51,792 nucleotides of DNA from an uncultured Lachnospiraceae bacterium (GTDB lineage Bacteria; Bacillota; Clostridia; Lachnospirales; Lachnospiraceae), in contig CACYPS010000015.1 in assembly GCA_902776305.1 (NCBI GenBank), positions 1 through 51,792 on the forward strand. Reading direction: 5' to 3'. Under the pieces are notes generated by a model. It did no database searches and was not told where the DNA came from. It saw nothing but the letters and a program-made list of their open reading frames with translations. The position numbers were made by a program, and so were the translations under genes. Of this stretch, positions 1-51,792 are shown piece after piece. The first letter of the stretch is position 1. Each line of letters begins with the position of its first letter.

Positions 1-47
1 CTGTTTTTTTAAAATTCAGCAGGAAAATGTGGGGGAATTTAAAAAAT

Positions 48-88
48 GGAATCTCTGGAAGCCAGTATTTATGCGGCCTAGAGATTCC
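48..88 (+). promoter_or_regulatory. 5' leader hairpin before GH3 gene
   Basis: GGAATCTCT (48-56) is repeated inverted as AGAGATTCC (80-88), a perfect 9-bp stem with a 23-nt loop just before the ribosome site. It may be a leader hairpin, or the terminator of a gene lying before the window. No T-run follows it directly, so its role is unclear. Confidence 0.35.
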
Positions 89-121
89 GAGAGTCTATTA
101 ATTATAAAGGGAGGGAAAGGT

Positions 122-3031
122 ATGCTATCTATTAACATGGATGATGTCATGAACGTCATCTCTTCGATTCAGTCTTATCTGATCGCAGCAGCAGTTCTTC
201 TCGTCGCTTTTATCATCGTTATGATTCTGGCGGGAAAGATTGCCAAGCCTACAAGGGGCAAAGTCAGAGGAGCCGCAGCCATAGCGCTTCTCGCAGGACT
301 CTGTGTCATCGTCAACATGATCTGCACAGGTCCGATGAGCACAATGCTCGACCTGATCAGCGGATCCGGCACGATCACGGACGAGACTTCCGCAGAAGCA
401 CAGGAACTCGCAGTTTCGATCGGTGAGGAAGGTATTGTTCTTCTGAACAACGACGATAACCTGCTTCCGCTCGCAAGCGGCGACAAGCTGAACGTCTTCG
501 GCTGGGCTTCCATAAACCCGATCCTCGGCGGTGCCGGTTCAGGTGCGCTGAATGATGCGTATCCGACAACCGACATTCTCACAAGCCTTGCGGATGCAGG
601 CATTGAGACGAACGCCGAACTGACGTCTTTCTACACAGAGTATAAGGCTGACCGTCCGGTAGTCGGAATGTGGGCACAGGACTGGACACTTCCGGAGCCG
701 AACGTTTCCGCATATACAGATGAACTCATCTCCAATGCAAAGGCATTCTCCGACACGGCTATGATCGTTATCTCCCGTTCCGGCGGCGAAGGTGCTGACC
801 TTCCGGCTGATATGAACGCAGTCGTCGACGGTTCCTATCAGGACGGCACCACCTACACGGCAGGCGTTTATGATGATTCTCTGAATGAAGGAAATGACTG
901 GGATGAAGGCGACCATTATCTGCAGCTCTCCAACAGAGAAGAGGAGATGGTAGACCTTGTATGTGAGAATTTTGACAAGGTTGTTCTTGTCTATAACGGT
1001 GCAAATGCTTTCGAGCTTGGTTTCGTAGAAGACCATCCGCAGATCAAGTCGGTTCTCTGGTCAGCAGGTCAGGGACATGTCGGTATGAAGGCGCTCGGAA
1101 AGATCATGAACGGCGAAGTCAATCCGTCCGGCAAGATGATCGATACATATGTATATGACCTCAAGGCTACGCCGTGGTGGAATAACTTCGGTGATTTTAA
1201 CTACACGAACATGAAAGAGTTCGAGTACACATCCGTGGGCTTCACAGGAACGGAATCCACAGCTGTTCCCGGCTTTGTGAACTATGTGGAAGGCATCTAT
1301 GTTGGTTACAGATTCTATGAGACAGCAGCGGCTGAAGGATTCATAGATTATGATAAGGTCGTACAGTATCCGTTCGGTTACGGTATGTCCTACACAACAT
1401 TTGAGCAGAAGATGGGTGACATCAAGGAATCCAACGGTCAGATCAGTATCGACGTTGAAGTTACAAATACCGGCGATGTTGCAGGCAAGGAAGTAGTAGA
1501 AGTTTACTATAATCCGCCTTATACGAACGGCGGCATCGAGAAGGCTTCCGCAAATCTCATCGGATTTGAGAAGACAAGTCTCCTTGATCCGGGCGCTTCC
1601 GAGACAGTCACTGTTTCCTTTGCAGTGGAAGATATGGCTTCTTATGACTCAAAGGAACTCGGCGGATACGTTCTTGAGCAGGGTGATTACATCATCTCCA
1701 TCAACTCGGATGCTCACAACATCATCGACAGCAAGACGTATACTGTAGCCGAAAGAGTAGATTATGTAGGCGAAGGTAAAAGAGAGAGCGATCTCGTCAC
1801 AGCTACGAACCAGTTCGATTATGCAGAAGGCGATATCGAGTACCTCTCCCGCGCGGACAAGTTCGCGAACTATGACAAAGCAACAGCAGCTCCGGCTTCC
1901 ATGGAGATGTCTGAGGATGCCAAGGCAAGCTTCTACAACATCAGCAACTATCTGACAGCTGAGGCAACCGCTCTCGACGAGGATCCGGATGCCGGTGAGG
2001 TCACAACGGGTGCTTCCAACGGTCTCAAGCTGAAAGACATGGTCGGTCTTGAGAAGGATGATCCGCAGTGGGATACATTCATGGATCAGCTCTCACTGGA
2101 TGACATGAACGCTCTTATTTCACTCGGCGGTTATCAGACGAACTCCGTCGATTCCATCGGCAAGGTCCGCACGAACGACTGTGACGGCCCGGCTTCCATC
2201 AACAACAACTTCACCGGAGTCGGTTCCATCGGCTTCCCGGTAGGCGTTGTGGTCGCAGCGACATGGAACAAGGAACTTGCTCATGCATTCGGCGATTCCA
2301 TCGGCAAGATGGCAAATGAAATGGATGTTTCCGGCTGGTATGCACCGGCTATGAACAATCACAGAACTGCATTTGCAGGACGTAACTTCGAGTATTATTC
2401 TGAAGACGGTCTGCTCTCCGGATGGATCGCAGCAGAAGCTGTCAAGGGCTCTCAGGAGAACGGAGTTTACGCTTACATGAAGCACTTCGCACTGAACGAT
2501 CAGGAACAGAACAGATGCGATATGGTCTGCACATGGTCCAATGAGCAGGCAATCCGTGAGATTTACCTGAAGCCGTTCGAGATGTGCGTTAAGGAAGCAA
2601 ACTGCCTCGCAGTTATGTCCTCCTTCAACTACATCGGCAACCGCTGGGCAGGCGGCAGCAGCTCGCTCTGCAAGACAGTCCTTCGCGATGAGTGGGGATT
2701 CAAAGGATTTGTTGAGACAGACTATTTCGGAGTATACGGATACATGAGCTCCGACCAGGCTATCCGCAACGGCACGGACCTGATGCTTGTCAACTACCCG
2801 ACAGCTACCAACGACGTACAGTTCCGCGACACCAACGGCGCTAAGAAGGCTATGAGAGATGCCGCTAAGAACATCCTCTACGTTGTAGCAAACAGCCGCG
2901 CTTATTATCCGGAGAACCTGAGCGAAGGTATGGCTTCCTGGAAGGTCATGATGTATGTTGCCGACGCTGTAGTGGCGGCGCTCTGCCTCCTGATTGCAGT
3001 GAAGTCCTTCGGAAAGAAGAAGAGTAAATAA
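122..3031 (+). CDS. Membrane-anchored, domain-swapped GH3 beta-glycosidase
   Basis: Glycoside hydrolase family 3, probably a beta-glucosidase or related exo-glycosidase. The ATG at 122 follows GGGAGGGAAAGG at 109-120; an earlier in-frame GTG at 29 has no such site. The protein is 969 residues. Two hydrophobic helices lie near residues 17-39 and 53-72. The usual GH3 C-terminal domain (EEGIVLLNNDDNLLPL) comes first, then a fibronectin-III-like domain (EVVEVYYNPPY), and the (beta/alpha)8 domain comes last with the motifs KHFALNDQE and GFVETDYFG. In the family Asp867 of ETDYFG would be the nucleophile. A final hydrophobic helix and KKKSK tail end the protein. The reversed order is known from Ruminococcus and Butyrivibrio glucosidases. 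Anchors at both ends suggest the enzyme is held at the membrane. The substrate cannot be read from sequence. Confidence 0.88.
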   Translation: MLSINMDDVMNVISSIQSYLIAAAVLLVAFIIVMILAGKIAKPTRGKVRGAAAIALLAGLCVIVNMICTGPMSTMLDLISGSGTITDETSAEAQELAVSIGEEGIVLLNNDDNLLPLASGDKLNVFGWASINPILGGAGSGALNDAYPTTDILTSLADAGIETNAELTSFYTEYKADRPVVGMWAQDWTLPEPNVSAYTDELISNAKAFSDTAMIVISRSGGEGADLPADMNAVVDGSYQDGTTYTAGVYDDSLNEGNDWDEGDHYLQLSNREEEMVDLVCENFDKVVLVYNGANAFELGFVEDHPQIKSVLWSAGQGHVGMKALGKIMNGEVNPSGKMIDTYVYDLKATPWWNNFGDFNYTNMKEFEYTSVGFTGTESTAVPGFVNYVEGIYVGYRFYETAAAEGFIDYDKVVQYPFGYGMSYTTFEQKMGDIKESNGQISIDVEVTNTGDVAGKEVVEVYYNPPYTNGGIEKASANLIGFEKTSLLDPGASETVTVSFAVEDMASYDSKELGGYVLEQGDYIISINSDAHNIIDSKTYTVAERVDYVGEGKRESDLVTATNQFDYAEGDIEYLSRADKFANYDKATAAPASMEMSEDAKASFYNISNYLTAEATALDEDPDAGEVTTGASNGLKLKDMVGLEKDDPQWDTFMDQLSLDDMNALISLGGYQTNSVDSIGKVRTNDCDGPASINNNFTGVGSIGFPVGVVVAATWNKELAHAFGDSIGKMANEMDVSGWYAPAMNNHRTAFAGRNFEYYSEDGLLSGWIAAEAVKGSQENGVYAYMKHFALNDQEQNRCDMVCTWSNEQAIREIYLKPFEMCVKEANCLAVMSSFNYIGNRWAGGSSSLCKTVLRDEWGFKGFVETDYFGVYGYMSSDQAIRNGTDLMLVNYPTATNDVQFRDTNGAKKAMRDAAKNILYVVANSRAYYPENLSEGMASWKVMMYVADAVVAALCLLIAVKSFGKKKSK

Positions 3032-3069
3032 AGCAGGATATGGAAAATGCCCCTGATAAAGGGGAATGG

Positions 3070-3101
3070 AGAGGGATTGCACATGCGCGGTCCCTCTTTT
3101 T
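3070..3101 (+). terminator. Terminator of GH3 gene
   Basis: AGAGGGA (3070-3076) pairs with TCCCTCT (3091-3097), followed by a T-run to 3101. It lies 39 nt after the GH3 stop codon. Confidence 0.75.
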
Positions 3102-3136
3102 GAGTCCAAAGCAGTGCTCTGCTGCTCTTCGGACAT

Positions 3137-3167
3137 AAAAAAGATCCGGCCGTAAGACGACCGGATC
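3137..3167 (-). terminator. Terminator of mscL
   Basis: A 10-bp stem with one mismatch (3143-3152 with 3158-3167) is followed, read on the minus strand, by six T. It lies 17 nt beyond the mscL stop. Confidence 0.8.
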
Positions 3168-3183
3168 AAAATTACTATTCAGT

Positions 3184-3681
3184 TTATTTAGAAGCAAGAA
3201 TTGTCTTTTCACCTGCCGGATCAACAACAGATGTGCAGAATCCGCAGCGTACAGCTTCGATCGGGATCTCGTTCTTGCAGAACGGGCATGTCTTTGTTGT
3301 CGGAGCTTCCGGAGCCGGCTCTTCTTCCTTCTTGGCAATACTTGCTGCTTTGTTGAAGGCTTTGATCATCATGAAGATACAGAATGCTACGATAAGGAAG
3401 TTGATGACTTTCGTGATGAACACACCGTAATTCAGTGTGGATGCACCGGCTTCCTTAGCTGCTGCAAGTGTCGCGTATGTATTGCCGTCGAGAGGGAGGA
3501 ACCAGTTATCGAAGTTGATTCCACCGGTGATCATTGTGATGAGCGGCATGAGGATGTCATCGACGATAGAGCTTACGATGCTTCCGAAAGCGCCGCCGAT
3601 GATAACACCGACTGCCATATCAAGCACATTGCCGCGCATGATAAACTCTTTAAATTCTGCTACAAGGCCTTTCTTTTCCAT
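3184..3681 (-). CDS. mscL: Large-conductance mechanosensitive channel with zinc-ribbon tail
   Basis: MscL releases solutes under sudden osmotic downshift and works as a homopentamer in the cell membrane. The protein opens with the typical MscL start (EFKEFIMRGNVLDMAVGVII), TM1 at about residues 15-45 and TM2 near 88-110. It is 165 residues, longer than the usual 130-150, because a CPFC...CGFC zinc-ribbon-like tail (about residues 132-153) replaces the simple C-terminal helix bundle. The start follows GAGGAGGTAGAAT on the minus strand. It appears to be a single-gene unit with its own terminator. Channel identity is secure; the function of the tail is unknown. Confidence 0.95.
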   Translation of the reverse strand: MEKKGLVAEFKEFIMRGNVLDMAVGVIIGGAFGSIVSSIVDDILMPLITMITGGINFDNWFLPLDGNTYATLAAAKEAGASTLNYGVFITKVINFLIVAFCIFMMIKAFNKAASIAKKEEEPAPEAPTTKTCPFCKNEIPIEAVRCGFCTSVVDPAGEKTILASK

Positions 3682-3936
3682 ATTCTACCTCCTCATTATG
3701 AAAATGCTTTGGGCACATGGTACCCTGATTTTTCCCGGAATTCCCGATCATGAAATTTGTTCGGATTTCCAAAGAAATGACCTCGGCAAAAAACTGCCAT
3801 ATATCATTTAAGCACGAAACTATGCGCAAGACAATAAAAAGTTTAGAATTCTACAATCTTGCCAAATATTACTGTGCAAGTTCGAATTTGTCATTATCGT
3901 ATAGGAAAGTGACATTCAGCTCGTGAGGTTCAGGAA
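3682..3936. other. Intergenic, dtd-mscL
   Basis: AT-rich stretch of 255 nt between the dtd stop and the mscL start. It should hold the mscL promoter on the minus strand, but no convincing -35/-10 pair was found. A short hairpin GGCA-N6-TGCC lies near 3784-3797. No gene is seen. Confidence 0.5.
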
Positions 3937-4398
3937 TCAGCTGCGTTTGCGCAGAAGCTCTTCCGAGTCCAGAATTACGGTAAACGGTCCTTCATTGACG
4001 AGAGAGACCTTCATGTAAGCGCCGAAGACGCCCTCCTGTGCGTCAGGGAACTGCTCGCGGACTTTGGCCAGGATATACTTATAGAGCTTTTCCGCGTGGT
4101 CCGGAGCGCCTGCTTTAATGAAGGAGGGGCGATTGCCCTTGCGGCAGTCCGCGTACAGAGTGAACTGGGAGATGATCAGCAGGTTGCCTCCGACGGTCTC
4201 CAGATTCAGGTTGGTCTTACCCTCGGAATCCTCGAAGACGCGCAGTCCCAGCATTTTTTTGACCATGGCGTCAGCGGTTTTTTCGTCGTCTTCATCTGAG
4301 ACGCCTACGAGTACCAGGAAACCTTTTCCGATCTTTCCCACAGTTTTTTCGTCAACATCGACCTGTGCGCTGCTGACACATTGTATTACAAATCTCAT
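3937..4398 (-). CDS. dtd: D-aminoacyl-tRNA deacylase
   Basis: Dtd hydrolyses D-aminoacyl-tRNAs (and Gly-tRNA(Ala)) in the cytosol, protecting translation from wrongly charged amino acids. The 153-residue protein starts MRFVIQCVSSAQV and carries the two family motifs that form the active site across the dimer: SQFTLYAD and NEGPFTVILDS (Gly-Pro motif). The start at 4398 was chosen because GGAGG (4403-4408) sits just ahead; an upstream in-frame ATG at 4431 lacks a site. Monocistronic in appearance. Three tandem hairpin repeats lie directly upstream. Confidence 0.95.
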   Translation of the reverse strand: MRFVIQCVSSAQVDVDEKTVGKIGKGFLVLVGVSDEDDEKTADAMVKKMLGLRVFEDSEGKTNLNLETVGGNLLIISQFTLYADCRKGNRPSFIKAGAPDHAEKLYKYILAKVREQFPDAQEGVFGAYMKVSLVNEGPFTVILDSEELLRKRS

Positions 4399-4432
4399 TT
4401 TTACCTCCATAAAAGTTATGCCTGACGTCACG

Positions 4433-4545
4433 GTGCGAAGCAGAAGGAAAATTTCAGCACGTACACCATTAAGGTGCGAGCAAAAGGAAATTTAGCACGC
4501 ACTCCATTAAAGTGCGAAACAGAAGAAAAAATCGCAGCCCGCACT
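4433..4545. repeat. Three tandem ~40-bp hairpin repeats
   Basis: Units begin with GTGCGA at 4433, 4474 and 4512 (41, 38 and about 34 nt). Each contains an A-rich middle (GAAGGAAAATTT-like) and ends in CGCAC or CGTAC, so each can fold as a 5-bp GTGCG/CGCAC hairpin. They lie 35-147 nt before the dtd start. Confidence 0.6.
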
Positions 4546-4602
4546 TTCAGGCCAACCCATTTTATTGTATAATGTTTCTACGTTCTTCCGGTTCCGAAAG
4601 AG

Positions 4603-4624
4603 TATCCCGGCATGTGCCGGGGTA
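4603..4624. repeat. GC-rich hairpin after yfcE
   Basis: TATCCCGGC-ATGT-GCCGGGGTA forms a 9-bp stem with one wobble pair. There is no T-run on either side, so it is not a clear terminator. It lies between yfcE and dtd. Confidence 0.4.
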
Positions 4625-4691
4625 TGGCCGGCATTTAGTGCGAATATATTGAGGAAAATGCTAAAATTGCGCGGCCGCCGGAAGATTTCTT

Positions 4692-5297
4692 TTACTGCTT
4701 AGCGGCATTATCTGATTCGGATTTTATTCTTTCGCTTAAAGTCCGAATATTTTTATTTCTCTTGTGATAAGTTGTCCCGTCTGTCACGTCCTTCCAGTAG
4801 AAATCGCCTTTTTCCCAGACCATATAACTATGACGGCTTCCGTTCTTGGGAATGGAAGTTGAGCCCGGATTCATATAAAGAAAATCCTCATGCCATGTGC
4901 AGGCCGGAATGTGGGTATGGCCGCAGAGCAGGATATCCCCGGGTCTGTGCGGCGGCGGAGCTGCCTCACCGGCGTGATGTCCGTGTGTCGCGTAGACGGT
5001 TTCGTCACCGAGGAGAAAGACCGCATACTCAGCCATTATGGGGAAATCCAGGACCATCTGGTCGACTTCCGTGTCGCAGTTGCCGCGTACGCACAAAAAA
5101 TAGTCCTTGAGGGGGTTCAGCATATCGATTATTTTTTTCGGATCATAGTCACGCGGAAGATCATTGCGAGGTCCGTGGTAGAGTATGTCGCCGAGAAGGA
5201 TGATTCGTTCGGGTTTTTCCTCTGCGATGCGTTCGCACAGACGCTCACAGTAATATGCGGAGCCGTGTATATCAGATGCAATTAATAATTTATCCAT
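4692..5297 (-). CDS. yfcE: YfcE-type phosphodiesterase (metallophosphoesterase)
   Basis: Calcineurin-like metallophosphoesterase of the YfcE group, a cytosolic two-metal enzyme acting on phosphodiesters; the natural substrate is not known. The motifs follow in order: ASDIHG (residues 6-11), LLGDILYHGPRND, RGNCD, ATHGHH and CGHTHIP, which together supply the metal-binding Asp, Asn and His residues. The start at 5297 has AAGGAGATTT ahead of it. The frame stays open upstream to 5459, but that extension has no ribosome site and overlaps the leader element at 5349-5393. The protein is 201 residues, close to E. coli YfcE (about 184). Confidence 0.88.
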   Translation of the reverse strand: MDKLLIASDIHGSAYYCERLCERIAEEKPERIILLGDILYHGPRNDLPRDYDPKKIIDMLNPLKDYFLCVRGNCDTEVDQMVLDFPIMAEYAVFLLGDETVYATHGHHAGEAAPPPHRPGDILLCGHTHIPACTWHEDFLYMNPGSTSIPKNGSRHSYMVWEKGDFYWKDVTDGTTYHKRNKNIRTLSERIKSESDNAAKQ

Positions 5298-5348
5298 AAT
5301 AAATCTCCTTGTCTGTGATTTACATAACGACTGAGACGCCATTTCCAC

Positions 5349-5393
5349 TCGGGCAGGCTCGGTGTCAGAATGATATTTTGCAACTGTAATCAT
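5349..5393 (-). promoter_or_regulatory. Dispersed leader element, copy 1 (before yfcE)
   Basis: On the minus strand it starts ATGATTACAGT and contains ACACCGAGC followed by TGCCCGA. A close copy lies at 30672-30717, also in the same orientation and 38-52 nt before the start codon of another minus-strand gene (plsC). The core CGGGC-AG-GCTCG is an imperfect palindrome. Confidence 0.55.
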
Positions 5394-5459
5394 ATCATAC
5401 CATGTTTGGACGTATGGGACAGTCGATATTTGCTTTATAGGGTATTTTTTATTCTTCAT

Positions 5460-5711
5460 CGCGCAATATTTGTGACGTGAGCCTATGATACGCGCGGAAG
5501 GTGTAATTTGGCTTCATCGGAAACTTCTGTGATGTTTGAGGTCGGTGACACTCATTTCGGACATTGGACCTCGTGACTTGCTAAAAGATGCGAACACTGC
5601 TATTATATCTCAGTGTGAGATGACCTCCGCCCTATAGGCGGTGGCAACAAAATAGTCTCAGTGGGATATGAAATAAGAAGTAAAGTGGCGAGAATATCGC
5701 CGGAGGTGTAC
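5460..5711. other. Intergenic, yfcE to sigma-like gene
   Basis: Divergent gap. It holds two small inverted repeats, ATCTCA-GTG-TGAGAT (5607-5621) and CCGCC-CTATA-GGCGG (5627-5641), ahead of the sigma-like gene. These may be leader hairpins or operators. No clear promoter was assigned. Confidence 0.4.
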
Positions 5712-6203
5712 ATGAACGAAAGACAGAAAGCCGATCTGGCTGAAAAATATATGCCGCTTGCCATGAGGATTGCCGCGGAGATGGATGACGGTGCGATTCC
5801 GCTTGAAGACCTTACGCAGGAAGCCTTTGTGGGGCTTGTAGCCGGCCTGAACATCATCGCTCAGTATGAGGAAAGGGTGAAGGAAAATATGATAGCACAG
5901 TCTCTTGAACGGGCTATCAGAGAGCAGATCAGCATCGCGCAGGAAGAGCAGCGTGCACTCGCGAAACGGGATGACCAGCTCCTTGTTCAGGTGGAACTCC
6001 TGAACCGCAGCATCAACTCACTCACAGAGACGATCGGGACGAAGCCTACGATCGATGAGGTCGCAAATGACATGGGCATCTCTCAGGAAACCGTCATTGA
6101 GATATTAAAACTCATGGGAGAAACTTTGCCGGAGGGTGAGGCCTACAAGGAGAATCGAGAGTACTGGGCCGATAACCCGGCGCTGCGGAAATTTATGGAG
6201 TAA
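5712..6203 (+). CDS. Truncated sigma-70-like protein
   Basis: A 163-residue protein resembling the middle of sigma-70 factors. Residues 10-45 (KYMPLAMRIAAEM, PLEDLTQEAFVGLV) match region 2.1-2.2. RAIREQISIAQEEQR resembles the end of region 2, and residues 110-140 (TETIGTKPTIDEVANDMGIS) match region 3. Region 4, which reads the -35 box, is missing, and most of region 2.3-2.4 is short. The start follows CGGAGGTGTAC. It stands alone between hairpins. It could be a small regulator that binds RNA polymerase or a decayed sigma factor; the open frame and strong ribosome site favour a real protein. Function is not known. Confidence 0.7.
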   Translation: MNERQKADLAEKYMPLAMRIAAEMDDGAIPLEDLTQEAFVGLVAGLNIIAQYEERVKENMIAQSLERAIREQISIAQEEQRALAKRDDQLLVQVELLNRSINSLTETIGTKPTIDEVANDMGISQETVIEILKLMGETLPEGEAYKENREYWADNPALRKFME

Positions 6204-6222
6204 ACCGGTTCTTCGGTTGATT

Positions 6223-6303
6223 AGCAGATGGATGCTGTCAGAGAAAATCAGCAGATGGATGCTGTCAGGGATGATCAGCGGAGGTCTGCTTTCAGCAGTG
6301 AAT
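6223..6303. repeat. 27-bp tandem repeat, three units
   Basis: AGCAGATGGATGCTGTCAG occurs exactly at 6223-6241 and 6250-6268, with a third, weaker unit from 6277. The period is 27 bp. It starts 20 nt after the sigma-like stop codon. Confidence 0.75.
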
Positions 6304-6328
6304 TGAATAAAGATTTTCGGACATAAGA

Positions 6329-6359
6329 ACGGGACTGTCATCTGATGTGACAGTCCCGT
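6329..6359. terminator. Strong hairpin, probable terminator
   Basis: ACGGGACTGTCA (6329-6340) pairs perfectly with TGACAGTCCCGT (6348-6359) over a 7-nt loop. The following GTTCTATT is only weakly T-rich. It lies between the sigma-like gene and the convergent GH13 gene. Confidence 0.6.
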
Positions 6360-6397
6360 GTTCTATTCATGCCTGACAGGTCATCTCGAAGTTGATA

Positions 6398-6467
6398 TTC
6401 AGATATGCCTCAGAGTTCTTGGGGCTACATGAGCGGTGCTCATGTGCCTTTTACTGCTTACGTCTGC
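6398..6467 (-). ncRNA. Dispersed 70-nt 3' element, copy 1
   Basis: Read on the minus strand, this begins 15 nt after the GH13 stop codon and aligns without gaps to 15442-15511, which follows the DUF624 stop, with 46 of 70 bases identical by hand count. It contains a perfect hairpin ACATGAGC-N3-GCTCATGT (6427-6445); read on the plus strand that hairpin is followed by GCCTTTT, as in a terminator. A structured 3' RNA or a small repeat family is inferred. Confidence 0.45.
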
Positions 6468-6482
6468 GATACGATTATCGTG

Positions 6483-8156
6483 TCATTTCATCTCCAGAAC
6501 CACAGCCTGATAGCCGTCGAGCGTAATTTCAGTCTCTGTGAACGAAGGATCGGAGGTATTGGTCAGGACTACCTTTTTGACACTTCCGGGAAGCGGCAGC
6601 TTCTGAGGTTCATTCTGGTAGTTGGCCATGATCAGAAGGGTCTGATCCTTGGTCTTTCGGTAATATGCCATGACATTATGCATATCCTCAAGATACGGAG
6701 TAAGGTCTCCGTGAACGAGCGTTTCCGCATATTCTTCGCTCTTTCTCAGGCAGATCAGCGACCGGTAATAGTTAAATACCGAGTCAGCATCGTCTTTCTC
6801 ATCCGCCAGATTGATTTCAGTGTAATTCGGATTTACGCGGAGCCACGGCGTTCCCGTTGTGAAGCCTGCATTTTCCGAGGAATCCCACTGGAAAGGCGTC
6901 CTTGCGTTGTCGCGCCCGTATTTTTCGATCATATGAAGCGCGTCCGCGTCTGAAACGCCCTGTGCCCGGGCTACCTTGTAGGAATCGATGGAAGAGATAT
7001 CGTCCACTTCCTCGATGGAAGAGATTTTCAGATTCTCCATACCCAGTTCCTGACCCTGATAGATCCAGGGAAGACCTTTGATCAGGAAGTAAACGGTAGC
7101 CAGCATCTTTTTTGATACGACGGACTGGTCTCCCTCCGGGATATAACGGCATACGCCGCGGGGCTCATCATGGTTCTCGATAATATTTGAGACAAAGCCG
7201 ACCTTGTTGAATTTTTCCTGAGCGGTGAAAACACAGGATTTATAGTCGTCCGGCGTGATATCCACATTTTCCTGCCAGCCATTCCTGCTCTGTCCGAATA
7301 TTGTCTCGGCGAAGTCGAACATGGAGCTGAAGTAGCCGTTGTCACCGATGAACTCCGGCAGTTCTTCATCTTTCTGGTTGAATACCTCACCTACGGTAAA
7401 AGCGTTGTGCGGCTTAAAGCATCTGTCACGCATCTCACCGAGGAAGTCGCCGATTCCTATGGCGTCTTCGAGCATCCGTGTGCAGGACGCCATGTTGTCA
7501 TCACGGTCTGCCGGATAGTTCCTGAACGGCAGGGCCTTTTTGATGTTTATAATGGCGTCGAGACGGAAACCGTCAAGCCCCCTGTCGAGCCACCAGTTGA
7601 TCATTTTGTAAACGTCTTCGCGAAGCTCCGGATTTTCCCAGTTGAGGTCCGGCTGCTTTTTATGGAAGAGATGGAGATAATATATATCGTCGTGTCCCGG
7701 AAGCTTGTCCCATACCGAGCCACCGAAGTACGATCTCCAGTTGCAGAGAGTCGAAGGATCATCCGTGCGTTCCAGATAAAAATACTTGCCGTATTTGCCG
7801 TCCGGATCCTCCGCAGCTTTCCGGAACCATTCATGCTCGTCGGAGCAGTGGTTGATTACCAGGTCCATCAGGATATACATATCCCGTTTATGGGCTTCTC
7901 TAAGAAGTTCGTCCATGTCATTCATTGTGCCGAACCTTGGGTCAATATTATAGTAATCCGCGATGTCATATCCCTGATCTGCGAGAGGAGAGACGTAAAT
8001 CGGGCTCAGCCAGACGATATCAACGCCCAGATCCCTGAGATAATCCAGTTTGCTGATGATGCCCTGCAGGTCACCGATACCGTCGCCGTCGCTGTCGCAG
8101 AAGCTTTTCGGATAAATCTGATATGCTACTTTTTCATTCCACCATTGTCTTATCAT
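6483..8156 (-). CDS. GH13 alpha-glucosidase (oligo-1,6-glucosidase type)
   Basis: Cytosolic GH13 enzyme of 557 residues, the size of oligo-1,6- and alpha-glucosidases, releasing glucose from short alpha-glucosides. Family motifs: DLVINHCSDEH, QPDLNWENPE, GFRLDAI (nucleophile Asp), FTVGEVFNQ (acid/base Glu) and IENHDEP (transition-state Asp). The ATG at 8156 follows GAGGGATAGTAAG. It is the last gene of a minus-strand set after GH13-2 and AraC, 104 nt beyond the AraC stop. It differs clearly from the second GH13 enzyme around the catalytic motifs, so the two probably split substrates. Linkage preference (alpha-1,6, -1,4 or -1,2) is not decided by sequence. Confidence 0.92.
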   Translation of the reverse strand: MIRQWWNEKVAYQIYPKSFCDSDGDGIGDLQGIISKLDYLRDLGVDIVWLSPIYVSPLADQGYDIADYYNIDPRFGTMNDMDELLREAHKRDMYILMDLVINHCSDEHEWFRKAAEDPDGKYGKYFYLERTDDPSTLCNWRSYFGGSVWDKLPGHDDIYYLHLFHKKQPDLNWENPELREDVYKMINWWLDRGLDGFRLDAIINIKKALPFRNYPADRDDNMASCTRMLEDAIGIGDFLGEMRDRCFKPHNAFTVGEVFNQKDEELPEFIGDNGYFSSMFDFAETIFGQSRNGWQENVDITPDDYKSCVFTAQEKFNKVGFVSNIIENHDEPRGVCRYIPEGDQSVVSKKMLATVYFLIKGLPWIYQGQELGMENLKISSIEEVDDISSIDSYKVARAQGVSDADALHMIEKYGRDNARTPFQWDSSENAGFTTGTPWLRVNPNYTEINLADEKDDADSVFNYYRSLICLRKSEEYAETLVHGDLTPYLEDMHNVMAYYRKTKDQTLLIMANYQNEPQKLPLPGSVKKVVLTNTSDPSFTETEITLDGYQAVVLEMK

Positions 8157-8260
8157 CTTACTATCCCTCTTGTGATATGTCTAATCCCCGGATATTCAGG
8201 GTCCGGTCTTATTCCTTTAGTTAATAATATTATGTGTTTATTCTTTATATAGGGCGAACA

Positions 8261-9175
8261 TTAATGCAGACGGTATTCAAGCGGTTTTTTCCCGGTCGCC
8301 TTCTTAAAAGTCTGAATGAAATGCCCGATATTCCCGAAACCGCAGGAATATGCAATGTCGAGTACGGGAGCATCCGTAGTCCTGAGCATCTTCATCGCGT
8401 GCCTGATGCGTACATCATTGATATAATCCACGCATGTTCTTCCTAACGTTTTCTTAAAGAAGCGGCTGAAATACTGTTCATTGAGGTTCATGAGAGACGC
8501 CAGATCTTTGATATAGATCTTATTGCCGTAATTCTCATCTATATATGAAAGAACGGATTTCAGTGCTTCCGCTTTCGGGTCAGGGTCATACGCAGAGGCA
8601 GTCATAAGCCCGCTCTCTGCCAGTGAGGAGATGAGAAGCATCATAAGCGCCTTGCACTTCAATTGATCAGTGGAACCTGACAGATTGTACTGATCATCGC
8701 GTCTGTCTTCAGCTGTTTTGAAAATATCCGCTATCTCTGTGTAAATCCTGTCGAATTGCCCGAACACCGGCATATCCGGTCTTATGAACCTCGGAAGGGT
8801 AAGGTTGCCGTGTATCAGGGGCTCGATCAGGTTCTGTTCCGAAGAATCTATATTTCTCGTTGAGAGTACAGACGGGCTGAAAAGCAGCGCGGACTCTCTG
8901 TAGACCGATTCAGCGGTTATGGAATGGAGCATTCCGCTCTCAACAAATGCATAGCACTCATCTGAGATTTCGTAGTAATCCATGTTGATCGAGAGCGCGA
9001 ACGTTCCTCTCTCAAAATGCAGTAACTCTGTCGAATTGTGCCAGTGAGCTTTGGTATCAAAGCGTATTGAACCGTCTTTTTCCGAATCGGCAAAGTACAT
9101 GGAACACGGAAATGATGTGTAACCCTGCTGTCTGATCTCCTCTGTTGCTTCTTGCGTGTGTAAACCTGTCTTCAT
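8261..9175 (-). CDS. AraC-family transcriptional regulator
   Basis: A 304-residue regulator with an N-terminal cupin-like ligand domain and a C-terminal double helix-turn-helix (about residues 205-302: YIKDLASLMNLNEQYFSRFFKK, ending GFGNIGHFIQTFKKATGKKPLEYR). Proteins of this build usually activate nearby sugar genes on binding an inducer. The ATG at 9175 lies 5 nt after the stop of the GH13 gene ahead of it and has no strong ribosome site, so it is probably translated by coupling. It lies between two alpha-glucosidase genes and likely controls the locus. Confidence 0.9.
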   Translation of the reverse strand: MKTGLHTQEATEEIRQQGYTSFPCSMYFADSEKDGSIRFDTKAHWHNSTELLHFERGTFALSINMDYYEISDECYAFVESGMLHSITAESVYRESALLFSPSVLSTRNIDSSEQNLIEPLIHGNLTLPRFIRPDMPVFGQFDRIYTEIADIFKTAEDRRDDQYNLSGSTDQLKCKALMMLLISSLAESGLMTASAYDPDPKAEALKSVLSYIDENYGNKIYIKDLASLMNLNEQYFSRFFKKTLGRTCVDYINDVRIRHAMKMLRTTDAPVLDIAYSCGFGNIGHFIQTFKKATGKKPLEYRLH

Positions 9176-9180
9176 ATTGA

Positions 9181-10857
9181 TCAGTGAAGTATGACTCTGG
9201 CTTCATAAGGCTGAAGGACGCCGTCTTTGTGACTTGTGTAGTTGGAGATGAGCTCCTCACCGCCGAGGTCATCGAATAATGTGCATCCCTGCTCTTTGTC
9301 TGTCCAGTTGGCAGCGACTGTAAGGACTTTGCCATCCAGTTCCCGCTCATATGCATAGATAACTTCGCTGCTCTCAAGAAGAGGTCTGAACGTACCGTAG
9401 ACTATGATCGGGGTCGTGTGCCGCAGACTGATCAGCTTCTGATAATAATAGAAGACGGAATTAGGATCGGCGAGCGCCGCTTCGGCGTTGATCTCCGTAT
9501 AGTTCGGGTTCACATTGATCCACGGTGTACCGGTGGTGAATCCGGCGTTAGGGCTGTCGTTCCACTGGACCGGAGTTCTGGCGTTATCTCTTGCTATGGT
9601 ATCAAAGCAACGAAGCATGGTTTCGCTGTCAACTAATTTATGGTCAACGACATACTGCTGATATGCATTGATTTCCTCAATATCCCTGCAATCGTCGATG
9701 GAATCAAAATGGGTATTTGTCATGCCGAACTCTTCACCCTGATATATGTAAGGAGTTCCTTTCTGCATGTGAAGGACTGTAGCGAGCATTTTTGCTGAGA
9801 TTTCCCGCCATTCCTTCGAATCATTTCCGAAACGGGATACAGCTCTCGGCTGATCGTGATTATCCCAGTAAAGGCTGCCCCAGGCTTTGCCTTCAAGTTC
9901 CGTCTGCCATTTGTTGAGAATACCGCGGACGTAGGAGAGCCTTGGCGGGTTGACGGTCCATTTTCCGATAACAGACTCTGAGTTGGAACTTCCGTCTGTA
10001 TGCTCAAAGTGGAAGACCATATTCAGCTCGGTTCCTTCGTTGTTGGCGTAACGTTTTGCCTCATCCACTGTCACCCCGGCTGCCTCACCGACAGTCATGA
10101 TGTCGTAGCGGGAGAGTACGCGGCGGTTCATTTCCTGAAGGAATTCATGTACGCGGGGACCGTTGCAGACATAGGGGTTGGCGTTGCCGTACACGCCGTC
10201 GAAGACTTCTCCGTCCGGATAAGACTGGACCTTGCTGATCATGGAGATGACATCCATGCGGAAACCGTCAATTCCCTTGTCGCACCACCAGGTCATCATA
10301 TCGTATACTTCGTCGCGCACTTTGGGATTCTCCCAGTTGAGATCCGGCTGTTTTTCCGAGAACAGATGCAGATAGTACTGTCCCGTCGTTTCATCGAATT
10401 TCCATGCGGATCCGCTGAAATTCGATCCCCAGTTGGTGGGCTCATGTCCGTCTTTGGGATCTTTCCAGATATAATAGTCACGGTATGGGTTGTCTTTGGA
10501 CTTGCGGCTCTCGATGAACCATTTATGCTCGTCCGAACTGTGGTTCACGACCAGGTCCATGACGATTTTGATCCCTCTTTCATGGGCGGCGGCGAGCATG
10601 CGGTCGAAGTCTTCCATGGTTCCGAACTCCGTCATAATATCTCTGTAGTCCGAGATGTCGTAACCGTTGTCATCATTGGGCGATTTGTATACCGGAGACA
10701 GCCAGATCACATCAATGCCGAGTTTTTTGAGATAATCCAGATGCATGGTGATACCGTTCAGGTCGCCGATTCCATCCCCGTTACTGTCCTGAAAGGAGCG
10801 TGGATAGATCTGATAAATGACAGCTTCTTTCCACCAGGCGCGCTTTTCATTATTCAT
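9181..10857 (-). CDS. malL: GH13 oligo-1,6-glucosidase / alpha-glucosidase
   Basis: Second GH13 glucosidase, 558 residues. Motifs: DLVVNHSSDEHKWF, QPDLNWENP, GFRMDVISMI (nucleophile Asp), MTVGEAAGV (acid/base Glu) and YWDNHDQPR. The DNHDQPR and GFRMDVI forms are those of the GH13_31 oligo-1,6-glucosidase and dextran-glucosidase group. The start follows CGGAGGTTTAATCA. It is first in the minus-strand set GH13-AraC-GH13, transcribed away from the ABC transporter, and a promoter is visible at 10962-10990. Cytosolic hydrolysis of imported isomaltose-type or maltose-type sugars is inferred. Confidence 0.92.
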   Translation of the reverse strand: MNNEKRAWWKEAVIYQIYPRSFQDSNGDGIGDLNGITMHLDYLKKLGIDVIWLSPVYKSPNDDNGYDISDYRDIMTEFGTMEDFDRMLAAAHERGIKIVMDLVVNHSSDEHKWFIESRKSKDNPYRDYYIWKDPKDGHEPTNWGSNFSGSAWKFDETTGQYYLHLFSEKQPDLNWENPKVRDEVYDMMTWWCDKGIDGFRMDVISMISKVQSYPDGEVFDGVYGNANPYVCNGPRVHEFLQEMNRRVLSRYDIMTVGEAAGVTVDEAKRYANNEGTELNMVFHFEHTDGSSNSESVIGKWTVNPPRLSYVRGILNKWQTELEGKAWGSLYWDNHDQPRAVSRFGNDSKEWREISAKMLATVLHMQKGTPYIYQGEEFGMTNTHFDSIDDCRDIEEINAYQQYVVDHKLVDSETMLRCFDTIARDNARTPVQWNDSPNAGFTTGTPWINVNPNYTEINAEAALADPNSVFYYYQKLISLRHTTPIIVYGTFRPLLESSEVIYAYERELDGKVLTVAANWTDKEQGCTLFDDLGGEELISNYTSHKDGVLQPYEARVILH

Positions 10858-10961
10858 TGATTAAACCTCCGTGCGTGTTAAAAAATGTGATTTCGTAATT
10901 TTGTGCTATTACATTGCCGAGTATCCGAATGATGCGTTAATTCTTTTGTTTTTATGAGTTC

Positions 10962-10990
10962 ATTATAGAAATGCTATACGGATATGTCTA
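10962..10990 (-). promoter_or_regulatory. Promoter of the GH13-araC operon
   Basis: On the minus strand TAGACA (10985-10990), a 17-nt spacer, then TATAAT (10962-10967), about 105 nt before the start codon. Confidence 0.65.
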
Positions 10991-11181
10991 ACTGAAATTT
11001 GTCAATAAATTATGGAAATTTGACTTTTTCATAACTTTGTACGGACATTTTTTTTTATTGAACATCGGGACAGTGAACAAAACCAATGAAATAACGGCGA
11101 CCCAAAATTAAGTATTTTAGACAAATAATGTATTTAAAATTTGTGTGATATGTTAAAAGGAATGTTTTTTTGGAAAAGGTA

Positions 11182-11209
11182 TTGAATTTGACATTAAAAA
11201 TGGTATTAT
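11182..11209 (+). promoter_or_regulatory. Promoter of the ABC sugar transporter operon
   Basis: TTGAAT (11182-11187), a 16-nt spacer and TATTAT (11204-11209). An overlapping TTGACA at 11188 with AATATG is an alternative. The start codon is at 11313. Confidence 0.6.
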
Positions 11210-11219
11210 GAATATGTAA

Positions 11220-11263
11220 TTTTTGTGCAAAAGTTGGATGTAATATACAATGAAAATTGTATA
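11220..11263. promoter_or_regulatory. Operator candidates before the sugar-binding protein gene
   Basis: Two sites lie just after the -10 box. TTTTTGTGCAAAAG (11220-11233) matches 12 of 14 bases of the perfect palindrome before the lacI-type gene (34795-34808). TATACAAT-GAAA-ATTGTATA (11244-11263) is a perfect 8-bp inverted repeat. Both positions would block transcription if bound, so negative control is inferred. Confidence 0.5.
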
Positions 11264-11312
11264 CTTTTTCCAAAATTTTGACGGCACAAAGAAAGCAATA
11301 AGGAGGAAAAAA

Positions 11313-12653
11313 ATGAAAAGAAAACTTTTAGCAATCGCGCTCGTCGGCGCAATGACACTCAGCCTCGCAGCATGCGGCGGCTCCGGATCATCAGGTGCAG
11401 GTACAGATGATTCCACAGCAGGTGCAGCAGCTTCTTCAGGCGGCGGAAGTTCCGATGCGAACGCACTTCGTCTCGTAAACGGTAAGATCGAAGTCGATGC
11501 ACCGCTCAAGGCACTTGCTAAAGCTTATGAAGAGGTTTCAGGCGTTCATGTTGAAATCGAATCCATGGGCGGCGGCGTAGACATTCAGGGCCAGCTGAAG
11601 CAGTACTATCAGGGCAACAATATGCCGGATATCTTCGTAAACGGCGGTGCTACGGATTTCGCTAACTGGGAAGGCCTTCTTGCTGATATGAGCGGTGAGA
11701 AGTGGGTAGAAGACACAGAAGCTGAATATGTTGACGGTGAAGGCAAAGTTGTCGGCTTCCCGTACACAACAGAAGCAATCGGTCTCGCTTACAACGCAGA
11801 CATTCTTGAGAAGGCAGGCATCGACCCGGCTTCTATCACAGGACCGGATTCCATGAAGGCTGCATTTGAGACACTTGATTCCAAGAAAGATGAGCTCGGA
11901 CTCACAGCAGTTATCGGTTACTGCGCAGAGGCTACAAACCTTTACTGGTCTACCGGTAATCATATGTTCGGCATTTACGAAGACGAAGGTCTTGCACGTG
12001 ACGACACAAAGTACTTCGATATGCTCGCTGACGGCGGCAAGATCGATGAAGAGCGTTTCGAGAAATATGCTGAGATGATCGCACTCTTCAACCAGTATTC
12101 CGATCCGCCACTTCTGGTTTCCGGAACATATGATCAGCAGATCCTTAACTTTGCATCCGGCAAGTATGCATTTGTAACACAGGGCTCCTGGATCGGCGCT
12201 ACAATGACAGCTGATGACAAAGAGCAGTATGAGGCAGCCGGAAACTTCAAGGTCGGCATGCTTCCGTACGCATTCGAAGAAGGACAGGATACGATCCTTA
12301 CAAATTCTCCGTCCTGGTGGGCAGTATTTGACGGCGATAAGGCTGACGCTGCCAAGGCATTCCTGCAGTGGTGCTCCGAAGACGCCGGACAGAAGATCCT
12401 TGTTGAAGACGCCGGCTTCATTTCCCCGTTCGAATCCTGCACATATGTAGCTGATGATCCGTTCGCTCAGACGATCACAGATTACACACAGGCAGGAAAG
12501 ACATCCGGATGGCATTGGCTCAACAACAAAGAAGGTCTTGCACAGAATGCACTCGGCGTTGTATATCAGGATTATGCAGCAGGCAATATCCCGGATGCCG
12601 CTACATTCACAAAGACTGTATCTCAGGTAACAGCACAGTATTACGGATCATGA
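11313..12653 (+). CDS. Sugar ABC transporter substrate-binding lipoprotein
   Basis: Family 1 extracellular solute-binding protein (MalE type), 446 residues. It has a lipoprotein signal (KRKLLAIALVGAMTLSLAAC, Cys at residue 20) and a Ser/Gly/Ala-rich linker, followed by a two-lobed binding domain with NMPDIFVNGGA, FPYTTEAIGLAYN and a Trp-rich C-terminal part (GWHWLNNKEG). The start follows AAGGAGGAAAAAA. It binds sugar outside the membrane and delivers it to the two permeases that follow. Neighbouring alpha-glucosidases suggest an alpha-glucoside ligand. No ATPase gene is present; an MsmK-type shared ATPase elsewhere in the genome is likely. Confidence 0.93.
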   Translation: MKRKLLAIALVGAMTLSLAACGGSGSSGAGTDDSTAGAAASSGGGSSDANALRLVNGKIEVDAPLKALAKAYEEVSGVHVEIESMGGGVDIQGQLKQYYQGNNMPDIFVNGGATDFANWEGLLADMSGEKWVEDTEAEYVDGEGKVVGFPYTTEAIGLAYNADILEKAGIDPASITGPDSMKAAFETLDSKKDELGLTAVIGYCAEATNLYWSTGNHMFGIYEDEGLARDDTKYFDMLADGGKIDEERFEKYAEMIALFNQYSDPPLLVSGTYDQQILNFASGKYAFVTQGSWIGATMTADDKEQYEAAGNFKVGMLPYAFEEGQDTILTNSPSWWAVFDGDKADAAKAFLQWCSEDAGQKILVEDAGFISPFESCTYVADDPFAQTITDYTQAGKTSGWHWLNNKEGLAQNALGVVYQDYAAGNIPDAATFTKTVSQVTAQYYGS

Positions 12654-12687
12654 TCTCATGATACGCATGTAAACTTCAGATAATCGA

Positions 12688-12714
12688 CAGGCGGCAGCCG
12701 AAAGCTGCCGCCTG
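12688..12714 (+). terminator. Intra-operon hairpin after binding-protein gene
   Basis: CAGGCGGCAGC-CGAAA-GCTGCCGCCTG, a perfect 11-bp stem followed only by CATTTCATTT. In ABC operons such hairpins usually stabilise the binding-protein mRNA or stop part of transcription, giving more binding protein than permease. Confidence 0.7.
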
Positions 12715-12744
12715 CATTTCATTTAATAAGTGAGGAGGGATTTT

Positions 12745-13797
12745 GTGAAAACAAAAGCACAGGGGAATAGTGCTCTGTCCTTCATATTGCTCATAGCTGG
12801 AATAGTGCTTCTTGTTGCAGCTCTGGCGATGGACGTAATGGGCACCAAATTTGCAGGCCGCGGGGCTATGCTGATCTTCGGTATAATCGCCTTCTTTGCC
12901 GGCCTCTATCTCATACCGACTATGAAGCATCACAGGAAGATCGTATATTTTATATTCCTGTTCCCGCTTCTCTTTACATTTGCAGTAACTGTAATTATTC
13001 CGCTCGTACTCGGTATCGGTTACTCTTTCACTGACTGGACAGGTGTAAAAATTACAAAGTTCGTCGGGCTTGCCAACTACATGTCAATGTTCAAAGATCC
13101 GGCGTTTATTTATTCCATTCTGATTACATTCGTATTCGTTATCATTAATATGGTACTTATTAATGTAATCGGTTTCTGCCTGGCTCTCCTTTGTACATCC
13201 TCCATCAAGGCATCAGGCTTTTTCCGGGCGGCATATTTCCTTCCGAACCTGATCGGCGGTATCGTACTCGGTTATATCTGGCAGTTCGTCTTTAACAACG
13301 TTCTGATAGGAATGACGAATCATATATCACTTCTTTCACAGTCTAAAACGGCTCTGCTCTGCATCGTAGTCGTTTATCTGTGGCAGTATGGCGGATATAT
13401 CATGCTCATTTATATCACAGGTCTTACGCAGGTTCCGGGTGATGTTCTCGAGGCCGCGAATATTGACGGTGCAACACCGATGCAGACGTTGTTCCAGATC
13501 AAGATTCCGATGATTGCTTCGACTATTACGATCTGTACATTCCTTACACTGACATCTGCCTTCAAGCAGTTCGACGTCAACATGGCTTTGACCAACGGTG
13601 CAGGTTCCGTACCGAATTTCATGGGAGCTTATCTCTCCAACGGTACTCAGATGCTTGCTCTTAATATCTACAATACAGCGATCGCTAAAAACAGTTATGC
13701 AGTCGGACAGGCTAAAGCCGTACTGTTCTTTATTATTCTCGCTGTCGTATCTCTCATTCAGGTACGTATATCTAACAGTAAGGAGGTCGAGCTATAA
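12745..13797 (+). CDS. Sugar ABC transporter permease (MalF type)
   Basis: Inner-membrane permease, 350 residues. The N-terminus carries an added pair of hydrophobic segments before the usual six-helix core. The EAA loop for the ATPase is seen as EAANIDGATPMQTLFQIKIPMI (about residues 235-256). The GTG at 12745 was chosen because AGGAGGG lies at 12734-12740; the upstream GTG at 12730 overlaps that site. The stop overlaps the next start (TAATG), so the two permeases are coupled. Confidence 0.92.
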   Translation: MKTKAQGNSALSFILLIAGIVLLVAALAMDVMGTKFAGRGAMLIFGIIAFFAGLYLIPTMKHHRKIVYFIFLFPLLFTFAVTVIIPLVLGIGYSFTDWTGVKITKFVGLANYMSMFKDPAFIYSILITFVFVIINMVLINVIGFCLALLCTSSIKASGFFRAAYFLPNLIGGIVLGYIWQFVFNNVLIGMTNHISLLSQSKTALLCIVVVYLWQYGGYIMLIYITGLTQVPGDVLEAANIDGATPMQTLFQIKIPMIASTITICTFLTLTSAFKQFDVNMALTNGAGSVPNFMGAYLSNGTQMLALNIYNTAIAKNSYAVGQAKAVLFFIILAVVSLIQVRISNSKEVEL

Positions 13798-14666
13798 TGT
13801 CACAGACAAAGAGATCAAGAACAATCATCCTTACGATTATCGGTATCATTATTGCAGCGTATATTTTGTTCCCCTTCTATCTGGTAGTTCTCAACTCCTT
13901 TAAGAAGCAGACAGATATCGTTGCAAGCCCGATTGCGTGGTTAGGCGCTTCATTCTCACAGTTCGTTTCAAACGTTTCGAGCGTAGTGAGTAATTCAAAC
14001 TTCAATTTCTGGACGGCTCTCGGATCATCCACATGTATTACAATCGTTTCTCTCATCCTTCTTGCTCTGTTCGGTTCCATGGCAGCATGGGTCATCAGCC
14101 GTAATAATAAGAAGGCATGGGCAACTGTAATATACATGATATTTATTGCATCCATGATCATCCCGTTCCAGGTCGTCATGCTTCCGCTTATTTCTACATT
14201 CCGTGATGTAGGAAACTTCATCGGCATTCCGATGCTGAAGTCCATTCCCGGTGCGATTTTCGCATATTGCGGATTCGGCGGCGCTATGACAGTATTCATT
14301 CTGACCGGCTTCATCAAGGGCGTTCCTTATGACCTTGAGGAGGCAGCGGCTATTGACGGCTGCTCACCGGAAGGAACATTCTTTAAGGTTATTCTTCCGC
14401 TTCTTACGCCGGTCATTACAACCGTTACGATTCTTAACGGTATGTGGATCTGGAACGACTACCTTCTTCCGTCTCTGATGCTCGGAAATAACAGTAAGTA
14501 CAAAACACTTCCGGTTGCGGTTCAGGCGTTCGTCGGTTCTTACGTCAAGCAGTGGGATCTTATCCTGACAGCAGCATTGCTTGCAATCCTGCCTATGATC
14601 ATTATCTTCCTGATCGCACAGAAACAGATCATGGAAGGTATGGTAGAAGGTGCTGTTAAGGGCTGA
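13797..14666 (+). CDS. Sugar ABC transporter permease (MalG type)
   Basis: Second permease, 289 residues with six predicted membrane helices and the EAA motif EEAAAIDGCSPEGTFF (about residues 181-196). It overlaps the previous stop codon by one base and has AAGGAGGTC ahead of the start. It pairs with the MalF-type protein to form the channel of the alpha-glucoside importer. Confidence 0.93.
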   Translation: MSQTKRSRTIILTIIGIIIAAYILFPFYLVVLNSFKKQTDIVASPIAWLGASFSQFVSNVSSVVSNSNFNFWTALGSSTCITIVSLILLALFGSMAAWVISRNNKKAWATVIYMIFIASMIIPFQVVMLPLISTFRDVGNFIGIPMLKSIPGAIFAYCGFGGAMTVFILTGFIKGVPYDLEEAAAIDGCSPEGTFFKVILPLLTPVITTVTILNGMWIWNDYLLPSLMLGNNSKYKTLPVAVQAFVGSYVKQWDLILTAALLAILPMIIIFLIAQKQIMEGMVEGAVKG

Positions 14667-14717
14667 TTGAAGGTCTTTGCGACAGAGCAGTTCTTCACTT
14701 AATGTTGATTCATCACA

Positions 14718-14752
14718 GAGGCCTCGCATATATTGCGCGGCCTCCTTTTTTT
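14718..14752 (+). terminator. Terminator of ABC transporter operon
   Basis: GAGGCC-T-CGCA-TATAT-TGCG-C-GGCCTC, then C and a run of T to 14752. It ends 11 nt before the DUF624 start codon, so that gene depends on read-through or its own start site. Confidence 0.85.
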
Positions 14753-14763
14753 AAGGAAGTTCA

Positions 14764-15423
14764 ATGGGAAATTTATTCAGCACAGACGGTTTTTTGTGGC
14801 GGGCCATGAGGGACCTGACATCACTTGTCGTTATAAATTTAATTACAATCGTCTGCAGTCTGCCGATTGTGACAGCAGGAGCCGCAGTGGCGTCCATGCA
14901 TTACGTTCTGTACCAGATGATAGAAGATCAGGAGGGACATATTGTTCCGTCTTATCTCAAACAATTCAGGGGAAATCTTCGAAGTGCCACTCCGTTGTGG
15001 CTTATTATGCTCGTCAGTGGAGGGCTCCTTCTGTTTGAGTACAATGTTTTTAAAGGGCAGGGCGGTGCAGGCAGGATTGTCATAATATTTGTCTATGCCG
15101 GAGCGCTATTTCTCTCAATGCTGGGCGTGTGGCTGTTCCCGCTCACTGCGAAATTTGTCTACACGACAGTAGGATGCTTTCGCAATGCATGTATCCTGTG
15201 CATTTCGAAACTGTTACGCACGGCCGCGATGGTCCTCATCATGTCAGTCATACCTTTTATTCTGACACATGACCTGCGTCTTGCACCGCTGGCGCTGCTG
15301 ATCGGGATATCGCTTCCTTCATATTTCTGTGCATTGATCTATCATCCTGTGTTCGATGAGATGATAAAGAAGGGGCAGAAGAAGGAGGGAGGAGAAGAGA
15401 GGGATTCGGAGAAAGAAGAGTAA
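14764..15423 (+). CDS. DUF624 (YesL family) membrane protein
   Basis: A 219-residue protein with about five hydrophobic helices, beginning MGNLFSTDGFLWRAMRDLTSLVVINLI, typical of the DUF624/YesL family. The biochemical role is unknown; in Firmicutes these genes regularly sit beside carbohydrate ABC transporters, as here. AAGGAAG precedes the ATG, directly after the operon terminator. The C-terminus is charged (KKGQKKEGGEERDSEKEE). Confidence 0.85.
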   Translation: MGNLFSTDGFLWRAMRDLTSLVVINLITIVCSLPIVTAGAAVASMHYVLYQMIEDQEGHIVPSYLKQFRGNLRSATPLWLIMLVSGGLLLFEYNVFKGQGGAGRIVIIFVYAGALFLSMLGVWLFPLTAKFVYTTVGCFRNACILCISKLLRTAAMVLIMSVIPFILTHDLRLAPLALLIGISLPSYFCALIYHPVFDEMIKKGQKKEGGEERDSEKEE

Positions 15424-15441
15424 AATAGTCTCCGGCGGATC

Positions 15442-15511
15442 ACAGACGTGCGCTGTGGAAGGTACCTTAGCGCCGTACACATCGCGGCAAGAGCGCTGAG
15501 ACGTTCTTGAA
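15442..15511 (+). ncRNA. Dispersed 70-nt 3' element, copy 2
   Basis: Starts 18 nt after the DUF624 stop and aligns without gaps to the element after the GH13 gene (6398-6467, minus strand), 46 of 70 bases identical by hand count. Shared blocks include CAGACGT, CAAGA and CTGAG. Possible pairing: TTAGCGC with GCGCTGA, and GTTCTT with AAGTAC just downstream. Confidence 0.45.
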
Positions 15512-15531
15512 AATGATAAGTACCTGAGAAT

Positions 15532-15643
15532 ATGAAAGAAGCTGTCGCTTAAAGGCAGGTAGCCACAATATCCTGCAGACGTTATTTGCAAATGTCTGCA
15601 GGGTATTGTGGCTACAAATGCCTGATGCGGCAGCTTCTTTCAT
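15532..15643. terminator. 112-nt long inverted repeat between DUF624 and manO
   Basis: ATGAAAGAAGCTG (15532-15544) pairs with CAGCTTCTTTCAT (15631-15643), and TAGCCACAATA with TATTGTGGCTA, then CCTGCAGAC with GTCTGCAGG around a 13-nt loop. The arms are about 50 nt with few mismatches. A T-run follows on the plus strand (15644-15649), and the repeat overlaps the manO stop. Probably a terminator for the plus-strand transcript; its size is unusual. Confidence 0.65.
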
Positions 15644-16071
15644 TTTTTGTTTTTTATCTTGTCAATAAGCCACTTTGTATTCCGTTTCAATACTTCGCCG
15701 AAAGACAGTGATCGTACGATTCTGTCAGCGGGAACATGCTCTCTGCAGGCTCTTAGGACCGCACGAGGCTTTTTTGAGGAGAAAGCGAAGTCACCGTTTG
15801 ATTTTGTGCGAAATGCATAGCGAGGTATATAGCGTCCTCCGAAGTAGATAGATGCTATGATGTACTCGACCTCAGTCCAGGGAATCTGAATATAATCCTC
15901 AATTGTACGCTCATTGTAGAATTCAAAGCCCTTGTCGCCCACAAAAATAAATCCGTAGGAATCGAGTCCGTGATGCGAGGTGCCTTTGACCTGAAACTCG
16001 ATTTCTGTGTTAAGCGGTTCGAGCATAGGGCGGTTATTCTTGAAACCTTTCTTGCTTTTTTCTACTGGCAT
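15640..16071 (-). CDS. manO: ManO (DUF956) PTS-associated protein
   Basis: A 143-residue DUF956 protein, the family found downstream of mannose PTS genes in Firmicutes. Recognisable stretches are TEIEFQVKGTSHHGLDSYGFI and PWTEVEYIIASIYFGGRYIPR. The role is not established, but it is thought to affect the mannose PTS. The start follows GAGGAAAATCCA. It follows manZ after a 150-nt gap that holds a terminator, so it is probably expressed at a lower level by read-through. Confidence 0.88.
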   Translation of the reverse strand: MPVEKSKKGFKNNRPMLEPLNTEIEFQVKGTSHHGLDSYGFIFVGDKGFEFYNERTIEDYIQIPWTEVEYIIASIYFGGRYIPRYAFRTKSNGDFAFSSKKPRAVLRACREHVPADRIVRSLSFGEVLKRNTKWLIDKIKNKK

Positions 16072-16172
16072 TGGATTTTCCTCAATTCTGCGTTAAAGTT
16101 CAAGCCTCGTATGAGAGACTTGGCGCGCGTATCTCACGAACAGGTCGCACGAGTATTGCGCGGTGAAGAATG

Positions 16173-16199
16173 AAAAACGCGGGGCCCGAAGGTCCCGCG
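16173..16199 (-). terminator. Terminator between manZ and manO
   Basis: On the minus strand CGCGGGACC-TTCG-GGCCCCGCG then five T. The TTCG tetraloop and GC-rich stem make it strong. It lies about 23 nt after the manZ stop. Confidence 0.85.
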
Positions 16200-16221
16200 C
16201 AGCTTTAAAACCGAACTGTCA

Positions 16222-17142
16222 TTACAGCAGGCCGATGATGTGGCCAAGGATACCGATAATGAACAGTGCAAGGATGATGACGATCGGGGAAACGTTCTTC
16301 TTCAGAAGTCTCATGCAGCCGAGAGTAAGAAGAAGCGGAACGAGACCCGGAATCAGAGAATTCAGGTTGTCCTGAAGTGTTGTTACAACTGTCGGCTCAA
16401 GGCTCAGGCCGCCTGCGAACTGTGAGAATGCCTGATGGAGACCTTCATATCCTTCCGGAAGATTTGCCCAGTCAATGTAAGCACCTGCGGAACGCTGTAC
16501 TTCGGAGACTTTGATTACGAAATTGATGGATACCCATCTCATAACCAGAGCGCCCAGGATGAACATACCGAGGATAGAAGCACCCTTTGTTACCTTGCCG
16601 AGAAGACCGCCGGAGAGGTCCTTCGTGATAGCTGTACCTACTCTGTAACCGAATTCCTGTGTGTACCACATGAACGCCATACGGGCAACATTCCAAAGTA
16701 CGAAGAAGAGGACCGGTCCGAGAAGGTTCTGGGACAATGCCAGAGAAGCACCGAGAGCTGCAAGAATCGGACGAAGTGTGAACCAGAATACCGGATCACC
16801 GACACCGGCGAGAGGTCCCATCATACCGACTTTAACGCCCTGGATGGCCTGATCTTCTACCGGTGCGCCGTTTGCGCGGTCTTCCTCAAGAGCGAGAGTA
16901 ACGCCGAGGATCGGGGATGCAACGAACGGCTGTGTGTTGAAGAACTCGAGATGTCTCTTAAGAGCTGCACTCTGTTCATCTTTTGTTGTATAGAGCTTTT
17001 TGATAGCCGGGATCATAGCGTAGCACCAGCCACCGTTCTGCATACGTTCATAGTTCCAGGAACCCTGCAGGAAGGTAGAGCGAAGCCATACGCTTCTGCG
17101 GTCAGACACAGATAATTCTACTTTTTTTGCATTTTCTGCCAT
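16222..17142 (-). CDS. manZ: Mannose-family PTS component IID
   Basis: EIID of the mannose/fructose/sorbose PTS family, 306 residues. It opens with SVSDRRSVWLRSTFLQGSWNYERMQNGGW, the standard IID start, and has GVKVGMMGPLAGVGDPVFW and one or more membrane segments near the C-terminus (LVPLLLTLGCMRLLKKN). With IIC it forms the membrane sugar channel. AAGGAGGAACC precedes the start, and the gap to manY is 17 nt. The likely sugar is mannose, glucose or an amino sugar; sequence alone cannot decide. Confidence 0.95.
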   Translation of the reverse strand: MAENAKKVELSVSDRRSVWLRSTFLQGSWNYERMQNGGWCYAMIPAIKKLYTTKDEQSAALKRHLEFFNTQPFVASPILGVTLALEEDRANGAPVEDQAIQGVKVGMMGPLAGVGDPVFWFTLRPILAALGASLALSQNLLGPVLFFVLWNVARMAFMWYTQEFGYRVGTAITKDLSGGLLGKVTKGASILGMFILGALVMRWVSINFVIKVSEVQRSAGAYIDWANLPEGYEGLHQAFSQFAGGLSLEPTVVTTLQDNLNSLIPGLVPLLLTLGCMRLLKKNVSPIVIILALFIIGILGHIIGLL

Positions 17143-17159
17143 TTTTTGGTTCCTCCTTC

Positions 17160-17963
17160 TTATTCGTAATCGTCAAGGATATCGCCAAGCGGATCGCCTG
17201 TACCCGCGGCAGCGCCTGCAGCAGCTCCTGCGCTCTCTGTGAGACGCAGATAAATGAGAGCCATAGCGACACCGATAACACCGAGAGCGATCAGTGTAAG
17301 GTCGCCGATTGCTGCAAATACGAAGCCGAGTGCGAAGAACGGCCATACTTCCGGAGTTGCCATCATGTTGATAACGAGAGCATAACCTACGGCAACGACC
17401 ATGCCGCCGCCGATTGCCATACCGTCTGTCAGCCATGCCGGCATGGACTGCAGGAAGTTCTGAACGATTTCAGCCGGGATGACGCAAAGAGCTGCGGCCG
17501 GAATCGCGATACGAAGACCCTGGAGTGCGATAGCGATGAGCTGCCAAATTTCGATACCACTGAAGTTGCCCTTCTCAGCAGCAGCGTCCATCTGATGAAC
17601 AACAGCGACGGAGAGTGTACGGACGACCATTGTAAGGAACAGACCTGCAACAGCAAGCGGAACAGCGACTGCGATAGCTGTACCTACGCCGTCAACGCCC
17701 TGACCACCCTTAACGAGGATGATAGCGGAAGCGACAGATGCAAGAGCAGCGTCCGGAGAAACAGCAGCGCCGATGTTGGCCCAGCCGAGAGCGATCATCT
17801 GAAGCTGACCGCCGAGAACGAGGCAGGGACCAAGCTGGCCGGTAACGATACCGATCAGTGTGCAGGCTACCAGCGGCTGATGGAATTCGAACTCGTCGAG
17901 AATACCTTCAACACCGGCCAGGAATGCCACGAGAATTACTAAGATAATAGAAATGCCAGACAT
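17160..17963 (-). CDS. manY: Mannose-family PTS component IIC
   Basis: EIIC, 267 residues, a multi-helix membrane protein that forms the translocation path with IID. It begins MSGISIILVILVAFLAGVEGILDEFEFHQPLVACTLIG, characteristic of the family, and has GGQLQMIALGWANIGAAVSPD. It ends with an Ala/Gly-rich stretch and LGDILDDYE. It lies between manX and manZ in one operon. Confidence 0.95.
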   Translation of the reverse strand: MSGISIILVILVAFLAGVEGILDEFEFHQPLVACTLIGIVTGQLGPCLVLGGQLQMIALGWANIGAAVSPDAALASVASAIILVKGGQGVDGVGTAIAVAVPLAVAGLFLTMVVRTLSVAVVHQMDAAAEKGNFSGIEIWQLIAIALQGLRIAIPAAALCVIPAEIVQNFLQSMPAWLTDGMAIGGGMVVAVGYALVINMMATPEVWPFFALGFVFAAIGDLTLIALGVIGVAMALIYLRLTESAGAAAGAAAGTGDPLGDILDDYE

Positions 17964-17997
17964 TTCATTTCCTCCTGTTTGTGTAATTATTCAATTG

Positions 17998-18987
17998 TTA
18001 CTTGATACCCAGGCCGTCCCTTGCAACCTGCAGCAGCTTGTCCATGTCTTCCGGAGCATCTGCCGGGACCTTGCGAACATCGAATGTAACGCCATGCTTC
18101 TTGAGCTCTTCGAAGCACTCGATATCCTTTGCATCGAGGGAGAGAACCTTGTTTACAGCTACTTTGCCCTGGCTGTGAGCCATGGAGCCGATGTTCAGAG
18201 ACTTGATGTCCACGCCGCCTTCAATCGCTTTAAGCGCATCCTGCGGTGTCTCGAACAGAAGGAAAGCCTTGGTATCACCAAAGCGAACATCCTTGGAAAC
18301 ATCAATCATCTTCTGAATCGGAACAACGTGAGCCTTGATTCCGGGCGGTGCTGCTTCCATAATCAGCTGCTTGCGCAGATCATCATGGGAAACGTTGTCG
18401 GATACAACAATGATACGATCCGGGGCAATTGCCTTGGACCAGTTAGTAGCAACCTGGCCATGAAGCAGACGTGTGTCAACACGCGCATGCTTGATCTTGA
18501 TATGGCCGTCTCCGAGAACAGTTCCCGGAGGAATTGCACCTGTCGGTGCAGTGGAAGCTGCAGCAGCCTTGGTCGTGCTTTCCGGCTCAAGATCCTTCGG
18601 ATAAACTTTGATGCCGTCACGTGCATCTTCGAGGATACTTGCTGCAAGTTCGTGAGCTGTCTCACAGTCATCGCGGTTCGCATAAGCTGTGATGAGCATA
18701 GGTGCGTTCAGGCCTGCAACGATCGCCCACTTATCTTCGTGTCCGGCGATGATGAAGTTGCCCTGATTGAACGGCGTGCCGCCCCACAGATCGACAAGGA
18801 TAAGAACGTTTTCCGGATCCTCGAATTTGGAAATTGCATCCAGCATCTTAGCTCTCAGATCGTCCGGGCCCTCGCTTGGCTGTAAGGTAACAGCTGCTAC
18901 GTTTGGCTGCTCGCCGAAGAGCATGCCGCCGGTCATCTTAATACCTTCAGCAAAATCTCCGTGAGTAGCGAGAAGAATACCTACCAT
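17998..18987 (-). CDS. manX: Mannose-family PTS fused IIAB
   Basis: Cytosolic phosphoryl-transfer protein of 329 residues. The IIA domain (1-130) has LLATHGDFAEG with the phosphorylated His9. An Ala/Pro/Thr-rich linker follows (134-158). The IIB domain (162-329) has HARVDTRLLHGQVATNW with the phosphorylated His176. It passes phosphate from HPr to the sugar during uptake through ManYZ. First gene of manXYZ-manO, with a sigma-A type promoter upstream. Confidence 0.95.
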   Translation of the reverse strand: MVGILLATHGDFAEGIKMTGGMLFGEQPNVAAVTLQPSEGPDDLRAKMLDAISKFEDPENVLILVDLWGGTPFNQGNFIIAGHEDKWAIVAGLNAPMLITAYANRDDCETAHELAASILEDARDGIKVYPKDLEPESTTKAAAASTAPTGAIPPGTVLGDGHIKIKHARVDTRLLHGQVATNWSKAIAPDRIIVVSDNVSHDDLRKQLIMEAAPPGIKAHVVPIQKMIDVSKDVRFGDTKAFLLFETPQDALKAIEGGVDIKSLNIGSMAHSQGKVAVNKVLSLDAKDIECFEELKKHGVTFDVRKVPADAPEDMDKLLQVARDGLGIK

Positions 18988-19029
18988 CTACTCTTCCTCC
19001 CTTTCTTTATTAATAGTTTCTGAAAATTG

Positions 19030-19071
19030 GTGCATGTGCACAAAAAACCAGTCGAAATGATGCGCTTCGAC
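19030..19071. promoter_or_regulatory. Inverted repeats in the manX leader
   Basis: GTGCA-TG-TGCAC (19030-19041) and GTCGAA-N9-TTCGAC (19051-19071) lie between the promoter and the manX start. Either may be an operator or a leader hairpin of the PTS operon. Confidence 0.4.
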
Positions 19072-19088
19072 GGGAATTCTTATAAAGC

Positions 19089-19117
19089 ATTATAGCTGAG
19101 AACAGTATTTTATTCAA
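19089..19117 (-). promoter_or_regulatory. Promoter of manXYZ operon
   Basis: On the minus strand TTGAAT (19112-19117), a 17-nt spacer and a perfect TATAAT (19089-19094), about 100 nt before the manX start. Confidence 0.8.
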
Positions 19118-19376
19118 CAAGTTTGAGTATGAAAAAGTTTAGAAAGTTCATAGATTTTTAACTTTAGCGCATAAGTATCAAGCACGTGCCTAAGTTATGT
19201 AGCATGTTTTCGGGGAATGGTGATGAGGTTTGATAGAAGACAAAGTTTGCCACAAAAAACTTGCTAAGCATTTTTTCAGATGATATGATGTCTTCTGTGA
19301 TATGACAAAATCTCAGTGGAGGACGGTCTGCTTTATTCGGTAGCGGGCAGGTCTCACACGTGGCTTGGAGCTTATA

Positions 19377-19943
19377 ATGGAAGGAAAAAACGCTGTTGAG
19401 GCAAAACTTGCTGCCAGTTTGAAGAAGCTGGCTGTTAAGACGCCTTTTGAGAAGATTACTATAAAACAGATCACAGACGGGGCAGGCGTCATCCGTGTCA
19501 CATTCTATAATCATTTTCAGGACAAGTATGATCTTCTGGAATGGATCATGGCAACAGAGATCCTTGATCCGGTCCGGATCCTGTTTACGAATAAGATGTT
19601 CAGAGAAGCCATTGTGCTCATTTTCAGCAATATGCGAAAAGACAAGGAATTCTATATGCATGTTGTGACGATGCAGGGACAGAATTCTTTCGCGGAGATC
19701 GTGGAGTCGGCAATAAGAGGCCTTCTCTTATCGCTTCTGGAAGAGAACAGGACCAAAAAGAAATTCGCGCATAAGTGGATGGAGCCGGAGTATCTGGCAA
19801 GATATTATTCGCAGGCTATGACATATGTAGTGGTGAACTGGATCAAAAGCGGTATGACGGTCGAGCCGGAGGAGATGGCGACTGTCTATGAATACATAGC
19901 ATCGAGATCGTTATGGGATATCATTGAAGAAATGCAGGAATAA
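19377..19943 (+). CDS. TetR-family regulator of the MMPL locus
   Basis: A 188-residue TetR/AcrR-type regulator. The N-terminal helix-turn-helix is at about residues 20-48 (FEKITIKQITDGAGVIRVTFYNHFQDKYDLL); the C-terminal part is an all-helical ligand domain without an assignable ligand. The ATG at 19377 has GGAG six bases upstream; a TTG at 19365 is a poorer start. It precedes the efflux-type genes and two palindromes at 20033-20067, so it probably represses them. Confidence 0.88.
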   Translation: MEGKNAVEAKLAASLKKLAVKTPFEKITIKQITDGAGVIRVTFYNHFQDKYDLLEWIMATEILDPVRILFTNKMFREAIVLIFSNMRKDKEFYMHVVTMQGQNSFAEIVESAIRGLLLSLLEENRTKKKFAHKWMEPEYLARYYSQAMTYVVVNWIKSGMTVEPEEMATVYEYIASRSLWDIIEEMQE

Positions 19944-20032
19944 AATGAAAAACGGACTCTCGAGTGCCGATGCATGCGTAACGATGCTTAGGCGGGGTAT
20001 TGTGCAGATAAGCGAATATATTAGTGAGATAT

Positions 20033-20067
20033 ACATTTTGAAACAAATGTAAAAAACGGTTTTACAT
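20033..20067. promoter_or_regulatory. Overlapping palindromes before MMPL gene
   Basis: ACATTT-N6-AAATGT (20033-20050) overlaps ATGTAAAA-N5-TTTTACAT (20047-20067). They share an ATGT half and lie before the pump gene, as expected for TetR-family operators. Confidence 0.55.
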
Positions 20068-20073
20068 GGATTT

Positions 20074-20108
20074 AGGGTTGAATATTCAGTTATTCAGCCC
20101 TTTTTTTT
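20074..20108 (+). terminator. Terminator before the MMPL gene
   Basis: AGGGTTGAATA-TTCAGT-TATTCAGCCCT (one G-T pair) followed by eight T. It lies between the TetR gene and the pump gene, 37 nt before the pump start, so it either ends the tetR transcript or acts as an attenuator. Confidence 0.8.
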
Positions 20109-20144
20109 ATGCTGTATCAGGAAACCTGAAAGGGAGGGAAATAC

Positions 20145-22262
20145 ATGTTAAATTTCGGAAAAGCGGTAGTTAAGACGCGTTTTATCATAATCGCGATAGC
20201 ACTCGCGCTGCTGGTTCCGTCAGGAATCGCATACCTTAATACCCGCATCAATTATGACGTTCTGACGTATCTGCCTAAAGATATTGAGACCATGAAAGGT
20301 CAGGATATTCTCCTTGACGAATTCGGGACAGGGGCAATTTCCATGGTGGTCGTGGACGGCATGGAGTGGAAGGATGTCTCAAAGCTTCGCCAGGAAATAG
20401 AGGAAGTTCCGCATGTAAAAGACGTCATCTGGTACGACAGCTTTGTATCGCTCAGCACTCCTGTGGAACTTCTGCCTGAGGATGTTCGGGAGGCTTTCAT
20501 AAACGGCGATGCAACGCTCATGGCTGTCACATACGACACGGGAACATCCGACGACGACACGATGGAGGCTATTCTTCAGATAAGAAAAATAGCACAGAAA
20601 AATGTCTATCTGGCAGGAATCTCAGGCATCGTTACGGACACGAGGGATCTTGCAAATGCCGAGGAACCCATCTACGTACTCATCGCGGTAGCTCTGGCAG
20701 TCGTGGTGCTCTCCATAGCGATGGACACATTCCTTGCGCCGGTCTTCTTCCTGCTCTCAATAGGAATGTGTATCATATATAACCTCGGTACGAACATTTT
20801 CTTCGGTGAGATTTCTTATATTACAAAAGCCCTTGCTGCAGTCCTGCAGCTCGGCGTGACGATGGACTACTCTATCTTCCTGTGGCACAGCTACAAGGAA
20901 AATGAAGAGAAGATGAGCGATAATAAGCTCGCTATGGCTCATGCCATTACGCAGACTCTGCAGTCAGTTGTCGGCTCCTCCATCACGACTATAGCAGGCT
21001 TTATTGCGCTGTGTTTCATGAGCTTTACACTGGGTATGGACATCGGAATTGTTATGGCCAAGGGCGTTCTGTTCGGAGTAATCGGATGCGTAACGATCCT
21101 TCCTTCGCTCATACTTATATTTGACAAGGCGATCGACAAGACGAAACACAGACCGATCCTGCCGAAGTTCGAGAGGGTTCCGGCATTTGTCGCAAAACAC
21201 TATAGACTGATTCTTGTAGTTTACCTGATCATCTGGATCCCGGCTGCGTGGGGCTACATGCACAGCTCAGTCTATTATCAGCTGGACAAGACGCTGCCGG
21301 ATTATCTGCCTTCGGTCACAGCAAACGCCAAGCTGGATGAAGTGTTCCATATGGGAGCGACGCATATGCTGCTCGTTGATTCGTCGCTTGAAAGCACACA
21401 GACCGAGAAAATGTGTGATGAGATGAAACACGTAGAGGGCGTAAAAAGCGTGCTTGGTCTTGATTCTTTCGTCGGAGCAGAAATTCCGAGGGAATTCCTT
21501 CCGGCAAAGATCACGGATGCTCTTATGTCAGACAATTGGCAGCTGATACTGATCAACAGCGAATATGCTACGGCATCCGATGAAGTCAACAATCAGGTGA
21601 CGCAGCTGAATGAGATACTGGACAGATATGACCCGAAAGGAATGCTGATTGGCGAGGCTCCGTGTACGAAAGATCTGATCACGATCACGGACCACGATTT
21701 CAATGTTGTGAACTGGGTATCGATCGGCTTTATATTTGCCATCATTTTCTTTGTCTTCGGTTCGGTCAGCCTGCCGTTCCTGCTTGTTTTGGTCATTGAA
21801 TTTGCAATCTTCATCAATCTCGGAATTCCGGGATTCACCGGCACAAAGCTTCCGTTCGTTGCCTCGATTGTTATCGGTACGATCCAGCTCGGCTCCACAG
21901 TCGACTATGCTATCCTCATGACGAGCCGTTATCAGTCGGAGCGTGCAGCCGGCAAGGGGCGCGAAGAGTCAGTGAGAATTGCGCACCTCACATCGATCCA
22001 GAGTATTATCGTATCCGCATTTTCATTCTTTGCGGCTACATTCGGAGTCGGTATATATTCCAACATTGAGATGATTTCATCTCTCTGCATTCTCATGGCG
22101 AGAGGAGCCCTGATCTCAATGGTCACGGTTATCATGGTTCTGCCGGCAGTGCTTCTGATGTTCGATCCGATCATCGTTCGGACGAGCAGAGGATTCCTGC
22201 CGGAAGGGGAACAAAAGGGGTTATTCGGAAAATCTAAAAGAAAGGCACAGCCGCAGGGCTGA
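20145..22262 (+). CDS. MMPL/RND-family membrane transporter
   Basis: A 705-residue RND-superfamily protein of the MMPL type. One membrane helix (GKAVVKTRFIIIAIALALLVPSGIAY) is followed by an extracytoplasmic loop, a five-helix sterol-sensing-like block (about 175-330), then a second copy of the same plan (helix near 352, loop 375-525, helices 530-690). GVTMDYSIFLWHSY and GSTVDYAILMTSRY are the paired motifs with the proton-relay Asp in each half. Such pumps export lipids or hydrophobic compounds using the proton gradient. The ribosome site is GGGAGGG. It is followed 12 nt later by a lipoprotein gene, so the two probably form one export complex. The substrate is unknown. Confidence 0.92.
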   Translation: MLNFGKAVVKTRFIIIAIALALLVPSGIAYLNTRINYDVLTYLPKDIETMKGQDILLDEFGTGAISMVVVDGMEWKDVSKLRQEIEEVPHVKDVIWYDSFVSLSTPVELLPEDVREAFINGDATLMAVTYDTGTSDDDTMEAILQIRKIAQKNVYLAGISGIVTDTRDLANAEEPIYVLIAVALAVVVLSIAMDTFLAPVFFLLSIGMCIIYNLGTNIFFGEISYITKALAAVLQLGVTMDYSIFLWHSYKENEEKMSDNKLAMAHAITQTLQSVVGSSITTIAGFIALCFMSFTLGMDIGIVMAKGVLFGVIGCVTILPSLILIFDKAIDKTKHRPILPKFERVPAFVAKHYRLILVVYLIIWIPAAWGYMHSSVYYQLDKTLPDYLPSVTANAKLDEVFHMGATHMLLVDSSLESTQTEKMCDEMKHVEGVKSVLGLDSFVGAEIPREFLPAKITDALMSDNWQLILINSEYATASDEVNNQVTQLNEILDRYDPKGMLIGEAPCTKDLITITDHDFNVVNWVSIGFIFAIIFFVFGSVSLPFLLVLVIEFAIFINLGIPGFTGTKLPFVASIVIGTIQLGSTVDYAILMTSRYQSERAAGKGREESVRIAHLTSIQSIIVSAFSFFAATFGVGIYSNIEMISSLCILMARGALISMVTVIMVLPAVLLMFDPIIVRTSRGFLPEGEQKGLFGKSKRKAQPQG

Positions 22263-22274
22263 AGGAGGTAAATT

Positions 22275-25200
22275 ATGAAAAACAAACTTGTAAAAAAGCT
22301 GCTTGCCGGGACACTTGTACTGGTGATGGTCGCAAATATGACAGCGTGCGGAAAATCTGCCTCCTCCGGTGATGGGACGAAAGCAGGTCAGGAAAATAGT
22401 ACGGAGATCAGCACGGAGAGCACTGAGACAGAGGCGGAGCAGCAGGAGATGCTCACCCAGGCCATCACGGCAGCGGTCGGCAGCGGTTCAACTGACGGAA
22501 TCGAGAAAGAAGAGACCGTATATGTATTCACGGATGCGAGCGGAAACCCGCAGAACATTACCGTCAGCAACTGGCTGAAAAATGAGGACCATCTCACTGC
22601 GATTGAGGACAACACTACGCTTTCGGATATCAAAAATGTCGAGGGCGATGCATCATATAATGCGAACGGCGATGAACTTACGTGGACAGCTGAGGACGGC
22701 GGTGATGTCTATTATCAGGGAGAGACCACCAAGGAGCCTCCGGTCAAGGCAAAGTTCACATATTTCCTGAACGGACAGGAAGTACAGCCGGATCAGCTTG
22801 CAGGCAAAGAAGGAGAAGTAAGAATTCATATTGAGTATGAGAATACTGAAAAGTATGAAGATGTATATGTGCCGTTCACTGCCGTAACCGGGATCGTCCT
22901 CGATAACGAGCATGTAAAGAATGTCAAGATCGACAATGGATCTGTCATATCCGAAGGTAAAAATACCGTTGTCGTAGGAATGGGATTTCCGGGTCTCCAG
23001 GAAAGTCTGCAGAGTACAAAAAATGCAGCAGAGTCCAATCTGAAAAAAATAGCGACTGAACTGGAAGATAAAGATGCAAAGCAGACTGTGGAGGATCTGA
23101 ACACAGATCTGGTCGATTTTGATATTCCGTCATCCTGCGATATTACTATGGATGCTAAGGATTTCAAGATGGGTATGTGTATGACCATGGTATTCTCGAA
23201 TCTGCTTGCAGATGACGGCGATGATAAGAATACGGATGATTTCTTCGATTCGCTCGATAAGGGCGTAGACAAGCTTAAAGAATCAGGAAATAAGCTGGCT
23301 GACGGCGCGACACAGCTCTCTGACGGTATAAAGAAAGCCAATGACAATATGCCGGATCTCAAGGACGGTACGAAACAACTTGCCGACGGCGTAAAGGAAT
23401 ACACAGACGGCGTTTCCAAGGTAAATGACGGTGCACACGAGCTGAAATCAGGTGCAGCGGCTGCCAAGGACGGTGCCGATCAGCTCAACACGGGAGCAAA
23501 AACGCTTGCAACGGGTACAAGTCTTGACAGTACGGAAATCAGTGCACTGAGGCTCGGTGTTCAGTCCCTCGCTTCGGGAACTGCCGAGCTGCATGATGAA
23601 GTTCAGAAATATGTGAATAATACAGACGGTGCTCTGGACGAAGCGGGTCAGGCTGCAAAAGAAGGACTTCTTGCAAATGACGACTATAAAGCGAAAAAAC
23701 AAGAGCTCATCGACAAAGTCAATACCCTTCCGAAGGAGGTAGACGGAATCAGGGACTACATTGACAGCATTTATACGGTAGCTTTCAAGAAGTCCATGGG
23801 GCTTGCACTTACGGGCGATGAATCGAAGACTTATAACGAGAATAAGAATAACGAGATGTATCAGGCAATCGAGGCAGGTATTGAGGCTTCGAAGGAGGAT
23901 ATAACAGCCGCAGCGACAGATGCTGTCACAGGTGTGATGAACGCTGATGCGACGCAGAAGGAAATTGCGTCATCTGTAGGGAAGTCCGTTAAGGATGAAT
24001 TGAATAAGAAGGATAGCCAGAAAGCCATAAAGAAAAATGTCACGGACGCTGTTTCGGAATTACTGACGAATGAAAAACTTCGCAGCGAACTTAATGACAG
24101 GATCACGAAAGCTGTCACTGAGGCTGTCGGTGCAAAAGAAGGAGAGATTACTGAATCAATAGCGAAAGAGCTGAATTCAGAGGATTTCAAACAAAGTGTG
24201 ACTATGGCTGTTACCGGCGCACTCACGTCGGAAGAGAGTCAGAAAGCAATTAAAGAAGCAGCTGAGTCGGCAGTCACGAATGCACTGACGAACGGTGATA
24301 ATCAAAAGGCAATTCATGACGCTGTTTCATCCTCGGTGGAATCAGCTCTCGCAGACGGAACTGACGGGAATAATAAAGTAACTGAGGCAGTCACAGAAGC
24401 AGTAGCTGCATCTCTTGCAGACGGAACGGACGGTAAGCAGACAGTTACGGATGCCGCATCGAACGCCGCAATGGAAGCCCTTGCGGAAGGTTCTGAAGGA
24501 GCTTCGAATGTCACGAATTCAGCAGCAGCCGCTGCGGAGGCTGCACTCGCTGAGGGCTCGGAAGGGGCTCAGGCTGTCGAGAATAATGTGGCGGCAGCGG
24601 TCGGAGAGGTTCTGTCAGATGGTTCAGACGCCAGAAATGAGGCTTCAGAAGCCGCAACGAGCGCTGCGACAGACGCCGTCATGAATACAATGGCTGACGA
24701 GGGAACGCAGACTGAAATCTCAGATGCGGTAAAAGGAGCTGTGAATGTAGATACAAGCGGCATTGTAGGCACTGTGTCAGGCGACATCACGAACGAGACG
24801 TATAGTTGTTACTCTTCGATAGAAACGTCTGTATCGGCTATGGTCGAAGACGGAACGATATCTCCTGAAGCGGCAGAGGCAATCCTCACTTCAGTATATA
24901 ATGAACTTGCATATTCCTCAGGAAACCTTGGGAACACACTTGCCAACGATCTGGGAGATGCAAGTGCTGCCCTCGGAGAGCAGATCGCCGGTCAGTCCGC
25001 ACAGGCAGCAGCGGAAATCGCGGCACAAAAAGCAGGAAGTGCAGCCGGTGAAGCCGCAGCGCAGGCAGCTTCGGGAGTCGTTGCCGGATATGCAGCCCAG
25101 GCAGCGGGAAGCGCGGCAGCACAGACCGCGGCATATTATGCGGCAAATGCAGCCGGCGGCGCAGCAGCGCAGACAGCAGCTTACTATGCGGCAAATGCGT

Positions 25201-26273
25201 CAGGCGAAGCCGCAGCGCAGGCAGCAGCCGGTATCGCGGCAAATGCGGCCGGCGGTGCAGCCGCAAAAACCGCAGCCGGAGTCGCCGCAGAGGCAGCAGG
25301 CGGAACGGCAGCGGAAGCAGCAGCGGGTATTGCGGCAAATGCTACGGCTCAGGCTGTAGCTCCGGTGGCGGCAAACATAGCAGCTGAGGCTGCGCTCACT
25401 GCGGAGGGAGCAACAGCCGCACAAAAGGCAGCGACCATAGCTTCAGGCATTGCGGCAGAAACAGCTGCCCAGACGACTTCCACGGTTGCCGGGGAGGCAA
25501 TTGCTACACAGGCAGCAGGTGCTGCCGCTGAGACAGCCGCTAATATTGCAGCAAATACAGCAGCGACCACGGCTGCAGCGATAGCTGCTGAGAAGGCAGG
25601 AGGTGCCGCAGCAACAGCAGCTGCGAGCGAAGCAGGTATAAGAAGTATTGACAGTACTCTGGACACAGCTAAATCAACTGCGGTTTCCAAAATAGAGGAG
25701 CTCGATATACCGTCCATGATGGATGATACTGCCGGAAATATTGCATCGCAGGTAGGCTCACAGGTAACACTGTCGATCTTCGAAAAACTGGATACGCCGT
25801 CTAACCAGTTGTCAGACGGTGCGGCACAGATCAGAGACGGTGTTCTTACATATACATCGACGGTGGCGGATGGAGCACGTCAGCTGGCAGACGGCACGAA
25901 TGAGCTCGCGAGCGGCATGACCACTCTCTATGAGGGCACAGGTACCCTCGCAAGCGGCACAGGCACCCTGAATGCTAACTCAGGTGCGCTGAGGACCGGT
26001 GCCGACAAACTTGCTTCGGGAGCGAAAGAGCTTGCAGACGGAATGGCCAAGATATTCTCCGGTTCAGTCGAGCTGAAGGACGGCGTTGTCAAGATCAATG
26101 ACAAGGGCATCAAGAAGATTGCCGAATTCTATGAGAAAGACGGCAAGAATCTTGACAAGACGATTAAAGAGCTCCGTGATGCCGCAAAGTCTTACACGAC
26201 ATTCACGGGTGCGGCGGATGGTACATCGAGCAGTGTTAAGTTCATTATCAAGAATGAAGGTATCGGGGAGTGA
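22275..26273 (+). CDS. Large heptad-repeat, alanine-rich lipoprotein
   Basis: A 1332-residue secreted lipoprotein (signal KKLLAGTLVLVMVANMTAC, lipobox Cys at residue 25). Residues about 30-300 form a globular part. Near 335-420, and again at about 1180-1290, are xxxLxxG heptads (QLADGVKEYTDGV, LASGTGTL) like those of YhgE/Pip-type proteins found with MMPL pumps. Between them lie five 22-residue units (680-789) and a block of 16-residue alanine-rich units (943-1038, for example AAGGAAAQTAAYYAAN), both likely long helices. No C-terminal membrane helix is seen. GAAGGAGG precedes the start. It could act as a long extracytoplasmic partner bridging the pump and the wall; this is inferred. Confidence 0.85.
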   Translation: MKNKLVKKLLAGTLVLVMVANMTACGKSASSGDGTKAGQENSTEISTESTETEAEQQEMLTQAITAAVGSGSTDGIEKEETVYVFTDASGNPQNITVSNWLKNEDHLTAIEDNTTLSDIKNVEGDASYNANGDELTWTAEDGGDVYYQGETTKEPPVKAKFTYFLNGQEVQPDQLAGKEGEVRIHIEYENTEKYEDVYVPFTAVTGIVLDNEHVKNVKIDNGSVISEGKNTVVVGMGFPGLQESLQSTKNAAESNLKKIATELEDKDAKQTVEDLNTDLVDFDIPSSCDITMDAKDFKMGMCMTMVFSNLLADDGDDKNTDDFFDSLDKGVDKLKESGNKLADGATQLSDGIKKANDNMPDLKDGTKQLADGVKEYTDGVSKVNDGAHELKSGAAAAKDGADQLNTGAKTLATGTSLDSTEISALRLGVQSLASGTAELHDEVQKYVNNTDGALDEAGQAAKEGLLANDDYKAKKQELIDKVNTLPKEVDGIRDYIDSIYTVAFKKSMGLALTGDESKTYNENKNNEMYQAIEAGIEASKEDITAAATDAVTGVMNADATQKEIASSVGKSVKDELNKKDSQKAIKKNVTDAVSELLTNEKLRSELNDRITKAVTEAVGAKEGEITESIAKELNSEDFKQSVTMAVTGALTSEESQKAIKEAAESAVTNALTNGDNQKAIHDAVSSSVESALADGTDGNNKVTEAVTEAVAASLADGTDGKQTVTDAASNAAMEALAEGSEGASNVTNSAAAAAEAALAEGSEGAQAVENNVAAAVGEVLSDGSDARNEASEAATSAATDAVMNTMADEGTQTEISDAVKGAVNVDTSGIVGTVSGDITNETYSCYSSIETSVSAMVEDGTISPEAAEAILTSVYNELAYSSGNLGNTLANDLGDASAALGEQIAGQSAQAAAEIAAQKAGSAAGEAAAQAASGVVAGYAAQAAGSAAAQTAAYYAANAAGGAAAQTAAYYAANASGEAAAQAAAGIAANAAGGAAAKTAAGVAAEAAGGTAAEAAAGIAANATAQAVAPVAANIAAEAALTAEGATAAQKAATIASGIAAETAAQTTSTVAGEAIATQAAGAAAETAANIAANTAATTAAAIAAEKAGGAAATAAASEAGIRSIDSTLDTAKSTAVSKIEELDIPSMMDDTAGNIASQVGSQVTLSIFEKLDTPSNQLSDGAAQIRDGVLTYTSTVADGARQLADGTNELASGMTTLYEGTGTLASGTGTLNANSGALRTGADKLASGAKELADGMAKIFSGSVELKDGVVKINDKGIKKIAEFYEKDGKNLDKTIKELRDAAKSYTTFTGAADGTSSSVKFIIKNEGIGE
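24312..24641 (+). repeat. Five 66-bp units coding 22-residue repeats
   Basis: Units start at 24312, 24378, 24444, 24510 and 24576. Typical peptides are VTEAVTEAVAASLADGTDG and VTDAASNAAMEALAEGSEG. Each unit is a helix-like stretch ending in an Asp/Glu-Gly turn. They lie inside the lipoprotein gene. Confidence 0.8.
25101..25388 (+). repeat. Six 48-bp units coding 16-residue Ala-rich repeats
   Basis: Units start every 48 bp from 25101. The first two encode AAGSAAAQTAAYYAAN and AAGGAAAQTAAYYAAN; later ones drift (ASGEAAAQAAAGIAAN). The alanine-rich region extends further on both sides with looser periodicity. Confidence 0.85.
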
Positions 26274-26314
26274 ACCCGGATGCGATTTACGGAGCCTTTT
26301 CGGAGGATGGTATT

Positions 26315-26884
26315 ATGAGAGTAATGATTATTGTGCTGATAGCACTCGGTCTGGCGCTTGAAGAGTTGGGCATGGTTGCCCAACGCGGGGCACAGGTCGT
26401 AAAACTGGATAAGAAGATGACCATTATGGCGTGTATATGGGGAGCGTTCGCGCTTGTATCCGTAGCGCTCGGTTATTGCGGGGGACAGTGGATCCTGACA
26501 GGTGATATCGGGGTGAGAGAGATATTCTGGATTCACGTGGTGGCAGGTGTGTTCCTTGCACTGGTCGGCATAAACATGCTGATCCACGCATTTCGACCGG
26601 GAGCCATACTGGAACACCGTATGGAATCCATCGATATGAAGCATGACGTGATTCTGGGACTCAGATTTCTTCTTTACGGGTTTCTGTGCGGATTATCTTG
26701 CGGACTATTGGAGTTCCGTTTTATTGTCGTCGGGCTGACATTTTTCTGTCTGTCCATGGCGTTTGTGGTCATAGGTTACCTGTGCGGCAGGTCTTTTGGT
26801 GCTGAAATCAGTCAGAAAGCATACGCCGCAGGCGGCGGGCTCCTCTGTATTCTCGGAATCATCCTGCAGATCGGAGCTATTTAG
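26315..26884 (+). CDS. MntP-like small membrane protein
   Basis: A 189-residue protein with about six hydrophobic helices (MIIVLIALGLALEELGM at the start; GGGLLCILGIILQIGAI at the end). The length and the final glycine-rich helix resemble the MntP (DUF204) manganese exporters, but the usual GLDAF motif is not present, so the link is tentative. CGGAGGATGG precedes the ATG at 26315; the frame also extends back to 26270 over the lipoprotein stop. It follows the pump and lipoprotein genes closely and is probably in their operon. Confidence 0.65.
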   Translation: MRVMIIVLIALGLALEELGMVAQRGAQVVKLDKKMTIMACIWGAFALVSVALGYCGGQWILTGDIGVREIFWIHVVAGVFLALVGINMLIHAFRPGAILEHRMESIDMKHDVILGLRFLLYGFLCGLSCGLLEFRFIVVGLTFFCLSMAFVVIGYLCGRSFGAEISQKAYAAGGGLLCILGIILQIGAI

Positions 26885-27141
26885 ACATTTCCTGCATAAT
26901 GTATTTCCTTTAAAAGAGGGTCAGTCGGACCGTGTGTGGCAGCATCCGGCAGAGAAGGCATAATGAAAATGCCGACTGCTTCGGTTCTGCCCTGTCGATT
27001 CGACTGTCCTTCTTTTATTGTACACGGGGCTTAACAATAACAATTTCGCCGCGTGTGGTTGCTGAAAACGGTCATATTTGATATATTGTAGGTTGATATT
27101 ACGGTTAGAGTTCAGAAGAACCGAATATTCCGGAGGAAAAT
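26885..27141. other. Intergenic with nested hairpins, before ddl
   Basis: GGCAGA (26948-26953) can pair with TCTGCC (26986-26991), enclosing GGCAT-N7-ATGCC (26957-26973) and CCGACTGCTTCGG. CAGTCGG (26922-26928) can instead pair with CCGACTG (26972-26978), giving two competing folds. It may be the end of the upstream operon or a ddl leader. CGGAGGAAAAT is the ddl ribosome site. Confidence 0.4.
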
Positions 27142-28182
27142 ATGAAAATAGTTGTATTATGCGGTGGTGTTTCAACAGAGAGGGATATCTCGATCGTGTC
27201 AGGAACCGGCGTATGTAAGGCGCTGCGTGAAAAGGGACATCATGCGATCCTGATCGACGTTGTGTTCGGCGTTGAAGATTCGGATTTTATGGATGCGTTC
27301 CCGGACCTGTACGATGTAGACGAAGCAGTAGCATATATCCACAAGTTTGACAAGCAGCTTGCCAGCGCCAAAGCCAATAGGAACCGGAGCTTCTTCGGCC
27401 CGAATGTCATAAAGCTGTGCAAGATGGCAGACGTTGTATTTATGGCTCTTCACGGTGAGGCAGGGGAGAACGGAAAAGTTCAGGCAGCCTTTGACCTGCT
27501 CAGAATCAGGTATACGGGTACCAGCTATATAAGTTCCGCTCTCTGCATGGATAAGAGCCTCTCAAAAATCATGCTGGAGGCCGGAGGCGTGCCTGTACCG
27601 AAGGGAACGTCTATGACCAAGGGACTTGACTCGGTTGATATATCCGATATAGGGCTTGACTTCCCCGTGGTAGTCAAGGTCGCATGCGGCGGGTCCTCCG
27701 TCGGCGTATACATTGTTCAGAATCAGGAAGAGTATGACGCGGCGGTCGAGGCTGCATTTGAACTCGAAGACGAGGTCATTGTTGAGCAGTACATCAAAGG
27801 ACGTGAGTTCTCGGTCGGCGTCATAGACGGCAAGGCACTCCCGATTATTGAGATCGCGCCGCTCGAAGGGTTCTATGATTATAAGAACAAATACACACCC
27901 GGCTCGACGATCGAGACATGTCCGGCAGAGCTCTCGCCTGAGCTTACGAGGAAGATGCAGCATTACGCGGAGGAAGGCTATCATGCCCTGTTCATGGAGT
28001 CTTATGCGAGACTTGATTTTATGATGGATGAGGAAGGAAACATGTTCTGCCTGGAAGCCAATACACTGCCGGGCATGACACCGACGTCGCTCATGCCGCA
28101 GGAGGCGCAGGCTGTCGGTATGAGTTACGCGGATTTCTGTGAGAAGCTAATAGAGGTATCCATGGAGCGATATGCTAAGTGA
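27142..28182 (+). CDS. ddl: D-alanine-D-alanine ligase
   Basis: Cytosolic ATP-grasp enzyme joining two D-alanines for the peptidoglycan stem. The protein is 346 residues. It begins KIVVLCGGVSTERDISIVSG (the family start GG.S.E..IS), then HGEAGENGKVQ, the ATP-grasp core (FPVVVKVACGGSSVGV, EQYIKGREFSVGV) and the metal-binding end FCLEANTLPGMTP. It precedes murF, the next user of its product, with a terminator between them. Confidence 0.95.
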   Translation: MKIVVLCGGVSTERDISIVSGTGVCKALREKGHHAILIDVVFGVEDSDFMDAFPDLYDVDEAVAYIHKFDKQLASAKANRNRSFFGPNVIKLCKMADVVFMALHGEAGENGKVQAAFDLLRIRYTGTSYISSALCMDKSLSKIMLEAGGVPVPKGTSMTKGLDSVDISDIGLDFPVVVKVACGGSSVGVYIVQNQEEYDAAVEAAFELEDEVIVEQYIKGREFSVGVIDGKALPIIEIAPLEGFYDYKNKYTPGSTIETCPAELSPELTRKMQHYAEEGYHALFMESYARLDFMMDEEGNMFCLEANTLPGMTPTSLMPQEAQAVGMSYADFCEKLIEVSMERYAK

Positions 28183-28206
28183 GTTGGGATCTGAGAATCA
28201 GAGGTT

Positions 28207-28234
28207 AAAGAGTCGCCTGAGCGGCTCTTTGTTT
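28207..28234 (+). terminator. Terminator of ddl
   Basis: AAAGAGTCGC-CTGA-GCGGCTCTTT followed by GTTTGT; one T-G pair in the stem. It lies 24 nt after the ddl stop. Confidence 0.8.
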
Positions 28235-28358
28235 GTAACTGTAGACAGACATGAAATCGAAAATATATAGATGACGATTTTTGGGATAATAAGCGGGAAT
28301 CCTCGGTTATTAAATTGCCGGGTATTTTCACTGTGATGAAAGAGCAGGTATTATTATA

Positions 28359-29726
28359 ATGAAGAATTTGACACCGGAAAACATCGCGAAAGCCTGTGGC
28401 GGAACGATGGTAAACTGTGAAAACATATTGGGACGCGAGGTGACTGCTGTCACAACGGACAGCCGCAAGGTCACAGAGGGATGTCTGTATATCCCGATGA
28501 AGGGGGCTAAGTTCAACGGACATGATTTTATTCCTCAGGTCATGGAGGGCGGAGCGCTGCTTACTCTGACAGAGAAGGACGAGGCTGCGGAAGGTTACCC
28601 TTATATCAAAGTCAAGAGAACGGATATAGCGATTCAGAGAATCGCCGAGTTTTACCGAGTGGAGCTCGGAATCCCGGTGGTCGGAATCACCGGTTCCGTC
28701 GGCAAGACTTCTACGAAAGAGATGATTGCGGCAGTTCTGTCGCAGAAATACAATGTTCTTAAGACTGCCGGCAATTTTAATAACAATCTCGGCCTGCCGC
28801 TTACAATCTTCCGAATCACGGAGGAGCATGAGATTGCGGTTCTCGAGATGGGCATCAGCCATTTCGGTGAGATGACGGATCTGGCAAGAACTGCGAGACC
28901 GAACACGATGGTCATTACGAATATAGGCACCTGCCACCTCGAATTCCTGAAGGACCGTGACGGCGTGTTCGAAGCAAAGACAGAGTGCTTTGAGTATGTG
29001 GATTTTGAAAATGGCACGGTCGTTCTGAACGGAGAAGATGATAAGCTCTGCCGCGTTGATCAGGTACACGGAAGAGCCCCGATCTTCTATGGAATGGATC
29101 CCGGTATGCGCGTGTATGCTGAAAATATTCAGCCTCTGGGATTGAAGGGAACCGCCTGCACGATTAATATCGACGACAGATATTTTGATGTGACGGTTCC
29201 GATCCCCGGACGCCACATGGTCATGAACGCGCTTGCAGGCGCAGCAGTGGGTTCTCTCTACGGGCTGACAGATGAGGAAATCAAGGCCGGTATCGAGAGC
29301 CTTGAGACGCTCGGCGGACGATTCAACATTGTGGAGACGGAAAAATATACTATTATCGATGACTGTTACAATGCCAATCCGATGTCCATGAAGGCGTCAC
29401 TCGGCGTTCTGAACGACGTTGAGGAGAGATGCGTAGCTATCTTAGGAGACATGGGAGAGCTCGGTGAGAACGAAGCGGCTCTGCATCGCGAGGTCGGCGA
29501 GTATGCGGGCGAGCAGAATATCGATGAATACATCGTTGTAGGGAAGCTTTCTGAGAATATATCGGAGGCGATCCGGGAGGTGAAGCCTGAAGCCGATCTC
29601 CATACGTTCGAGACGGTGGAAGAACTGATCCCTGCTCTCGATGCATTGCTTAAAGAAGGTGATATCGTGCTGGTCAAGGCTTCGCACTTTATGAGATTTG
29701 ATCGGATCGTTGAGGCTCTGAAGTAA
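28359..29726 (+). CDS. murF: UDP-MurNAc-tripeptide-D-alanyl-D-alanine ligase
   Basis: Adds the D-Ala-D-Ala made by Ddl to the UDP-MurNAc-tripeptide in the cytosol. The protein is 455 residues. The N-terminal domain has TDSRKVTEGCLYIPMKGAKFNGHDF; the P-loop is GITGSVGKTSTKEM (about 108-121), followed by NFNNNLGLPLT and EMGISHFGEM; the C-terminal domain has DDCYNANPMSMKASL. The start follows a weak site (AGAGCAGGTATTATTATA). It lies in the same direction as ddl. Confidence 0.95.
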   Translation: MKNLTPENIAKACGGTMVNCENILGREVTAVTTDSRKVTEGCLYIPMKGAKFNGHDFIPQVMEGGALLTLTEKDEAAEGYPYIKVKRTDIAIQRIAEFYRVELGIPVVGITGSVGKTSTKEMIAAVLSQKYNVLKTAGNFNNNLGLPLTIFRITEEHEIAVLEMGISHFGEMTDLARTARPNTMVITNIGTCHLEFLKDRDGVFEAKTECFEYVDFENGTVVLNGEDDKLCRVDQVHGRAPIFYGMDPGMRVYAENIQPLGLKGTACTINIDDRYFDVTVPIPGRHMVMNALAGAAVGSLYGLTDEEIKAGIESLETLGGRFNIVETEKYTIIDDCYNANPMSMKASLGVLNDVEERCVAILGDMGELGENEAALHREVGEYAGEQNIDEYIVVGKLSENISEAIREVKPEADLHTFETVEELIPALDALLKEGDIVLVKASHFMRFDRIVEALK

Positions 29727-29751
29727 AAAGGGTAAGAAATGGATTCAGGTC

Positions 29752-29807
29752 TCGCGGGATCATGCACAAGGTGAAAACAAGTATCACTACGTTTGTGTAT
29801 CCCGCGA
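29752..29807. ncRNA. Stable stem-loop after murF
   Basis: TCGCGGGAT (29752-29760) pairs perfectly with ATCCCGCGA (29799-29807); inside, CACAA pairs with TTGTG and GTGA with TCAC. There is no T-run. It lies between the murF stop and the shared terminator, so it would be in the 3' part of the murF mRNA. Confidence 0.4.
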
Positions 29808-29835
29808 TGAACGTTAATAGTATTGAGCGATGAAG

Positions 29836-29883
29836 AAAAAGCAGCTGCATACGGCGGAAATACCGCCGAATGCAGCTGCTTTT
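29836..29883. terminator. Bidirectional terminator, murF / plsC
   Basis: AGCAGCTGCAT-A-CGGCGG-AAATA-CCGCCG-A-ATGCAGCTGCT with A-run before and T-run after, so it works for both convergent genes. Confidence 0.92.
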
Positions 29884-29893
29884 GTCAACACCT

Positions 29894-30634
29894 TTACGCA
29901 GTCAGCTCCTGATTTTTCAGGAGCGTTTCAAGGATAATTCCACGGAAATGCTCACCGACATGCTTCTGCGTCGCTTTGTCCATATCGTCCCAGTTGACCG
30001 GGTCGCCGAACTCTACAACAACTTTGGAAGAAATGATCTTCGGAATGTGTTTTTCGAAAATGGACTCTGAGTTGTTGAAAGTGACCGGTACGATCGGTAC
30101 TTTCCCTCTCTGGGAGACTTTGAAACTGCCGTCATGGAAAGGAGCCAGATTGGTCTCATCACCGCTCTTGTTTCTTGTTCCCTCCGGGAAGATGAAGATG
30201 GATGTTCCGTTCTTGGCAAGTTCTGCTGCCTGCATGATCGTCTTGACGCCCTGGCGCATATTCTCCCGGTCAATGAAGAGGCAGTTCATATAAGCCATAT
30301 TCCATGAGAGGACCGGAATCTTTTTCAGGCTTTTCTTCGCCACAAAGCCGGTCTGTCTCTTCATCAGGGCGTACCCGATGATAACGTCGAAGTAACTCTG
30401 ATGGTTGCCAACGAACAGTACAGCTGTGTCGGTGGGGATTTTGTCCCGGCCCTTCACCGTGAGCTTGACGCCCGAAGCAAATAAAAGAGTCTTCATAGCT
30501 TGCATACCGATGACTTGGTACCACCATTTGGCCTTCGGCGTGAATTCCTCCAGCAGCCAGAAGATGAACATGAGGGGTATGGAGATCACCAGGTAGAACA
30601 GTATAAGGATAGCTACAATAATTGTTCTTATCAT
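29894..30634 (-). CDS. plsC: 1-acyl-sn-glycerol-3-phosphate acyltransferase
   Basis: Membrane enzyme of phospholipid synthesis that makes phosphatidate from lysophosphatidate. The protein is 246 residues. An N-terminal membrane helix pair (IVAILILFYLVISIPLMFIFWLL) is followed by the acyltransferase motif NHQSYFD (His and Asp catalytic) and FPEGTRNKSG, which binds the glycerol phosphate. The start at 30634 follows AAGAAAGGA; the frame is open upstream to 30751 but without a ribosome site. A leader element shared with yfcE lies upstream. Confidence 0.93.
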   Translation of the reverse strand: MIRTIIVAILILFYLVISIPLMFIFWLLEEFTPKAKWWYQVIGMQAMKTLLFASGVKLTVKGRDKIPTDTAVLFVGNHQSYFDVIIGYALMKRQTGFVAKKSLKKIPVLSWNMAYMNCLFIDRENMRQGVKTIMQAAELAKNGTSIFIFPEGTRNKSGDETNLAPFHDGSFKVSQRGKVPIVPVTFNNSESIFEKHIPKIISSKVVVEFGDPVNWDDMDKATQKHVGEHFRGIILETLLKNQELTA

Positions 30635-30654
30635 ACAAAAATCCTTTCTTATAT

Positions 30655-30717
30655 CCAAAAGTCGATTACGGTCGAGCAAGCTCGGTGTAAGAAAGATACT
30701 TTTGGCACTGTAATCAT
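30655..30717 (-). promoter_or_regulatory. Dispersed leader element, copy 2 (before plsC)
   Basis: Matches 5349-5393 (minus strand start ATGATTACAGT, core ACACCGAGC). Here CCAAAAGT (30655-30662) pairs with ACTTTTGG (30698-30705) around the palindrome CGAGC-AA-GCTCG (30673-30684), and the plsC ribosome site AAGAAAGGA could pair with TCTTTCTT of the element. Confidence 0.55.
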
Positions 30718-30759
30718 CAAATAGTATATTACTCCGAACAGCGGTTTTCAAGAATTCCT

Positions 30760-30787
30760 TGAACTTATTGAAATGTGCGGTATAATA
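30760..30787 (+). promoter_or_regulatory. Promoter of the ispE-gntR-murI operon
   Basis: TTGAAC (30760-30765), a 16-nt spacer and a perfect TATAAT (30782-30787), about 90 nt before the ispE start. Confidence 0.8.
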
Positions 30788-30806
30788 TTGTATACAGAAT
30801 ACAATT
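30788..30806. promoter_or_regulatory. GntR-type operator candidate
   Basis: ATTGTAT-ACAGA-ATACAAT, a perfect 7-bp inverted repeat directly after the -10 box. It resembles FadR/GntR operators (TTGTATACAA type). The operon encodes a GntR/FCD regulator, so autorepression is inferred. Confidence 0.55.
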
Positions 30807-30875
30807 GACAGTACATTCCGTAAAATGGTACGTTAGTGTAACTTACGCGCCGGAAATCAGGCAGGAGGGGCTTTT

Positions 30876-31757
30876 ATGGAAATCAAGGCGACAGCTAAAA
30901 TTAATCTGGGGCTTGATGTTGTAAGAAAACGCGAGGATGGTTACCATGACGTCCGTATGATCATGCAGATGACCGGAATGTATGACCGGATCACACTCGA
31001 ACCGAAAAAAGGCCAGCCGGGAATTATCCTGAGGACCAATCTTCCGTACATTCCCACCAACGAAAACAATCTGGCCTACAAGGCAGCAAAGATACTGATG
31101 GATGAATTCGAAGTCACAGACGGACTGTCGATCAGTCTAAAGAAATTTATTCCTGTCGCTGCGGGCCTTGCAGGGGGCAGTACGGACGCGGCGGCGGTCC
31201 TGAAAGCCGTCAACAAAATCTTCCGTCTCGGACTCAACGACGAACAGCTCAGAGAACGCGGCGCAAAGCTCGGAGCCGATATTCCGTATTGTCTCATGGG
31301 TGGAACCGCTCTGGCTGAGGGGATCGGCGAGAGATTGACACCGTTACCGGATATGCCGGATTGCAGCATTTTGCTCGCAAAACCGTCAATCGGTGTATCG
31401 ACCAAAGAAGTTTACGGAGCACTCAGAGCGGACGAGATCGAGAATCATCCGGATATTGACGGTATGATTGATGCAATCAGGGACGGAGACCTGCATGGCA
31501 TCACGGACAGGCTTGCCAACGTTCTTGAGGACGTCACGGCACCGTCAAGACCGATCATCGGTGAGATGGAGCGTGAGATGGAGCGGGCAGGTGCGCTTTC
31601 GGCTATCATGAGCGGCAGCGGACCGACAGTGTTCGGTATATTTGAAGTAGAATCCAATGCACGAAAGTGCAGGGATGAATTGCGAAGAAAGTATCCTGCA
31701 GCGAGAGTTTTTCTGACCAGACCATGCGGACAAGGAGGGATTAGACGTGGGAAATGA
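30876..31757 (+). CDS. ispE: 4-diphosphocytidyl-2-C-methyl-D-erythritol kinase
   Basis: GHMP kinase of the MEP isoprenoid pathway; phosphorylates CDP-methylerythritol. The protein is 293 residues: AKINLGLDVVRKREDGYHDV at the N-terminus, the ATP loop PVAAGLAGGSTDAAAVL (about 92-108) and the end motif MSGSGPTVFGIF. GGAGGGG precedes the ATG. It overlaps the next gene by 11 nt, and the three genes ispE, gntR and murI are packed as one operon. Confidence 0.95.
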   Translation: MEIKATAKINLGLDVVRKREDGYHDVRMIMQMTGMYDRITLEPKKGQPGIILRTNLPYIPTNENNLAYKAAKILMDEFEVTDGLSISLKKFIPVAAGLAGGSTDAAAVLKAVNKIFRLGLNDEQLRERGAKLGADIPYCLMGGTALAEGIGERLTPLPDMPDCSILLAKPSIGVSTKEVYGALRADEIENHPDIDGMIDAIRDGDLHGITDRLANVLEDVTAPSRPIIGEMEREMERAGALSAIMSGSGPTVFGIFEVESNARKCRDELRRKYPAARVFLTRPCGQGGIRRGK

Positions 31758-32424
31758 CAATGAGATCAACGAGTTTATGCCACTTAGGGAGGTTGTGTTC
31801 CTGACGCTTCGCAAATCTATTTTGAAGGGTGAACTGCAGCCCGGAGAACGCCTGATGGAGATCCAGCTGGCCAATAAGCTCGGAGTTTCCCGAACGCCTA
31901 TCCGTGAGGCGATTCGTATGCTCGAGCATGAGGGTCTTGTAGTGATGAAGCCGCGCCGCGGAGCACAGGTTGCGAAGATAACCGTCCAGGAGCTGGATGA
32001 TGTACTGGAAGTTCGCAAGAGCCTGGAAATGCTTGCGATTCATAAGGCCTGCGAAAGAATGACTGAGGAGGATATGCAGGCGATGAGACGCGCTGCAGAG
32101 AAGTTTGAACGGCTTGTCAATCAGAAGGGAAATGACGTGACAGCGCTCGCGGAGGCTGATGTGGAGTTTCACGACACAATATACAGCGGAACCAGGAACA
32201 GAAGGCTCATTCAGATACTGGGAAACCTTCGTGAACAGATGTATCGATTCAGGATTGAGTACCTGAAGGATCATGAAATCAGGAAAACACTGGTCGAGGA
32301 ACACCGGGAAATTATGTGTGCAGTGGAGCAGCGTGATATTGATAATGCGGTAAGGCTGATCGGCGATCATATCGACAGGCAGCAGAATGTCATCAAGACA
32401 AGTATTGAATCTATGGAGGACTGA
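31747..32424 (+). CDS. GntR-family (FCD) regulator
   Basis: A 225-residue regulator with an N-terminal winged helix (LREVVFLTLRKSILKGELQPG, then NKLGVSRTPIREAIRMLEHEG) and a C-terminal FCD ligand domain with the metal-site pattern (EADVEFHDTIYSG, EHREIMCAV, DHIDRQ). The GTG start has AAGGAGGGA ahead and overlaps ispE. It is the likely binder of the palindrome at 30788-30806. The effector is unknown; FCD proteins usually sense small carboxylates. Confidence 0.9.
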   Translation: MGNDNEINEFMPLREVVFLTLRKSILKGELQPGERLMEIQLANKLGVSRTPIREAIRMLEHEGLVVMKPRRGAQVAKITVQELDDVLEVRKSLEMLAIHKACERMTEEDMQAMRRAAEKFERLVNQKGNDVTALAEADVEFHDTIYSGTRNRRLIQILGNLREQMYRFRIEYLKDHEIRKTLVEEHREIMCAVEQRDIDNAVRLIGDHIDRQQNVIKTSIESMED

Positions 32425-32429
32425 GCACC

Positions 32430-33317
32430 ATGTCAGAAATCGTTTCAGACGCTTCGAATGTGGCGGCTTGTGTTTCGAATACAGTTGCGGAAAATGTGAC
32501 GGCATCCTCTCCAATCGGAGTATTTGACTCGGGTCTCGGCGGCCTGACGGTGGCAAGAGAGATCATGCGGAATCTGCCGAATGAGAGAATTGTCTATTTC
32601 GGTGATACTGCACGTGTTCCGTACGGCAACAAATCGAAAAATACGATCGTAAGGTATTCAAGGCAGATTGTTCGATTCCTTAAAACACAGAATATCAAGG
32701 CCATCGTAATCGCTTGTAATACCGCGACAGCGCTTGCTATCGATGAGGTCCGCGAGATGGCGGGGATACCGGTGATCGGCGTAATCGAACCGGGAGCGAA
32801 GATGGCAGTGAAGGCTACTGCCAATAAGAAAGTCGGCGTCATAGCGACGCGTGCGACGATTCACGCCATGGAGTATACGAACGTGATCCACAGGATCGAT
32901 CCGGAGGTCAAAGTACTCGGACAGGCTTGTCCTATGCTTGTACCTTTGGTAGAGGAGGGATGGATTCATGACCGCATCACCGACGAAGTTATTCTGCGGT
33001 ATCTTGATGACCTGCTGGAACACGGCGTCGATACACTGATCCTGGGATGCACGCATTATCCGCTTTTAAGGAGTGAGATCAGGAAGCTGATCGGGGATAA
33101 AATCACATTGATCAATCCGGCTTACGAGACGGCGATCGAGCTCGGACAGATGCTCGAGGAAAAGGGGCTTTCCAACACTACGCCAAGGAATCTGAGCGAG
33201 CCGCATCCGTATCGTTTTTATGTGAGCGACGATGCAGGCAGATTCACTGATTTTGCCAACTCGATTCTGCCGGTGGATGTAAAGACGGCCAGGATTGTTC
33301 CTATTGAGGAATACTGA
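32430..33317 (+). CDS. murI: Glutamate racemase
   Basis: Cofactor-free racemase supplying D-glutamate for peptidoglycan. The protein is 295 residues. A poorly conserved N-terminal extension of about 28 residues precedes SPIGVFDSGLGGLTVAREI. The two catalytic cysteines are in IVIACNTATA and LGCTHYPLL. The ribosome site GGAGGACTG overlaps the gntR stop region. An in-frame GTG or later start that removes the extension is possible, but the site fits this ATG. Confidence 0.94.
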   Translation: MSEIVSDASNVAACVSNTVAENVTASSPIGVFDSGLGGLTVAREIMRNLPNERIVYFGDTARVPYGNKSKNTIVRYSRQIVRFLKTQNIKAIVIACNTATALAIDEVREMAGIPVIGVIEPGAKMAVKATANKKVGVIATRATIHAMEYTNVIHRIDPEVKVLGQACPMLVPLVEEGWIHDRITDEVILRYLDDLLEHGVDTLILGCTHYPLLRSEIRKLIGDKITLINPAYETAIELGQMLEEKGLSNTTPRNLSEPHPYRFYVSDDAGRFTDFANSILPVDVKTARIVPIEEY

Positions 33318-33376
33318 TGAAGTAATGAATATGCGGTCCTTCGGAATTCTTCCCGGGACCGGATGGAGGATAATAT

Positions 33377-33814
33377 ATGAAGAGAGACGTATTGGTCTAC
33401 CTCCGCGGTACCCAGTTCATGGTGGATGCACCGGAAGAAGAGGAGGCTCAACCTATTGAACTTGTGGTACCGGGCACATATACCGTGCAGAATGATGTCG
33501 AGCTGATTGAATATGATGAGGTTTTCGAAGGTTTCGAGAATTATCCGGCAAGGAACCGCGTCGAGCTGAGAGACGGTTCCATTGAGGTCCATAAGACCGG
33601 AGCAGCGGAAGTCGACATGGTATTTGTGCCGGGAAAGAGGAACGTATCGTACTATACGACCCCGTTCGGAACGATTGAAATGGGAATTTCGACAATGGCG
33701 GTGGATACGCAGCGCGATGATGACAATATCAACATACGCGCCGAGTACGCTTTGGCTATGAACAGTGAGCTTGTGGCCGACTGTGTGCTGGATATGCGTG
33801 TGGAGATGAAATAA
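33377..33814 (+). CDS. DUF1934 (YwiB-like) protein
   Basis: A 145-residue cytosolic protein of the DUF1934/YwiB family, predicted lipocalin-like beta-barrel. Characteristic stretches are KRDVLVYLRGTQFMVDAPEEE, IELVVPGTY and TTPFGTIEMGI. Function is unknown. It follows murI after a 59-nt gap with a small GGTCC hairpin and has GGATGGAGGA before its start, so it is probably co-transcribed. Confidence 0.88.
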   Translation: MKRDVLVYLRGTQFMVDAPEEEEAQPIELVVPGTYTVQNDVELIEYDEVFEGFENYPARNRVELRDGSIEVHKTGAAEVDMVFVPGKRNVSYYTTPFGTIEMGISTMAVDTQRDDDNINIRAEYALAMNSELVADCVLDMRVEMK

Positions 33815-33824
33815 GCATGAAAAA

Positions 33825-33877
33825 AGCAGCTATATGGTGCAGGGTTTTGATTGCATCCATTATAGCTGCTGTTTTTT
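33825..33877. terminator. Bidirectional terminator after DUF1934 gene
   Basis: AGCAGCTATA (33825-33834) pairs with TATAGCTGCT (33861-33870), flanked by an A-run and a T-run. It serves both convergent genes. Confidence 0.88.
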
Positions 33878-33879
33878 AT

Positions 33880-34449
33880 TTATTTCTTCTTTTTCTTCGG
33901 TCTGTATTTTCTCTTAGTAGCTCTTTTTGTGCCCGCTGTACGGTTTGAGTCTCTGTACTCATCTACTGTCGCGCCACGCGACTCGGCTCTGAGCTCATCC
34001 TGCTTATCCTGAGCTTTTCCTCTGATCTTGGAGAACAGGCCTTTCTTTTCCTCCGGCTTGTCAAGGGAGCTGTGAAGTCCGGCTACATCCGTGATGTAGA
34101 TACCGGAGACTGTTGCACGAACCTCTTTCTTGACCGGGATGTAGTCGAAGATCTTCTCATCGGCTACCATGTTCATAACTCTGTTGCCTGCTTTCACTTT
34201 GACGATCGGAAGTTTGCTTCTGCGGAGCAGAGCCGGTGTAGAATCGATGACCTGCTGCGGAAGACCGGACTCTTTGATTGGCAGCCGCTTCTTATCGATT
34301 ATGAGAAGCGTTACGTTCTGCTTCGCCGCATCGATCTGAACCTGTTGTTCAGCCTGCTTTTTTTCGAGGCGTCTCCCTACAAAGTAGAGCACGACCAGGA
34401 TTATCAACAGTATCACCATGATGATAGTTAAAATCTGCCAAATCTGCAC
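33880..34449 (-). CDS. Single-pass membrane protein, unknown function
   Basis: A 189-residue protein, not recognised. The GTG at 34449 is preferred because GGAGG lies eight bases upstream; the frame is open to 34578. An N-terminal membrane helix (IWQILTIIMVILLIILVVLYFVG) is followed by a short coiled-coil (RRLEKKQAEQQVQIDAAKQ), a beta-rich part about residues 45-140 and a very basic tail ending KRATKRKYRPKKKKK. With this topology the basic tail should face the cytoplasm, where it could bind RNA, DNA or membrane. Confidence 0.75.
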   Translation of the reverse strand: MQIWQILTIIMVILLIILVVLYFVGRRLEKKQAEQQVQIDAAKQNVTLLIIDKKRLPIKESGLPQQVIDSTPALLRRSKLPIVKVKAGNRVMNMVADEKIFDYIPVKKEVRATVSGIYITDVAGLHSSLDKPEEKKGLFSKIRGKAQDKQDELRAESRGATVDEYRDSNRTAGTKRATKRKYRPKKKKK

Positions 34450-34560
34450 TTTCTTTTCCTCCGAAACATTTGCTTTATCGCGAATTAACGCTGTCTTTAT
34501 ATAGTAGCATGAAATTTTTACCGAAGCAAGAATAAACGTGGCACATTGTCTTTGCTGCCC

Positions 34561-34670
34561 TCTATGCTCCGGAAGCAATCCCGATGCGGGGATGAGACTA
34601 AGTGCATGACAGCGGAAGGCATCATTTCCCGGAAACTGCCCGGTACAGGAATGAGAAGCATACCGGGCTA
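34561..34670. repeat. Imperfect duplicated hairpin sequence
   Basis: CCGGAA...GGGATGAGA (34569-34597) recurs as CCGGAA...GGAATGAGA (34629-34656). The second copy contains CCCGGTA (34639-34645) pairing with TACCGGG (34661-34667). It lies in the gap before the lacI-type gene and has no known role. Confidence 0.4.
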
Positions 34671-34794
34671 AATTCCCTGAATAGTTCGATACATCATGTT
34701 GTAATAAGTAGCTTTTTTTCTTAAAATGGATGAAGAATCACGAGTTTGAAGCTGCAGAAAAGCAGGACAGAGAAGCCCTGATAACTGTTTAATA

Positions 34795-34808
34795 CTTTTG
34801 CGCAAAAG
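34795..34808. promoter_or_regulatory. LacI-family operator candidate
   Basis: CTTTTGCGCAAAAG is a perfect 14-bp palindrome with central CG, the normal form of LacI-family operators. It lies 118 nt before the lacI-type start, so autoregulation is likely. Confidence 0.65.
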
Positions 34809-34925
34809 CACACAAAATTCGTTCAAACAAAGTATTTTATAGGAATTTCAAAACCTGTGTGATATATTTGATTAGGTGTTGTTTTATACAAACCGTCGCT
34901 GAATGTGGTTAGCGGGAGGGTGACA

Positions 34926-35954
34926 ATGGTAACGATAAAGGAGCTAGCTAAGAGATTGAATCTTAGCACCACAACAGTCTCAAACGTCATACACGGCAAG
35001 ACGAAAGAGGTGTCGGCAGCAACGATAGAACGTGTCCAAAAGGCGCTTGAAGAATACGAGTATGTTCCCAACATCAATGCCAGAAATCTTGCTCAGAATA
35101 AGTCAAAAATTATAGGTGTGGCGATGAAAGGCAGGGCGGATAAGACGCCTAACCTTTTCAAAGATCCTTTTATTGCCGAACTGATTGGAGGTATCGAAAA
35201 AGTTGTAAGAAACAGCGGCTATTTCATGATGCTCTATGCCTCGGATGATCTCGGAGAGATTATGAAGGAGGTGTCGACATGGAATGTTGACGGTCTCATT
35301 GCTTTCGGAATCCGGGAGGAGGACAGAGAGAAAGTTCGGGAGAGGTATAAGAAACCTATCGTTTGTATTGACGGATATCTGTGCGGAGAACATCCCGGAA
35401 TGGTAGATATCGGACTCACAGACGAAGAAGGAGCCTATGACGCTGTAAAATATCTCACAAATAAAGGACATCGTAAGATCGCATTTCTTTCGGACAGCGT
35501 CGGCTCTGTCGACAGCGCGAGACTGAAAGGTTTTCAGAGTGCGCTCCAAGATGCGGGTATTGATTACCGCGATGAGGATTTCCTGAGGCTCAACCCGTGG
35601 GAAGATCAGATAGAGGAGAGTTTGAAAGATATCTGCGACAGACTGGATCGATATACCGCTGTCTTCTGTGTTTCAGACCTGTATGCCGTAACACTGATCG
35701 CGGCGCTGGTGGATGCGGGAAAGAGAGTTCCAGAAGATATCTCCGTGATCGGATTCGATGACAACATGCTCGCAAAGCTGCGTCGTCCGGGTCTTACGAC
35801 CGTGCATCAGGAAATTGAGAAGAAGGGTGTAATTGCTGCAGAAACTCTGATAACGATGCTGAACGGCGAGAGTGTTCCGGAACAGATCATTCTGGGAACG
35901 GAACTGGTCATAAGAGATACGGTCCGTGATATTCGTGCAGATAGCGAAGCGTGA
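34926..35954 (+). CDS. LacI-family transcriptional regulator
   Basis: A 342-residue repressor. The N-terminal helix-turn-helix is TIKELAKRLNLSTTTVSNVIHG with the YVPNINARNLAQNK hinge; the rest is a periplasmic-binding-protein-like sugar domain (VIGFDDNMLAKLRRPGLTTV near the end). The ATG at 34926 follows GGGAGGGTGACA. It stands alone, without a sugar operon next to it. A near match to its operator candidate lies in the ABC sugar promoter at 11220, so it may act on that locus. Confidence 0.92.
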   Translation: MVTIKELAKRLNLSTTTVSNVIHGKTKEVSAATIERVQKALEEYEYVPNINARNLAQNKSKIIGVAMKGRADKTPNLFKDPFIAELIGGIEKVVRNSGYFMMLYASDDLGEIMKEVSTWNVDGLIAFGIREEDREKVRERYKKPIVCIDGYLCGEHPGMVDIGLTDEEGAYDAVKYLTNKGHRKIAFLSDSVGSVDSARLKGFQSALQDAGIDYRDEDFLRLNPWEDQIEESLKDICDRLDRYTAVFCVSDLYAVTLIAALVDAGKRVPEDISVIGFDDNMLAKLRRPGLTTVHQEIEKKGVIAAETLITMLNGESVPEQIILGTELVIRDTVRDIRADSEA

Positions 35955-36006
35955 GTCGGAAAAGTGAAGAGTGTGTAGTAGCAGGTAATATCCTGTGAAC
36001 AGAATA

Positions 36007-36032
36007 AGGCTGCCGCATTAAAGCGGCAGCCT
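36007..36032. terminator. Hairpin between lacI-type gene and deacetylase gene
   Basis: AGGCTGCCGC-ATTAAA-GCGGCAGCCT, a perfect 10-bp stem followed on the plus strand by ATTTGTTT. It serves convergent genes. Confidence 0.8.
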
Positions 36033-36038
36033 ATTTGT

Positions 36039-37529
36039 TTATACCTTACCGGTCGCACTTACAGGCGTCGGTCTTCTGCTGTCAAAGACGCTCGTGACAT
36101 CAAAGAAATTTTCAAAGACGTTCTTTTTTGCCTGACCGGAAAGAGAACGCCACATCTGCAGCCCGTCGCAGTCGATACGGCCCTGACGGACATAGTCGCT
36201 TCGAATCTGGAGCCAGTACTCGGAGGAGGCGTCTACATTTGCATAGAAATTATACCCCATGCTCTTGAAGTAAGCGTACTGGTCATTGGTAGCTGCGTCA
36301 TAGTCGCGCCACGAGCCGATGTCTGCGCCGTGTGCGAAGATGATAGTGTCCGTCTTGCCGGTAATATTTGCAACCGTATTCTGCCACTTGTCCTGATCGG
36401 TCGACAGAGTCTCGACAGACTTGCCTGTGACGGAGAGATGTCCCCATGTGTGGCAGGCGAATTCCCAGCCTTCATTCTTACAGGCTTCCGCGATTTTGGT
36501 CGCTTCGGCGACCTCCTTATCCCAGTCGAAATCCGGGTGCGCTTCGAGATATGCCGCCTGATCCTGCCCGAGATTTTCCCGGGTCTTGTACGCGACGTCT
36601 GTCCTGTAACCGAAGACTCCGTTGTAACCTGTCATGGCAGCCATTCCGCGCGCGCCTTTGTAAGCGCCGTCCGGATGTTCGCGCATAAATGTGTTCAGAC
36701 GCGGGAGCACATCGTAATCGCCGACAGTGACGTTGCCCTCCTTGTCGGTGTACTGGATTTTTACGAGCCCGTCCTCGTCGATTACGGCTTTGTCACCGTA
36801 GCCCTTGCCGTCGTAGGAGTGATAGTAACTCCAGTCGTCGATGGAGAGCACGAACGGGTGCTTGTCAGGCGGGAGAAGTAGGTTCTTATTTTTTTCAAAT
36901 GTTACCGACCCGTCCTCATTCTTCTTCTCTGTGACCAGATCCCGCATGCGGATCAGGACCCAGCCGTTATCGTACATCTGCTGCGTGATCTTATCGAATT
37001 CTTCGATTGTGGTCATCCATGCATTGTTACCGGCGATTGTTTCCTCATCCCACAGCGAAGTGTCAAATGTTCTTGACGGATCGACGATCAGCGAGTGATA
37101 GAAGATGTGCGGTACCGTCGTGCATTCCTTGGCTTCGAGGGTCGATTTGATTGCAGTATATCTGGCAATCGCGTTTATCAGATCCGAGTCCGTGTCATAG
37201 TGGTCCTGCTGCTGCAGGAGAGCGATCGCACCGTCGTAGTCATAGGATTGGGCGATGGTCTCGGCCTCGGCGATGGCTGCGCGCCTCGCGTGGAGAGCAG
37301 CTTCCTCTTCAGCAATTTCGGCTTCTTTTTTTGCTTTGGCTTCCGCTCGGGCGCGGGAACTTGAGATGATTCCGTTTGCTACAAAGAAGATGGCGATTAC
37401 GAGAATAATAAGGAGAGAGGCAATGCTGGCTGCTCTGATCATGACTCTGCGCTGACGCTCCTGCCTGCGCTTCTCCCGCTGGGCTTCTGTAAGCTTTTTG
37501 CGGCGTTTACCTTTGTTTTCTTCTGCCAT
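36039..37529 (-). CDS. Membrane-anchored polysaccharide-deacetylase-like protein
   Basis: A 496-residue protein with a very basic N-terminus (KGKRRKKLTEAQREKRRQER), one membrane helix (about 33-53), an Ala/Glu-rich coiled coil, and an extracellular NodB-like domain. FVLSIDDWSYY supplies the metal and base Asp pair and FACHTWGHLS resembles the HxxxH metal site of carbohydrate esterase family 4. Such enzymes remove acetyl groups from surface glycans or peptidoglycan. The usual order and spacing are modified by inserts, so activity is likely but unproven. The promoter should lie between 37530 and 37700, divergent from rex. Confidence 0.8.
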   Translation of the reverse strand: MAEENKGKRRKKLTEAQREKRRQERQRRVMIRAASIASLLIILVIAIFFVANGIISSSRARAEAKAKKEAEIAEEEAALHARRAAIAEAETIAQSYDYDGAIALLQQQDHYDTDSDLINAIARYTAIKSTLEAKECTTVPHIFYHSLIVDPSRTFDTSLWDEETIAGNNAWMTTIEEFDKITQQMYDNGWVLIRMRDLVTEKKNEDGSVTFEKNKNLLLPPDKHPFVLSIDDWSYYHSYDGKGYGDKAVIDEDGLVKIQYTDKEGNVTVGDYDVLPRLNTFMREHPDGAYKGARGMAAMTGYNGVFGYRTDVAYKTRENLGQDQAAYLEAHPDFDWDKEVAEATKIAEACKNEGWEFACHTWGHLSVTGKSVETLSTDQDKWQNTVANITGKTDTIIFAHGADIGSWRDYDAATNDQYAYFKSMGYNFYANVDASSEYWLQIRSDYVRQGRIDCDGLQMWRSLSGQAKKNVFENFFDVTSVFDSRRPTPVSATGKV

Positions 37530-37582
37530 AAAACTCCTCCGTTCATGTATGCGTTAGGCCGGTGAAGGCTTGGTCAGGTAAC

Positions 37583-37592
37583 ATGTTAACAT
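37583..37592. promoter_or_regulatory. ATGTTAACAT palindrome before rex
   Basis: Perfect 10-bp palindrome in the divergent region between the deacetylase gene and rex. It shares the TTAACA half of Rex operators (TTGTTAA...TTAACAA) but is shorter, so binding by Rex is only a possibility. Confidence 0.3.
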
Positions 37593-37738
37593 ATTTATGT
37601 GTGTTTGAAAACGATGCTTTTTGTACGATGTTTTATACTTGTTGTCTGGGGATATTCTATAATTTTTATACTTTTTGACTGCAGTTATGCTATACTGAAT
37701 CTACTGGAATGAACACAACGAAAGCAGGTCAGGTATTG

Positions 37739-38371
37739 ATGGAAAAAAAAGCTTCTAATATAACGGTTCAGGCTTTGCAGCGCATGCCTTACTACTTGCA
37801 CTGTCTGGAACAGGCAAGAGACAACGGTATTAAAACGATTTCAGCAACATCTATTGCAAATGAGCTGAAGCTGAACGACGTTCTTGTACGCAAAGACATT
37901 GCGGCTGTTTCATCGACACAGGGTAAACCGAAAGCAGGGTTTCCGGTTGATGAGCTGATTCTGGATATTATTGATTACATGGGATATAACGATAAGAAGG
38001 ACGCGATTATCGTCGGTGCAGGCTCACTGGGCAGGGCGCTTCTGGGCAACCATGAATTCGAAGGCTATGGGTTGTCTCTGGTGGCCGCTTTTGACATCAA
38101 GCCCGAGCTCATCGGAAAGGAGATTTCCGGAATTCCGGTCTATCATATATCTGAGCTGGAAGCTTTCTGCAGCGAGCACCGCGTTCCGATCGGTATTATT
38201 ACGACTCCTCCTGACGTCGCTCAGGGAATCGCGGACACATTTTGTCGTGTCGGAATCATGGCTATATGGAATTTTGCGCTGACCAGACTCGATGTGCCCG
38301 AAGGAGTCCTGGTGCAAAACGAAAATTTGGCGTCGTCCCTTGCGATGCTGTCCCATCATATAACAAAATAA
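37739..38371 (+). CDS. rex: Redox-sensing transcriptional repressor Rex
   Basis: Rex senses the NADH/NAD+ ratio and represses fermentation genes when NADH is low. From ATG 37739 it is 210 residues, the family length: a winged-helix domain (ITVQALQRMPYYLHCL, KLNDVLVRKDIAAVSSTQGKPKAGF) and a Rossmann domain (IIVGAGSLGRALL). A start at 37709 would add ten residues; it has a poorer ribosome site. It precedes the Dlt-like operon, with a hairpin in between. Confidence 0.93.
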   Translation: MEKKASNITVQALQRMPYYLHCLEQARDNGIKTISATSIANELKLNDVLVRKDIAAVSSTQGKPKAGFPVDELILDIIDYMGYNDKKDAIIVGAGSLGRALLGNHEFEGYGLSLVAAFDIKPELIGKEISGIPVYHISELEAFCSEHRVPIGIITTPPDVAQGIADTFCRVGIMAIWNFALTRLDVPEGVLVQNENLASSLAMLSHHITK

Positions 38372-38383
38372 TAACGCAGTTAA

Positions 38384-38419
38384 ATACCGAAGATGCAGGG
38401 ATGTCCCGCTCTTCGGTAT
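38384..38419 (+). terminator. Hairpin between rex and the Dlt-like operon
   Basis: ATACCGAAGA (38384-38393) pairs perfectly with TCTTCGGTAT (38410-38419) over a 16-nt loop. Only TCTG follows, so it may be a weak terminator or leader hairpin of the Dlt-like operon. Confidence 0.55.
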
Positions 38420-38446
38420 TCTGAAGTTGTCATAAAGGAGAATATT

Positions 38447-39976
38447 TTGAAGAACATATTGGAGTATCTCGAAAAATCAGCCGGTTTGTATCCGGACAAA
38501 ATAGCTTTTGCCGATCCGGACAAAGAAATCACATACAGAGAACTTGTGCAAAGAGCAAGAGGACTCGGTCGTGCCCTCCATGGGATAGTTAAAGAACCGC
38601 GGAAACCGGTTCCGGTCTTTATGGGAAAGAGTGTCGATACAATCAGCGTGTTTTTTGGAGCTGTTTATGCCGGCTGCTTTTACTCTCTGCTTGATACAAA
38701 GCAGCCGCGTGCAAGACTTCTTGACATTCTTGCGACTCTTGAGCAGGACTTTATTATAACGAGCCATGTTTATGACGAAGAGATCGCGGAATTCGGTTTT
38801 GATGGCCGTATCTGGTATCTGGAAGATCTTGAAGCGGCAGCCGAAGAGCCGGAAGATGACGATCTTCTTGAAAAGATCAGAGCGCAGGCTCTGGATATCG
38901 ATCCGCTCTACTGCAATTTCACATCCGGCTCTACCGGCGTTCCCAAGGGCGTCGTTGTAGGTCATCGCTCGGTTATCGATTTTATCGATATCTTTACGGA
39001 GACATTCGGTTTTAATGAGACGGATGTTTTCGGGAACCAGGCACCGTTCGACTTTGATGTCTCCGTTAAGGATATCTATTCGACGATCGCCTGCGGCGCC
39101 ACGATGCAGATCATACCGACGAAGTATTTTTCGATTCCGACACAGCTGCTCGATTTCCTGTGCGACCGTCACTGTACGGTCCTCACATGGGCCGTTTCCG
39201 CGATGTGCATCGTAACCACGCTTCACGGGTTCGATTACAAGATTCCGACAGAAGTTAAGAAAGTATTATTCTCCGGTGAAGTCATGCCGATCCGGCATCT
39301 GACTGCCTGGCAGGAAGCTCTGCCGGAGGCTATGTTCGTGAATCTTTACGGTCCGACCGAGATCACCTGCAACTGCACTTATTTTATCGTTGACCGCAAG
39401 TATGAGCGCGGTGAAGTGCTGCCGAGCGGAATTCCGTTCCCCAATGAGAAGGTTTTTCTGCTGGACGACGAGGATAAGCTGGTCACGGAGAAGAATGTGA
39501 ACGGCGAGATCTGTGTCTCCGGAACAGCGTTGGCCCTTGGTTATTATAATAATCCGGAGCAGACCGCAAAGGCATTTGTACAGAATCCTCTCAACAGGAA
39601 ATATCTGGAGCCGATCTATCGGACCGGAGATCTTGCATATTACAACGAAGACGGGCAGATCTGTTTTGCCACGCGCAAGGACTTCCAGATCAAGCATATG
39701 GGTCACAGAATTGAACTCGGAGAGATCGAGGCCGCCATGGATGCGGTGCCGCAGATCGAGAGGGCGTGCTGTATATTTGCAAACAACAAGATCAACGCCT
39801 TCTATATAGGCAATATCGATAAGAAAGAACTTTCACAGCAGCTGGGGACACGCCTTCCGAAGTTCATGATTCCGAACACATTCCGTCAGATGGAGTCTCT
39901 GCCGATCACCAAGAACGGAAAAATCGACAGGAAGGCACTGACGGAGGAGTATCTGATGAGGAAGAAGCGTGGTTGA
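38447..39976 (+). CDS. DltA-like amino acid adenylating ligase
   Basis: AMP-forming adenylation enzyme, 509 residues, the size of DltA. The TTG start follows AAAGGAGAATATT; an upstream ATG at 38393 lies in the hairpin. Motifs: YCNFTSGSTGVPKGV (A3), APFDFDVSVKD with the amino-group-binding Asp of DltA, VLFSGEVMP, NLYGPTE (A5), YRTGDLAY (A7) and PITKNGKIDRKAL (A10, with the catalytic Lys). In DltA the sequence at the third motif is F-C-G-E and, as I recall, that Cys helps select D-alanine; here it is Ser. It would activate an amino acid and load it on the carrier protein at 41286. The substrate may not be D-alanine. Confidence 0.88.
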   Translation: MKNILEYLEKSAGLYPDKIAFADPDKEITYRELVQRARGLGRALHGIVKEPRKPVPVFMGKSVDTISVFFGAVYAGCFYSLLDTKQPRARLLDILATLEQDFIITSHVYDEEIAEFGFDGRIWYLEDLEAAAEEPEDDDLLEKIRAQALDIDPLYCNFTSGSTGVPKGVVVGHRSVIDFIDIFTETFGFNETDVFGNQAPFDFDVSVKDIYSTIACGATMQIIPTKYFSIPTQLLDFLCDRHCTVLTWAVSAMCIVTTLHGFDYKIPTEVKKVLFSGEVMPIRHLTAWQEALPEAMFVNLYGPTEITCNCTYFIVDRKYERGEVLPSGIPFPNEKVFLLDDEDKLVTEKNVNGEICVSGTALALGYYNNPEQTAKAFVQNPLNRKYLEPIYRTGDLAYYNEDGQICFATRKDFQIKHMGHRIELGEIEAAMDAVPQIERACCIFANNKINAFYIGNIDKKELSQQLGTRLPKFMIPNTFRQMESLPITKNGKIDRKALTEEYLMRKKRG

Positions 39977-39997
39977 CCGCTGATGGTAAGAGGATTT

Positions 39998-41302
39998 ATG
40001 GATTACAGAGATTATATTACATATTTCGGAACTGAGAATACTGAAACACAGGCCGCCCAAACTCCGGCATATGTCTTCGACACGGACGCGCTTCGCAGCA
40101 GGGTGGAGTTCATCCGGGCTGCCACGGGCGGACGAGTCCGCATCATTTATGCCATCAAGGCCAATCCGTTCCTTGTTCCCTATCTTGTGGACGTGGTGGA
40201 CGCATACGAGATCTGTTCCCCTGGGGAAGAGAGGATCTGCGAGAGATACGGAATTCCCGCGTCCATGATGGTGCTCTCCGGCGTGAATAAGCAGGCGGGA
40301 GATTTTGAGCATGCATTTGACTATGCTGCGTCCGGTGATACGGATGGTCTGCCGGTATGCACGGTGGAATCACTCTCGCAGCTTGAGATGCTGAGCCGCA
40401 CGGTAAAGAGCGAGATTCTTCTCCGCGTGACTTCCGGAAACCAGTTCGGTCTCGATCCGGAAGACGTTGTGAAAATAGTACGTGAGCGGGAAAAATATCC
40501 GAACCTCAAAATCATCGGCCTTCAGCTCTACACGGGAACGCAGAAGACGAGAAAGAAAATCATCGAGCGTGAAGTGCGGAAAATTGACGAGCTGATCGCC
40601 CGCATTAAAGAAGAATGTGGATATGAGATCTCGGAGTTCGAGTACGGTCCCGGCCTTCCGGTCAATTATTTCGTGGACGGCGATCCGGTGGACGATGCGG
40701 ATGTTCTCGGCCATGTCATGGAGTGCCTTGACGGAATGCAGTGGAAAGGTAACGTGAGCCTTGAAATGGGAAGATTTCTTGCTGCGGGCTGCGGCTCATA
40801 TGTTACAAGAATAGTGGACATAAAGCACAGCCGTGGTGTAAACTATTGTATTGTAGACGGTGGTATACACCAGATCAACTACTTCGGTCAGAAGATGGCT
40901 ATGAGGTATCCGTTCATGCTTATGAAGAACGGAACGACGGAGGAGCTGTGCGCGAAAGGTTCTGAGACGGGTGATACGTCTCCCGAAGGAACGGCATCCG
41001 CTGCGGAAAATGCCGATTGCACGGCAGAAAGAGTCTGCTCGGAGACGGCCACAGAGAATTATGAGATCTGCGGCTCCCTCTGCACGGTCAGCGACGTGAT
41101 CATCCGACAGGTTCCGCTTGCAAATCCGGAAACAGGCGATATACTTGTGTTTGAGCGTACCGGAGCTTATTCGGTCACCGAAGGCATCAGCCTTTTCCTG
41201 AGCCGGGATCTTCCCCGCATTTACATTAAGAACGGAACAGAGCTGAGAGAGATAAGAAAACAGATTCAAACGGAGGAACTGAACTATGGAAGAAATTATT
41301 AG
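39998..41302 (+). CDS. Fold-type-III PLP-dependent decarboxylase in Dlt-like operon
   Basis: A 434-residue protein of the Orn/DAP/Arg decarboxylase group (LysA-like barrel). IIYAIKANPF holds the PLP lysine; AYEICSPGEE, GLQLYTGTQ (place of HIGSQ), EYGPGLPV, EMGRFLAAGCG (place of EPGR) and the C-terminal CGSLCTVSDVI with its catalytic Cys, then RTGAYSVTEG. A low-complexity insert of about 40 residues lies before the Cys motif. The GLQLYTGTQ form resembles decarboxylases that act on carrier-linked substrates, such as BtrK of butirosin synthesis. The ATG at 39998 has AAGAGGA ahead. It sits between the ligase and carrier genes and overlaps the latter by 17 nt. Substrate unknown. Confidence 0.82.
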   Translation: MDYRDYITYFGTENTETQAAQTPAYVFDTDALRSRVEFIRAATGGRVRIIYAIKANPFLVPYLVDVVDAYEICSPGEERICERYGIPASMMVLSGVNKQAGDFEHAFDYAASGDTDGLPVCTVESLSQLEMLSRTVKSEILLRVTSGNQFGLDPEDVVKIVREREKYPNLKIIGLQLYTGTQKTRKKIIEREVRKIDELIARIKEECGYEISEFEYGPGLPVNYFVDGDPVDDADVLGHVMECLDGMQWKGNVSLEMGRFLAAGCGSYVTRIVDIKHSRGVNYCIVDGGIHQINYFGQKMAMRYPFMLMKNGTTEELCAKGSETGDTSPEGTASAAENADCTAERVCSETATENYEICGSLCTVSDVIIRQVPLANPETGDILVFERTGAYSVTEGISLFLSRDLPRIYIKNGTELREIRKQIQTEELNYGRNY

Positions 41303-41510
41303 TATCCTTGAAGAGATTCAACCGGATCCGGACTATGAGACCTGTGAAACACTGATCGATGACAACATTCTGGATTCCTTTGCGATCCTTTCTATTATCA
41401 GTGAGCTCGAGGATGAGTATGATATCCGCATTACCCCTGCCGAGATCATTCCCGCGAACTTTAACTCTGCCAAGGCGATTTATGCAATGGTCAAGAGACT
41501 TCAGGGCTGA
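41286..41510 (+). CDS. DltC-like acyl/aminoacyl carrier protein
   Basis: A 74-residue carrier protein. DDNILDSFAILSII holds the Ser that takes the phosphopantetheine arm (LDS motif). The acidic helices and ELEDEYDIRITPAEI end resemble DltC and acyl carrier proteins. CGGAGGAACTGAACT precedes the ATG inside the end of the decarboxylase gene, so translation is coupled. It should carry the aminoacyl thioester from the ligase to the MBOAT protein. Confidence 0.92.
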   Translation: MEEIISILEEIQPDPDYETCETLIDDNILDSFAILSIISELEDEYDIRITPAEIIPANFNSAKAIYAMVKRLQG

Positions 41511-41590
41511 TACGTCAAGGTCCTGCGCCGGGTAACATGCCCGGCAGGCCATCCCTGCAAAATGCAGTATAAAAGAAAGGGCTGCCTTGC

Positions 41591-43078
41591 ATGTCATTTG
41601 TATCTACGGCATTTATTATTTTTGTAATCCTCTGCATAGCAGGGTATTATCTGATTCCGAAACAGTATCAGTGGTGCTGGCTCCTGGTATTTTCCTATAT
41701 ATATTACCTGGCAGCCGGACCTCGATACGTCATATTTCTTCTGTTCTCAACAGTAATCACATATGTTGGAGGCCTTCGCGCGGAACAGGGGTCGAAGGCA
41801 GCAGTACCGGTCGTACTGCTGCTTGATTTTGGTGCACTTGCGATTATCAAGTACACCAATTTTGTTTTAGGAACATTTGCTGGAATAGCCGGCATTGAAT
41901 TCCATGAACTCGATATACTGCTTCCGCTCGGCATCTCATTCTACACGTTCCAGACGGCAGGTTATCTGCTTGATGTTTACTGGAAACGCTGCAAGGCGGA
42001 ACACAACTTCCTTCATTTTGCACTGTTCGTATCGTTCTTCCCGCAGATTATGCAGGGACCGATCTCAAGGTACGGCCAGCTTGCCGAGCAGTTGTGTGCG
42101 CAGCATACATTTGACATCCGACGCATTGAGAGCGGTCTTTACAGAATCGCATGGGGCTTCTTCAAGAAAATGGTCATTGCCGATAATGCGGCATTGTACG
42201 TGAGCGCAATATTTGACAACTACATGACCTTGAGAGGATACGGCGTTCTGGGCGTCCTGATGTACAGCGCGCAGCTCTACGCCGACTTCTCGGGAGGCAT
42301 TGATATTGTGATCGGTATCGCCGAGTGTCTCGATATCACGCTGGCGGAAAACTTCAGACAGCCGTTCTTTGCCACTTCCATCGGGGATTTCTGGCACAGA
42401 TGGCATATTACGCTGGGAACGTGGATGAAGGATTATGTCTTCTACCCGGTCTCCTTGTCGCGCTGGATGGGAAATTTCGGCAAATGGTGCCGGAAGCGCT
42501 TCGGCAAGAACATCGGCCGCGCTATGCCGATCTGCGTGGGAAATATAATTGTATTTCTGGTCGTCGGCGTCTGGCACGGACCGGCATGGCATTATATCAT
42601 TTACGGTCTCTATAACGGTCTGATCATAGGTATTTCCGGCCTTCTGACCAAAAACTTCAGAAGCTGGAAAAAGGCACTGAAAATCAACGATAAGTCGGCA
42701 GGATTCAAGCTGTTCCAGATCGTGAGGACATTTGTTCTCGTCAATATCAGCTGGTATCTGGACTGCGCCGGCAGTGTGGGTCAGGCCTATATGATGTTCA
42801 AGGACAGCATTCTGAGATTCCGGATTTTCGGAGACATAATAGATACCTACTATACATGTTCGGGTTCGCAGGAGGTGACGATGGCCTGTATCGTATTCGG
42901 GTGCATTGTCGTCTTCATACACAGCCTGATGAAAGAGCGCGGCGTGGATGTGCGGGCGGCTCTGCTTGACAGACCGATTCCGGTTCGCTGCGTTGTACTT
43001 TTTCTTCTCTTAGCCAGCCTTGTGCTGATCGGAAACCAGCCGCTGTCGCAGGGCGGATTTATCTATGCCAATTTCTGA
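41591..43078 (+). CDS. DltB-like MBOAT acyltransferase
   Basis: A 495-residue membrane-bound O-acyltransferase with about eleven helices. The family motif is present as GDFWHRWHITLGTWMKDYVFYP, and the catalytic His is in VVGVWHGPAWHYI. DltB-type proteins move the acyl group from the carrier across the membrane to a surface polymer. AAAGGG is the only ribosome-site-like sequence. It follows the carrier gene by 80 nt. Confidence 0.93.
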   Translation: MSFVSTAFIIFVILCIAGYYLIPKQYQWCWLLVFSYIYYLAAGPRYVIFLLFSTVITYVGGLRAEQGSKAAVPVVLLLDFGALAIIKYTNFVLGTFAGIAGIEFHELDILLPLGISFYTFQTAGYLLDVYWKRCKAEHNFLHFALFVSFFPQIMQGPISRYGQLAEQLCAQHTFDIRRIESGLYRIAWGFFKKMVIADNAALYVSAIFDNYMTLRGYGVLGVLMYSAQLYADFSGGIDIVIGIAECLDITLAENFRQPFFATSIGDFWHRWHITLGTWMKDYVFYPVSLSRWMGNFGKWCRKRFGKNIGRAMPICVGNIIVFLVVGVWHGPAWHYIIYGLYNGLIIGISGLLTKNFRSWKKALKINDKSAGFKLFQIVRTFVLVNISWYLDCAGSVGQAYMMFKDSILRFRIFGDIIDTYYTCSGSQEVTMACIVFGCIVVFIHSLMKERGVDVRAALLDRPIPVRCVVLFLLLASLVLIGNQPLSQGGFIYANF

Positions 43079-43080
43079 TC

Positions 43081-43155
43081 GGGGTTCAAATCCCCCGCTC
43101 GGATTTCGTCACGACAAGAACGCCGAGGGTTATTGATAATCGGTGTCAGCTGACA
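43081..43155. other. Hairpins and palindrome between MBOAT and SGNH genes
   Basis: GGGG-TTCAAAT-CCCC (43081-43095), CTCGG (43098-43102) pairing with CCGAG (43133-43137), and the palindrome TGTCAGCTGACA (43144-43155). They fill the gap in the Dlt-like operon and may adjust expression of the last gene. Confidence 0.4.
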
Positions 43156-43175
43156 TTTTTTACGGAGGTGTACCT

Positions 43176-44171
43176 GTGCAGAATGCAAAGGGTAAAACCG
43201 GGAAAAATTTCATACCGGTTGCAGTGACCACCATCTTCGTAGCCGTGGTCATTGTCTTTAATATGGTGATGAACTACCTGCTCATACCCTATTCGTTCAC
43301 ACGGCTGAAGGTGCATATGCTGGAGACGATGCAGTTCAACAACCTGATTCTCGGGTCTTCCCACGCCGGGACAAATATCGATGCGACGCATCTCGCGGGT
43401 CTTACCGGAAGGACTACGTTCAACGCTGCGCAGGGTGAACAGTTCCCGGTCGACAGCTATTACCTTCTTAAGGATGCATGTATTGACCAGAAGCCGGATC
43501 GGGTCATCTACGAATTTGATCCGACTTATTGGCTGACTGCCCAGGAGATAGATTCTTCCTACGCCAACATGTTCTATGAGATGCGCCCGTCTAAGGAGAA
43601 GCTGCAGTACTTTTTTGACAAGATGTGGAAGGTGGATTTTCGCACCTGGATCTCCCCGTGGTATTTTTACAGGTCTCAGTTCGGTAACATAGCCGCAAAT
43701 CTTTATACGAAATCCACCGATAATTATAAGAACTACGGGGTGGCGACATTTGACTCGGAAAATCAAACCGTTTACGGGGATGGATTTATCGGCGTGAAAC
43801 CCGGAAAATGGGAAGATGAGATCACTGTCCGGGAATGGAATGAGAGCATGATCCAGAAGGACGATGAAAAATTCTTTATCAAGATGGCAGAATTTTGCCG
43901 TGATGAGGGAATTGAGCTTGTCGTAGTGTCTACTCCGATACCCGCCGGGACCTATGAGGCGGGCAAGGAGAACTTTGATCTGGCTTACGCTCACATGACG
44001 GAGCTTTCAGAGAAATATGACTTCAGGTATATGTGCTACAACACAGGAGAACTGAAACAGGAGGATCTTATGGATTCGGAAAAATTCGCTGACTGGGATG
44101 GGCATATGTATGAGGATGCGGCGCATGAGTTTACGGGAGTGTTTGCGGGAGATCTTGAGGCAGAAGGGTGA
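43176..44171 (+). CDS. DltD-like SGNH-fold membrane-anchored protein
   Basis: A 331-residue protein with an N-terminal membrane helix (FIPVAVTTIFVAVVIVFNMVMNYLL) and an extracellular SGNH-type domain: LILGSSHAGTNID with the candidate catalytic Ser, FNAAQGEQFPVDSYYLL, VVVSTPIPAG and WDGHMYEDAAHEF with the Asp/His pair. It takes the place of DltD, which completes transfer of the acyl group at the surface. The sequence is not a close match to classical DltD. The GTG start follows ACGGAGGTGTACCT. Confidence 0.8.
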   Translation: MQNAKGKTGKNFIPVAVTTIFVAVVIVFNMVMNYLLIPYSFTRLKVHMLETMQFNNLILGSSHAGTNIDATHLAGLTGRTTFNAAQGEQFPVDSYYLLKDACIDQKPDRVIYEFDPTYWLTAQEIDSSYANMFYEMRPSKEKLQYFFDKMWKVDFRTWISPWYFYRSQFGNIAANLYTKSTDNYKNYGVATFDSENQTVYGDGFIGVKPGKWEDEITVREWNESMIQKDDEKFFIKMAEFCRDEGIELVVVSTPIPAGTYEAGKENFDLAYAHMTELSEKYDFRYMCYNTGELKQEDLMDSEKFADWDGHMYEDAAHEFTGVFAGDLEAEG

Positions 44172-44208
44172 GTAACTATATTTTGAAAGAGAGGAAAGGC
44201 GGTACACT

Positions 44209-44631
44209 ATGAGTAAAGTAGCAATTATTTACTACAGCCAGACAGGTAATACGAAAGCAATGGCGGAAGGAATCGCGGAAGGCGTCCGTGCAAACGGAGG
44301 AGAAGCCATTCTCTACATCCCGCAGGAAGTTAAGCCCTACATGGTGCGTGACTGCACGGGAATAGCGCTCGGATGTCCTGCAATGAGATTCGAACAGCTG
44401 GATGATGACATATTCGAGCCGGCCTATGAGTCCATTAAACCGGAATTCCCCGGAAAGAAAATAGCACTGTTCGGCTCCTACGGATGGGGCGGCGGAGAAT
44501 GGATGCGCACCTGGGAAGAGGAGATCGCGAAAGAAGGCGTTCAGCTTGCCGCTGAGAGCGTAATCTGCTGCGAGACACCGAACAGCGAAGTGATGGAGGA
44601 GTGCAGGCAGCTCGGAAAGAAACTGAGCTGA
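44209..44631 (+). CDS. Flavodoxin
   Basis: A 140-residue flavodoxin: IIYYSQTGNTKAMAEGI (FMN phosphate loop, residues 6-22), ALGCPAMRFEQLDDD and FGSYGWGGGEWM (isoalloxazine loops). It is a small electron carrier replacing ferredoxin under iron limitation. GAAAGGCGG precedes the ATG, 37 nt after the SGNH gene. Confidence 0.94.
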   Translation: MSKVAIIYYSQTGNTKAMAEGIAEGVRANGGEAILYIPQEVKPYMVRDCTGIALGCPAMRFEQLDDDIFEPAYESIKPEFPGKKIALFGSYGWGGGEWMRTWEEEIAKEGVQLAAESVICCETPNSEVMEECRQLGKKLS

Positions 44632-44637
44632 TCTCAA

Positions 44638-45255
44638 TCATTCGGCTGATTGCGGTACGACAGTCTTACTCAGACCGTAAAGAGTCAGATTTCCGGCGAG
44701 ATCCGTGAACTCATCGAGAGAAATACCTCCGGGATTTGCGATCCAGTGGGAGACCATGGATAGAATCCCGGTCGCTACATATTCGGACATGAACATCAGT
44801 CTGGCTTTTTCATGCGGATCGTCGATTTCCACTTCGACCTGAGACATGATGATATCAACGACCAGCTCCTGAACCTTGCCTAAGAGATGCGGCAGCTGGC
44901 CGCACTGGTTCAGAAGGTGATAGATTTCAAAATCGTCACGTGCCAGCTCGCTGAATTCGCTGAAAAAGGAGCGGGCAGAAAAAGTGGTAGATTTTAAATC
45001 AAGGGTCGAGAACAGAGGTCTGAATTTGTTTATGAGCTCTGTTTCAATCTCCTCAAAGAGAGATTCAACACCATCGTAATAGGAATAGAATGTCTTGCGA
45101 TTGATGCCGGCTGCAATTGCGATATCTGTGATGGTAATTTTTGAATACTCTTTTTTCTGCAGTTCTGCGAAAAAAGCGTCACGGATAGCTTTTTTGGAGC
45201 GGATAATGCGTTTGTCGAGAGTCTTTTGCCTGTTATTTGTGCTTGTATTTGACAT
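44638..45255 (-). CDS. TetR-family regulator
   Basis: A 205-residue regulator. The helix-turn-helix is YSKITITDIAIAAGINRKTFYSYYDGVESLF (about residues 35-65); the remainder is helical. The start MSNTSTNNRQ at 45255 has AGGGTA upstream; the frame is open to 45321. It converges with the flavodoxin gene across a 6-nt gap and diverges from degV; it could act on its own gene or degV. Confidence 0.88.
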   Translation of the reverse strand: MSNTSTNNRQKTLDKRIIRSKKAIRDAFFAELQKKEYSKITITDIAIAAGINRKTFYSYYDGVESLFEEIETELINKFRPLFSTLDLKSTTFSARSFFSEFSELARDDFEIYHLLNQCGQLPHLLGKVQELVVDIIMSQVEVEIDDPHEKARLMFMSEYVATGILSMVSHWIANPGGISLDEFTDLAGNLTLYGLSKTVVPQSAE

Positions 45256-45368
45256 AAGAATGTACCCTGTCAGGATTCGGACATCATGAATATGGCGTAA
45301 TATTCGGGTTTTCGGTAACAATAAGCTGAAATGTGTGTATTAAGTAGCATTTGTCCGAAATTTGCCCG

Positions 45369-45397
45369 TTGTACGTATCTCAACATACAATTATAAT
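45369..45397 (+). promoter_or_regulatory. Promoter of degV gene
   Basis: TTGTAC (45369-45374), 17-nt spacer, TATAAT (45392-45397). The spacer contains TTGTA...TACAA and GTAT...ATAC inverted halves, possibly an operator for the adjacent TetR. Confidence 0.75.
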
Positions 45398-45446
45398 GAG
45401 TTTGTTTTGGAAAAGCAACATGTGTTACTTAACAGGGGGTAAATAC

Positions 45447-46334
45447 ATGAACGATTATGTAATATTTACTGATGCGTCAGCCGATGTAGAAGAGAGCTTT
45501 GTCAAAGAGCATGACATTCGATTTGTGCCGATGCATTATACACTCGGAAAAGAGGATCGTATTTCAAACGGTCCGGAGGAGATCGGAGTCCTGAAAAGGT
45601 TTTATGACGGACAGCGCAAGGGCGACCGAACACAGACAAGTCAAATCGCACCGCAGATATACATAGATAATTTTGAGCCGGAACTCAGAGAAGGAAGGGA
45701 TGTTATCTATCTTTCTTTATCGAGCGGAATCACGAAGACTTTTGACAGTGTGCAGATTGCAAAAGCCGCTATGGAGGAGAAATATCCGGAATCGCACATA
45801 TATCCGGTCGACACTCTCGGTGCGGCGGGCAGCATGGGCATTATGGTCGAACGGGCGGTACAGAACCGTGAGACTGGGATGGATGTCAAGGAAAATGTTG
45901 CCGATCTTAAAGCCCGCTCCCACGAATGCATCATTCTGCTGATGGTCGACGATCTGATGTACTTAAAGCGCGGCGGACGTCTTCCCGCATCGACAGCTGT
46001 TATCGGCACGGTGCTCAACGTGAAGCCGATTATGTTCCTTGCACCGGACGGATCGCTTCTTCCGTTTGCAAAAAAACGTGGCGAGAAGACAGCGCTAAAG
46101 GAAATTCTGCGTTTGTATCTTGCGACTCGGGATGACAAATTCAGCAATCGCGTGTACATTTCTCATGCGGACTGCGAAGACCGGGTACAGAAGCTATCGG
46201 ATATGATCCATGAGGAGGATCCGACAGTTGATATCGTGCCTGTTATGATGAGTCCGATCATCGGTGCACATACGGGTCCGGGGATGATTTCGATCTGCTA
46301 TTTCGGCGACAAGGATCATATGCTGGAGAAGTAA
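45447..46334 (+). CDS. DegV-family fatty-acid-binding protein
   Basis: A 295-residue DegV protein: IFTDASADVEESF at the start, RTQTSQIAPQIYIDNFEP, IYLSLSSGITKTFDS and DLMYLKRGGRLPASTAVIGTVLNVKPIM. Related proteins (FakB) bind a fatty acid and present it to the FakA kinase. No fakA is in the window. The start follows CAGGGGGTAAATAC. Confidence 0.9.
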   Translation: MNDYVIFTDASADVEESFVKEHDIRFVPMHYTLGKEDRISNGPEEIGVLKRFYDGQRKGDRTQTSQIAPQIYIDNFEPELREGRDVIYLSLSSGITKTFDSVQIAKAAMEEKYPESHIYPVDTLGAAGSMGIMVERAVQNRETGMDVKENVADLKARSHECIILLMVDDLMYLKRGGRLPASTAVIGTVLNVKPIMFLAPDGSLLPFAKKRGEKTALKEILRLYLATRDDKFSNRVYISHADCEDRVQKLSDMIHEEDPTVDIVPVMMSPIIGAHTGPGMISICYFGDKDHMLEK

Positions 46335-46412
46335 TATTGAACGCAGAACATAAACGCTCCGCGAGAAAAAACATACCTTTCATGCTGAGGATGCACAGGA
46401 GGAAGATAACAG

Positions 46413-47954
46413 ATGAACGAACTGGTTGTAGTTATCGATTTCGGCGGACAGTATAATCAGCTGGTCGCGAGAAGAGTCAGAGAGAATAACGTGTACTGCG
46501 AGATCTACTCTTACAGGACGCCGCTCGAAGAGATTCTTGCGCGAAAACCGAAGGGAATCATCCTGACGGGTGGTCCGAGCAGTGTATATGAGGAAAATGC
46601 AGCCACCTGCACTCCGGATCTGTTCCATGCCGGAGTCCCGGTGCTGGGTCTCTGCTACGGAGCACAGCTGATGAGTTATGTGCTCGGCGGTGATGTGAAA
46701 CGTGCGGCGGACCGCGAATACGGCAAGACTGAGACTGTGTTCGATACGAAGTCTCCTCTTTTCGAAGGTATTCCCGAAAAGAGCATCGTATGGATGAGTC
46801 ATTTTGATTACATTTCGGAGATGGCTCCGGGCTTTGAGAGCATTGCGCACACTGCTTCAACACCGGTCGCGGCTGCTCAGAATCGGGAAAAGGATCTGTA
46901 CGCTATACAGTTCCATCCGGAAGTTCTCCATACGGAATACGGCAAGGAAATACTCTATAACTTTGTCAGGAATATATGCGGATGCCGTGGTGACTGGAAG
47001 ATGGACTCTTTTGTTGAGAACCAGATCAGACAGATCCGCGAGAAGGTAGGAGACGGTCGTGTTCTCTGTGCTCTGTCAGGCGGAGTGGATTCGTCCGTGG
47101 CAGCGGTCCTTATGTCGAGGGCAATCGGGAAGCAGCTTACATGTGTATTTGTCGACCATGGCCTTCTTCGCAAGAATGAGGGCGATGAGGTCGAGGCCGT
47201 GTTCGGACCGAATGGCCCCTATGAGTTGAATTTTGTGCGCGTGAACGCCGCGGAGCGTTACTACGCTAAGCTCAAGGGCGTGGTGGAGCCCGAACAGAAG
47301 AGAAAGATCATCGGCGAGGAGTTTATTCGTGTGTTCGAAGAGGAGGCAAAGAAAATCGGCAAAGTTGATTTTCTGGTCCAGGGCACGATTTATCCGGACG
47401 TTGTCGAGAGCGGTCTGGGAGGGGAGTCAGCGGTCATCAAATCTCATCACAATGTGGGGGGATTGCCGGACTATGTCGACTTCAGAGAGATTATTGAACC
47501 TCTTCGTCTGCTCTTTAAGGACGAGGTGAGAAAGGCAGGGCTGGAGCTCGGAATTCCCGAGTATCTGGTCTATCGTCAGCCGTTCCCGGGTCCGGGCCTT
47601 GGCGTGCGCATCGTCGGTGAGGTCACGGCAGACAAAGTTCGAATCGTGCAGGATGCGGACTTCATATTCCGAGATGAGATGGCGAAGGCCGGACTGGCTA
47701 AGGCCAGCGACCAGTATTTCGCCGCTTTGACCAATATGCGTTCCGTCGGCGTCATGGGGGACGAGCGCACTTACGACTACGCGGTCGCACTCAGGGCTGT
47801 CAGCACAATTGACTTTATGACAGCGGAGGCGACGAATATACCCTGGGAGGTTTTGCAGAGGGTCATGAGCAGGATCATCAATGAGGTGAGGGGCGTGAAC
47901 AGAGTGCTTTATGACCTGACTTCGAAGCCGCCGGGGACGATAGAGCTGGAATGA
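46413..47954 (+). CDS. guaA: GMP synthase (glutamine-hydrolysing)
   Basis: Converts XMP to GMP with ATP and glutamine. The 513-residue protein has the class I amidotransferase domain ([11 protein letters not shown] with the catalytic Cys, and [11 protein letters not shown]), the PP-loop ATPase ([14 protein letters not shown]) and the dimerisation domain ending [26 protein letters not shown] precedes the ATG. The 3' end of guaA is a well-known integration site for genomic islands, and an accessory tract begins just after it. Confidence 0.97.
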
Positions 47955-47997
47955 CAGATTCATGTCATATCGTCCACATTGTACATATCGTGATATA

Positions 47998-48040
47998 AGA
48001 TTGCAGGCAATACGTGTGGTTGTCTGCAATCTTTTATTTT
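47998..48040 (+). terminator. Terminator of guaA
   Basis: AGATTGCAGGCAA (47998-48010) pairs with TTGTCTGCAATCT (48020-48032), one mismatch, followed by TTTATTTT. Confidence 0.9.
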
Positions 48041-48082
48041 CGGTAGTTATTGTACCCGGCGGATAGTCTGGAAAGGATGATC

Positions 48083-48439
48083 TTATTTCATGGCGCCGGC
48101 TTTTAGTTTCTTATAATAGGTCAATAACCTGGTCCGGGCTGGATTTTTTGTATCCATCATATCTTGGATAAGCGCGAATAATTCAGGATCATCTGTTTTT
48201 GAAATTATATATTCCCGAGGCTCGGGAGTATCCTCTTTTCCTGTCAGATATTCTGGTGATGTGCCCAGCTTTTGTGCCATGAAAACGATGGTCTGATACG
48301 AAGGGGTCCGATCCCCGGTTTCATAGCGCAGGTATCCCATCTTTGACAGATTAAGCATTCTTGCTGCCGCAGCTTTACTAAGATTCCGTTCTTCTCGTAT
48401 CTCTTTTAGTCGTTCTGGAATAAAAACCATATCCACCAT
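48083..48439 (-). CDS. XRE-family helix-turn-helix regulator
   Basis: A 118-residue repressor-like protein. The helix-turn-helix is RLKEIREERNLSKAAAARMLNLSKMGYLRYETG (about residues 8-42), as in Cro/C1 proteins; the C-terminal half is short and acidic then basic. The ATG at 48439 has GGAG six bases upstream; another ATG at 48430 is possible. Two operator-like 13-mers lie just upstream. It opens the accessory tract and may control the genes on the other strand. Confidence 0.88.
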   Translation of the reverse strand: MVDMVFIPERLKEIREERNLSKAAAARMLNLSKMGYLRYETGDRTPSYQTIVFMAQKLGTSPEYLTGKEDTPEPREYIISKTDDPELFALIQDMMDTKNPARTRLLTYYKKLKAGAMK

Positions 48440-48468
48440 AACAAACTCCACTAAAACCTGATTGACAG

Positions 48469-48517
48469 TAACCAAAGGATACCATAAAATATAAAAATCA
48501 AGAGTATCCATTGGATA
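48469..48517. promoter_or_regulatory. Paired operator candidates for XRE regulator
   Basis: TAACCAAAGGATA (48469-48481) and TATCCATTGGATA (48505-48517); the second is a palindrome and the first is its near match on the opposite strand. Centres are 36 bp apart in the divergent promoter region. Confidence 0.6.
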
Positions 48518-48607
48518 TTTTACTTCTGATAGGATGAGATTTCAAGTTATTTAAACAGATAGATGGTAATTGCCAATCTTTGCTGAGGTCGGTTAGAGGA
48601 GGTGACT

Positions 48608-49060
48608 ATGGATAAAAAGTATAAAGCGATTTCTACCATTGTGACGCATAAACCTGGAACAGAATATGATTCTGAAACAAGGGAAAAGCGCTATGTAATA
48701 ATTGATACGGAGAGCGGAGAAATTGTTGACGACGCTCAGGGATATGGCTATAAGACAGCACAGAAAGCTTACGCCGGCTGGTCCTACAAGAACAGGGATA
48801 AATCAAAAGATAAAGAAAAAGCGGAGAAAGAGAGAATAATTGCCCGGTGGATGCGGGAGAATAAGAAGTTTGTCCGTTTGCTGGATAGAGTGGCTTTTGA
48901 AATTCATGTGGGGAAGTGGGGGTATGAAGATAAGGTGGATGCTAAGCTTGTTAAAGATTTGCTGGAAGAGAATGGCTATACGGATCTGCAGTTTTCTGCC
49001 GGAGATTTATTAAGATACTGGGACAAAGGTCCGGTGTACAGTCGTAAAAAGCGAAAATAA
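48608..49060 (+). CDS. Hypothetical protein of mobile-element type
   Basis: A 150-residue soluble protein. The N-terminal part (KRYVIIDTESGEIVDDAQGYGYKTAQKAYAGWSYKNRDK) recalls short proteins seen on clostridial mobile elements; a highly charged helix (KSKDKEKAEKERIIARWMRENKK) follows. No enzyme motif was seen. AGAGGAGGTGACT precedes the ATG at 48608. It diverges from the XRE gene and could be controlled by it. Confidence 0.75.
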   Translation: MDKKYKAISTIVTHKPGTEYDSETREKRYVIIDTESGEIVDDAQGYGYKTAQKAYAGWSYKNRDKSKDKEKAEKERIIARWMRENKKFVRLLDRVAFEIHVGKWGYEDKVDAKLVKDLLEENGYTDLQFSAGDLLRYWDKGPVYSRKKRK

Positions 49061-49110
49061 TAGTATTAGCGATGTTTGTGAAAATTAATGTACGTGCAAC
49101 CAATTAAAAA

Positions 49111-49137
49111 GAAAAAGTGACAGCAGTGATGACACAA
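49111..49137 (+). repeat. Upstream copy of DUF1016-A palindrome
   Basis: Matches 24 of 27 bases of 49430-49456 inside the gene that follows. The core GTGACAGCAGTGATGACAC (49117-49135) is an imperfect palindrome centred 34 bp before the start codon. Confidence 0.8.
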
Positions 49138-49159
49138 ACTAAATCGAAAGGAAAGTGCT

Positions 49160-49582
49160 ATGAACGAGATTGATTGTACTTTCGTTGAAATATCGCAGGT
49201 CATAGAGAATGCACGTGAAAACGCTTATCGCAAGGTAAACGAAGAGCTGATTCTCATGTACCAGAAGGTAGGGAAGTTCCTTTCTGAAAAATCGCAAGAG
49301 GCCAGCTATGGTGACGGGTACATCGATGCCCTTGCTGTATATATTACGGAACAGTTCCCCGGCATTAAGGGTTTCAATCGCCGTGGACTTTATCGCATGA
49401 AGCAGTTTTATGAAACTTATGCCGGGAATGAAAAAGTGTCAGCACTGCTGACACAATTGAGTTGGACGAATCATTTGCTGATCATGTCAAGTAGCAAGAG
49501 TGATGAGGAACGTGAATTCTACATTCGCCTTGCAATTAAAGAACGATATAGTTCCCGGCAACTATGCTGGATCGATGATTAG
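49160..49582 (+). CDS. DUF1016 N-terminal-domain protein (A), lacking nuclease part
   Basis: A 140-residue protein matching the N-terminal domain of DUF1016 (YhcG-like) proteins: ENARENAYRKVNEELILMYQKVGKFL, YGDGYIDALAVYITEQFPGIKGFNRRGLYRMKQFYE and LTQLSWTNHLLIMS. Full members run to about 340 residues with a PDDEXK nuclease domain. Here the frame stops soon after KERYSSRQL, where the family continues towards the nuclease, so this is a truncated or shortened gene. AAAGGAAAGTGCT precedes the ATG. A 19-bp perfect palindrome lies inside (49436-49454). Confidence 0.8.
   Translation: MNEIDCTFVEISQVIENARENAYRKVNEELILMYQKVGKFLSEKSQEASYGDGYIDALAVYITEQFPGIKGFNRRGLYRMKQFYETYAGNEKVSALLTQLSWTNHLLIMSSSKSDEEREFYIRLAIKERYSSRQLCWIDD
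49436..49454. repeat. Perfect 19-bp palindrome inside DUF1016-A
   Basis: GTGTCAGCA-C-TGCTGACAC: 9-bp arms around one central C. It encodes VSALLT just before the LSW motif, 285 bp into the gene. Confidence 0.9.
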
Positions 49583-49606
49583 GGAGCGTGGTAATTAAAG
49601 AAGATC

Positions 49607-49637
49607 ACCACAAGTCTTCTTTCGGAGGACTTGTGGT
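49607..49637. terminator. Hairpin after DUF1016-A
   Basis: ACCACAAGTC (49607-49616) pairs perfectly with GACTTGTGGT (49628-49637). Without a clear T-run; it could end the transcript or protect its 3' end. Confidence 0.55.
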
Positions 49638-49667
49638 AAATGATTGTAATGATAATCTGACCTCATC

Positions 49668-49696
49668 TTGAAATTTCGCCTAAACGAAATTATAGT
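49668..49696 (+). promoter_or_regulatory. Promoter with embedded operator
   Basis: TTGAAA (49668-49673), 17-nt spacer, TATAGT (49691-49696). The inverted repeat AATTTCG-N6-CGAAATT (49672-49691) fills the spacer, suggesting repressor control. It would drive the genes from 49751 on. A second inverted repeat CTTTTGAG...CTCAAAAG lies at 49708-49738. Confidence 0.7.
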
Positions 49697-49750
49697 ATAA
49701 ATAATTACTTTTGAGGTCACAAATTGAAAACTCAAAAGGACGGAATGCAT

Positions 49751-49804
49751 ATGACTAAGACAAATCAGGAATATTTTGATTATCGGGAGATATCATATGT
49801 TTGA
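49751..49804 (+). CDS. Short upstream ORF (17 codons)
   Basis: MTKTNQEYFDYREISYV, with AAGGACGG before its ATG. Its stop overlaps the start of the next gene (ATG at 49797), so it may couple translation. Whether the peptide itself matters is unknown. Confidence 0.4.
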   Translation: MTKTNQEYFDYREISYV

Positions 49805-50246
49805 ACCAATTTTTTATGATGATTATGTCAAAGCTATAAAGACTAAGCAAATTCTTGGATATACTGGAGATTGTTATACGTTCTTTACGTTTTTGACGAG
49901 ACATTATTCGAATCAATATATCGAGACGGTGGCAAGACATATTTTAAATAGTGGTTGTATGAAGTGCTTTTTCTATGGAGTAGACAGTGTCAATTGGGAA
50001 ATGAAGTTTGACTTGATTGACAATGATCTTCATGCAACGGTAGATGACGTTTGTCTAACAAGTACTGTCGATAATGAAGATGAGTTCAGAGATGAATTGG
50101 ACTTGTCCATATGTATCGTGAAGAAGCCCAGTGATATTGTAATTCTATATGACGATGAAGCAGTATATAACAGTATGAAAACCAGACTATTCCAAGAAGA
50201 GAGAGATGCATGCGATAATTGGTATGAAAGAACATCGAAGTTGTAG
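49797..50246 (+). CDS. Hypothetical acidic protein
   Basis: A 149-residue protein, not recognised. It is soluble and acidic, with no signal peptide or helix-turn-helix; FEPIFYDDYVKAIKTKQI opens it and LSICIVKKPSDIVILYDDEAV lies in the middle. CGGGAG precedes the ATG. It follows the short ORF and precedes another unknown gene by 18 nt; all share low G+C. Confidence 0.7.
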   Translation: MFEPIFYDDYVKAIKTKQILGYTGDCYTFFTFLTRHYSNQYIETVARHILNSGCMKCFFYGVDSVNWEMKFDLIDNDLHATVDDVCLTSTVDNEDEFRDELDLSICIVKKPSDIVILYDDEAVYNSMKTRLFQEERDACDNWYERTSKL

Positions 50247-50264
50247 AATCATTGGGGGATCGTC

Positions 50265-51095
50265 ATGGAAAGAGATAGAGAAGATATAGAAGTTTTAAAC
50301 CTTCCGACAAAGGTAGAAGAAAGAATAAAACAAATAAAAGAAGATTATCTGGCAGCCTATATAATGATCGATGTTGCGGGGAAGAACGGACAAGAAATGC
50401 TCTCTGAAGAGCTTGAAAAAGCATTAAAGAATAGTCCCAAATTCTTGGCACTAAGTCATTATTTAGATGAAACATCCAGCGAAGAAGTCTGGTTGACCGA
50501 TGATAGTTACAATATCGAAGATGAATTGGATTCTGCCCTTATGCTTGAAGCTGTCAGAGGGAAAAATACCTACATCCATTATAGAGCAGCTGCTGATAGA
50601 GTTGATAAAACAAAAAAACTTCTTGAAAAAGCGACAGAAGAAAAAATAAAGGAAAATAGTCTTCTGTTTGAATGGGCAAAAGAAGACGATGAGTATATAT
50701 TACATATCAGGAAAAGGGTAATGCCTGAATATGAGTATACACTTCGTTTATATCAGGATGGAAATGGCGTCGTAATATATGAATCGAAATGCAATTCTGA
50801 GATAAACTATTTTAGAATAAAAGAGGCTCTCAGAAAAAATATTGTATCACGAGTGTCTGAAAAGGTTGATTATATAGTTTCTCATCCGGAGGAAGTCCAT
50901 GAAGATGATCGTTATTTTGGCTGTCCCGTGCATTGCAGATATGGACTGAAATGGAAGTATAATAATGCCTATGATATGCTAAGTGATTATATGATATATG
51001 AGGACTGCGATTATGGTTTTGATGAGTATGAAACGGAGATAGCACGTATGCTGCTTGAGGCTCCTGAGGTTAGCAGTATCTGGATGAAGCATTGA
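50265..51095 (+). CDS. Hypothetical protein, possibly defence or mobile-element linked
   Basis: A 276-residue soluble protein, not recognised. It has charged helices (TKVEERIKQIKEDYLAAYIM; RVDKTKKLLEKATEEKIKENS) followed by a beta-rich part (YEYTLRLYQDGNGVVIYESK) and an acidic end rich in Asp and Tyr. GGGGGATCGTC lies before the ATG. It is part of the 49.75-51.6 kb gene set. Confidence 0.7.
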   Translation: MERDREDIEVLNLPTKVEERIKQIKEDYLAAYIMIDVAGKNGQEMLSEELEKALKNSPKFLALSHYLDETSSEEVWLTDDSYNIEDELDSALMLEAVRGKNTYIHYRAAADRVDKTKKLLEKATEEKIKENSLLFEWAKEDDEYILHIRKRVMPEYEYTLRLYQDGNGVVIYESKCNSEINYFRIKEALRKNIVSRVSEKVDYIVSHPEEVHEDDRYFGCPVHCRYGLKWKYNNAYDMLSDYMIYEDCDYGFDEYETEIARMLLEAPEVSSIWMKH

Positions 51096-51104
51096 AGGAA
51101 CATC

Positions 51105-51197
51105 ATGGAAAGAAAAAAGAAAGTGACAAAATCAAAGTTAGATTTGCCAGACGCTGTCTGGTATTCTATGAAAGAAGGATTATTACATGGAAAATGA
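51105..51197 (+). CDS. Short ORF (30 codons) before DUF1016-B
   Basis: MERKKKVTKSKLDLPDAVWY opens a 30-residue basic peptide; GAAGGAACATC precedes the ATG. Its stop overlaps the DUF1016-B start by 11 nt. It spans the upstream palindrome copy, so it may be incidental to that site. Confidence 0.4.
   Translation: MERKKKVTKSKLDLPDAVWYSMKEGLLHGK
51145..51163 (+). repeat. Upstream copy of DUF1016-B palindrome
   Basis: TGCCAGACGCTGTCTGG matches 16 of 17 bases of 51472-51488 inside the next gene. The centre is 33 bp before the start codon, almost the same distance as in DUF1016-A. Confidence 0.8.
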
Positions 51198-51666
51198 AGT
51201 GATTGTACCTGGAGGACTTGTTGCTGAGATTAGACAGATAATGAATATGGCGAGGCAGAATGTTGCAAAGCAGGTTAACAGCGAACAACTTTTTGCCTAT
51301 TGGAATATCGGCCGCGTAATCGTGGAATACGAGCAAAACAGTAATGAGCGGGCTGGCTATGGAAAAGAAACGATCAAGCAGCTTTCACAAGTCTTATCAA
51401 AGGAGTTTGGGAAAGGGTTCTCCCGTTCCAACCTTCAGAATATGCGCTCCTTATATTTGACCTACCCAAAATGCCAGACACTGTCTGGCAAATTGACATG
51501 GTCACATTACTGTGAACTCGTGGTGATTTCTGACCCGGATCGCCGTAGTTTTTATGAAAAGGAATGTGAACGCTCTGGTTGGTCGGTCAGGGTGCGTTTT
51601 GCGCCGCCCAGTGGCCACCAGTGCGTTTGCCAGTGGCCACCCGGCGTTGCCAGTGGCCGGGGTTAA
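51187..51666 (+). pseudogene. DUF1016 protein (B) truncated by IS21-like insertion
   Basis: Starts like a normal DUF1016 protein: AEIRQIMNMARQNVAKQVNSEQLFAYWNIGRVIVEYEQ, then FSRSNLQNMRSLYLTYPK and LSGKLTWSHYCELVVISDPDRRSFYEKECERSGWSVR. After residue 135 (near 51591) the frame runs into the insertion sequence end (VRFAPPSGHQCVCQWPPG) and stops at 51666. The nuclease half is lost or lies beyond the IS. A perfect 19-bp palindrome is at 51472-51490. Confidence 0.85.
51472..51490. repeat. Perfect 19-bp palindrome inside DUF1016-B
   Basis: TGCCAGACA-C-TGTCTGGCA: 9-bp arms around one central C. It encodes CQTLSG just before the LTW motif, 294 bp into the gene; the equivalent site in gene A is 285 bp in. 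Confidence 0.9.
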
Positions 51667-51792
51667 TCAGCCACTTTTCGTTCAATCATAACGATGTAGT
51701 GTTTCGTCACCCGCTTGAGCAGCGAGTTGGATGATACCTCATCCTCCATCAGCATGGAGGGCCATGCCTTTGGCTCGCGCTGCGAGCAGATA
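51592..51792 (-). mobile_element. IS21-like insertion sequence, end with terminal repeats
   Basis: The element starts near 51592, where the DUF1016 frame breaks. CCAGTGGCC recurs at 51608, 51630 and 51650, about 21 bp apart, as in IS21-family ends that carry several transposase-binding repeats. The helper gene follows on the minus strand and runs out of the window. Confidence 0.75.
51663..51792 (-). CDS. istB: IstB-like transposition helper ATPase, C-terminal fragment
   Basis: Forty-two codons and a stop are inside the window: SQREPKAWPSMLMEDE then LLKRVTKHYIVMIERKVAD. The pattern fits the end of IS21-family IstB, the AAA+ helper of the transposase. The gene begins beyond the window end. The call rests on this short piece and the flanking IS-type repeats. 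Confidence 0.7.
   Translation of the reverse strand, partial: ICSQREPKAWPSMLMEDEVSSNSLLKRVTKHYIVMIERKVAD

Follow-up and report, generated by a model that had tools for sequence, protein, structure and literature searches.

Why should a protein-coding gene carry a perfect palindrome between its codons, and why should a second copy of that palindrome lie just ahead of its start codon? The question is raised by genes A and B of the window, as we call the whole stretch of 51,792 nucleotides analysed here. Both are members of the YhcG / DUF1016 / COG4804 family by their match to PF17761, a family that is also described by PF06250 and PDC-S02. The features on which the argument depends are these.

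49108..49137, unstranded: upstream copy of the gene A site, 26/30 identical, centre 49126
49160..49582, + strand: gene A, a lone DUF1016_N domain of 140 aa, Pfam PF17761 E=2.3e-37, 128.6 bits
49376..49396, + strand: putative recognition-helix codons of gene A (N R R G L Y R)
49431..49459, unstranded: palindrome inside gene A, perfect over 49436-49454, with its centre at 49445 and thus 18 nt ahead of the W codon
49466..49477, + strand: putative second reading helix codons of gene A (T..L after LSW)
51142..51165, unstranded: upstream copy of the gene B site, centre 51154
51187..51592, + strand: gene B, DUF1016_N domain, the N-terminal part of an interrupted gene, Pfam PF17761 E=7.2e-43, 146.4 bits
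51421..51441, + strand: putative recognition-helix codons of gene B, S79-N85 (family numbering 67-73)
51467..51495, unstranded: palindrome inside gene B, perfect over 51472-51490, with its centre at 51481 and thus 18 nt ahead of the W codon
51502..51513, + strand: putative second reading helix codons of gene B, S106-C109 (family numbering 94-97)
51586..51588, + strand: gene B V134 codon (122 in family numbering), at the start of the putative third helix, with mutual-information covariation and absent from the sister-pair confirmation

Both genes exceed the curated PF17761 cut-off of 32.8 bits, and both are incomplete. No YhcG_C nuclease domain was found within 1.5 kb downstream of gene A, and gene B is broken near 51593 by an IS21-like element at the contig end. 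Its missing C-terminal nuclease part is very probably that found on contig C84 (locus L001), and locus L036 holds an uninterrupted version of gene B, 99% identical over residues 1-135. The initial annotation had reported a perfect 19-bp palindrome in each gene together with an upstream copy of that gene's own type, and both observations are borne out. Nowhere else in the window is an internal 19-mer matched as well as in the upstream copy of its own gene (16/19 for gene A and 17/19 for gene B, with a runner-up of 13/19). The distances from the start codon are also as claimed, with upstream centres at -34 (A) and -33 (B), internal centres at +285 (A) and +294 (B), and the two centres 319 bp apart in gene A and 327 bp apart in gene B. 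Only three palindromes in the entire 51.8 kb score at least 9 and two of these are the internal sites; three mononucleotide-shuffled windows contained 1, 0 and 1.

Inspection of the family demonstrates that most DUF1016 genes hold a gene-specific palindrome within the coding sequence, in the stretch flanked by the codons for two helices. From 257 distinct genes, four without an aligned W were set aside, leaving 253 with the window genes included, and these were reduced at <70% identity to representatives (146 in the shuffle test and 149 where selection went by locus identifier). In 100 of the 146 representatives a palindrome with a score of at least 8 lies in the loop that leads from the recognition helix to the L(S/T)W motif, and synonymous-codon shuffles reach that score in 2.1%. 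This control had been named beforehand as a possible refutation and its result strongly favours the palindrome. In 65 of the 100 scoring representatives the centre precedes the W codon by exactly 18 nt, and the frame of the site approximates AATT-N7-CANTG-N7'-AATT, with perfect palindromes reaching 29 bp. The N7 arms vary from gene to gene while the two arms covary within a gene, and the encoded loop peptide varies freely with base pairing retained. The outermost positions k10, k11 and k13 pair only at the level predicted from composition.

The residues that accompany these variable bases lie outside the encoded loop. R69 occurs with G in 47 of 47 genes, C97 with G in 55 of 56 and S94 with A in 93 of 100, mutual information having been calculated from the 193 of 253 genes with an odd palindrome of at least 7. 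For gene A, R69 and Y72 (family numbering) fit the G at k7 and the T at k8, and T94 and L97 fit the G at k3 and the A at k4. Rules taken from the covariation tables were then tested on new genes. Of 59 such genes, obtained from 60 regions taken in list order among matches not used before, the test set comprised the 32 with a palindrome of at least 7 and less than 75% identity to any earlier gene. The rules held at four of five testable positions. Residue 97 was right in only 7/11 cases, against an expectation of 5.7, and residue 67 was uninformative (2/2, with 2.0 expected). In the held-out-cluster test, prediction reached 0.75 at k3 and 0.83 at k8, where 40 random column sets gave at best 0.70 and 0.80, and k5 was not predicted (0.64 vs 0.69 for the majority base). 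Residue 122 does not rank among the top 25 in the sister-pair test, so that its assignment rests on mutual information and the new-gene test. Column 34 with k5, which lies outside the helices, also passes the corrected threshold of the sister-pair test.

The code residues fall in three helices of the structural model (80-92, 105-112 and 134-142), and this layout recalls that of ParB and Noc, in which the palindromes parS and NBS are read by a helix-turn-helix and two further helices. In ParB/Noc the specificity residues lie in helices a4, a6 and a8, a few residues suffice to switch specificity, and the recognition helix reads outer bases and a6 inner bases, according to the part of PMC7383237 that deals with these residues. 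The predicted structure of the N-terminal domain matches ParB/Noc at a middling Z, a value that may mean a common arrangement only. Global profile alignment to ParB is poor (5%), the LSWSHY segment giving a profile match. A Pfam scan of genes A and B returned DUF1016_N only, without a ParB profile or an N-terminal CTP-binding domain; a search of the PDB with the gene B sequence gave no match at E<=10, and the family profile gave three matches at E 0.2-0.6 that we take as chance. The DUF1016 N-domain differs from ParB/Noc in being fused to a PD-(D/E)XK nuclease, with no general neighbour, and its site is different in nearly every gene whereas parS and NBS are conserved. A site within the gene of its reader would have a parallel, since the B. 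subtilis spo0J gene presumably contains a parS site. Together, the covariation, the new-gene test and the ParB/Noc-like layout indicate that the DUF1016 N-domain very probably reads the palindrome of its own gene as duplex DNA, in support of the gene-specific binding proposed at the outset.

The upstream copies are another matter. The initial annotation had envisaged paired sites about 320 bp apart, with looping as one outcome, and had set homologous genes lacking the upstream copy as a refutation of such pairing. This is the situation in most homologues: an own-like upstream match of at least 17/23 is present in only 7 of 94 representatives, two of the seven being doubtful. This frequency of about 7%, compared with 1.1% in the cross-gene comparison, means that the internal palindrome is the general feature and the upstream copy a minority one, and fixed two-site looping is therefore ruled out as a family rule. 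Partial gene duplication, which had also been raised, does not account for the upstream sites of loci L028, L038 and L235, where the upstream palindromes are longer and more perfect than the internal ones; it is possible for gene A, in which the upstream similarity extends past one palindrome arm. Genes scoring at most 5 were also compared with those scoring at least 8, those between being left out; 35 genes fell in the lower class, with no clear internal palindrome. A trade-off between upstream and internal sites was not significant among dereplicated genes (3/20 vs 6/100, p=0.17). Nine upstream palindromes entered that comparison, and some are unlike their own gene's site. A search for independent second palindromes by score alone (15/253 genes) yielded mostly noise, with an own-site identity of 3.2/7 against 2.0 between genes, and the own-versus-cross comparison took its place. 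Downstream copies show no excess (1/91 at 17/23 or better vs 1.1%). A downstream copy is present in K-12 yhcG, which also has three palindromes within the gene, and in locus L086.

Elsewhere in the genome the sites are scarce. The 17-bp core of gene B occurs once in genome G000, and the exact core is found in 6 of 397 family genomes, once in each and always in a DUF1016-type loop. A loose 13-mer occurs 11 times in G000 against 9 for the control, so that neither the single code nor the single loose pattern searched showed genome-wide scatter, and the dispersed palindromes of a REP/RAYT-like system were not encountered for this code. Avoidance of equal codes among paralogues was also considered and discarded. 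Although 105 of 106 same-genome pairs differ, so do 99.2% of 1910 between-genome pairs, and no avoidance specific to paralogues of one genome is shown.

What might such a site be for? The explanation that we consider probable as a whole joins own-site binding to self-control of a mobile nuclease gene. The N-terminal domain would act as a ParB/Noc-like helix-turn-helix that sits on its own palindrome as a symmetric pair. In this complex the recognition helix would read k6-k8, the outer bases, while the inner bases k3-k4 would fall to two other helices. As lock and key share a stretch of about 200 bp in a single gene, they would move and diverge together. With less certainty, the site may allow a mobile nuclease gene to regulate itself at any place of insertion: the protein, once bound, would halt transcription of the gene that encodes it, as a road-block inside that gene or, where an upstream site exists, from an operator near the start. 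Since most genes are without the upstream copy, repression would have to act within the gene. It would keep a dangerous PD-(D/E)XK nuclease scarce, and distinct codes would stop different copies from silencing one another. We give even odds that autorepression is the purpose of the site. Promoter-like matches are no commoner than in shuffles, and autorepression alone does not need the nearly universal nuclease domain with its conserved catalytic residues. In phage repressor immunity groups and in the control proteins of R-M systems, protein and operator co-diverge and relatives do not cross-react; DUF1016 resembles these autorepressors in the co-divergence, but their operators lie outside the coding sequence of the reader and the DUF1016 site is flanked by codons for the reader's own helices.

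The strongest rival, which we nevertheless judge unlikely, is a self-targeting nuclease that binds its own palindrome and under some condition cuts at or near it, thereby marking copies of the same allele for copy control, for exclusion of incoming elements that bring that allele or for gene conversion between copies. A PF06250-type nuclease domain is present in 236 of 253 family genes and the catalytic residues E214, D238, [DE]253 and K255 are kept in 61/61 (alignment A2). The PADLOC PDC-S02 profiles, which carry a candidate defence label, match 3/3 proteins (best E 1.6e-135), the genes sit on plasmids, next to integrases and in type I R-M loci, and the exact 17-bp site, in the six genomes that carry it, occurs as noted in a DUF1016-type loop each time. 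However, the site is intact in the gene, so that an active enzyme would cleave the chromosome that encodes it, and no potentially protective neighbour forms a cluster beyond 14 of 245 loci. Among these loci, analysed with short flanks and BLAST clusters, no general neighbour gene was found; the next two clusters have 11 members each, and the largest, as judged by eye, is the nuclease part of broken copies. Moreover, the nearest folds of the nuclease domain are of the EndoMS/NucS type, a type associated with mismatched or branched DNA and not with palindromes. Homing endonucleases, sequence-specific nucleases that like DUF1016 are encoded by mobile genes, interrupt their own recognition sites, and differ in this from DUF1016 genes, in which the palindrome is uninterrupted.

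It is far less probable that the palindrome acts as a hairpin in mRNA or single-stranded DNA, read by a protein or affecting translation. Perfect palindromes of up to 29 bp can fold as hairpins, and minus-strand terminator-like calls occur at both window sites (a region total of 3 vs 1.0 expected). But mismatches at k2-9 in 121 representatives comprise 11 G.T, 34 A.C and 24 others, so that the G.T mismatches tolerated by RNA are the rarer, which disfavours the RNA control initially suggested. The CANTG centre is mostly fixed as sequence, beyond what pairing alone would require (k2 C-G in 79/98), and the residue-base covariation resembles contacts with duplex DNA. Equally improbable is a recombination site read by another protein, such as a neighbouring integrase or resolvase; DUF1016 follows integrase genes in four of the plasmid loci inspected, but the largest neighbour cluster is small and the bases covary with residues of DUF1016 itself. 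Ordinary causes, whether chance, codon usage, conservation of a peptide or a partly duplicated gene start, have a negligible likelihood despite the one-sided upstream similarity of gene A and a QTLSGKL repeat in one clade. They are ruled out as the origin of the internal palindrome by the low share (1-2%) of synonymous shuffles and of other windows that reach the threshold, by pairing retained while the peptide is free, and by the new-gene test of a code that lies outside the loop.

The family is widespread: of 250 genomes sampled from the window's taxonomic family 111 carry it, and it occurs in E. coli K-12 and archaea-labelled MAGs as well; 8 records of a phage collection have a match, and six gene B peptides found no relative among viral contigs. 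YhcG is reported alongside HsdMRS, McrABC, IntF, IntS and PinE, and its deletion is reportedly synthetic-lethal with dnaB, dnaN and parE alleles, in the section of PMC2672614 on this gene. In 2005 the DUF1016 N-terminal domain had no confident match to known structures (PMC1189080, in its account of the domain). Neither the self-site nor the code is mentioned in those portions of the two papers, and a search of openly licensed texts found no description of DUF1016 palindromes and no precedent.

The reading of the N-domain given above provides it with a first testable function, in a widespread nuclease family. As the target appears to lie inside the gene itself in most cases, the DNA specificity would be readable from sequence alone, and hundreds of natural reader-site pairs would be available for the study of ParB-like domains and for the design of DNA-binding proteins. 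The arrangement also raises the question of how lock and key co-evolve within one open reading frame. A bolder idea, which we hold only tentatively, is a family of self-addressed nucleases, in which each allele writes its own DNA address in-frame and reads it with the helices encoded around it. The addresses would sort mobile copies into compatibility groups, in which a newcomer is silenced or cut if it shares the code and tolerated if its code is new. If such self-addressed reading is true, the whole family would constitute a natural, machine-readable protein-to-DNA code. Among the genes collected, a gut commensal relative has an ACGCACTGCGT-type site.

The initial annotation had placed a palindrome inside each of the window's two DUF1016_N genes and a copy of it upstream, and when the window sequence was rechecked both palindromes and both copies lay at those positions. 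The genes, both assigned to DUF1016_N (PF17761), are these:

Gene A, window 49160..49582: the DUF1016_N domain alone
Gene B, window 51187..51592: the N-terminal part of a gene broken by an IS21-like element

With palindromes scored as the number of paired bases less 2 for every mismatch, at an arm length of at most 14, only three in the 51.8-kb window score at least 9, and two of these are those of genes A and B; three mononucleotide shuffles of the window yielded 1, 0 and 1. The remaining one, at window 36019, is even-centred and scores 10. The best match in the window to each internal 19-mer is its upstream copy (16/19 and 17/19; runner-up 13/19). The IS21-like element splits gene B between contigs C15 (window 51593-51792) and C84 (locus L001, 900-1380), and the nuclease part of the gene is very probably the one on C84. 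L001 bears an istA-like ORF, judged by its sequence, short GGCCACTGG repeats lie at the ends of the element, and both of its gene-B junctions are flanked by identical six bases. An unbroken relative of gene B (L036) has 341 codons, the first 135 residues being 99% identical.

The internal palindrome is a trait of the DUF1016_N family. Genes were drawn from the window's taxonomic family, its phylum, a wide genome collection, multi-copy genomes, 13 plasmid records, one phage-labelled record, E. coli K-12 and the phyla of two more genomes (G547 and G546), and alignment on the W of the L(S/T)W motif was possible for 253 of 257 distinct genes. Between the recognition-helix methionine and this W, the top palindrome scores at least 8 in 180 of the 253 genes and in 100 of the 146 below 70% identity. 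The comparison with codon-shuffled controls that the initial annotation had proposed comes out strongly in favor of the palindrome, since synonymous shuffles (20 per gene) reach this score in only 1.9% and 2.1% of cases, respectively; other windows of the same genes do so in 1.1% (n=648) and 1.4% (n=364). The W codon follows the center by exactly 18 nt in 65 of the 100 scoring genes of the less related set. With the center fixed, at least 7 of the 8 pairs at k2-9 (positions counted outward from it) are formed in 77 of 98 dereplicated standard-loop genes, compared with 4.5% of shuffles.

In these 98 representatives the CANTG center is largely invariant (k1 A-T 66, k2 C-G 79), as is the outer AATT (k12 A-T 76, k13 A-T 77, k10 T-A 66, k11 T-A 49), and the variable positions are k3 to k9. 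Pairing at k3-k9 is 0.82, 0.86, 0.93, 0.81, 0.91, 0.84 and 0.68, against 0.33, 0.32, 0.56, 0.34, 0.32, 0.38 and 0.31 expected from column composition; at k1, k10, k11 and k13 it is not above this expectation. The right-hand AATT is in part a consequence of the protein's K-L codons.

Example sites
CAATTGTCGCGACACTGTCGCGACAATTG: L143, Klebsiella plasmid
CAATTGTGCACACAGTGTGTGCACAATTG: L241
GCTACGCACTGCGTAGC: a further example

The encoded peptide varies freely (QTLSGK, ALRSEL, VATLSRQ, VQQPAAQ), so that the DNA, not the peptide, is conserved. Folding of RNA or of a single strand would favor G.T mismatches, yet at k2-9 of 121 representatives G.T (11) is rarer than A.C (34; other 24; Watson-Crick pairs 899), which points to duplex DNA as the form in which the site likely acts.

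The DUF1016 protein itself very probably reads its own gene's site. A set of 193 genes (effective number 128) served to correlate the variable bases with residues outside the loop (the stretch between recognition helix and L(S/T)W); after correction the top residues were 94, 122, 69, 72, 97, 67 and 73 in family numbering, with a drop after 97 (0.29 to 0.16). The resulting tables read like a contact code. Because their counts include relatives, a sister-pair test was added, with 89 non-overlapping pairs and 774 residue-base combinations. All of the eight strongest combinations, with p between 4.5e-9 and 6.4e-5, involve residues of the first two helices. A single column elsewhere is barely beyond the corrected limit (34, k5, p 6.4e-5), and residue 122 is absent from the best 25. 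Whole clusters were also left out and their bases predicted from at most three residues per position, with accuracies at k3, k4 and k8 of 0.75, 0.79 and 0.83 versus majority values of 0.42, 0.42 and 0.51, and at k6, k7 and k9 of 0.69, 0.60 and 0.57; k5 was unpredicted (0.64 versus 0.69). Random column sets, 40 in all, attained at best 0.70 (k3), 0.59 (k4) and 0.80 (k8), and the features had been picked on the same data, so that this test lends weak support.

Sixty further regions were then fetched, the rules having been fixed from the existing tables before the new sequences were inspected. A palindrome of at least 7 is present in 47 of 59 distinct new genes, and the 32 of these with less than 75% identity to any earlier gene formed the test set.

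Residue-base rules, counts in the collected genes, and correct predictions in new genes (expectation from permuted bases in brackets)
Residue 94: S, A at k3, 93/100; G, C at k3, 20/20; new genes 26/30 (9.9)
Residue 122: R, C at k3, 30/33; T/S, G at k3, 24/24; new genes 27/30 (10.8)
Residue 69: R, G at k7, 47/47; new genes 18/18 (11.8)
Residue 72: E, C at k8, 9/9; Y/W/F/M, T at k8, 51/52; new genes 10/10 (6.8)
Residue 97: C, G at k4, 55/56; R, C at k4, 41/46; new genes 7/11 (5.7), weak
Residue 67: D, G at k6, 17/18; new genes 2/2 (2.0), uninformative

Genes A and B, both in the training set, agree with the code at 69, 72, 94, 97 and 122, gene B's agreement at 69 and 72 being with the commonest base only. 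Two loci, L041 and L042, combine T94 with T at k3 in internal and upstream sites alike, and L043 has a site pair of the same kind.

Additional copies were counted at a threshold of at least 17/23, with other genes' sites as control queries. A second own-like site lies within the N-domain coding sequence in 9 of 95 representatives (control 0.8%) and upstream in 7 of 94 (control 1.1%), two of the seven being doubtful (L174, inside a split coding match, and L251, where the match is not a palindrome); downstream there is no excess (1/91, control 1.1%). In the first gene set 83 rows have an internal palindrome, and 11 of them also show a copy upstream, the two centers being 319-329 bp apart. Both window genes are among the 11, and so is L036, a near-identical counterpart of B. 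Some genes with a long loop contain two or three mutually similar sites: E. coli K-12 yhcG (L139 5828-6995) has three internal palindromes 39 nt apart, and a Paraburkholderia gene (L144) has two at the same distance. A fourth, perfect palindrome with 12-bp arms lies about 27 nt after the yhcG stop codon. In a Sulfurimonas gene (L152), another near-palindrome of this type lies at a different place in the gene, at about codon 77 (SIVATVSRQL).

The site is private to its gene, self-cognate and conserved in place. Of 397 genomes, six contain the exact 17-bp GCCAGACANTGTCTGGC, one copy each and always in this loop (by peptide motif), so that in those six the DUF1016 gene holds the sole exact copy. 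As to the putative purpose, we favor autorepression; an operator inside the gene would move along with a mobile gene. Some sites are located near the gene start too, and an upstream CANTG palindrome is found in 8 of 35 genes without an internal palindrome versus 9 of 177 with one (p=0.002), or 3/20 versus 6/100 after dereplication (p=0.17), some of the nine being unlike the gene's own site. At L098 the upstream palindrome starts 3 nt past a promoter-like pair, of a kind that shuffles yield too. Against autorepression speaks that the nuclease domain, with its catalytic residues, is nearly universal in the family, so that the main rival is a reading in which the site would help to target or restrain the nuclease.

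Existing catalogs label the family DUF1016, YhcG, COG4804 and PADLOC candidate PDC-S02. In the sections consulted, a 2005 study gives no confident structural match for the N-domain (PMC1189080) and a network study ties YhcG to restriction, integrase and replication proteins (PMC2672614). The literature searched yielded no published description of a self-site in DUF1016 genes. The reading domain appears to work in the same manner as ParB/Noc, but these proteins fall outside the ParB family proper, genes A and B having no ParB profile; the reader is of a known type, but we found no precedent for the arrangement of its site.

Several genomic settings may be recorded. In the window's own genome a third DUF1016 gene (L005 535-3216, contig C4) has on either side a copy of the C-terminal part of a type I methylase-like gene, which looks like insertion with duplication. 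No clear palindrome is present in the loop of this DUF1016 gene, and the palindrome upstream of it mismatches the gene's own residue code. A lone perfect site, AATTTAACAGACACTGTCTGTTAAAATT, occurs in the same genome (L164 ~1490-1525, C23:17414), and by eye no frame of at least 80 codons within the surrounding 3 kb is DUF1016-like. On the plasmids L142, L143, L145 and L146 the DUF1016 gene directly follows an annotated integrase gene, with a 4-bp overlap in three of the four. On a Nostoc plasmid (L140 1947-3978) one small gene separates parA from a DUF1016 gene downstream of it, and a ParB-like role is conceivable there.
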